Positions 1 through 34,563 of a stretch of DNA of 34,563 nt are shown here, one piece after another. The translations under genes and the position numbers were made by a program. The notes below the pieces were generated by a model. That model ran no database searches. It worked only from the letters and a program-made list of their open reading frames with translations, and had not been told where the DNA came from. The stretch is from Byssovorax sp. (GTDB lineage: Bacteria; Myxococcota_A; Polyangia; Polyangiales; Polyangiaceae). Position 1 is the first letter of the stretch, and the number at the start of each line of letters is the position of its first letter. The stretch lies in assembly GCA_025362495.1 (NCBI GenBank), contig JANYGI010000037.1, positions 1 to 34,563 on the forward strand, read 5' to 3'.

Positions 1-1352
1 GCGGTGTGGTGGAAATCGAAATACGTCGTCCCGTCTTGCCGCAGATCGATCATCGGGACGCCGAGGGCCTGGAGCGTGCTGATGTCGGCGCCGCCCTCCG
101 CGGGCTCCGCGGAGATCGTCACCTTGAGCGGCTTCACCAGCGCCGCGACGGTGAGCCACTGCGCGCGCTTCGCCTCGTCCCCCGAGTAGCGCGCCTCCAC
201 CACCCGCGCCGCGCCGAAGTCGGCTTCCATCGCGACCACGTGCTTCGCGGCCTCGTCGGCGTGGGCCTTGGCGTAGGCCGTCGCGCCGGCGAGGCCGTTC
301 TCTTCGTTGGCGAAGAAGACCACGCGCACCGTGCGCTTCGGTTTGGGATCCATGAGCGCGATCTGGCGGCCCGCTTCGAGCACGATCGCGAGGCCGGCGC
401 CGTCGTCGATCGCGCCCTGACCGAGATCCCACGAGTCGAGGTGCGCGCCGAGCAACACGATCTCGTCGGGCAACGCGCTCCCGATCACGTCGCCGATCAG
501 GTTCGAGCTGTCGGCGTCCGGCAGCGTCTTCGCGCCGAGCGCCATCTTCATCCGCACCGGCTTTCCCCGGGCGATCACCCGGTGGAGGAGATCGGCGTCG
601 GGGATCGCCAGCGCCGCCGCCGGGATCTTGTCGACCTTCGGGTCGTAACGCATCGCGCCGGTGTGCGGCGCGCGGTTCTCGTCGGTGCCAATCGAGCGGA
701 TGATCACGCCGACGGCGCCGAGCTTGGCCGCCGCGATCGCGCCCTTGCCGCGCACGCCTACGGCCTTGCCGTAGCCCGAGCCGTCCTTCTCGCGCTCCAT
801 CACCACGTGGAAGAAGACGATTTTTCCCTTCACGTCCTTCGGGTCGAGCTTCTCGATCGCGTCGAGCGAGGGCACCTCGATCACCTCGGCTTCGAGGCCT
901 CCCGGCCTGGTGCCGACGCTGCCGCCGAGGGCCGCGATCGAGAGCTTGTGCGCGTACGGGAGCAGCAGCTCGCCGCTCTCCTCGCCGCGCTCCCAGTGCG
1001 GCACCTTGACGGGCTCGGCGTGCACCCTGACGAGCCCCGCGGCCTCCATCACGCGCTTGCCCCAGACGACCGCCGCCGCGCCGCCGGGTGACCCGGAGAG
1101 GCGCGGGCTGGCCTCGTCGACGAGCGACTTCACCGTCTCGTACGCGACCGACGTGCGGAGCGTCGCCTCGCGGACCCTGCGCGCCCCGCTCGGCGGCTCG
1201 GGCGCCTCGGCCGCGGCGCTGCCGGACGCGGACGCCGTCGCGGCGGCGTTCGCGGGAGGCGACGAGGACGACGGGGGAGGCGGAGCCGCATCGGTCGTGG
1301 TGCAGGCAGCGAGCAGCAAACAACCGAGGACGAGCGGGGGAAGGCGGCGCAT
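1..1352 (-). CDS. M28-family zinc metallopeptidase lipoprotein (3' end cut by window edge)
   Basis: Probable exported aminopeptidase or carboxypeptidase of the M28 family with a PA-like insert, anchored as a lipoprotein. The visible 450 residues open with a short basic segment, a hydrophobic stretch and the lipobox LAAC (Cys17), then an Ala/Ser/Pro linker to about residue 55. A PA-like region (roughly 150-290) precedes the catalytic core. Likely metal ligands are H304 (GAHLDSWD), D316/D317 (AIDDGAG), E350/E351 (FFANEEN), D378 (MEADFG) and H448/H449 near the cut end, so the order H-D-E-D-H is complete. I chose the ATG at 1352 over the in-frame ATG at 1367. It gives a normal signal peptide, and the upstream ATG overlaps a TATGCT box. 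No Shine-Dalgarno sequence is seen, so a very short leader is possible. The C terminus lies beyond base 1. Confidence 0.9.
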   Translation of the reverse strand, partial: MRRLPPLVLGCLLLAACTTTDAAPPPPSSSSPPANAAATASASGSAAAEAPEPPSGARRVREATLRTSVAYETVKSLVDEASPRLSGSPGGAAAVVWGKRVMEAAGLVRVHAEPVKVPHWERGEESGELLLPYAHKLSIAALGGSVGTRPGGLEAEVIEVPSLDAIEKLDPKDVKGKIVFFHVVMEREKDGSGYGKAVGVRGKGAIAAAKLGAVGVIIRSIGTDENRAPHTGAMRYDPKVDKIPAAALAIPDADLLHRVIARGKPVRMKMALGAKTLPDADSSNLIGDVIGSALPDEIVLLGAHLDSWDLGQGAIDDGAGLAIVLEAGRQIALMDPKPKRTVRVVFFANEENGLAGATAYAKAHADEAAKHVVAMEADFGAARVVEARYSGDEAKRAQWLTVAALVKPLKVTISAEPAEGGADISTLQALGVPMIDLRQDGTTYFDFHHT

Positions 1353-1407
1353 GGCGGCCGCGAGCATACACGCTCTCGCGCGACGTTCCCGCGGGCCGAT
1401 GCGGTGA

Positions 1408-2079
1408 TCAGAAGCGCGTGATCTGGAGAGTCGCTCCCGCCGGTGCCCCCGGCGCCCCCGGCAGCAGCGCCCAGCGCGGCTTCGGCGCCGCCGATCGCGC
1501 CGTGGGGCCCGAGTACTCGAGCCATTGCTCGCTCGACGCGTAGGCCCCGATCGCCGCCGCGATCCCCGCGATCTGGAACACTCCATCGAAGATGGCGAGG
1601 TTGCGCCCGCCGAACGAGGCGTTCGGATCGGCCGCCGTGAGGAACGGTCCAATCGCCGGGATGTAGAGGAACGCCGTGTTGGACCGGCACGAAGAGGCCG
1701 AGTCCCCCGGGCTGCACGAGGCCGCGGCCGTGATCACCGAGATCACGTAGAGCCCGCCGAAGACCGAGAGCCCGGCCGCGAGGAGGCCATTGTGCCCCTT
1801 CGTCACCACCGTCGCTCCCGCGGGGATCTCCCCTCCATGGTAGGGGACGCGGCGCGGCGGAATGGCCTGCTTCGCCGGCGCGGCGACCTGCGGCTGGAAG
1901 TACGGATATGCGTACTGCTGTTGCTGCGGATAAATGTAGGTCGTCGTGCTCGACGGAGGCGCCGTGACGTAGGGGGCTGGCGCGGGCGGCGCGGGAGGTG
2001 AAGGATCAGGCGCGGACTGCGCGTGAGCCACCGCCGGCAGGAGCACGAGAGCGGGAATGAGCCAGAGGGAGCGAGCCAT
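1408..2079 (-). CDS. Secreted/membrane protein of unknown function with Phe-terminated C terminus
   Basis: Function unknown; 223 residues. Residues 1-20 form a clear signal peptide ending in AHA. A Pro-rich stretch and a Tyr/Gln-rich patch (IYPQQQQYAYPYF) follow. Two hydrophobic segments then flank a Cys pair (CSPGDSASSC) that could form a disulfide outside the cytoplasm. The last 25 residues are Gly/Pro/Ala-rich and end in an alternating strand, ATLQITRF. A similar ending occurs in three other envelope proteins of this window. I chose the ATG at 2079 because it starts the signal peptide and has GAGGT six bases upstream; the frame stays open to 2259 but that part is not convincing. A -24/-12-like promoter lies about 50 bases upstream. 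It lies between a peptidase gene and a Nudix gene on the same strand, which does not suggest a role. Confidence 0.75.
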   Translation of the reverse strand: MARSLWLIPALVLLPAVAHAQSAPDPSPPAPPAPAPYVTAPPSSTTTYIYPQQQQYAYPYFQPQVAAPAKQAIPPRRVPYHGGEIPAGATVVTKGHNGLLAAGLSVFGGLYVISVITAAASCSPGDSASSCRSNTAFLYIPAIGPFLTAADPNASFGGRNLAIFDGVFQIAGIAAAIGAYASSEQWLEYSGPTARSAAPKPRWALLPGAPGAPAGATLQITRF

Positions 2080-2125
2080 GGGACACCTCGTTGGCCAGCG
2101 CGGAGGCGCGGCGTGCGAGGCCCTA

Positions 2126-2143
2126 TCGCAAGGCGTGTTCCAC
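2126..2143 (-). promoter_or_regulatory. Candidate sigma-54 (-24/-12) promoter
   Basis: Read on the minus strand the site is GTGGAACACGCCTTGCGA. It has GG at 2141-2140 and GC at 2129-2128 separated by exactly ten bases. The -12 half (TTGC) is perfect; the -24 half is TGGAACA instead of TGGCACG. It lies 48 bases or more upstream of the ATG at 2079, a normal distance. A single site with one imperfect half can occur by chance in GC-rich DNA. Confidence 0.35.
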
Positions 2144-2234
2144 TCGAATTTAGCGGGAGAACAAGGCTCGATCAGCGAGGACGAAGGGCCAGTGTGCAGC
2201 CGGAGGCGCGCGACCGTGCAGTCGCCTGCACAGC

Positions 2235-2891
2235 TCACTTCGCGTAGCGCGTCCCCCACGGGGGCTCGTTCTGGAGGACGAACGGTGGCAAGGCGTGGTC
2301 GAGCTGGAGGGCGATCTTCGCCAGGAGCTCGTAGAAGATGTAGGCCGTCGCGCCGTAGAGCACGTTCCCTTCGACGGGGAAATGAGGCGCGGTGACCGCG
2401 ACCCCGTCCCAGAGGCGCTTGACGGCGAAGGTGGGCAATTCACCCGTCAAGAGGGGAATCAGCGGCAAGCTGACGATCCGCGCCACCTCGCTGGAGGCGG
2501 GGCGGGGAACGACCCCTTCGTTCAGCACGGCCACGAAGGGGTGAATCAGGAAGCGACCGGTGATGACGGGGCAGGGCGAGAGCTCGCCGACCCAGGTGAG
2601 CTCCGCGCGCTGGACCGCGACCTCTTCGTGCAGCTCGCGGGCGGCCGTGGCGCGGAGATCGAGATCGTGGGCCTCGGGCTTGCCGCCGGGGAAGCAGACC
2701 TCGCCGGCGTGATCGGTGAGATCGGCGCCGCGAATCATCAGGTAGACGCGCGGCTCGGGGAGCAGGGCGAGAGGGATGACGACGCCCGCGGCGCGCGCGC
2801 GGCTGACGTCGATAGGCCCGTGGGCGAGATCGGCGAGCAGGCGCTTGTCGCTCGCGAGCGCGGCGCGGAGGAGATCAACGGTGATTTGCAT
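2235..2891 (-). CDS. Nudix hydrolase, CoA pyrophosphatase (NudL)-like
   Basis: Cytoplasmic Nudix enzyme of 218 residues, most like the CoA diphosphatase group, which splits CoA into 3',5'-ADP and phosphopantetheine. The diagnostic region reads HAGEVCFPGGKPEAHD and continues to ARELHEEVAV. The family's usual GQVAFPGG followed by LREAEEEVAI has the same layout, including Ala in place of the Gly of the generic Nudix box. The TGRFLIHPFVAVL segment and the later ATAYIFYELL helix also fit the subfamily. The start at 2891 gives the full N-terminal helix; no strong ribosome binding site is visible. The gene lies downstream of the ABC importer genes on the same strand, but a 215-base gap with an inverted repeat separates them, so I do not assume co-transcription. 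Substrate assignment is inferred from motif likeness only. Confidence 0.85.
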   Translation of the reverse strand: MQITVDLLRAALASDKRLLADLAHGPIDVSRARAAGVVIPLALLPEPRVYLMIRGADLTDHAGEVCFPGGKPEAHDLDLRATAARELHEEVAVQRAELTWVGELSPCPVITGRFLIHPFVAVLNEGVVPRPASSEVARIVSLPLIPLLTGELPTFAVKRLWDGVAVTAPHFPVEGNVLYGATAYIFYELLAKIALQLDHALPPFVLQNEPPWGTRYAK

Positions 2892-2975
2892 GCGATCAGG
2901 AAAACGCGAGCACGGGATTGAAAACGGCGGAGACAGTCGGAATCGAATGCAAAGGGAGCATGAAGAGAGTCGGAC

Positions 2976-3077
2976 TCAAACGCAAAGACGCAGAGGCGCG
3001 GAAAGGCGGAGAGCGAGAATCAAAAAAATCTTGTCCGGGATTTTTTGCGTCGTTGCGTCCTCGCGCCTTTGCGTTGA
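2976..3077. repeat. Imperfect inverted repeat, purine/pyrimidine-skewed intergenic element
   Basis: The left arm starts with TCAAACGCAAAGACGCAGAG. The reverse complement of the right arm starts with TCAACGCAAAGGCGCGAGGA. The two arms therefore face each other, with a perfect inner 8-bp stem AAAAAATC/GATTTTTT (3023-3030 and 3039-3046) around the loop TTGTCCGG. The long purine run on one strand and the A/T-rich core are unlike the surrounding DNA. It fills most of the gap between the permease stop (3107) and the Nudix start (2891). It could be a small non-autonomous repeat, a transcribed hairpin acting as a terminator, or a processing site. No second copy is seen in this window. Confidence 0.6.
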
Positions 3078-3106
3078 AATCCGGTCTCCTCTCCTGTCCT
3101 CGGAAT

Positions 3107-4015
3107 TCAATCAGCGTGCTTGCCGAGCCCGCGCGGGGCCGCGGCGCGGCCGGCGGCGAAGCCGAGGACGAGCAGGGTGGCCACGTAGGGGAGGAGCTGG
3201 ATCAAATCAGCTCCCGCGCTGCGGTTGGCCTGATCTTGAAGGACGATTTGCAAGGCTTCGAGCGCGCCGAAGGCCAGGCAGGCGAGCACCGCGCGCTCGG
3301 CGCGCCAGCCCGAGACCACCACGGCCGCGAGGGCGATGAAGCCGCGCCCGTTCGACATGCCCGACTCGAAGCGGTGCTGATCGAAGGCGAGGTGCACGCC
3401 GCCGAGCGCGCAGATCGCGCCCGAGATCAGGAGCGCGGTGTAGCGCACGCGCGGCACGTTCACGCCCGACATCGCCGCCGCCGCGGGGTTCTCGCCGGCG
3501 GCGCGCGTGCGCAGGCCGAGGCGCGTGCGCGCGAGCAGGAACGGCGTCGCCGCCGTGGCGAGGACGGCGAGGATCGTCACCGGATCGAGGAGCACGCGCG
3601 CCAGGAGATCCACGCCGCGCGAGCCGGTGGGACCGAAGCGAAAGGCTTCGATCGAAGGCGAATTCGACGCGCTGCCGAAGAGGCCGCGCAGGCTCATCCG
3701 CGTGCCGGCGAAGGCCAGGAGGTTGAGCGCGATCCCGCTGACGACGGCGTCGATGCGCGCGCGCTCGACGAGCACCGCATGAAAGAGCGAGAACGCCGCG
3801 CCCGCGGCGACGCCCGCGACGAGGCCGAGCACCGCGCTGCCCGAGGCGACCGCGACCGCGACGGACACGAACGCGCTCGTGAGCAGGATGCCTTCGAGCC
3901 CGATCTGGATGATGCCCGAGCGCTCGGCCCAGACCCCTGCGACCGCCGCGCACGCGTAGGGGACGGCGATCCGCAGCGTCTCGGCGACCATGGTGAGCGA
4001 GAAGATCGAGCTCAT
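3107..4015 (-). CDS. Nucleoside-type ABC importer permease (second subunit)
   Basis: Inner-membrane permease of 302 residues from the branched-chain/nucleoside importer class (BPD_transp_2 type, YufQ/NupQ-like). Hydrophobic helices run through almost the whole length. The conserved segment SGIIQIGLEGILLTSAFVSV near residues 32-51 and the loops AGENPAAAAMSGVNV and SGAICALGGVHLA are typical of this permease group. The start ATG (4015-4013) overlaps the stop of the upstream permease by four bases (ATGA), so the two are translationally coupled. The neighbours are the first permease and the double ATPase. Together they would form one importer needing a BMP-type binding lipoprotein, which is not encoded here. 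The exact nucleoside cannot be deduced. Confidence 0.88.
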   Translation of the reverse strand: MSSIFSLTMVAETLRIAVPYACAAVAGVWAERSGIIQIGLEGILLTSAFVSVAVAVASGSAVLGLVAGVAAGAAFSLFHAVLVERARIDAVVSGIALNLLAFAGTRMSLRGLFGSASNSPSIEAFRFGPTGSRGVDLLARVLLDPVTILAVLATAATPFLLARTRLGLRTRAAGENPAAAAMSGVNVPRVRYTALLISGAICALGGVHLAFDQHRFESGMSNGRGFIALAAVVVSGWRAERAVLACLAFGALEALQIVLQDQANRSAGADLIQLLPYVATLLVLGFAAGRAAAPRGLGKHAD

Positions 4016-5114
4016 GACGCGGCCTCTTCGGAGGCCGGCGCGGGCGGTGCGACGACCGGCGTGACCTGCGTGAGCGGCTTCGCGGCGGCGCGGTTGGCGA
4101 CGGCGACGAGCAAGATCACGGCGGCGGCGAGCACATCCATCGCTTCCTTCGGGACGCGCGCGTTGACCGCGAGGCCGGCTTGCTGGAGCGTGCCGAAGAG
4201 CAGCGCGGCGATCACGATCCCGAGCGGGTGGCCACGGCCGAGGAGCGCGACGGCGATCCCGGTGAACCCCGCGCCCGCGCCGAGGCCGAGCTCGTAGTAC
4301 CCCTTGTAGCCGAGCACCGTGGCCACCATCGCGGCGCCGGCGATGGCCCCCGAGAGCAGCATGGCCTGCACGAGGCGGCGCGAGACGTCGATCCCCTCGG
4401 CGCGACACGCGGCCGCGTTGATGCCGATCCAGCGCATTTCCCGGCCCCGGCGCGTGCGGCGGAGGAGCGCGTCGACGCCGAACGCGAGCCCGACCGCGAG
4501 CGGGAAGGCCACGCTCGCCGCGCTGCCGCGGAGGGCCGGGAAGACGGCGTCGAGCTTGAGCAACGCCGCGCCGGGGACGACCTCGACGGTGCGCAGCGCC
4601 GCCGCGCCGAGCACCGTCACGAGCAGGAACGGGAGGAGCACCTCGACGATCCGGTTGAGCATGATCGTGCTGATGATCTCGTGAACGCCGAGCCGCGCGC
4701 GCATGACCGCGGGGATCAGCGCGACGCCCGCGCCGGTGAGCGCCGCAGCGAGGACGCAGATCGTGATCGCGAGAGGCCACGGCGTGCCCGCCGGCAAGTG
4801 GGCGCCGACGACGCCGCCCGCGAGGCTGCCGAGCGCGACCTGCCCCTCGGCGCCGATGTTGAAGAGGCCGGATCGCAAGGCGATCTCGAACGCGAGCGCG
4901 GTGAAGATCAGCGGCGTCGATTTGAAGAGCACCTGCCCGATGCCGTAGGGCGTGCCCCAGGTGCCCGCGAGCGCGAGGCGCAGCGTCGTCAGCGGCGCCT
5001 GGCCGAAGGCGAACGAGATCAGGTTGAGCAGGAGGATGATGCCGAAGAGCGCGAGGAGCGCGGGCAAGAGCGGCCGGAGCACGGGCGGCTCGGGCGCTTC
5101 GTCGGGCGTCGCGC

Positions 5115-5118
<4 letters not shown>
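4012..5118 (-). CDS. Nucleoside-type ABC importer permease (first subunit)
   Basis: Inner-membrane permease of 368 residues, YufP/NupP-like. A Pro/Glu-rich cytoplasmic start is followed by about ten hydrophobic segments. The hallmark FNIGAEGQVALGSLAGG lies near residue 90, and the coupling-helix region is seen as GINAAACRAEGIDVSR. A short Pro/Ala tail ends the protein. The start codon is GTG at 5118; it overlaps the ATPase stop by four bases (GTGA), and the stop overlaps the next permease start in the same way. This tight ATPase-permease-permease order is the standard arrangement for BMP-dependent nucleoside importers. I see no separate promoter inside the operon. Confidence 0.9.
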
Positions 5119-6644
<1,526 letters not shown>

Positions 6645-6653
6645 CGGGGCGCG

Positions 6654-6659
6654 AGCATA
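6654..6659 (-). promoter_or_regulatory. Candidate start-proximal -10 box (TATGCT) of the importer operon
   Basis: TATGCT lies nine bases before the ATPase ATG, with only CGCGCCCCG between and no ribosome binding site. The spacing would give a leader of a few bases or none. The same string GTATGCTCGCG occurs before the M28 peptidase start (box at 1363-1368). No convincing -35 element is seen. Confidence 0.25.
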
Positions 6660-6731
6660 CCCGCGTTTGCACCCGGGAGGCGCGGGCGCGCGGACTGTCC
6701 AGGATCGCGCCTCTCTCCGGGTTCGGCGGCG

Positions 6732-6992
6732 CTACTTGGCGCGCGCGAGCGCCGGCTGCAGCGACGTGGGCCGCTTCTCCGCGGTGTCGAGGCCGCTGCC
6801 GTCCGCGGGGCGAGCGCCGTAGTAGAGCTGGTCGGCCTCGAGCTTCACGATGTCGTATTCGGTGCTCTTGTTCGCGAGGTCGAGGCCCAGCGCCGCGCAT
6901 CCTTTGGTGGCCCCCGCGTCCTGCTCGACGCCCGGCTTCCACGTCGCCGAGCCGCACGTCCCCGGCGCGCCGCTGTTGAGGAAATCCGCCAT
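6732..6992 (-). CDS. Small protein of unknown function, possibly a 5'-truncated remnant
   Basis: Reads as 86 residues from an ATG at 6992 with GAAGAG seven bases upstream. The composition looks protein-like: Cys pair, an EYDIVKLEADQLYYGARP segment, then a charged end. The frame stays open upstream of the ATG as far as the 3' end of the TPR gene. The residues there (GSFAGELTFAELKITPKSQG) also look coding, but no signal peptide or good start codon is found before the stretch turns Arg-rich. I suspect the C-terminal part of a secreted protein that lost its beginning, yet a genuine short gene cannot be excluded. If it is not a gene, 6645-7078 is a 434-base region in which I see nothing else except the TATGCT box. 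Confidence 0.45.
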   Translation of the reverse strand: MADFLNSGAPGTCGSATWKPGVEQDAGATKGCAALGLDLANKSTEYDIVKLEADQLYYGARPADGSGLDTAEKRPTSLQPALARAK

Positions 6993-7078
6993 GCCCTGGC
7001 TCTTCGGCGTGATCTTCAGCTCGGCGAAGGTGAGCTCTCCGGCGAAGGATCCCTCGGCTGTCGAGCCCGCGGCGGCGA

Positions 7079-7960
7079 TCAGAACGCGCCGACGATCCCG
7101 ATCGATCCTGGCCCCACCGTCGCGGTGATCTGCGGCCCCGCGGGCGCCGCCGGCTTCGACGAGGAGGCCGCTCCGGGGCGCGACGCGACGAGCACGATGC
7201 CCACGCCGACGCCGAGCGCGCCCGCCGCGAAGCTCGCGATCGAGGCGATCCGCAGGCCGTTGGCGTGCGTCGTGGTGCCGAACGAGAGCCCGAGCGTGGC
7301 GCCGCCGGCGCCGAGAGCGAGGCCGCCGAGCGTGAACGCGACGACGATCGGCGCGGCGCTGCGCGACGGCCCGCGGTCGAGATCGATGCTCACGTGCTCG
7401 GTCACCCCGTCGCCCTTCACCGCCACCACGCGCTCGATCGGTGCGCCGCCGACGACCGTGACGACGAAGGTGTGGAGCCCGGGATCCGCAGGGTAATTCT
7501 GGCCGATCGCGCTCGCCGGGAACGGCTGATCGTCGAGCTGGATCGAGGCGCCCGCGGCCCCCGCGCCGGTGAGCGTGAGCTCGATCGAAGGGATGAGCAC
7601 GTCGACCTCGCCGAGCTCGGATCTGGCGCTCGTCTGGGCGTCGCGAAAGGGCATCGGCGCGCCGTCGGGGAGCTTCTCGCCGAGGATGCGCGTGTACGTT
7701 CCCTTCGCCGCGAGGAGCTTGCCGAGCTTGGCCTGCGAGCGCGCGATGTAGAGCAGGTGCGGCGGCGCGTGGATCCGCGACTCGGCCTTCTCGAAGCTCT
7801 CGATCGCGTGCGTGTAGTCCTTGCTCTCGAAGAGCTCGTAGCCGCGCGTGGCGAGGGCGCGCGCGGCTTCGCGATCCGCAGGAGTCGGCGCGGCGGCGAG
7901 CGCCTGGCTCGTCAGGGCGAGGGTCGCGAGGCAGAAGCAGGCGGCGCGGACGGCGCTCAT
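7079..7960 (-). CDS. TPR/PEGA-like membrane protein (partner of kinase, copy 1)
   Basis: Envelope protein of 293 residues, exact role unknown. A signal peptide (1-22, ending QALA) is followed by TPR-like helices at about 30-100, including GYELFESKDYTHAIESFEKA. A beta-rich PEGA-like region (about 122-175) contains SIQLDDQPFPASAIG, and two hydrophobic helices lie at about 201-225 and 239-258. The C terminus is Gly/Pro-rich and ends VGPGSIGIVGAF. The start ATG at 7960 lies ten bases after the stop of the upstream Ser/Thr kinase, so the pair is almost certainly co-transcribed. A clear relative is encoded at 31989-32972, also next to a kinase. I infer a role with the kinase, as a sensor or envelope effector, from this repeated pairing only. 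Confidence 0.8.
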   Translation of the reverse strand: MSAVRAACFCLATLALTSQALAAAPTPADREAARALATRGYELFESKDYTHAIESFEKAESRIHAPPHLLYIARSQAKLGKLLAAKGTYTRILGEKLPDGAPMPFRDAQTSARSELGEVDVLIPSIELTLTGAGAAGASIQLDDQPFPASAIGQNYPADPGLHTFVVTVVGGAPIERVVAVKGDGVTEHVSIDLDRGPSRSAAPIVVAFTLGGLALGAGGATLGLSFGTTTHANGLRIASIASFAAGALGVGVGIVLVASRPGAASSSKPAAPAGPQITATVGPGSIGIVGAF

Positions 7961-7970
7961 CAGGGGGCTA

Positions 7971-9590
7971 CTAATAGCCGAAGTTCGGTCGCCGGCCGCG
8001 CCCCGGTTTGCCGGAGCCGGGTTTTCGTCCCGAAGCGCTGGTCGCGGGCGCCGCGCTGGCCGCGGGCTCGGCGACGCTGGCGGCGGGCTCGGGCTCGGCG
8101 ACGCTGGCAGCGAGCTCGGCGACGCTGGCCGCGGGCGTGGCGCTCGTGGGGAGCGGCGCGGCCTCGCTGGCGATGGGCGGAGGCGCGATCGACGGCATCG
8201 CCGACGAGGGAGGCGGGGACTCGACGCCGCTCGCGGGCGCGTCCGGCGCGCGGCGATGAACGGCGACACCGATCACGATCGCCAGCGCGAGGAACACGCC
8301 GCCGCCGAGGCTCGCCGCCGCGATGATCTGGCTGCGCAGCGGCAGCGACGCGGCGAACGCGCTCACCGCCAGCAGCGCGGGTGACGGCGTCATCGACGCG
8401 GGCTGGGGCGTGGGCGGCGGCGGCGCGGCGTACCCACCCGTGCCCGCGCCGAACGGCGTCGAGGGCGAGAGAGCGGGGATCGCCTGGAAATGAGGCGCGG
8501 AGGGCGCGCTCGGCGGCGCCTGGTGCAGCCCGCTCGGCGAGCTCGACGGCAGCGGTGTCCCGGCGACGTCGGCGTGCGAGACGTGGGACGCCGCCCTCGG
8601 GCCGGGGCTCGCCGCGAAGGTCGAGTACGCGCCGTAGAGCGAGCCGTCGATCGCCCCCGGGTTCGCCGACGGCTCGGGCGCCCGCATCGCCGGCGCGGCC
8701 GGCACCGGCAGCGGCGTGCTCGCGGCGGTCGAGGCGCGCGCCACGATCGCCTCGAACTCCTGGGCGAGCAGCGCCGCCGATTGAAAGCGCTGCTCGGGAT
8801 CGCGAGCGAAGGCCCGCTCGAAGAACCGGTCCATCTCGGGGGGCAGATCCGGCGCCAGCTTCGTCGGCATCGGCAGCGGATCGATGCAGAGCTTGATCAC
8901 CAGATCGCCGATGGAACCCGCCTCGAACGGCTTCGACCCGGTGATGCAGCGGAAGACGATCACCGCCAGCGACCAGAGATCGGTGCGATGATCGATGACG
9001 CGGTTCCCGCGCGCCTGCTCGGGGCTCATGTACGAAGGCGAGCCGAAGATCACCCCGGTCTGCGTCATCTGCACGCCCGGCGCGAGCTCGTTGTAGCGGA
9101 GCTTGGCCACGCCGAAATCGAGGAGCTTGACGACCTCGTCGTCGTCGAAACGGGCGAGGAAGATGTTCCCGGGCTTGAGATCGCGGTGGATCACGCCGCC
9201 GTCGTGGGCGCGCCGCAGGGCCTTGGCGGCCTGGATGACGATGGTGGCCGTGGCCTGGAGCGAGAGCCGCGGAGTGCGCCGGAGCCGCTCGCCGAGGTCC
9301 TCGCCTTCGAGGAGCTCCATCGCGATGTAGGGGCGCTCGTCGTCGTCGATGCCGTGGTCGAGGATCTGGACGACGTGCGGCGATCGGAGCTGCGCGGCGG
9401 CCCGGGCCTCGCGCTCGAAGCGGATCCGCGCGTCGCCGACGTCGGACACCGAGTCGATGAACTTGATCGCGACGAGCGTGTCGAGCTGGAGGTGCCGCGC
9501 GGCCCAGACGGAGCCCATGCCGCCACGACCGATGAGGCGCTCCAGCCGGTATTTCCCGGCGACTGTAGACCCTTGGCCGAGGTCGCTCAT
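7971..9590 (-). CDS. Membrane Ser/Thr protein kinase (copy 1, RD type)
   Basis: Eukaryotic-like Ser/Thr kinase of 539 residues. The kinase domain (about 14-285) has the Gly-rich loop IGRGGMGSVW, lysine K43 (VAIKF), a helix C glutamate around E59/E61, catalytic loop HRDLKPGN (D137), DFG (158-160) and the activation-segment motif SPEQA. A Pro/Ser/Ala-rich linker leads to one membrane helix at about 421-444. The outer tail has ASVAEP repeats and ends GRRPNFGY. I chose the ATG at 9590 because it sits just before the kinase domain and has GGAG close upstream. It heads a two-gene unit with the TPR/PEGA-like protein and is divergent from the cytochrome gene. Substrate unknown. Confidence 0.93.
   Translation of the reverse strand: MSDLGQGSTVAGKYRLERLIGRGGMGSVWAARHLQLDTLVAIKFIDSVSDVGDARIRFEREARAAAQLRSPHVVQILDHGIDDDERPYIAMELLEGEDLGERLRRTPRLSLQATATIVIQAAKALRRAHDGGVIHRDLKPGNIFLARFDDDEVVKLLDFGVAKLRYNELAPGVQMTQTGVIFGSPSYMSPEQARGNRVIDHRTDLWSLAVIVFRCITGSKPFEAGSIGDLVIKLCIDPLPMPTKLAPDLPPEMDRFFERAFARDPEQRFQSAALLAQEFEAIVARASTAASTPLPVPAAPAMRAPEPSANPGAIDGSLYGAYSTFAASPGPRAASHVSHADVAGTPLPSSSPSGLHQAPPSAPSAPHFQAIPALSPSTPFGAGTGGYAAPPPPTPQPASMTPSPALLAVSAFAASLPLRSQIIAAASLGGGVFLALAIVIGVAVHRRAPDAPASGVESPPPSSAMPSIAPPPIASEAAPLPTSATPAASVAELAASVAEPEPAASVAEPAASAAPATSASGRKPGSGKPGRGRRPNFGY
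8060..8134. repeat. Short direct repeats inside the kinase tail
   Basis: The 14-base unit CTCGGCGACGCTGG occurs at 8067-8080, 8094-8107 and 8115-8128. On the minus strand it encodes the repeated ASVAE(P/L) blocks of the extracytoplasmic tail. Copy number changes in multiples of three would only lengthen or shorten the tail. Confidence 0.7.
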
Positions 9591-9671
9591 CAAGCTCCGG
9601 CAGGGTACTCCGATCTGCGCCCGCTGGCGAAAGACTGTCACACCTCGGGCACCGGGCGCGATGCGCTGTGC

Positions 9672-11666
9672 ATGCGATGGTCCGCCCTCCCGCTCGTCCT
9701 CGTAGGTGCCGGCTGCGGCTCGGCGCCCCTTGTTTCGCCGTCGATTTCGTCAAGTCGCCAGGAAATCGCCGGGCCTGCTCTCGCCGTCCCCGCGGCCTCG
9801 CCCCGGGCGGCTCCGGCTCCGGCCGCGCCGGACTGCGCTCGCCGCGCCGCGACGGCCCGGATCACGCCGCTCTCGCCGACGGGCGTCGGTGGCGCGATCG
9901 TCCTCGTCAGGATGGGCCAGCGGACGCTCGCCTACGTCGCCGACGAAGACGAGCGGGGCGTGCGCACCGTCGATCTCGCGTCGCGCACGGAGATCGCCTT
10001 CACGCCGCTCGACGACGCGCCGGGGCAGCTCGTCGTCACGCCCGACGGGCGCCTGTTCGTCGCGCTCCGAACCTCGGCGCGCGTCGCGGTCTTCGAGCCC
10101 CCGGGCGATCCTGCAACGCCGTTCGAAGCGCGCTGCGCCGTCGCCGCGCCGGCCGAGCCGACCGGCCTCGCGCTGACTCCGGACGGCGCGCGCCTCCTCG
10201 TGACGAGCCGCTGGGGCCACGCCCTCACCGCCTACGAGACTGACACTCTGAAGGCGGCCTTCACCGTCGATCTCCCGCGGGATCCGCTCGCCGTTGTCAC
10301 CTCGTCCGACGGCGCCCGGGCCTTCGTTTCCCACGTCAGCGGCGTCCGGCTCAGCGTCGTCGATCTCCGGGAACGCGCTGCGCGGCAGATCGATCTGCAC
10401 CAGCTGGAGGGCCGCCAGGACTTCATGTCGGGGAGGCAGGCTCACTGGTCCAGCGGCCAGGGCTACACGCTCGCGCGCACGATGAGCGGGCGCATCTTCG
10501 CCCCCGAGATCCTCGCCAACCCCAACCCGACGCCGGGCGAGGTGACGAGCGGCTACGGCCCCGGAGGAAGCCCCTCGCAGATCGGCGACATCGCCTCTCT
10601 CGACGAGGCCGGCGAGCACCTGGCGACGACTCCCGTGCTCGATTTTCGCGATCACGCCGACTGCTTGCTGCCGCGCGCGGCGGCGATCGACGAAGCGAGC
10701 GGCCGGCTCCTCGTGACCTGCCTCGGCGTCGACGCGGTGATTGCCTATGACGCCCGCGCGGCGAATCCCCACCTCCACCCGGTGCGCCGCTGGAAGGTGG
10801 CCTCGGGGCCCACGGGGATCGTGGTCGACGCGGCCCGGCACCGCGCCCTCGTCTGGTCGCAGTTCGCCCACACGCTCGGCGTGATCCCGCTCGACGACAC
10901 CCTCAACCCGCTGGCCACGCCCACGTCCACGTCCACGGTCGGCCTGCGCCTGCTGTCGACGAACATCACGCCGCATTACGCCGCGGCGGTGGAGTCCGTC
11001 CTGCCGGCGCACGGCGAGGCGATGAGTGCCAGTCTGGCCCTGGGCCGGCGCCTCTTTCACGCGGCCGGCGACGTGGCGATCTCCGGCGACGGCCGCGCCT
11101 GCGCGAGCTGCCACCCCGACGGGCGCGACGACGCCCTCACCTGGGCCACGCCGGACGGGCCCCGGCAGACACCCATCCTCGCCGCCCGCCTCGCCGATAC
11201 GGCCCCTTACGGGTGGAACGGCGCGAGCCTCGATCTGAAGGATCACGTTCACCGCACCTTCCGTCGACTCTTCGGCGTCGGCGTCACGCCCCGGGAATTC
11301 GACGCGCTGCTCGGCTACGTGCGCCAGATGAACCTGCCATTCGCGCGCGCCGCCTCGAGCGCCGAGGCGGCCCGGGGGGAGGTCGTCTTTCACTCGGCCG
11401 AGGCGGGGTGCGCCACGTGTCACCTCGACGGGGCCACGGTCGACGGCAAATCGCACGACGTGCAGAGCCGGATCAAGGGCGACACGACCGCGCAGTTCGA
11501 CACCCCGTCGCTGCGGTTCCTCGGCCAGAGCGCGCCCTACTTTCACGACGGCAGGTACGCGACGCTCGGCGATCTCCTCCGCGGCGTCGACGGCACCATG
11601 GGCCACACTGCCCACCTCGACGACCGGGATCGACGCGCGCTCCTGGCCTATCTCGAGGCCCTGTGA
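9672..11666 (+). CDS. Beta-propeller plus di-haem cytochrome c (MauG/CcpA-like) lipoprotein
   Basis: Exported redox lipoprotein of 664 residues. The signal peptide ends in a lipobox around VGAGC (Cys15). Residues about 65-415 look like a YVTN/YncE-type beta-propeller, with repeated blade phrases such as GQLVVTPDGRLFVAL, PTGLALTPDGARLLVTS and DPLAVVTSSDGARAFVS. The C-terminal half (about 450-664) has two haem c attachment sites, CASCH (477-481) and CATCH (580-584), plus APYFHDGRYATL as in the cytochrome c peroxidase/MauG superfamily. The start at 9672 gives the lipobox at the right distance. The neighbour downstream is a four-helix membrane protein that may belong with it. Peroxidase activity, substrate oxidation or simple electron transfer are all possible; the sequence does not decide. 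Confidence 0.85.
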   Translation: MRWSALPLVLVGAGCGSAPLVSPSISSSRQEIAGPALAVPAASPRAAPAPAAPDCARRAATARITPLSPTGVGGAIVLVRMGQRTLAYVADEDERGVRTVDLASRTEIAFTPLDDAPGQLVVTPDGRLFVALRTSARVAVFEPPGDPATPFEARCAVAAPAEPTGLALTPDGARLLVTSRWGHALTAYETDTLKAAFTVDLPRDPLAVVTSSDGARAFVSHVSGVRLSVVDLRERAARQIDLHQLEGRQDFMSGRQAHWSSGQGYTLARTMSGRIFAPEILANPNPTPGEVTSGYGPGGSPSQIGDIASLDEAGEHLATTPVLDFRDHADCLLPRAAAIDEASGRLLVTCLGVDAVIAYDARAANPHLHPVRRWKVASGPTGIVVDAARHRALVWSQFAHTLGVIPLDDTLNPLATPTSTSTVGLRLLSTNITPHYAAAVESVLPAHGEAMSASLALGRRLFHAAGDVAISGDGRACASCHPDGRDDALTWATPDGPRQTPILAARLADTAPYGWNGASLDLKDHVHRTFRRLFGVGVTPREFDALLGYVRQMNLPFARAASSAEAARGEVVFHSAEAGCATCHLDGATVDGKSHDVQSRIKGDTTAQFDTPSLRFLGQSAPYFHDGRYATLGDLLRGVDGTMGHTAHLDDRDRRALLAYLEAL

Positions 11667-11708
11667 TTGGAGCGCCGCGGCTGTCGTGGCCGTGATACGG
11701 ATCCGGTC

Positions 11709-12242
11709 ATGGCCCTCGCTCCCCCGGCGCTCGACCCGCCCCTCGACACCGATCGTCCCCCCTCCTGGGCGAGCCTGACGCGGTGGATCAAGCTCTATTC
11801 GTGGGCGCAAGTCATCTTCCTGGCGAGCCTGATCGGCATCACCCACGTCGTCCCGCTGCTGGGCAAATCGTGGTCACCGTGCCTGGTTCGCAGCACGGGA
11901 GCGACCGACTGGGCCTGTGTCGCGTTCTTTCACGTCTACGAGATACCGCTCGTCGTCCTCTTTGCCTATCACGCGTACGTGGGGCTGGCGCCGATCGCCC
12001 GGGCGCGGCTCGGATACTATGTCTCCCTCACGCTCTTCCAGATCGTGATGCTGGCCGTCTTCATCACCTTCGAATCGCGGGTGGTGCTCGACGATCTCGC
12101 GCGCCAGGCGCCCACCTGGGAGATCGCGGTGCTCTTCGGCGCCTGCGTCGGGATGATCGTCGACGTCGTCCTCGGCGCCTGCGTGGTCTTCGGGAAGCTG
12201 CTGCCGGCTCACCTGGCGAGCGGACGCGATCCGACGATCTGA
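11709..12242 (+). CDS. Four-helix integral membrane protein of unknown function
   Basis: Inner-membrane protein of 177 residues that I do not recognise. After a Pro/Asp-rich start it shows four hydrophobic helices: about 33-52, 70-92, 102-118 and 137-160. The first loop contains a Cys pair (SPCLVRSTGATDWAC) that could be a disulfide or metal site outside the membrane, and a His follows in FFHVYEIP. The start ATG is at 11709, 42 bases after the cytochrome stop. The same strand and short gap suggest co-transcription with the cytochrome. Histidines in or near helices (ITHVVP, FFHVYE, AYHAYV) are compatible with a haem-binding membrane partner, but that is inference. Confidence 0.7.
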   Translation: MALAPPALDPPLDTDRPPSWASLTRWIKLYSWAQVIFLASLIGITHVVPLLGKSWSPCLVRSTGATDWACVAFFHVYEIPLVVLFAYHAYVGLAPIARARLGYYVSLTLFQIVMLAVFITFESRVVLDDLARQAPTWEIAVLFGACVGMIVDVVLGACVVFGKLLPAHLASGRDPTI

Positions 12243-12277
12243 GCTCGCCTCGCTTCCCTTCGGGGCCCCGGAGCGAT

Positions 12278-12283
12278 TACCCT
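12278..12283 (+). promoter_or_regulatory. Candidate -10 box (TACCCT) for a leaderless transcript
   Basis: TACCCT occupies positions -12 to -7 relative to the ATG at 12290, the spacing expected when transcription starts at the A of the start codon. No Shine-Dalgarno sequence precedes the ATG. No good -35 element is visible. Confidence 0.25.
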
Positions 12284-12289
12284 CCGCGC

Positions 12290-12586
12290 ATGACCAAGCC
12301 CGCTTCCGATCCCTCGACCGGCCCCGCTCCCACGCCTCGCCCGCGGACTCCTGCGCTCGTTCGCGGCGCGGCGGTGCTCGCGCTCGGCCTCGCAGGCTGC
12401 GGTGGTGGCGAGCCGGTGCCGCCGCAGGCCGTGCCTCCGCAGGCGCCGCCGAACGACGTGAACATCGCGCCGCCGCCGCAGGCCGTGCCGCCGCAGGCCG
12501 TGCCGCCGCCGCCTCAGGTGGCGCCGCCCCCGCCGAACCAGCCGAGCTCGAAGAACCCGGCGTCCGCGCCCCCGAACCAGCGCTGA
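12290..12586 (+). CDS. Small proline-rich lipoprotein
   Basis: Predicted lipoprotein of 98 residues with no recognised domain. A long Pro/Arg-containing n-region leads to the hydrophobic segment VLALGLAGC, whose last Cys is the likely lipidation site. Everything after it is low complexity: repeated PPQAV units, runs of Pro, and scattered Asn and Gln (NDVNIA, PPNQPSSKN, PPNQR). Such tails often span the periplasm or cell wall. The gene ends 12 bases before the ATG of a JmjC-type oxygenase. That makes it a candidate substrate, since Pro and Asn are the residues such enzymes most often hydroxylate, but nothing in the sequence proves it. Confidence 0.65.
   Translation: MTKPASDPSTGPAPTPRPRTPALVRGAAVLALGLAGCGGGEPVPPQAVPPQAPPNDVNIAPPPQAVPPQAVPPPPQVAPPPPNQPSSKNPASAPPNQR
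12417..12541. repeat. Low-complexity CCG/CAG-rich repeats encoding PPQAV units
   Basis: Direct copies of a GCCGTGCCGCCGCAG-like unit encode the proline-rich tail of the small lipoprotein. The tract is coding, in frame, and not an array of spacers and repeats. Confidence 0.6.
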
Positions 12587-12598
12587 TTGCCCGACGGG

Positions 12599-13630
12599 AT
12601 GCGCTCGCGGATCCGCCAGCACCGCGCGACCAGGCGGCCCGCGATCCGTGACGGCGGGCTCGTCCTCTCGCCCCACTGGCAGCTCTGGATCGCGGAGAAC
12701 CTCCTGCGCGGCGTGGCGCCGGAGGTCCTGATCGCCGGCCTCGTCGAGGACGGCGTCCCCGCGCTGCGGGCCTCGCGCGAGGTGCACACCGTCGCCGCCT
12801 CGGGCGCGCTCGCCGCGGGCCACGCCCTCGCCCGGAGGGCGCGTCAGCTCGAGCTGGTGGCGGCCATCGATCGCGAGGTGCGCGCCCTCTCGGCCTCGCC
12901 CCGCGACGTCCCGCGCATCGCGCCGCCGAGCGCCGACGAGCTATTCGAAACGTATCTGTGCACGAGCACGCCGGTGCTCATCACCGGGCTGATGACCGAC
13001 TGGCCGGCGCTCGCGCGCTGGTCGCCGGCGTACTTCAAGGAGCGCCTCGGCGACGTCGCCGTCGTGGTCACGAGCGGCCGCGAGTCGGACCTCGACTACG
13101 ATCGCAACTACACCCGGCACCTCGAGACGACGACGATGGCGCGCTTCGCCGATCGCGTCGCCGCCTCGGGCGAGACCAACGATTTCTACATGGTCTCGAA
13201 CAACCGGAACCTCGAGGCCTCGGCGCTCCTCCCGCTCCTCGACGACGTGGTGATCCCGACGGACTACCTCGATCCCGATCGACTCCAGGGCTGCGTCTCG
13301 CTCTGGTTCGGCCCGAAAGGCACGCTGACGCCGCTCCACCACGACACGACCAGCGTGCTCTTCTGCCAGATCTACGGGAAAAAGAGCTTCCGATTGCTTC
13401 CTCCGCAGGAGACCTCGCTCCTCGTCGGCGCCCGCGACTACTATGCTTCGACCGCCGATCTCCGCGAAGGAGCCCCGGTGAAAGAGATCGTCGTCTCGGC
13501 CGGAGAGGCCCTGTTCCTCCCGGTGGGCTGGTGGCACGAGGTGCGCTCTCTCGAGCCGAGCATCTCGCTTTCGTTCACCAACTTTCGCCGCCCCAACCGG
13601 TTTGACTGGTACAAGCCCGGCTCCCCATGA
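12599..13630 (+). CDS. JmjC/cupin-8 Fe(II)/2-oxoglutarate oxygenase
   Basis: Probable cytoplasmic hydroxylase of 343 residues, related to FIH/JMJD5-type cupin-8 enzymes that hydroxylate protein side chains. An N-terminal helical region (about 20-95) includes SPHWQLWIAENLLRGVAPE. The double-stranded beta-helix core contains STPVLITGLMTDWPA, then the iron facial triad H247-x-D249 (TPLHHDTT) and H313 (GWWHEV). A lysine in GKKSFRLLPP probably binds 2-oxoglutarate. The triad is complete, so I expect an active enzyme. The ATG at 12599 is preferred over the TTG at 12587; neither has a good ribosome binding site, and coupling to the lipoprotein stop 12 bases upstream is likely. Substrate is unknown; the preceding Pro/Asn-rich lipoprotein is one candidate. 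Confidence 0.88.
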   Translation: MRSRIRQHRATRRPAIRDGGLVLSPHWQLWIAENLLRGVAPEVLIAGLVEDGVPALRASREVHTVAASGALAAGHALARRARQLELVAAIDREVRALSASPRDVPRIAPPSADELFETYLCTSTPVLITGLMTDWPALARWSPAYFKERLGDVAVVVTSGRESDLDYDRNYTRHLETTTMARFADRVAASGETNDFYMVSNNRNLEASALLPLLDDVVIPTDYLDPDRLQGCVSLWFGPKGTLTPLHHDTTSVLFCQIYGKKSFRLLPPQETSLLVGARDYYASTADLREGAPVKEIVVSAGEALFLPVGWWHEVRSLEPSISLSFTNFRRPNRFDWYKPGSP

Positions 13631-13640
13631 GCCACCCGCG

Positions 13641-14369
13641 ATGAAGATCCCTGCCGCCGCGCTCGCGCTGGTGCTCGTGGCGGCCCACGCCTCGCCGGCG
13701 TTCGCGGCGCCTCCCGACGACGACGGGGCCGTCACGGCGCGGCTGGCGTTCCTCGAGATCGTCCTCGCGCGCGACGGGGCAAAGCTCGGGACCTGGCGTG
13801 ACGCGTGGGTCAGCGCCTTCTCCGCGCTGGCGCTGCTCCAGGTGGGGATCGGCGTGCCCACCAGCGATGTCGGCGTGCGCGGCGCGGCGCTCGTCGGCGG
13901 CGCCAAATCGCTGCTCGCGGCGGGCTCGATCCTGGCGGTCCCGGCCACGCTCGTGACGGCCTCGGCCAAGCTGCGCGCCCTCGACGCGCGCACGCCGGCA
14001 GAGCGCCGGGCGAAGCTCCTGGTCGCCGAGTCGCTCCTGCAGAAGAGCGCCGGAGAGTCACGCTTCCGACACTCGTGGATCCCGCTCGTCGCCGGCGCGC
14101 TCCTCAACGTCGGTGGGGCCACCGTGATGTGGGCGGGATACCACCGCCCCGGCTCGGGCTGGTTCGGCCTCGGCTCGGGCCTCGTCGTCGGTCAGCTGTT
14201 CTATCAAACGCAGCCAATCGGCGCGATCGCCGCGTGGGACGCTTACAGCCGCGCTCGCGATCAGGGCAAGCCGCCTCCGACCTTGGCCTCGCTCGCCGCC
14301 AGAGAGCCCGCGATTCGCTGGTCGATCGCGCCCGGCGCCGGAGGCCTCCTCCTTCAAGGCAGTTTCTGA
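13641..14369 (+). CDS. Secreted/membrane protein of unknown function with Phe-terminated C terminus
   Basis: Unrecognised protein of 242 residues. A signal peptide (about 1-22, ending AFA) is followed by a short acidic stretch, then alternating helical and hydrophobic segments: SAFSALALLQVGIGV, SLLAAGSILAVPATLVTA, SWIPLVAGALLNVGG and GWFGLGSGLVVGQLF. It ends IAPGAGGLLLQGSF, close in style to the ends of the proteins at 1408-2079, 7079-7960 and 31989-32972. The start ATG at 13641 lies ten bases after the oxygenase stop, so the gene probably shares its transcript. Hydrophobic segments separated by charged loops suggest an integral envelope protein; no enzyme motif is seen. Confidence 0.72.
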   Translation: MKIPAAALALVLVAAHASPAFAAPPDDDGAVTARLAFLEIVLARDGAKLGTWRDAWVSAFSALALLQVGIGVPTSDVGVRGAALVGGAKSLLAAGSILAVPATLVTASAKLRALDARTPAERRAKLLVAESLLQKSAGESRFRHSWIPLVAGALLNVGGATVMWAGYHRPGSGWFGLGSGLVVGQLFYQTQPIGAIAAWDAYSRARDQGKPPPTLASLAAREPAIRWSIAPGAGGLLLQGSF

Positions 14370-14488
14370 GCGCCGCGACCGGGCGACGGCGCGGCTGAAT
14401 TCGCCCTTGCGCGTGCGCATTTTCGTCCTCCAGGGCCGCGGCTCCGCTATGCGGGTGGCGTCCCCCCGCACCCCGAGGAAGAAATCGA

Positions 14489-15493
14489 ATGCTCACCCCG
14501 CGAATCGCCGTCGCCATACTCGCCCTCCCGGCGCTGCTCCCCGCCTGTGGCAACTCCGCTGCTCCCGCGCCCCAGGCCACGTCGGCGGCGGCCTCGGCGA
14601 GCGCGGCCCCCGGGGCGGCCGTGAGCCCCGTCGAGGCCGATCTCGCCGCGCTCGCCGCCGGCTGCACCTGGACCGACGAAGGCGTGAATTACTGCGCCGC
14701 GGTCGATGCCTTCGCGAAGAAGCTCGGCCCGGCGAGCGACGCCCGGCGCGTCACCGTGCGAGAGTGCTTTGGCCTCCTTCACCACGCCGAGCTCGGGAAG
14801 CCCGCGGCCAGCTGCGTCGCGAATTACACCGAGAAAGGCCAGGTCGAAGAGCTGCTGTCCGCGCTCGACAGGGCCACCGACAGCGTCGTCCGCGTCGAGC
14901 TGGCCCGGGGCGTCGATCGCCTCCACGCCGAGGACGGAGCCCCCGCGGCCCACGCCATCAAGATCATCCAGGCCCTCGCGCCGAAGTCGAGCGAGCGCCG
15001 CGTCGTCATTCACCTGCTCTCCTCGCTGAGCCCCGGTGACGAGAACAAGGATATCTCTCCAGACGCCTATTCGCTGGCCGTCGAGATCTTCAAGGCGCCC
15101 GATCGCGCGCCGCTCCAGGGCGCCGCCGCCAACCTCCTCGGATCGTCGACCTCGCACCTGCCCGAGGTCTGCAAGCTCTTCTCCGGCCTCGTCGAGACTT
15201 CGAAGGACGACTGGCTCTGGGCGGCGACCCTGCTCGGCGATCACAAGGCCTGCGAGGGCGAGCTCGGCCGCGTCTTCCCGACGCTGCTCAAGAAGCTCGC
15301 GAGCACCAATGACGGTAAAGGGGTCGCCGAGGGGACAGGTCTCGACCGCCTGCTCACGCTCGACGGGCAATATCCGCTCTCGGCGGCGCAGAAGAAGTCC
15401 CTCGTCGCCACGATCGACGCGCTCGCCAGAGGCACCGAGTCGAGCCGCGAGAAGCAGATGATCACGGCGCTCCACGAGCACTTCACGAAGTAG
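14489..15493 (+). CDS. Lipoprotein of unknown function, helical-repeat-like
   Basis: Lipoprotein of 334 residues with signal peptide and lipobox LLPAC (Cys20). After an Ala/Ser/Pro linker to about residue 45 the chain is mostly amphipathic helices and resembles HEAT-type repeats (for example SPDAYSLAVEIFKAPDRAPLQGAAANLLG), although I cannot assign a family. Cysteines are spread through the fold (AAGCTW, YCAAV, RECFG, ASCVAN, EVCKLF, KACEGE), which could make disulfides in the periplasm. The start is well supported by GAGGAAG seven bases upstream. It is separated from the preceding gene by 119 bases and from the chitinase by 249, so it may have its own promoter. Confidence 0.8.
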   Translation: MLTPRIAVAILALPALLPACGNSAAPAPQATSAAASASAAPGAAVSPVEADLAALAAGCTWTDEGVNYCAAVDAFAKKLGPASDARRVTVRECFGLLHHAELGKPAASCVANYTEKGQVEELLSALDRATDSVVRVELARGVDRLHAEDGAPAAHAIKIIQALAPKSSERRVVIHLLSSLSPGDENKDISPDAYSLAVEIFKAPDRAPLQGAAANLLGSSTSHLPEVCKLFSGLVETSKDDWLWAATLLGDHKACEGELGRVFPTLLKKLASTNDGKGVAEGTGLDRLLTLDGQYPLSAAQKKSLVATIDALARGTESSREKQMITALHEHFTK

Positions 15494-15542
15494 CGCCCTC
15501 GCGCCGCGCGCGCGCCGTGTGAATCAGAGCCACCGGATCACC

Positions 15543-15561
15543 TGCGATCGGCGAGATCGCA
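15543..15561. terminator. Perfect 7-bp inverted repeat after the lipoprotein gene
   Basis: TGCGATC (15543-15549), loop GGCGA, GATCGCA (15555-15561), about 50 bases after the stop at 15493. There is no U-run behind it. It could be a weak terminator or an operator of the chitinase promoter region. Confidence 0.35.
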
Positions 15562-15582
15562 CCCGCGGCGCCCGCGTCTTCA

Positions 15583-15604
15583 CGAAATCCCCTCGAAATC
15601 CCTC
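15583..15604. promoter_or_regulatory. Tandem 11-bp direct repeat, candidate activator site
   Basis: CGAAATCCCCT (15583-15593) is followed directly by CGAAATCCCTC (15594-15604); nine bases are identical. The 11-base period places both copies on the same face of the helix. They lie 33-54 bases upstream of the -24 element of the chitinase promoter candidate. Confidence 0.4.
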
Positions 15605-15635
15605 GCGACTCGCGGCTGCCGCGGGCAATCGGCGC

Positions 15636-15652
15636 TGGCACGCTGGGTGCTA
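15636..15652 (+). promoter_or_regulatory. Candidate sigma-54 (-24/-12) promoter of the chitinase gene
   Basis: TGGCACGCTGGGTGCTA. The -24 half TGGCACG is a perfect consensus match, and the -12 half is GTGC instead of TTGC. The GG (15637-15638) and GC (15649-15650) are exactly ten bases apart. The predicted start site is about 80 bases before the chitinase ATG. With the tandem repeat upstream this is the best promoter match in the window. Confidence 0.55.
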
Positions 15653-15742
15653 TTCCCCGTGTCATCTCACCTCGCATCGCGGAGGACGCCCCCTCTGCGA
15701 CGCGGCGTCGACCCGCGTTCACGCCAGCAAAGGGAAGCCATC

Positions 15743-17254
15743 ATGTCGCGTTACCTCACCGCTCGTCGCACCGGCCTCGCGCTCCTGGTCTCGATCACCG
15801 CGGCGGCCATTGGCTGCCTCGCGGAGCCCGGGCCCGACGACTCGGGTAACTCGACCGAGTCGGGCATCAGCGCCGCGCAGTGCGCCGCCGCGACGGCCTG
15901 GGCTGCGAACAAGGGCTACGCCACCGGCGCGCTGGTGCAGTATCAAGGCAAGGTGTACTCGTGCCTCCAGGCCCACACCAGCCAGGCTGGCTGGACGCCG
16001 TCGGCCGTCCCCGCGCTCTGGCAACTGGAGAGCTGCAGCGGTGGGAGCAGCGGAGTCACCAGCGGCGGGAGCAGCGGAGTCACCACCGGCGGCGGCGCGT
16101 GCAACTACCCCGCGTGGCAACAGGGCGCCTCGTACCACACGGGCGATACGGTGATGTTCAAGGGAGCAGCCTACATCGCGACGCACGATAACCCCGGCTA
16201 CGATCCCACGATCAGCACCTGGTTCTGGTCGCCGACCTCGTGCAGCGGCGGCTCGAGCAGCAGCAGCAGTGGCAGCGGCGGCGCGGGCGGCGGCACGTCG
16301 GGCAGCACGTCGGGCTCGAGCAGCAGCACGAGCGGCAGCGGCGGCTCCGGCGGCGGCAACCCCGGCGGCAAGCTCTTCGTCGGCTACTACCAGACCTGGT
16401 CGGATAGCTGGAAGGCCAATGGCGCTGACACCGTGCTGGCCAAGCTCCCGAGCTACGTCAACGTCGTCAACATCTCGTTCGCTCAGCCCGGCATGAATTA
16501 CGTCGCCGGGAGCATGAGCCTCGGCGGCACCGGCATCGGCGTCCCCTACGACGGCCCCACGCTCAAGGACGCGATCACCGCGCTTCACCAGAAGAACCCC
16601 GGAACCAAGGTGATGCTCTCGGTCGGAGGCGCCACGTTCCCGAACTTCGGATCCTTCAACGCGCCCGTCATCGCCTCGTTCGTCAAGGACTTTGGTCTCG
16701 ACGGCGTCGACATTGACTACGAGCCTGCCAACCCGAGCTGCACCGCCCCCGGAGGCACCGTGACGTGCCCGTCGGACGCCGAGTACGTCAGCGTCGTCAA
16801 GAGCATGCGCGCGGCGCTGCCGTCGCCGCACTGGATCTCGATCGCGGCCTGGAGCGTCGGGGCCTACGGCGAGGGTGCCTGGGCCAGCGCCCCGCCGTCG
16901 AGCGCGTTCGCGGGGATCTCGCTGGCGGTCCTCAAGCAGGCGTCGTCGTCGCTCGATCTCGTCAACGTCATGTCGTACGACGCCAGCCCCGCCTTCGATC
17001 CGGTGCAGGCGCTCCACGCCTACCAGCACTACTTCACCGGTCGGATCGCCATGGGCATCGAGGTCCCGCCCGAGGCCTGGGGTGGTCACCTCGAGACGGT
17101 CGCCGAGATTGACACTCTCGCCAGCGCGGTGAACGGCACCGGCGCCGCCGGCCTGATGCTCTGGAGCATCCAGAAGCCGGGCCCCGCGCAGCAGTTCGCC
17201 ACCGAGATGTGCTCGAAGCTCGGCCTCGCCGGCTGCAGCACCCCGATGTTCTGA
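15743..17254 (+). CDS. GH18 chitinase lipoprotein with two CBM5/12-like modules
   Basis: Exported chitin-degrading enzyme of 503 residues. The signal peptide ends in AAIGC (Cys25), so it is probably lipid-anchored to the cell surface. Two CBM5/12-like modules follow: about 47-98 (YATGALVQYQGKVYSCLQAH) and about 120-167 (YHTGDTVMFKGAAYIA). A Ser/Gly/Thr linker (about 168-209) leads to the GH18 barrel (about 210-500). The catalytic motif DGVDIDYE is at 320-327 with E327 as proton donor; SVGGATF and the later VMSYDA also fit family 18. The ATG at 15743 is chosen for AGGGAAG upstream and for the signal peptide. A sigma-54-type promoter with a tandem repeat precedes it, suggesting activator-dependent expression. 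Fungal cell wall or chitin use is the likely biology. Confidence 0.93.
   Translation: MSRYLTARRTGLALLVSITAAAIGCLAEPGPDDSGNSTESGISAAQCAAATAWAANKGYATGALVQYQGKVYSCLQAHTSQAGWTPSAVPALWQLESCSGGSSGVTSGGSSGVTTGGGACNYPAWQQGASYHTGDTVMFKGAAYIATHDNPGYDPTISTWFWSPTSCSGGSSSSSSGSGGAGGGTSGSTSGSSSSTSGSGGSGGGNPGGKLFVGYYQTWSDSWKANGADTVLAKLPSYVNVVNISFAQPGMNYVAGSMSLGGTGIGVPYDGPTLKDAITALHQKNPGTKVMLSVGGATFPNFGSFNAPVIASFVKDFGLDGVDIDYEPANPSCTAPGGTVTCPSDAEYVSVVKSMRAALPSPHWISIAAWSVGAYGEGAWASAPPSSAFAGISLAVLKQASSSLDLVNVMSYDASPAFDPVQALHAYQHYFTGRIAMGIEVPPEAWGGHLETVAEIDTLASAVNGTGAAGLMLWSIQKPGPAQQFATEMCSKLGLAGCSTPMF
16242..16372. repeat. Ser/Gly low-complexity linker tract (AGC/GGC repeats)
   Basis: AGCAGC and GGCGGC runs encode the flexible Ser/Gly/Thr linker between the second chitin-binding-type module and the GH18 domain. 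It is in frame and coding. Confidence 0.7.
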
Positions 17255-17280
17255 TCGGGAAGTCCGGCGCGAGCCTTGAT

Positions 17281-17308
17281 CCCGGGGGCGCGCGAGCGTA
17301 TCCCCGGG
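17281..17308 (+). terminator. GC-rich hairpin between chitinase and oxygenase genes
   Basis: CCCGGGG (17281-17287) can pair with CCCCGGG (17302-17308) around a 14-base loop, 27 bases after the chitinase stop. There is no U-run. The hairpin ends four bases before the GGAGG ribosome binding site of the next gene, so it might instead affect translation. Confidence 0.35.
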
Positions 17309-17322
17309 GGCGGAGGTCGCTG

Positions 17323-18321
17323 ATGTTCTCAGGATTCGCCGGAGTGTGGACACCGATCGTCCCGTCGCGCTCGCTCGGGAAGAAGCCACTCGCGCTCCGC
17401 CTCGCGGACGAGCCCGTGGTCCTCTTTCGCGACGGGGACGGCCGCGTGGGGGCCTTGATCGATCGCTGTCCGCACCGCGGCGTCGCGCTCTCGCTCGGGC
17501 GCGTCAACGACCGTGGCTGCCTCGAGTGCCCATTTCACGGCTGGTCCTTCGCTCGCGACGGGGCCTGCGTGCACATCCCCCTCAACGAGATGCCCTCCGA
17601 GAAGCGCGAGCGCTACGCGGCCACGGGGCTGCCGGTGCGCGAGAGCGGCGGCCTGATCTGGGTCTTCACCGGCACCGACAGCGCCGGCACCGAGCCCTCC
17701 GTGCCCGAGGCCCTGATCGAGCCCGGCTGGACGCGCTGGATCCACGACGAGGTGTGGAATGCGCACTGGACCCGGGCGATGGAGAACATGCTCGATACGC
17801 CGCATGTCCCGTTCGTTCATCGCCGTACGATCGGCCGCAGCATGCGGGCCCGGATGCGCCCCGACTCGGTGCTTCGAATGACGGTCGAGCCCAAGCCCTA
17901 CGGCGCGCGCTTCGTGGCCGAGCTCGACGGCGAGTCGACGGGCGCGGCGCTGCGCTGGCGGCGGCCCAACGGGATGGAGCTGCACATTCCCATCCCGGAC
18001 AAGAAGATGCGCCTGCAGATCTTCTGCGTGCCCATCGACGCGCTGCACACGCGGATGATCGTGATCGCCTCGCGCAACTTCCTCCACTGGGGGCCCCTCG
18101 CGTGGCTGTCGAACCAGTTCAATCGCTACATCGTCTTCGAGGACCGCGCCCTCGTGCAGTCCTCGCAGCCGCCCGAGGTCCCGCCTCCCGGCGACGAGGT
18201 CTCGATCGCCAGCGACGGGCCCACGCTGCATTTTCGCCGCTACTATTTCCGCGAGCTCAAGGAGAGCGGCGGAGAGGCGTTGATCCCGGCGAGTCGCCTC
18301 ACCGCGCCCAGCACCCCGTGA
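17323..18321 (+). CDS. Rieske non-haem iron oxygenase (vanillate demethylase/ring-hydroxylating type)
   Basis: Oxygenase of 332 residues. The Rieske [2Fe-2S] ligands are C49-P-H51 (DRCPHRGVALSLG) and C69-x-x-H72 (ECPFHGW). The mononuclear iron site is N155, D158, H161 and H166 (ENMLDTPHVPFVH), the usual N-x2-D-x2-H-x4-H. Length and layout fit single-component alpha subunits that need an external reductase; none is encoded nearby. GGAGG seven bases before the ATG at 17323 fixes the start. Earlier in-frame codons lie in the chitinase 3' end and the hairpin and are rejected. The substrate cannot be read from the sequence; O-demethylation or hydroxylation of an aromatic or steroid-like compound are options known for the family. 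Confidence 0.9.
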   Translation: MFSGFAGVWTPIVPSRSLGKKPLALRLADEPVVLFRDGDGRVGALIDRCPHRGVALSLGRVNDRGCLECPFHGWSFARDGACVHIPLNEMPSEKRERYAATGLPVRESGGLIWVFTGTDSAGTEPSVPEALIEPGWTRWIHDEVWNAHWTRAMENMLDTPHVPFVHRRTIGRSMRARMRPDSVLRMTVEPKPYGARFVAELDGESTGAALRWRRPNGMELHIPIPDKKMRLQIFCVPIDALHTRMIVIASRNFLHWGPLAWLSNQFNRYIVFEDRALVQSSQPPEVPPPGDEVSIASDGPTLHFRRYYFRELKESGGEALIPASRLTAPSTP

Positions 18322-18329
18322 CGCGCTGA

Positions 18330-18452
18330 TTGTCAATCGGCGACGGATCGGAGTCGGCCACGCTGCGCCAGCTCGGCGACGCGCGATCCTACAGCCTCGA
18401 CAGCCCGAAGAGCCGCGCGCCCAAGCTCGCGGCGCTGCGCAAGATGAGGTGA
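18330..18452 (+). other. Short open stretch, possible gene remnant
   Basis: Forty codons from a TTG that directly follows an in-frame TGA. Third positions are strongly G/C, and the end looks like a basic C terminus (SRAPKLAALRKMR). No ATG or ribosome binding site is present. It sits between convergent genes. It may be a leftover 3' end of a lost gene or chance in GC-rich DNA. Confidence 0.15.
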
Positions 18453-18465
18453 CCGAGCGAGCGCG

Positions 18466-19329
18466 CTACCCGCCGAGCACGGCGCGGACGCCGTTCTCGA
18501 AGAGCCGCACGCCGACGCCGCGCAAAGGCCTCTCGCCCCGATCGCCCTGGGAAATCCAGTCCGGGTGATTCTCGGGGTAGAGGTACGCGTCGGGGTGCGG
18601 CATCAGCCCGAACACCCGGCCCGTCACGTCGCACAGGCCCGCTGCGCCCCCGGGAGAGCCGTTGGGGTTCTCGGGCCAGGCCTCGGTCGGCGCGCCGGCC
18701 GCGTCGGCGTAGCGCACCGGGATCAAGTGGGCTGCTTCCACCCGCTCTCGCACGGCCTCGCTCGCGAACACCAGCTTGCCTTCGCCGTGGCGCGTCGGGC
18801 ATTCGAGTATCGGGCCGAGTCCGCGGGTGAACACGCACGGGCTCGCCGCGTCGACGCTGAGGCGGATCCACGCGTCGCGGTAGCCGAGGCGATCGTTGTC
18901 GACGAGCGTGGCTGTCTGCGCGGGCAACCCCGAGCCTTTCACCCGATCCAGGAGCGGCAGCAAGCCGAGCTTCACCAGCGTCTGGAAGCCGTTGCAGATC
19001 CCGAGGGCGAGGCCGCCGTCGTCGACGAAGCGGGCCAGATCGTCGCCGAGGCGGAAGCGCAGGCGATTGGCGTAGACTCGCCCGCTCGCCACGTGATCGC
19101 CGAACGAGAACCCGCCGACGAAGGCCACGAGGTGGTAGTCGGAGAGGTGCTTGCGCGGCGTCGGCCGCTCCAGCAGATCGCCGAGGTGGACGGTGTCGGC
19201 CGTCGCGCCCGCGAAGGTGAACCCCGCGGCCGTCTCGGCCTCGCAGTTGAGGCCATGGCCGGTGAGCACCAGGACGCGAACATCCTTTGCGTTCGCGGGC
19301 GTGGGGCGGGGATCGAGCCTCGTGGTCAT
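18466..19329 (-). CDS. purQ: Phosphoribosylformylglycinamidine synthase glutaminase subunit PurQ
   Basis: Class I glutamine amidotransferase that supplies ammonia to PurL in the fourth step of purine synthesis; 287 residues. The nucleophile is C112 in LGICNGFQTL, and the oxyanion/loop region is FVGGFSFGDHV. The His partner is H245 in GLMPHPDAYL, where the residue two positions on is Asp rather than the usual Glu of the C-H-E triad. The protein is longer than the Bacillus-type enzyme (about 227). The ATG at 19329 has GAGG six bases upstream and lies seven bases after the purL stop. An alternative ATG at 19347 would overlap purL and add six residues; its ribosome binding site is also passable. 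Coupling with purL is clear either way. Confidence 0.92.
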   Translation of the reverse strand: MTTRLDPRPTPANAKDVRVLVLTGHGLNCEAETAAGFTFAGATADTVHLGDLLERPTPRKHLSDYHLVAFVGGFSFGDHVASGRVYANRLRFRLGDDLARFVDDGGLALGICNGFQTLVKLGLLPLLDRVKGSGLPAQTATLVDNDRLGYRDAWIRLSVDAASPCVFTRGLGPILECPTRHGEGKLVFASEAVRERVEAAHLIPVRYADAAGAPTEAWPENPNGSPGGAAGLCDVTGRVFGLMPHPDAYLYPENHPDWISQGDRGERPLRGVGVRLFENGVRAVLGG

Positions 19330-19336
19330 GGTTGCC

Positions 19337-22309
19337 TCAGACGCCATGGAGGCCCTCGCTGAAGGGCGTTCGCAGGGTTTTCGTGTCGAGATCGAAGAGG
19401 GCTTTGCCGCCGCGCGCGACGCGGAGGAAGCCAGCCCCGTCGCGCGCCGCCTCGATCACGCCGAGCGGGACGAGGTGATGAGCCCCGAGGTGCGCCTCGA
19501 CCGCGGCCCGGTCGCCCGGAGCGCAGGTGAAGAGCAGGCGGCCCGTCGACTCGCTGAAGAGCGCGGCGAAGAGGCCGAGCGCCGCTTCGAGAGTGTCAAT
19601 CTCGACGGCGACGCCGAGCTCCGAGGCCATCGCGGCGCGGGTGAGCGCGACCGCGAGGCCGCCCCGCGTCACCGCGTCGGCGCTGCGAATCAAGCCCTGA
19701 TCGCGCGCGGCGACGAAGGCCCTGTAAGCCGCGGCGTTCCTCGCCAGATCGGTGCGAGGCACCGTCTCGAGCTCGAGGCCGACGGCCAGCGCCGCCTCGC
19801 TCCCGCCGCACTCGTCGCGCGTCTCGCCGAGCACGTACACCAGATCTCCCACCGAGCGCGGCGAGAGCGTCAGCGCCCGGCGCACGTCGGTCATCTGGCC
19901 AATCACGCTCACCAGCAGCGTCGGTGGGATCGAGATCTTCACGCCGCCGAGGAAGGCGTCGTTCTTCATCGAGTCCTTGCCCGAGATCAGCGGCACTCCG
20001 TACGCTTCGCAGGCGTTTTGCAGGCCCTCGCAGCAGCGCACGAGCTGAGCGAGCTTGTGCTCGCCGTCGGGGTTGCTCGGCCCGACGATGGGATCGGGCC
20101 AGCAGAAGTTGTCGAGCCCGGCGAGGCGATCGTAGCGCGCGCCGGCGGCGAGGGCGCGGCGCACCGCCTCGTCGACCGACGCCGTGGCCATGGCCAGAGT
20201 ATCGATGTCACCGAACTGCGGGTGAATGCCCTCGGAGAGCACCAGGCCCTCGTCGCGGCCGTGGCGCACGCGCATCACCGTCGCCGTCGCGGGGACGTCG
20301 CGGTGGACGCCGAGGAACGGTTTGACGACGCTCAGGCCCTTGACCTCGTGATCGTAGTGGCGGGCGCGATCCTCGTGGCTGGCCAGGTTGGGGCGGCGCA
20401 GCAACCCCAGCAGCAGCTCGCCCATCAGCGTGTCATTGGCGGCGGCGCGACGCCCGGCGCTCGCCACGGTGTGCTCGGGCAGGCTCCAGACCGCGGTGCG
20501 CGTCACGCGCGGGACGCCGTCGTGGAGGAACGCCAGCGCGAGATCGCACACTGTCGCTCCACCGTAGGTGACGACGAGGCGCCCCGAGTCGGTGAACGAG
20601 CCGAGATCCGTCGCCTCGACCTCGCGGCGGCGCGCGAGATCGAGGAACGCGTCGAGGTGCTCGGGCGGCACCGCCAGCGTCATCCGCTCCTGCGCTTCGC
20701 TCACCAGGATCTCCCACGGAGCGAGGCCTGGATACTTGAGAGGCACCTTCGCGAGATCGAACTCGGCGCCGCCCGTGTACGTCGCCATCTCGCCGATGCT
20801 GCTGGAGAGGCCGCCGGCGCCGTTGTCCGTCATCCCGCTGTAGAGGCCGAGATCGCGCGCCTCGGTCAGCATGTCGAACATGCACTTCTGCGTTATCGGA
20901 TCCCCGATCTGCACCGCCTGCGCGGGCGAGGCCTCGTCGAGGCGAACGCTGGAGAACGTGGCGCCGTGGATGCCGTCCTTGCCGACGCGGCCGCCGATCA
21001 TCACCACGCGATCCCCTGGCTTCATGGGCTTTTCGTGGGTGGGGCGGCCCGCCGTCGTCACCGGCATGACCGAGACGGTGCCGCAGTACACGAGCGGCTT
21101 GCCCAGATACCGATCGTCGAAGATCTCGAAGCCGCGCGCGTAGGGGATGCCCGACTGATTGCCGCCGTCGATCACCCCGCGGTGCACGCCGTCGCGGATG
21201 CGGCGCGGCGGCATCAGCTTGGGCGGGAGGTGGCCGCTGTACGTGGGCGGGCCGAAGCAATACCCCCACACGTTGGCGAGGAGATCGGCGCCGAGCCCGG
21301 TGCCGAAGCTGTCGCGGTTGACGCCGACGATCCCCGTCATCGCCCCGCCGTACGGGTCGAGCGCAGAGGGGGAGTTGTGCGTCTCGACCTTGTAAACGAG
21401 GTGATCGCGCTCGGTGAAGCGGACGACGCCGGCGTTGTCGCTGAAGACCGAGACCAGAAAATCCTCGCCCTCCGGGTCTGCGCTGGCCGCGGTCCGCGCC
21501 GCCGCGATCGACTCGGTGGTGCCGGCGATGAACGTCTTGAAGAGGCCGCGCTCGAGGAGCTGCTTCTTGCCCGTGGGATCGGTGTAGGCGATCGGCGCCG
21601 CGAAGATCTTGTGCTTGCAGTGCTCGCTCCACGTCTGCGCCAGGCACTCGAGCTCGGCGTCGGTGGGATCGCGCGAAATCGCGGTGAAATGCGCCTGGAT
21701 CGCGCGCATCTCGACGACGGAGAGGGCCAGGATCTTCTCGCGCGAGAGGCGATCGAGCGCCTCGTCGTCGAGCCCGCGGAGGGCGACGGTGGAGGTGCTC
21801 GGCGCGCGCGCGGTGCCGGCGCGGGGCACCTCGAGCGAGAGCCGGCGCGGGGGCTCTTCGAGGGTCACCCGCTCGATCAGCGGGTTGTGGAGCAGCTGCG
21901 CTGCGGCGCGCTCGACCTCGGCGCGCGTGAGGCCGGAGAACGCGTACTGGCGGCCCGTGTACACCTGCCCGACGAGCGGCCGATCGAGGCAGTCTTCGCA
22001 GGCCGTCTTCACGCTCTTGCCGATCGAGTCGGTGACGCCGGGGAGGAACGAGACGCTCAGGAGAAATTGCGCTTCGCCGTCGTCGGGGAGCATCCCCACG
22101 GCGCCGATCTCCGCCACCGGATCGACCAGCGCCGCCGCGATGCGCGCGGCCTCGGCGGCGTCGATGTCGAGATCGAGGAGATAGATTTTCCGCGAGCGCA
22201 CCCGCGTCGGCGAGATGCTCAGGAAAGCCTGGAGCTCTTGCTTGGTGACAGCGCCGAGCGCGTCCGGCAGGCCCGGACGAGCCTCGATTTCCAGGCGATA
22301 CACAGTCAC
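19337..22309 (-). CDS. purL: Phosphoribosylformylglycinamidine synthase PurL with fused PurS-like domains
   Basis: Cytoplasmic ATP-dependent synthetase converting FGAR to FGAM; 990 residues. That is longer than small PurL (about 740) and shorter than the single-chain enzyme (about 1300). The extra length is an N-terminal region of about 155 residues made of two PurS-like units: 1-78 (VYRLEIEARPGLPDALG) and 79-155 (FLLSVSFLPGVTDSIGKS). The synthetase core begins near 180 and contains WSEHCKHK (227-234), DNGAGGLSSSIGEM and ISGKDSMKN. So PurS and PurL are fused while PurQ stays separate, just downstream. The start is GTG at 22309, with GAGGT seven bases upstream; a second GTG at 22303 is possible. 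A weak TATAGC box lies about 24 bases upstream. No purine riboswitch is seen. Confidence 0.93.
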   Translation of the reverse strand: MTVYRLEIEARPGLPDALGAVTKQELQAFLSISPTRVRSRKIYLLDLDIDAAEAARIAAALVDPVAEIGAVGMLPDDGEAQFLLSVSFLPGVTDSIGKSVKTACEDCLDRPLVGQVYTGRQYAFSGLTRAEVERAAAQLLHNPLIERVTLEEPPRRLSLEVPRAGTARAPSTSTVALRGLDDEALDRLSREKILALSVVEMRAIQAHFTAISRDPTDAELECLAQTWSEHCKHKIFAAPIAYTDPTGKKQLLERGLFKTFIAGTTESIAAARTAASADPEGEDFLVSVFSDNAGVVRFTERDHLVYKVETHNSPSALDPYGGAMTGIVGVNRDSFGTGLGADLLANVWGYCFGPPTYSGHLPPKLMPPRRIRDGVHRGVIDGGNQSGIPYARGFEIFDDRYLGKPLVYCGTVSVMPVTTAGRPTHEKPMKPGDRVVMIGGRVGKDGIHGATFSSVRLDEASPAQAVQIGDPITQKCMFDMLTEARDLGLYSGMTDNGAGGLSSSIGEMATYTGGAEFDLAKVPLKYPGLAPWEILVSEAQERMTLAVPPEHLDAFLDLARRREVEATDLGSFTDSGRLVVTYGGATVCDLALAFLHDGVPRVTRTAVWSLPEHTVASAGRRAAANDTLMGELLLGLLRRPNLASHEDRARHYDHEVKGLSVVKPFLGVHRDVPATATVMRVRHGRDEGLVLSEGIHPQFGDIDTLAMATASVDEAVRRALAAGARYDRLAGLDNFCWPDPIVGPSNPDGEHKLAQLVRCCEGLQNACEAYGVPLISGKDSMKNDAFLGGVKISIPPTLLVSVIGQMTDVRRALTLSPRSVGDLVYVLGETRDECGGSEAALAVGLELETVPRTDLARNAAAYRAFVAARDQGLIRSADAVTRGGLAVALTRAAMASELGVAVEIDTLEAALGLFAALFSESTGRLLFTCAPGDRAAVEAHLGAHHLVPLGVIEAARDGAGFLRVARGGKALFDLDTKTLRTPFSEGLHGV

Positions 22310-22478
22310 GATCGCTACCTCGGCGCCGCTATAGCGCAGGGTTGCCCGCCGGGGAAGCACGGGCGATCCTTCGCGCGCGCCGCGGCTCCCGACGCGCTCG
22401 TTCGCGAGCACGAACCCGACCGCCCGGCGGGGGGAAATTTTTGGCGCCCGGGCGAGGACGTGGCGTAGTGAGCGCATC

Positions 22479-23204
22479 ATGAAGCCCGCCGACACCGCGT
22501 GGAAGGTGCTCCCGCACGATCCGATCGAGAAGCTCGCCGAGAATGTCTGGCGCGTCGAGGGGGCCTTGCCCCAGCTCTCGATGCGACGGGTGATGACGGT
22601 GGCCCGCATGGCCGACGGACGGCTGGTGATCCACAGCGCGATTGCCCTGGACGAAGCATCGATGCGGGCGATCGAGGCCTGGGGGACGCCCGGGTTTCTC
22701 CTGATCCCGCACTCGCGTCATCGCATGGATGCGCCGCGGTTCAAGGCGCGGTATCCCGACATTCGCGTGCTCGCGACCCGGGGAGTGATGGACAAGGCGC
22801 GCGACGTGGTGCGCGTCGACGGAACGTACGAAGATTTCCCCGGCGACGACACCGTTCGTCTCGAGATGCTCCGCGGCGTGAAGGACGCGGAAGGCGCGAT
22901 GATCGTGCGCTCGGCCGACGGCGTCACCGTGGTCCTCAACGAGGTCGTGTTCGACCTGCGGCCTCGCCGCGATCTGCTCTCGCGCGTGATGATGCGGCTC
23001 CTCCGGCTCGGCCCCGGGCCGCGGGTCACACCGGTGGTGAAGATCGAGCTCGTGCGGGGACCGCGCGAGCTGCGCGCCGATCTCGAGCGGCTCGCGGCGA
23101 CCCCGGGCCTCCAGCGCCTGATCGTGTCGCACGAGAAGCTCTCGACCGGGCCCGCCGCGGCCGCCGCGCTCCGCAAAGCGGCCTCCTGTCTCGACGATCG
23201 ATGA
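22479..23204 (+). CDS. DUF4336-type protein (metallo-beta-lactamase-like fold)
   Basis: Protein of 241 residues similar to DUF4336 proteins, which look like relatives of the metallo-beta-lactamase fold. Telling segments are DPIEKLAENVWRVEGALP at the start, VARMADGRLVIHSAIALDE, and GFLLIPHSRHRMDAPRFKAR, followed by YPDIRVLATRGVMDKA. The His residues in HSRHRMD recall the metal-binding HxHxDH loop but do not match it, so I cannot say whether a metal is bound. No signal peptide or membrane helix is present. It is divergent from purL across 169 bases that hold a small GCTCG-TTCG-CGAGC hairpin (22396-22409) and little else. The start ATG at 22479 lacks a strong ribosome binding site. Function unknown. 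Confidence 0.75.
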   Translation: MKPADTAWKVLPHDPIEKLAENVWRVEGALPQLSMRRVMTVARMADGRLVIHSAIALDEASMRAIEAWGTPGFLLIPHSRHRMDAPRFKARYPDIRVLATRGVMDKARDVVRVDGTYEDFPGDDTVRLEMLRGVKDAEGAMIVRSADGVTVVLNEVVFDLRPRRDLLSRVMMRLLRLGPGPRVTPVVKIELVRGPRELRADLERLAATPGLQRLIVSHEKLSTGPAAAAALRKAASCLDDR

Positions 23205-23313
23205 TCGCGTGAAATGTCAGCGAACGACCTGACGGGCGAGCTGGATCGGAGGTAGCGGTCCGGAGCAGTGGATACGAGGCGGAGGCCAGCTCCGCTCGGA
23301 GCTCCGCGTCGCC

Positions 23314-23340
23314 CCGGGAGACATCGAGTCTCGCTCCCGG
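23314..23340. terminator. Hairpin between convergent genes, candidate bidirectional terminator
   Basis: CCGGGAG (23314-23320) pairs perfectly with CTCCCGG (23334-23340); the loop itself contains a small CGAG-T-CTCG hairpin. It lies in the 172-base gap between the ends of two convergent genes, where a two-way terminator would be expected. No U-run. Confidence 0.4.
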
Positions 23341-23376
23341 AGAGCGTCTATCCGTGGTAGGCCGAAGATGCCCGGC

Positions 23377-24819
23377 TCACGCCCGCCGACGCCGACGCGC
23401 CACGACGAACGCGGCCGCGGCGGCCAGCCACAGCCCCGCGTTGGTCGGCGTCTCCGTCGCGTCGAGGTGGCACCCGCAGCCGCCGCTCGGAGCGGCGTCC
23501 GCGCCCCCGCTGGTGGTGCTGCCGGCGCCGCCTGCGCCTGCGTCGCTCGTGCTCGCGACGCTCGTGCTCGTGCTGCCGGTGGTCCCACCCGCGCCGCCGG
23601 CGCCGACCGTGCTGCTGGTCTCGCCGCCGCCGGCACCGGCGCTCGCGCTGCTCACCACGCCGCTGCTCGCCGCGCTGCTGCTCCCGCTGCTCCCGCTGCT
23701 CCCGCTGCCGATGCTCCCGGTCAGATCGAGGCGAAACGCGGCCGTGCTCTTCGTCCCCTGGGCGATGCCCACGATCACGAGGCCGTCGGCGCTCACGCCC
23801 GTGGCCTGACGCAGGATGGCGCCGCCGAGATCGACGCCGGCCGCGGCCGCCACGTCGGCGAGGCGCTGGATACCGTTGCTCGCCGTCCAGTAAAAGGCCT
23901 CTTCGTTCCCGCCGGCGTCGACGTAGCTCCGTCCGACGACCACGCTTCCATCGCTGTTCGTCGCCAGCCCGTCGCTGCCGAACAGGCCTGGAAACAGGCC
24001 GCCGAGCCCCTGCATCCCGCCTCCCTGCGTGTACCGGAAGGCCTCGAATTCATCGGGACCGGAGCTGTTCGACGACGACGAGCCCACCACCACGAGCCCG
24101 TCGCCGGACACGCCATACGCCGTCGCGTAGACCGCGCCGCCCGGGAGATCGCCGATCCCGACGAGGCCGAGCGGCGCTGTCCAGAGGAAGGCCCCCGCCT
24201 CGTTGGCGTTGCCCGTGTCGCTCGGGCTCCGGCCGACGATCACCTTGCCATTCGCGCTCACGCCGTAGGCGGTGCTCTGGGGCATCGCCGCCATGAAGGT
24301 GCCGAGTGAGGTCGGCGGCGCCGCGCCGTCCCACGTCGTCGCCTCGTAGTCGTCGGCCGCGCCGTAGCTCGCGCCGACGATCCGCGTGCCGTCCGCCGAC
24401 ACGCCGGACGCGAACGCCGCCTCGGTCCCGCCGGCGAGATCCGTGAGCGCGACGAGCCCGGTCTGGGCCGTCCAGCGGAACGCGACGAGCGCCTCGCCGC
24501 CGGGGTTCACCGCGCTCGTCGAGCTGCCGACGCCGACGATGACCGAGCCGTCGGCGCTGGCCGCGTTCGCCGTGGCGTAGTCGGTCCCGCCGGGGAAATC
24601 GCCCAGGTCGACGAGGCCGCCGATCACGGTATAGCGAAACGCCGAGACCTTCCCGTTGACGGTGCTCAACTGGCCGACGACGACGTTGCCATCGGCGCTC
24701 ACCGCCGTCGCGTAGGCGCCGCCCTCGGCGGGCGCCACGATCACCTGAAAGCCGGTGGCCCCGGCCGCAGGAGCGAAGAGCGAGATTGAAAGCGCGGTCG
24801 CGAGCGAGATTCGATTCAT
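23377..24819 (-). CDS. HAF-repeat surface protein with MYXO-CTERM-like tail
   Basis: Exported protein of 480 residues. A signal peptide (about 1-22, ending AGA) precedes a set of about seven HAF-type beta repeats to about residue 370. The repeat phrase is of the kind SADGSVIVG with AFRWTA and LGDFPGGTDYA. A Ser/Gly/Ala/Thr-rich linker (about 375-445) follows. The end is the tripartite sorting type seen in myxobacteria: GGCGCHLD, a hydrophobic stretch (GLWLAAAAAFVV) and a basic end (ARRRRRA). Such tails are known as MYXO-CTERM and are thought to be cut and lipidated at the Cys by a myxosortase for surface display. The ATG at 24819 fits the signal peptide; longer in-frame starts do not. Ligand or role unknown. 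Confidence 0.85.
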   Translation of the reverse strand: MNRISLATALSISLFAPAAGATGFQVIVAPAEGGAYATAVSADGNVVVGQLSTVNGKVSAFRYTVIGGLVDLGDFPGGTDYATANAASADGSVIVGVGSSTSAVNPGGEALVAFRWTAQTGLVALTDLAGGTEAAFASGVSADGTRIVGASYGAADDYEATTWDGAAPPTSLGTFMAAMPQSTAYGVSANGKVIVGRSPSDTGNANEAGAFLWTAPLGLVGIGDLPGGAVYATAYGVSGDGLVVVGSSSSNSSGPDEFEAFRYTQGGGMQGLGGLFPGLFGSDGLATNSDGSVVVGRSYVDAGGNEEAFYWTASNGIQRLADVAAAAGVDLGGAILRQATGVSADGLVIVGIAQGTKSTAAFRLDLTGSIGSGSSGSSGSSSAASSGVVSSASAGAGGGETSSTVGAGGAGGTTGSTSTSVASTSDAGAGGAGSTTSGGADAAPSGGCGCHLDATETPTNAGLWLAAAAAFVVARRRRRA

Positions 24820-25063
24820 GCGCGCACTTTGACGGCGGCCCGCGATCCCGGTCAAGCACGCAGCAGCCGTCGAGACACTGATATCAGATCGGCGCGCCCA
24901 CTCGCGCTCCGCCCGCCTCGCGACCATCACCGCGTCGTCACGATCCTGTCGAACCAGGCTCGGGCGCAGTCGGCGGCGGGACCTGTCACCCTTCTTTCAC
25001 GATCCCCATGTTGCGCGGCACAGTTCAGGTGACTTTCGGCCGCGAAAGATGCAAAACAGCCGG

Positions 25064-25798
25064 ATGAGCAAGATCGAGATCAAGACCCAGGACGGGAGCT
25101 GCCCGAGCTACGTGTACCGCCCCAGCGGCAGTGGTCCCTGGTCCGCCGTCCTCGTGTTCATGGATGGTGTCGGCATCCGCCCCGCGATGCTCGAGCTCGC
25201 CGAGCAGCTCGCGACGCACGGCTACTTCGTCCTGCTGCCGGACCTGTTCTACCGGTCGGGGCCGTACGAACCGATGAACCCGCACACGGTGTTCAGCGAT
25301 CCCGAGCAGCGCAAGATGCTGATGGAGAGGTTCTTCTCGAAGGCCACCCCGGCCAGTATCATGCGCGATACGAGCGTGTTCCTCGACTACCTCGCGGCGC
25401 AGCCCGACGTGAAGCCGGGTGGGATCGGCACCACCGGCTACTGCATGGGTGGCCTGCTGTCGTTGACCGCGGCAGGCACGTACCCCGATCGGATCGCCGC
25501 CGCGGCCTCGTATCACGGCGGTCGTTTGGCCACGGACGCAGTCGACAGTCCGCACCTCCTGGCGCCGAGCATCAAGGCCCGTGTCTACGTGGCGGGCGCG
25601 ATCGAGGACGCCTCGTTTCCCGACGAGATGAAGGCTCGGCTCGAGCAGGCGCTCAGCAGCGCGGGGGTCGATCACCGGATCGAGACCTATCCGGCCAAGC
25701 ACGGCTGGGTGCTCCGCGATGCACCGACGTACGACGCGGCGGCGGCCGAGCGGCACTGGCAAACGCTGCTCGCGCTGTTCGGATCGACTCTCGTGTAG
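25064..25798 (+). CDS. Dienelactone hydrolase-family alpha/beta hydrolase
   Basis: Cytoplasmic alpha/beta hydrolase of 244 residues (249 if the in-frame ATG at 25049 is used). The nucleophile is the Cys of GTTGYCMGGLLS, the dienelactone-hydrolase version of the nucleophile elbow. The acid is probably the Asp in GAIEDASFPDE, and the His is in AKHGWVL. The fold elements VLVFMDGVGIRPAM and YFVLLPDLFYR match the family. Neither start has a good ribosome binding site; I chose 25064 because the following residues begin the usual first strand. No other genes for chlorocatechol or protocatechuate breakdown are near, so a specific pathway should not be assumed. The protein may act on another ester or lactone. 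Confidence 0.88.
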   Translation: MSKIEIKTQDGSCPSYVYRPSGSGPWSAVLVFMDGVGIRPAMLELAEQLATHGYFVLLPDLFYRSGPYEPMNPHTVFSDPEQRKMLMERFFSKATPASIMRDTSVFLDYLAAQPDVKPGGIGTTGYCMGGLLSLTAAGTYPDRIAAAASYHGGRLATDAVDSPHLLAPSIKARVYVAGAIEDASFPDEMKARLEQALSSAGVDHRIETYPAKHGWVLRDAPTYDAAAAERHWQTLLALFGSTLV

Positions 25799-25811
25799 GA
25801 GCGCGCGGCCG

Positions 25812-27320
25812 TCAGCCCGCGGGCTTGCGGGTGTAACGGTGCTTCACGCCGACCGGGAAATAGGCCGGATCCCCCGCGGGAGCGAGCGTCACGTCAGGCG
25901 TTCTTCGCTCCCGGGGGACATAGCTCTTGAACTCGCTGTTGAGCCTCACCAGCTCTTCCTCGATGGCCAGGGCGACGGCGTCGCGGCGCGCGTCGGTGCT
26001 GGACGCGCCCGGGGCGAGCTCGACCACGATCGATAGCCTGCGCTCGTGATCCTCGTTTTCCAGCGCTTCCAGGACGAATTTGCCCGTCACCCACTCTCGC
26101 ACGCCCGGTTGCTCGAGGCCGACGGTGACGTTCTCGGGGTAGACGTTGGCGCCGTGGTACGAGACGGTGAAATCGGAGCGGCCGAAGACCCACACGAAGG
26201 GCAGGGCGCGCACGCCGCGGGCCGAGGCGAGCTCGTCGCGGGGATCGAATCCGAAGCTCGCGAGGGCTTCCAGCATGCCCTGGAAGCTGAGGATCCCGCC
26301 GCTGTCGAGGATACCATAGCGGATGAGCGGGACGCCGTTGTCGCCCGAGAACAGGAGCATCCCGTCCTTCTGCTCGAAGAAGCGGCTCATCGGATCGTAC
26401 TGCACCAGCGTGGGCAGGCGATCTTGCCCGAAGAGCGCGCGCGCGGCGTCGGGGCGGGCGGCGAGGAAGCGGCGAATGGCGATGGACAACGGCGTCTCGT
26501 TGCCGAGGACGCCGGCGTCGGCGGTGCCGTAGAGAGAGGCCGAGTCGAAGCAGGGCGTGGTGGCGCCGACCTGCTCGCCCATGCGCGCGCGGAGCTCTTC
26601 GCTGAAGACCTCGCCGGCGGTGACCCACTTGATCCCGAGCTTCGAGAAATCGAAACCGCGGGCGCACCCGGTGTCGATCACGTCCTTGAGGAAGGGGGGA
26701 TAGCCGAGGAGGACCACCTGCTCGAACGAGGGGCCGAGCGCCGCGAGGACGCGGAAGATCTCGTCCTTGTTGTTCCCCGGCGTGATCACCGTGATGCGGT
26801 AGCCCTTGGCCGCCAGGTGACGGACGCAGTCGGCCGTGTACATGCCACCCACCCAGGTGCCGAGCGCAAAGCAGATGACGGCGAGCGTGCTCCTGGTGTC
26901 GGCGTTGAAGCTGTCGTGGAAGATCTGCTCGAAGCGGCGGGCGATCCCGAGCTCGTCGGCGACGAAGCGCGGCCAGAACGTGGGTGTCCCGGTGGAGCCG
27001 GACGAGACGGCGATCATGTCGCAGTCGTCGAGGCGGCCGTCGCGGCAGAGATCCGGCAGCGGGTGGCGCTGGAGGTAGTTCTCCTTGGTGACGATCGGCA
27101 GGCGCTCGAAGTCGGCGAAGCCCCGGATGGTGAGCGGATCGATGTCGTGATCGGCGAGGAAGCTGCGGTACGCGGGGACCCGCGTCGTCACCTCGTGGAA
27201 GAGGCGCACGGCCTCGTCGCGCGGATCACGATGAAAATGACGCTCCAGGGCGTCGTCCAGGGGGGTGGTGAAGAAGGCCTCGAGGGCTTCCGAAAGGCGA
27301 CGACGTTTCTCTCTGCGCAT
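25812..27320 (-). CDS. Phenylacetate-CoA ligase-like adenylate-forming enzyme
   Basis: Adenylate-forming enzyme of 502 residues in the PaaK-like group, which activates a carboxylic acid with ATP, usually to the CoA thioester. The P-loop SSGSTGTPT is at 106-114. The segments WVTAGEVFSEELRARMG and YGTADAG match the core, and the C-terminal hinge region reads GRSDFTVSYHGANVYPENV. The product of a typical PaaK is shorter (about 440), so this is a divergent relative. GAGGAGG six bases before the ATG at 27320 fixes the start. It follows the M16 genes on the same strand, but a hairpin lies between, and TTGACG (27375-27370) could be part of its own promoter. Substrate unknown; no other phenylacetate genes are present. 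Confidence 0.85.
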   Translation of the reverse strand: MRREKRRRLSEALEAFFTTPLDDALERHFHRDPRDEAVRLFHEVTTRVPAYRSFLADHDIDPLTIRGFADFERLPIVTKENYLQRHPLPDLCRDGRLDDCDMIAVSSGSTGTPTFWPRFVADELGIARRFEQIFHDSFNADTRSTLAVICFALGTWVGGMYTADCVRHLAAKGYRITVITPGNNKDEIFRVLAALGPSFEQVVLLGYPPFLKDVIDTGCARGFDFSKLGIKWVTAGEVFSEELRARMGEQVGATTPCFDSASLYGTADAGVLGNETPLSIAIRRFLAARPDAARALFGQDRLPTLVQYDPMSRFFEQKDGMLLFSGDNGVPLIRYGILDSGGILSFQGMLEALASFGFDPRDELASARGVRALPFVWVFGRSDFTVSYHGANVYPENVTVGLEQPGVREWVTGKFVLEALENEDHERRLSIVVELAPGASSTDARRDAVALAIEEELVRLNSEFKSYVPRERRTPDVTLAPAGDPAYFPVGVKHRYTRKPAG

Positions 27321-27383
27321 TGGCGTCCTCCTCGCGGTGCGCGAGGGGAATGCAGGAAGACTCGTGTGCCGTCAAATAGTTTC

Positions 27384-27404
27384 GGGCCCCGTGGGACGGA
27401 GCCC
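27384..27404 (-). terminator. Hairpin terminator after the M16 gene pair
   Basis: Read on the minus strand: GGGCTCCGT, loop CCC, ACGGGGCCC. This is a 9-bp stem with one G-U pair, starting ten bases after the stop at 27414. It is followed by GAAACTATTTG rather than a pure U-run. Position and stability fit a terminator. Confidence 0.5.
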
Positions 27405-27413
27405 CTGGCGGGA

Positions 27414-28814
27414 TCACAAGGAGCCGAACAATCCCTTGTCGACCTTGGTCGGATCCCCGATCACCACCGTTTGCAGGTGAGCGGCGTACTTCTTCGCGAA
27501 GGCCTGGATCTCCGCCGCCGTGACGGCCTTGATCCGCTCGGGCAGCGTCCGGGCAAGGTGCCAGTCGTTGCCGGTCAGGCGCGCTCGGGCGAGCATCGAC
27601 GCCTGGCCGCTCATCGTCTCGTTCTCCATCAGGTAGCTGGTGAGGAAGAGCGATTTGGCCGAGGTGAGGTCCTTCGGCGAGATGGCCTCGGTCTGGAGCT
27701 TCTTCACCTCGTCGAGCATGACTTTGCGGGCGGCGTCGGCGTCGACCGCGGTGACGTAGAGGACGCCGAGGCCGATGGTGAGGTTCGACGAGAGGTGCGC
27801 GCTCGGAGCATACGAGAGGTTGCGCTTGGTGCGGATCTCGTCGAAGAGGCGATCGCCGAGCACGCTCATGCCCATCAGGGCCGCGGCGTAGTCCGGATCG
27901 GCGTAGCTCGGCGCGACGAACATGCTCTCGCAGTAATTGGTGGGGAGCTTCTGCTCGACGACCGAGAGAGAGGCCTTGTCGAAGGCCACGCGCGGGAGCG
28001 GCGCCTCCTGGTAGTCGCCCCGCGGGAGGGCGCCGAGCGTGGCGCGGATCTGCTCGATCACGTGGGCTGGATCGAGATCGCCGGTGGCCACGAAGAGGAG
28101 GCGGCTGGTCTGGCGGAGCTTCGCGAGGTGAGCCCCGATGTCGGCGAGCTGGACCTTGCCGACCGTGTCGAGCGTGCCCGAAGAGCGGTTGAGGTACGGG
28201 TGCCCGGCGAACATGCGCTCGTGCATCGCGAGGCGGAGCCGACCGTCGGGGGTCTCCTGCTCGTGGCGGAGCGCGGAGAGCGAGCGCTGGCGGTGCTGCT
28301 CGAGCTCCGAGGCGGGCAGCGCCGGGTGGAGGAAGGTGTCCATCAGGAGCGCAAAGGTGGTGTCCCACTCCTTGATGATCGACGTCATCCGCATCGACGC
28401 GTAGTCGTTGCCGGAGCTCCCGCCGATGCCGCTGCCGAGCGCGGCGAGCCGGCGAGCAAAGGAGTCCTTGTCGAGCTTCGCGGTGCCGCCCGAGGCCGCC
28501 GTGGAGAGGGCGAGATCCTCGATGCCGGCGTTGCCAGCCGTCCAGTTGCGGACTCCCCCCTTGATGTAGAGCTGACCCGAGGCGAGCTCGGCCCCGGGGA
28601 TGCGCTTGATCAGGATCTCGAGGCCGTTGACGTACGCGACGGTGACGTCTCCATCCGTGACCGTGGCGGGATCGGCGGCGGGCGGCGGCGTCGTGGGTTT
28701 GGCGACCACCGGCGGAGCCGCGACCACGTCGGGAAGGGGCGCGACGGCGGGAGGCGTGGACTCGCAGGCGGCGAGGGTGAGCGCGGCGAGGAGGAGCGGA
28801 GCGAGGTGTCTCAT
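27414..28814 (-). CDS. M16-family peptidase-like lipoprotein, non-catalytic (R/Y) subunit
   Basis: M16B-type subunit of 466 residues. Lipobox LAAC (Cys16) ends the signal peptide, and a Pro/Ala linker follows. Where catalytic M16 proteins have HxxEH, this one reads NAGIEDLALSTAASGG, so it cannot bind zinc. It keeps the R/Y pair typical of the partner subunit (DEIRTKRNLSYAPSA), which orients substrate in the closed chamber. Its ATG shares one base with the stop of the upstream catalytic subunit (TGATG), so both are made together and very probably form a heterodimer in the periplasm. Substrates are likely unfolded peptides, by family knowledge. Confidence 0.9.
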   Translation of the reverse strand: MRHLAPLLLAALTLAACESTPPAVAPLPDVVAAPPVVAKPTTPPPAADPATVTDGDVTVAYVNGLEILIKRIPGAELASGQLYIKGGVRNWTAGNAGIEDLALSTAASGGTAKLDKDSFARRLAALGSGIGGSSGNDYASMRMTSIIKEWDTTFALLMDTFLHPALPASELEQHRQRSLSALRHEQETPDGRLRLAMHERMFAGHPYLNRSSGTLDTVGKVQLADIGAHLAKLRQTSRLLFVATGDLDPAHVIEQIRATLGALPRGDYQEAPLPRVAFDKASLSVVEQKLPTNYCESMFVAPSYADPDYAAALMGMSVLGDRLFDEIRTKRNLSYAPSAHLSSNLTIGLGVLYVTAVDADAARKVMLDEVKKLQTEAISPKDLTSAKSLFLTSYLMENETMSGQASMLARARLTGNDWHLARTLPERIKAVTAAEIQAFAKKYAAHLQTVVIGDPTKVDKGLFGSL

Positions 28815-30241
28815 CAGTGTTTCCCCGGCGCCTTCGCGGCGGTCTTGATGGTCGTGGCTTTGGCGCCCGCGCCGAGGCCGGCGAGCGACTCGAAGTGGGC
28901 CTGGGTGAGATCCTTCTTCTCCATCTCGGGCGAGACGAGCGAGCCGAAGACGAAGGGCTTTCCGAGCACGTACTCCTTCATGTACGCCGCGATGTCGGCG
29001 CGGGTGACCTTCTTCATGCTGTCGACGTAGCCGCGGTAGTAATCGAGGCTGGCCGTCGTCCACCAGAAGGTGACGAGGTGGGCATAGGCGCTGACGCGCT
29101 CGCGCTCGCGGACGCGATCGATCTCGATGCTGTGGCCCGCGTTGGCCATCTCCTCGTCGGTGAGATACCCGGGCTCGGCGATCTTCGGCAGCTCGGCGAA
29201 GGCGGCCTTGACGCAGGCGTCGGCGCGGTCGGGGGCCGCCTCGAAGCTCAGGGTGATGGGCCCGGTGTTGCGCTGGGTGTACCAGGAGAACCCGGCCGAG
29301 ACGCAGGCGCCCGAGTCGACGAGGGCCTTTTGGAACTTCGACGACGGCTCGCTCAGCGCCGTGGCGAGGAGGTCGGCCGCGTAGGTGGCCGGGAGCTCTT
29401 TGCCGACGGTGGAGGGCCCGTGCCAGACCACCTGTCCGGTGTAGCTCTGCACCGGCCCGACGACGGTGAGCGCCTCGCTCTTCTTGATCGGAGGGTGCTT
29501 GGCCAGAGGGAACTTCTTGAACGGATCCGCGCCCTTCGCCCAGTCGGTGTAGAGAGCGTCGGTGCGGTCGAAGACCTCTTTGGCCTTCACGTCGCCGGTG
29601 ATGACGAGGGCCGAGTTGTTGGGCACGTAGTAGCGCGACTGGATGGTGCGCATCTTGTCGCCCGTCGCGGCGAGCACCGTCTTGCGGTTGCCGAGAGGGT
29701 CCTTGGTGGAGGGGAATTTCCACCACACCCTGGCGTCGATCGCCCGCGAGAACGGGAAGAACGGGCTGGCCTCGGCGCGGTCCATCTCGCCGGTGACGAC
29801 GACGCGCTCGCGCTCGAGCTCCTTGTCGTTGAAGAGGGGAGAGACGATGGCGTCGTGCATGAACACCATCGAGTCGGCGTAGTGGTCGCTCGTGGTGGTG
29901 AAGAAGTAATTGACGCGCTCGGTGTTCGTCGTGCCATTGAAGACGATGCCGAGCTCGCGCACGCGGGCCAGGTAAGCCTCCTGGCTGGGCATGGCCTTGT
30001 TGCCCTTGAAGAACATGTGTTCATACAAGTGCGACAATCCATTGAACTCCGGGCTCTCGGTCATCGAGCCGTTCTTGGCGGCGATCTCGATCGTCACGAG
30101 CGGGAGGGCGTGATCCTCGACGACGAGGACCGTGAGGCCGTTGGGGCAGGTGTGCTCTTCAATCGGCCCGGCGGCGCGGGCGGGGCCCGCGGCGATTGCC
30201 GCGATCGTGAAGGCTGCCGCGCGGAGGGGGAGCTTTCGCAT
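28814..30241 (-). CDS. M16-family zinc peptidase, catalytic subunit
   Basis: Exported peptidase of 475 residues with an ordinary signal peptide (about 1-23, ending ARA). The inverted zinc motif HLYEH is at 71-75, with E74 as base, and the third ligand is probably E152 in VVVTGEMDRAEASP, 77 residues after H75. Its C-terminal half lacks the R/Y pair, which is supplied by the next gene product. The two-gene split into catalytic and R/Y subunits resembles M16B heterodimers. The start at 30241 lies 36 bases after the stop of the Ser/Thr kinase, so kinase and peptidase may be on one transcript. The kinase might then regulate peptidase export or function, but that is inference from gene order. Confidence 0.92.
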   Translation of the reverse strand: MRKLPLRAAAFTIAAIAAGPARAAGPIEEHTCPNGLTVLVVEDHALPLVTIEIAAKNGSMTESPEFNGLSHLYEHMFFKGNKAMPSQEAYLARVRELGIVFNGTTNTERVNYFFTTTSDHYADSMVFMHDAIVSPLFNDKELERERVVVTGEMDRAEASPFFPFSRAIDARVWWKFPSTKDPLGNRKTVLAATGDKMRTIQSRYYVPNNSALVITGDVKAKEVFDRTDALYTDWAKGADPFKKFPLAKHPPIKKSEALTVVGPVQSYTGQVVWHGPSTVGKELPATYAADLLATALSEPSSKFQKALVDSGACVSAGFSWYTQRNTGPITLSFEAAPDRADACVKAAFAELPKIAEPGYLTDEEMANAGHSIEIDRVRERERVSAYAHLVTFWWTTASLDYYRGYVDSMKKVTRADIAAYMKEYVLGKPFVFGSLVSPEMEKKDLTQAHFESLAGLGAGAKATTIKTAAKAPGKH

Positions 30242-30277
30242 GGCCCCTCCGTACCACGGGAGAGCGGCGGGCTCCGT

Positions 30278-31834
30278 TCAGAAGCCGAGCGCGGGGTTGA
30301 GTTTCTTCGGCGGCGGGGGCGGGGGCGCGCTCCGCGGCGTGGCCTGCGCGCTGCTGGTGGGCGCGGTGGCGGCTTTTTCCTTCGTCTTCGGCGGCGGCGT
30401 CGTCGTCGCGGCGGAGGCCGGCTTCTTCGCGGGCGGCGCGGCGGCTTCGACCTCGATCTCGCGCGCCGGCGCCGCGAGCGGCGGAGGCGCCGCAGCGAGC
30501 GTCGGCGGCGTCGTTGTCGTCGGCGCAGCGGAGGACGGCGGAGGCGGCTCGCTCGGCGGGGCCGCGGCCGGGATCACGGCATCGGCCGCGGTGGTCTTCG
30601 CGTGGCGGCCCGAGAGCGCGAGCGAGCCGATCACCGCGGCGGCGACGACGGCGATGAGGCCAAACGCCGCGAGGATCATCGCGCCCCAGGCGCGCTTCGG
30701 GGAGGCGCCGTACTGCATCGTCGCCGGTAAATCGGAGACGCGCGGCGCGCCCGTGAGCGTGCCCGCGTCGGCGGGAGCGCGCCAGCTCGGGGACGACGGC
30801 GGCGGCTCGGGCGGGAGCCTCGTCGTCGCGGCCATCGGCGCGTGCGTCATCGCGACCATCGGCGAAAACAGAGGGGCGGGCGCGATGATCGCGATCGCCG
30901 GGGCGAGCACGACGCGGGGGCTGTCGACGGGCGCGCTCTCGTTCGAGAGCGAGAGCTGCGGCGGGCGCGGCGCCTCCGGTGCGCCCTGCCAGGCGAGGAG
31001 CGCGAGGGCCGCCGCGAGCTCGCGCGCGCTCTGGAAGCGGGCCTCGGGATCGCGCTCCAAGGCGCGGAGGAGGAAGGCCTCCACTGCGGGATCGACGCCG
31101 GGAAACACCGACGAAGCGCGCGGGATCGGATCGGCGCAGACCTTGACCAGCACGTCGCCGATCTGGGTGCCGCCGAAGGGGAGCTCGCCGGTGATCGCGC
31201 GAAAGGCGATGACGCCGAGCGACCAGAGATCGCTGCGATGATCGAGGCCGCGACGGCCGCGCACCTGCTCGGGGCTCATGTAGTGGACCGAGCCGAGGAC
31301 CACGCCCGTGGCCGTGACCTCGGTGGCTGCGTCGGCGTTGATCATCTTCGCGATGCCGAAATCGAGCACTTTGACGATCTCGTCGTCGTCGTCGCGGGCC
31401 AGGAAGATGTTGGCGGGCTTGAGGTCGAGGTGGACCATGCCGGCCTCGTGCGCCTTGCGCAGGGCCTTGCAGATCTGGCCGAAGATGCGGGCCACGGTGG
31501 CGATCGGGAGGCGGCGCTGGCGCTTGAGGCGGCGGCCGAGATCCTCGCCGTCGAGGAGCTCCATCACGATGTAGGGCGTGTCGTGCTCGACGCCGTAGTC
31601 GTGGATCTGCACGACGTGCGGGCTCTGGATCAGCGCGGCGGCCTGGGCCTCGCGCTCGAAGCGAGAGCGGCTCGCCGGGCTCGCGGCGAGCGAGGGCTCC
31701 ATCAGTTTGACCGCGACGAGGCGCTGGAGCTGGAGCTGGCGCGCGACCCAGAGCGAGCCCATGCCGCCCTGCGAGAGCGCGCGCTCGACATGGTACTTTC
31801 CAGCGATGATCGAGCCCGCCTTGATCGTCGCCAT
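30278..31834 (-). CDS. Membrane Ser/Thr protein kinase (copy 2, HLD catalytic loop)
   Basis: Eukaryotic-like kinase of 518 residues. The Gly-rich loop is LSQGGMGSLW, the lysine is K43 (VAVKL), DFG is at 158-160 and SPEQV marks the activation segment. The catalytic loop reads HLDLKPAN: D137 is kept but the Arg before it is Leu, making this a non-RD kinase. A Pro-rich linker leads to one membrane helix at about 384-407. The outer tail is Pro/Ala/Thr/Lys-rich and ends KKLNPALGF. The ATG at 31834 directly precedes the kinase domain; an in-frame ATG at 31882 is less likely. The M16 gene pair follows, and a TPR/PEGA-like gene diverges 154 bases away. Numbering of the core motifs coincides with copy 1 at 7971-9590. 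Confidence 0.92.
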   Translation of the reverse strand: MATIKAGSIIAGKYHVERALSQGGMGSLWVARQLQLQRLVAVKLMEPSLAASPASRSRFEREAQAAALIQSPHVVQIHDYGVEHDTPYIVMELLDGEDLGRRLKRQRRLPIATVARIFGQICKALRKAHEAGMVHLDLKPANIFLARDDDDEIVKVLDFGIAKMINADAATEVTATGVVLGSVHYMSPEQVRGRRGLDHRSDLWSLGVIAFRAITGELPFGGTQIGDVLVKVCADPIPRASSVFPGVDPAVEAFLLRALERDPEARFQSARELAAALALLAWQGAPEAPRPPQLSLSNESAPVDSPRVVLAPAIAIIAPAPLFSPMVAMTHAPMAATTRLPPEPPPSSPSWRAPADAGTLTGAPRVSDLPATMQYGASPKRAWGAMILAAFGLIAVVAAAVIGSLALSGRHAKTTAADAVIPAAAPPSEPPPPSSAAPTTTTPPTLAAAPPPLAAPAREIEVEAAAPPAKKPASAATTTPPPKTKEKAATAPTSSAQATPRSAPPPPPPKKLNPALGF

Positions 31835-31988
31835 CTGCCCGAGCCGCCTCCCCCGCGAATTGACCGGCAGCGAGGCTACCACGAGGCGCCAACGTTCGGG
31901 GATCCGGTTCCTCGCAGGAGTGATATCCTGGCCATGACCTGGTGGCCCGTCGCCGCCGGAATCATCGCGAAGGCAAGGGGGACGAAGC

Positions 31989-32972
31989 GTGAGAATCGGG
32001 CCGGCTCTGGTTCTGGTGTCGGTGCTGCTCGGGGCGCGTTCGGCGCGCGCCGACGACTACGATCAGGCCGCGAAAGACGTGGCTCGGCGCTACGCCGAAG
32101 AGGGCATCGCGTTCCACGACAAGGGCGACTACCCGGCCGCCGTGGTGAGCTTCGGCCGCGCGTATCGCGTGCTCGGCGCGCCCACCATCGGGATCCGGCT
32201 CGGCCGATCACTGGTGAAGCTCGGGCGGCTGATCGAGGGGAAGAGGGCCTATGAAGCGGTGATCGCGACGCCGCTGAAGCAGGGTGATCCGCCGGTGTTC
32301 GCCGAGGCCGTCACGGACGCGCGCGCCGAGCTCGTCGACCTTTCGCCGCGCATCCCGACGCTGGAGCTCGCGATCGAGACCGGTGTGACATCACCCACGC
32401 TCGACGGGAGCCCGGTGCCCCCTGCGGCGCTGGGAAGGGCGCTCCCGATCGATCCGGGGACTCACCGCGCATCGGGGCTCGGCGCGATGCCCGAGGCGCT
32501 GGTCGTCCACGAGCGTGATCGGCTGAAGCTGATGCTTCGCTCTGCGCCCGAGGCCCCTTTGCCGCCGCCGGAGCAGGGCCTCGGCTGGCGCCGCATCGTC
32601 GGGTTTTCCAGCGCGGGCCTCGGCGTGGTGTCGCTGACGGTCGGCATCATCGGATCCCTCCGCGTCCACGCGGCCGGCAGCGACCCGGCCTACCAGCAGT
32701 ACGCGAGCACCGTGGTCACCAGCGATGTTTGCGCGAGCTCGTCGGCGGGCGGAGACCACCCCGACGCCAAGGTGGCATCGCTCTGCGTGAAGGGGGGAAC
32801 GGGGGAGGCGCTCGAGGCCGTGTTCTACACGGCTGCCGTGGTGTTCGGCGTCGCGGGCGCAGTGCTGATCGTGACGGGCGGACAGCGCAGCTCGCCCTCG
32901 CCGGCGCAGGTTCACCTCGTGCCGCACGCCGGCCCCGGGACTGCGGGCCTCGACGTGATTGGCAGTTTCTGA
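31989..32972 (+). CDS. TPR/PEGA-like membrane protein (partner of kinase, copy 2)
   Basis: Envelope protein of 327 residues, a paralogue of the product of 7079-7960. A signal peptide (about 1-21, ending ARA) is followed by TPR-like helices including GIAFHDKGDYPAAVVSFGRA. A PEGA-like part contains SPTLDGSPVPPAALG, a region with two hydrophobic helices follows, and the end is GPGTAGLDVIGSF. Between the helices is an insert of about 50 residues with two Cys (SDVCASSS and ASLCVKG) that copy 1 lacks. The start is GTG at 31989 with a purine-rich AGGGGG upstream. It is divergent from kinase 2, whereas copy 1 lies downstream of kinase 1. Function is unknown; its place next to a kinase twice suggests a shared task. 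Confidence 0.8.
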   Translation: MRIGPALVLVSVLLGARSARADDYDQAAKDVARRYAEEGIAFHDKGDYPAAVVSFGRAYRVLGAPTIGIRLGRSLVKLGRLIEGKRAYEAVIATPLKQGDPPVFAEAVTDARAELVDLSPRIPTLELAIETGVTSPTLDGSPVPPAALGRALPIDPGTHRASGLGAMPEALVVHERDRLKLMLRSAPEAPLPPPEQGLGWRRIVGFSSAGLGVVSLTVGIIGSLRVHAAGSDPAYQQYASTVVTSDVCASSSAGGDHPDAKVASLCVKGGTGEALEAVFYTAAVVFGVAGAVLIVTGGQRSSPSPAQVHLVPHAGPGTAGLDVIGSF

Positions 32973-33063
32973 TGGCGAGTGACGCCACGTCGCGGAGCAG
33001 GCATCGCGTCAGGTTCCGCGGTGGGCGTGCCCGCGCCGCCTCGTGACGAGTCGCACTGGCCGC

Positions 33064-33504
33064 TCATCGCCTGCGCGACCTTCCTCGCGGCACCAGCTCG
33101 GCGCGGATCGCCTCGGTCACGAGCGCCGGCGACGCCAGCGCGGCGTCGAGCCACACAGCGATCGCCACGCGCGCGACCGCTGATCGAGACACCTTGCAGG
33201 CGAGGACGGCGCTCGCCCTGCGCGCGAACGCTTCGACGCGCTCGGCCAGCCCTCCGGGCCAGCGCTGCGGGTAGCGTCGAAGCCGCGCCGTCGACGGCCG
33301 CGCCGCCGCGCGGATTGCGTCGGCTGCACCGCCCAGTCGCTCGCGATCGGCGCCATCGAGCCAGGCGAGCACCGCCGCGCGCGCGACCACGGATCGCGAC
33401 ACCTCACGCGCCAGCGCGCGGCTCGTCGCGCGGGCGAGCTCGTCCAGCTGAGCCGTCATCCCTTCGGTGACGTGCAGCACGTGACGCACCAGCGGTGCGC
33501 TCAC
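33064..33504 (-). CDS. Tandem ribbon-helix-helix-like protein
   Basis: Basic protein of 146 residues with an internal repeat at a 70-residue period. Repeat 1 (about 7-50) contains REVSRSVVARAAVLAWLD and repeat 2 (about 77-120) contains CKVSRSAVARVAIAVWLD. Each unit has a short strand, a helix and a second helix, as in CopG/Arc-type ribbon-helix-helix DNA-binding proteins. Two such units in one chain could fold as a single-chain pseudo-dimer, as in the F-plasmid TraY protein. The end is very basic (VPRGRSRRR). The start is GTG at 33504, with GAGAGG six bases upstream; the open frame beyond it is not convincing. No toxin or conjugation gene is near. DNA binding is inferred from pattern only. 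Confidence 0.6.
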   Translation of the reverse strand: MSAPLVRHVLHVTEGMTAQLDELARATSRALAREVSRSVVARAAVLAWLDGADRERLGGAADAIRAAARPSTARLRRYPQRWPGGLAERVEAFARRASAVLACKVSRSAVARVAIAVWLDAALASPALVTEAIRAELVPRGRSRRR

Positions 33505-33658
33505 GTCGCGCCTCTCACGCACGGGAGCAGCGCCGCGAAGGTCTCGCCATCTCGGCACCCGGCGGAGCAAGCCGCGCTATTGCCCTCGTTCGCTGCTCCG
33601 TGGGCAGTTCCCAGCATCGCGACCGTCGTCGCCTCACCCGCGAGCTGTCGGGCGGCGT

Positions 33659-34315
33659 TCACGCGCCGCGCTCCTCGGGAGCATGGAAGACGGGCACGAG
33701 CACCGCGGCGCGCCCCCGCCGCGGAGGCGTTAGCTCATCCGGTCCGAGGCGCGAGCGCCCGGCTTCGTCGGCGATGTCTTCGGAGCCAATCAAATCGGGA
33801 TCCGCGAGCGGCGCGAGGAGCGCCTGGGGCCTCATCGGCGCCGATCGCGGCGGGTAGATCGGCGGACCGGGATCGAGGATTCGCGTCGCTTCGCCATCGT
33901 CGTTGCCGGGCTTCGAGGCGGACGAGGCGGACGAGGCGGGCGCCGGCATCGCCATCGTGTCGCGCTGCTCGTCGGCCGCCTCGGCCTCCGCGCGCTTGTC
34001 AGCTCGACGCGCGCCGATCGCCGTGGCCGACTGCTCGACGCGCGCCGTGGCGAGCTCGTCGCGGAGCGCGCGCAGCTCGGTCACGCTCCGCGACTGCGCG
34101 GCGGCTGCCAAGCGTGCCTGTGTTTGCACCTCGAAGGTCAAGCGCGTCTGCCCCAGCTCCGCGGCGGCCAAGCGCGACATCACCTCGGCCGGCGTCGCCT
34201 TGCGTTCGAGGCGACGCACTCGCTCACGGAGCCGCGCGACGTGAACGGCCAACACCGCTAGCGCGACGACCACAACGACCACAACGACCACGACAAACCC
34301 CGCTTCGCTCGGCAT
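33659..34315 (-). CDS. Membrane-anchored coiled-coil protein with poly-valine helix
   Basis: Unrecognised protein of 218 residues. Residues about 7-27 form one membrane helix that includes ten consecutive valines. A coiled coil (about 27-110) follows, rich in Arg, Glu, Leu and Ala (RERVRRLERKATPAEVMSRL and TELRALRDELATARVE). The rest is acidic, Pro/Ser/Ala-rich and probably disordered, with ATRILDPGPPIYPP in the middle. There is no enzymatic motif. It lies 148 bases after the end of a histidine kinase gene on the same strand, with a hairpin between. A scaffold or membrane-tethering role is plausible but not shown. Confidence 0.65.
   Translation of the reverse strand: MPSEAGFVVVVVVVVVVALAVLAVHVARLRERVRRLERKATPAEVMSRLAAAELGQTRLTFEVQTQARLAAAAQSRSVTELRALRDELATARVEQSATAIGARRADKRAEAEAADEQRDTMAMPAPASSASSASKPGNDDGEATRILDPGPPIYPPRSAPMRPQALLAPLADPDLIGSEDIADEAGRSRLGPDELTPPRRGRAAVLVPVFHAPEERGA
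34265..34291. repeat. Three 9-bp tandem repeats in the poly-valine codons
   Basis: Units RACGACCAC at 34265-34273, 34274-34282 and 34283-34291. On the minus strand they encode Val-Val-Val. A nine-base slip keeps the frame and changes only the length of the membrane helix. Confidence 0.75.
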
Positions 34316-34436
34316 GATCCACCTCGGGGCGGGCGAGTAAGGCGCCGGCCCTGCCGAGGGATCTGGATCTCAGGGTCCGCTTCTATTCAGGTCCGGTGAT
34401 CTTTTCCCGCTTTAGCCCGGAGGCATGACCTTGACG

Positions 34437-34454
34437 CGAGCCTCTCCAGGCTCG
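34437..34454 (-). terminator. Perfect hairpin after the histidine kinase gene
   Basis: CGAGCCT (34437-34443), loop CTCC, AGGCTCG (34448-34454): a perfect 7-bp stem with a 4-base loop, starting ten bases after the stop codon at 34466-34464 on the minus strand. No U-run. Position fits a terminator. Confidence 0.5.
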
Positions 34455-34463
34455 GCGCGGCGG

Positions 34464-34563
34464 CTACGCTTCTGACTCCCTCGGGAGCAGCACAGAGAAC
34501 GTCGTTCCTGCTTCCACGGTCGACACGACGCTCACCGTTCCCTCGTGGGCCTTCACGATGGCG
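34464..34563 (-). CDS. Histidine kinase, C-terminal end only (cut by window edge)
   Basis: Only the last 33 codons are in the window. They read IVKAHEGTVSVVSTVEAGTT followed by FSVLLPR and a short tail. This is the typical end of the ATP-binding (HATPase_c) domain of sensor histidine kinases, where a Gly-rich turn and a final strand close the nucleotide pocket. The Gly of the common AHGG is Glu here. The rest of the protein, including the sensor and the phosphorylated His, lies outside. Confidence 0.8.
   Translation of the reverse strand, partial: AIVKAHEGTVSVVSTVEAGTTFSVLLPRESEA

Follow-up and report, generated by a model that had tools for sequence, protein, structure and literature searches.

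The predicted chitinase gene studied here (15743 to 17254, plus strand) appears to have a real promoter, one that seems to be part of a switch common to several related bacteria. It lies in the window, by which we mean the whole 34,563-nucleotide stretch of Byssovorax DNA analyzed. The best reading is that it is a probable member of a sigma-54 chitin and polysaccharide regulon of this myxobacterial family. The complete explanation, comprising a sigma-54 promoter for the chitinase, a dyad serving as its enhancer, an activator encoded on contig C224 and a regulon of chitin and polysaccharide genes, is one that we consider likely as a whole. Sequence comparison supports the promoter class, the dyad, the co-occurrence of the two elements, their conservation and the neighborhood of the activator gene in relatives. 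The sequence-only reading of this DNA probably recognized a real promoter and chose the wrong enhancer for it.

The chitinase gene and its −24/−12 element

The window is contig C238 of a 10.8-Mb genome in 240 contigs. The ATG at 15743 was also the start picked by a simple codon model in gene calling, and a lipoprotein-type signal is visible by eye at the N terminus of the encoded protein. Two CBM5/12 modules (15896 to 16024 and 16112 to 16222) precede a GH18 domain at approximately 16376 to 17002. The Pfam scan gave 67 bits for PF00704 and 81 bits for PF02839, and the protein with both a GH18 domain and chitin-binding modules is predicted to be a chitinase.

The element TGGCACG-CTGG-GTGCT at 15636 to 15651 (plus strand) agrees with 11 of 12 positions of the sigma-54 consensus. 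Its GG (15637 to 15638) and GC (15649 to 15650) are spaced exactly GG-N10-GC, and it deviates from the TGGCACG and TTGCW flanks by having GTGC in place of TTGC. The sequence-only reading had described TGGCACG-N4-GTGC with this spacing 91 bases before the ATG; the element and its placement are as described, and the distance from GC to ATG is 92 bases. Transcription would be expected to start near 15662.

The chance level of such sites was estimated by scoring approximately 0.83 Mb of the organism's own genome against TGGCACG-N4-TTGCW, with GG and GC obligatory and nine wrong spacers as the control. On the sense strand of 452 noncoding regions upstream of genes (80.5 kb in total, with the window's among them, genes from a simple codon model), 23 sites of at least 10/12 were found at the correct spacer versus 1 to 5 at each of the nine wrong ones, and 6 sites of at least 11/12 (5 without the window) versus 0 at each of the wrong ones. 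The antisense strand of these regions likewise had raised counts at spacer 4 (8 and 2 at the two thresholds), which divergent promoters could explain. In all sequence, taken on both strands and mostly coding, there was no excess of sites of at least 10/12 (47 at the correct spacer versus 31 to 59 at wrong ones) and an excess of those of at least 11/12 (11 versus 1 to 6). The exact string TGGCACG-N4-GTGC was not enriched across the 10.8-Mb genome, occurring 11 times versus 20 for the backwards control. The spacing-specific enrichment upstream of genes indicates that the organism uses the −24/−12 element and makes the 11/12 site ahead of the chitinase very likely a genuine promoter element. The genome has one sigma-54 gene and 68 matches to the domain of sigma-54 activators (PF00158), of which the few weakest are doubtful. 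These findings support the earlier proposal of a sigma-54 promoter, the class that we strongly infer for the chitinase, and its corollary of control by an enhancer-binding activator is supported as well.

A GATC-N5-GATC dyad upstream of related promoters

At 15543 to 15561, with no strand assigned, lies TGCGATC-GGCGA-GATCGCA, an inverted repeat with perfect 7-bp arms and a loop of 5. The sequence-only reading had reported this repeat correctly and ranked it second; it recurs before related sigma-54 sites and is the probable conserved enhancer-like element, a putative activator site. Strict orthologues of the chitinase suitable for footprinting were not found in a sample of 376 other genomes from the phylum, 4 of which gave weak matches to the catalytic domain (27 to 33% identity), and we therefore compared homologues of the N-terminal CBM5/12 head instead. 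CBM5/12 matches were collected from 183 genomes of the order, 23 of which had a match. Of 39 loci fetched, 34 had an assignable start (35 genes with the window's own), and L257, L263, L270, L232 and L275 were dropped. A CBM5/12 module within 60 residues of the start defined the N-terminal class, which comprised 22 genes including that of the window; the 13 others fell outside it.

A sigma-54 site of at least 9/12 was present within 300 bp in 19 of the 22 N-terminal CBM5/12 genes and reached at least 10/12 in 14, whereas wrong spacers gave 0 to 3 in the same 22. The corresponding figures were 3/13 for CBM5/12 genes outside the N-terminal class, 34/218 for background genes in relatives and 68/600 for the organism's own genes. 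Fisher p was approximately 2e-11 against the relatives and 1e-14 against the own background, values that ignore kinship among 22 genes amounting to about ten families by our own grouping. The dyad and the sigma-54 site occurred together in 16 of the 22, compared with 2/217 background genes in relatives and 2/600 in the own genome, so that a dyad placed before a sigma-54 site is rare. One of the four background genes with the pair is the organism's own GH8 gene on C232; the other three look unrelated. The six N-terminal CBM5/12 genes without the exact pair are L231, L249, L255, L259, L260 and L274. Homologues of the N-terminal part of the chitinase thus conserve both elements, and when the alignments of three families are read by eye, few blocks are as well conserved as the dyads, the −24/−12 element and the ribosome site.

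The dyad was first spotted by side-by-side reading in the same promoter set that was later used for counting, and its consensus, built without the window, is GYGATC-N5-GATCRC. The counting set consisted of 22 promoters with a site of at least 9/12, window included, and differs slightly from the 22 N-terminal CBM5/12 genes. GATC-N5-GATC was found within 260 bp in 18 of these promoters and occurred 35 times in all 22, versus 0 to 8 times at spacers of 0 to 4 and 6 to 15. In the relatives the dyad stands before the sigma-54 sites of N-terminal CBM5/12 lipoprotein genes, often in two copies, successive dyads being 20 to 25 bp, or about two helix turns, apart in 14 of 17 cases. Its distance to the −24 element is 68 to 190 bases in related genes and 90 bases in the window, where the dyad is single, as it is in several relatives. 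When the 174 GATC-N5-GATC sites in 834 kb are scored with a matrix built without the window, the window dyad comes 4th, and two of the three that outrank it fall inside genes. GATC-N5-GATC was not enriched in bulk in the sequence counted, because GATC is frequent in coding frames. Elsewhere in the genome, at G000:C218:160600, an intergenic GATC-N5-GATC with 13-bp arms has no 9/12 sigma-54 site within the range scanned. The window also contains the palindrome GCGATCGC seven times by raw count (733, 5664, 6265, 14223, 27849, 30891 and 33158). That palindrome presumably resembles the HIP1 repeat of cyanobacteria.

Probable regulon members and the candidate activator

The pattern of a dyad plus GGYMC-N6-TGCW, built after the CBM5/12 promoters and the matches of an earlier search had been viewed, was run on ten genomes blind to gene content. 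It gave 50 rows representing 47 distinct promoters, and 44 rows were examined, 38 directly and 6 through other loci; ten rows lie inside genes and look like chance. The backwards control gave 0, a weak control because the reversed letters are rare. Carbohydrate-active or carbohydrate-binding genes or a PTS gene follow 21 of the promoters, of which 8 belong to known CBM5/12 genes (window included), 2 were known earlier and 11 are new. The new ones precede four GH18 genes (one with CBM4_9, and another, G468:9668328, assigned to GH18 from its sequence only), three GH16 genes, two lectin genes (one with a thaumatin domain), one alginate-lyase-like gene and one PTS gene, for which the family scan was made on its G476 counterpart. 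The remaining matches lie ahead of genes for cytochromes or oxidoreductases (G019), Ser/Thr kinase-like proteins (C79 and G455) and a coiled-coil protein (C221), or have no clear gene behind them. At the two kinase-like genes, which belong to two genera (C79:32851-32970 in G000, L333 and L378; G455:C1:10155782-10155918, L334), only 14 and 13 bases, respectively, separate the end of the pattern from the gene start, so that the mRNA would be nearly leaderless. An unrelated FHA-like activator frame lies approximately 1 kb downstream of the dyad and sigma-54 site that precede the coiled-coil gene (L331, G000:C221, 5708).

The organism's own candidates for further members are a GH8 lipoprotein gene (C232:75660-77087) with the same 90-base geometry as the chitinase, a Phi_1/lectin-like lipoprotein gene (C232:72691-74055) with dyads 174 or more bases off, a GH16 plus ricin-lectin lipoprotein gene on C173, a lipoprotein gene of no clear family on C97 with a 9/12 sigma-54 site, and a second GH18 gene on C206. 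Of two further GH18 genes, the one on C93 has neither a 9/12 sigma-54 site nor a dyad in the stretch examined, and the stretch covering the one on C145 stops short of its start. In G476, dyads lie between a CBM5/12 gene and a row of divergently oriented genes for PTS EIIA-HPr-EI, EIIBC, an amidohydrolase that is NagA-like by position, an SIS protein and a GH20 chitobiase, an arrangement that ties the system to the use of chitin and N-acetylglucosamine (GlcNAc). Since the same pair of elements stands before other chitinase, glycanase and lectin genes, and in relatives also before the PTS and chitobiase run, the chitinase would be one member of a regulon, and the nature of the target genes suggests that chitin may induce it.

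The chitinase itself looks chimeric. Its head, with the signal and the CBM5/12 modules, resembles a relative's GH19 chitinase (the best family homologue, 56% identical over residues 1 to 193, heads a GH19 chitinase in G031), and the GH18 domain is nearest to that of a Coxiellaceae metagenome-assembled genome (MAG). The latter protein is the closest named homologue of the chitinase, at 55% identity. The 12 nearest homologues in named genomes (40 to 55%) come from Coxiellaceae, Legionellales and other gammaproteobacterial MAGs, cyanobacteria, clostridia and Ancylobacter/Azorhizobium, and a single 9/12 sigma-54 site was found across the 8 of these 12 that were scanned. It is possible, although we lean slightly against it, that a cassette of dyad, sigma-54 promoter, lipoprotein signal and CBM5/12 modules has been reused before GH18 and GH19 domains and has here captured a GH18 domain from outside the phylum, placing it under a sigma-54 regulon gated by a Ser/Thr kinase through an FHA activator. 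If so, an imported enzyme would now be controlled by a regulon that attacks chitin and fungal walls.

Pfam scans of the genes submitted from the window showed no DNA-binding regulator, and a Ser/Thr kinase gene at 30281 to 31834 (minus strand) has no evident link to the chitinase. Activator genes were sought in 20 neighborhoods, 17 in relatives and 3 of the organism's own. Four were found, three of which are orthologues (71 to 77% identical). In G031 and G018 the orthologue adjoins a CBM5/12 gene on its upstream side; in G455 it is part of a cluster encoding GH18, the activator, a Ser/Thr kinase, a secreted-looking protein, GH19, the CBM5/12 protein and a polysaccharide lyase. The organism's own counterpart is G000:C224:15142-16464 (minus strand). 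FHA, AAA+ (sigma-54 activation) and Fis-type helix-turn-helix (HTH) domains were found by Pfam in the C224 protein (L390) and two scanned relatives, and the C224 protein is 70% identical to the G018 orthologue. As in G455, genes for a Ser/Thr kinase and a secreted-looking protein follow the activator gene on C224; in G018 a kinase gene is found on the far side of the CBM5/12 gene, and the G031 stretch shows no evident kinase gene. The C224 FHA protein is the likely activator of the chitinase regulon, and the kinase gene behind it makes phosphorylation, read through the FHA domain, a likely input.

The chitinase would then be transcribed from the sigma-54 promoter at 15636 to 15651. The dyad at 15543 to 15561, centered approximately 110 bp before the expected start, would recruit an enhancer-binding protein, most likely the FHA-AAA+-Fis-type protein of C224, and DNA looping would let the bound activator open the promoter complex. 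We infer binding of this protein to the dyad, a kinase as its input and induction by chitin or fungal prey.

The pair of elements might instead belong to the regulon and answer to another enhancer-binding protein of the family, with or without an FHA domain, which we think unlikely but by no means negligible. The recognition helix is common to many paralogues, and the helix comparison covered 33 of the 68 PF00158 matches, the other 35 lying outside it; in G467, moreover, a GH18 gene with the pair is near a relative of the activator family without the FHA part. Against this, the proteins encoded beside CBM5/12 genes in three genera have C224 as their orthologue here, and C224 alone has that helix among the 33 activator frames compared in the own genome. 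The activator family is broad, with matches at E <= 1e-110 in 68 of 183 genomes and up to 7 per genome, as against CBM5/12 matches in 23 of 183. Six g14 genomes have an activator orthologue (68 to 71%) and no CBM5/12 match, and no dyad and sigma-54 pair turned up next to the C224 gene itself or in any of the four g14 neighborhoods fetched. Dyads and sigma-54 sites were also seen near other activator-family members at L421, L426, L428 and L430 (in G164, G022, G050 and G019); the pair at L430 precedes a GH18 gene, and those at L421 and L426 precede genes without a Pfam match.

The sequence-only reading had assigned activation of the sigma-54 promoter to a gene-specific activator bound at a direct repeat, a site for which there is little probability. 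The repeat is in place as described: two copies of CGAAATCCC in tandem with a period of 11 (15583 to 15602, plus strand), 33 bases ahead of the −24 element. The copies at 15583 to 15591 and 15594 to 15602 are the only ones in the window. However, tandem 9-mers are common, occurring in 13 of 173 own upstream regions, and no counterpart was seen ahead of related CBM5/12 genes when the promoters were compared by eye. With as many as 3 mismatches allowed, the genome contains the double repeat at 20 places, and every one other than the window's own deviates by at least 2. Neither conserved nor unusual, and without evidence of function, it was rejected as the activator site.

It is equally improbable that the dyad is an ordinary repressor or activator site beside an incidental sigma-54 match. 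A GATC dyad is no more than an inverted repeat, a kind of site to which repressors often bind, but these dyads lie 68 to 190 bases upstream of the −24 element, frequently in pairs separated by two turns, and they co-occur with correct −24/−12 spacing. Least probable of all is chance, with a promoter of another class and an inverted repeat that is a terminator or nothing: the 15-mer is unenriched genome-wide and perfect 7-bp inverted repeats with loops of 3 to 10 are common (38 of 173 own upstream regions), but the enrichment is spacing specific and the pair recurs in other genera. A terminator hairpin was rejected, the repeat folding barely better than its shuffles (z −1.48).

Relation to known systems

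The preferred reading, a dyad-controlled sigma-54 regulon with the C224 protein as its activator, would be of the known sigma-54 and enhancer-binding-protein type; an enhancer near −110 ahead of a sigma-54 promoter is the standard layout. Sigma-54 activators number in the dozens in myxobacteria, and few of them, to our knowledge, have known targets. In the present case a candidate activator can be put forward together with a DNA site and a group of target genes, and with a kinase as a plausible input, which makes the control of chitin and fungal-wall digestion in this family directly testable. Among the matches listed in full-text searches, judged by titles and abstracts and with subscription journals mostly outside their reach, such a regulon was not described.

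NtrC-type enhancers of enteric bacteria are inverted-repeat sites approximately 100 bp upstream, often paired; placement and pairing are similar, whereas the half-site and the arm spacing differ from GATC-N5-GATC. FHA-domain enhancer-binding proteins of M. xanthus were reportedly described by Jelsbak et al. in 2005, in a study whose title (cited in PMC6971385) concerns fruiting-body development and mentions no chitin regulon. Such activators, known from the development of M. xanthus, share the FHA, AAA+ and HTH architecture of the candidate. ChiS, SlmA and CytR of Vibrio also govern chitinase and chitobiose genes but, as far as the abstracts show, do not form a sigma-54 and FHA activator system. 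Addition of chitin makes the myxobacterium Corallococcus silvisoli secrete a GH19 enzyme together with other proteins (PMC10875029), a likeness in chitin-induced enzyme secretion; the portions of that report consulted give no promoter or regulator.

Another close parallel is the Nla28 regulon of M. xanthus. Nla28/sigma-54 promoters have the form TGGCACG-N4-TTGC(T/A), confirmed by mutation for other genes, and Nla28 binds tandem 8-bp CT(C/G)CG(C/G)AG half-sites, its targets being genes for development and natural products, according to the portions of the two reports consulted (PMC9765219, PMC7910581). The present system differs in having a GATC-N5-GATC dyad before genes for polysaccharide enzymes; it resembles the Nla28 regulon in the same sigma-54 consensus and in a predicted enhancer-binding protein acting on paired upstream sites.
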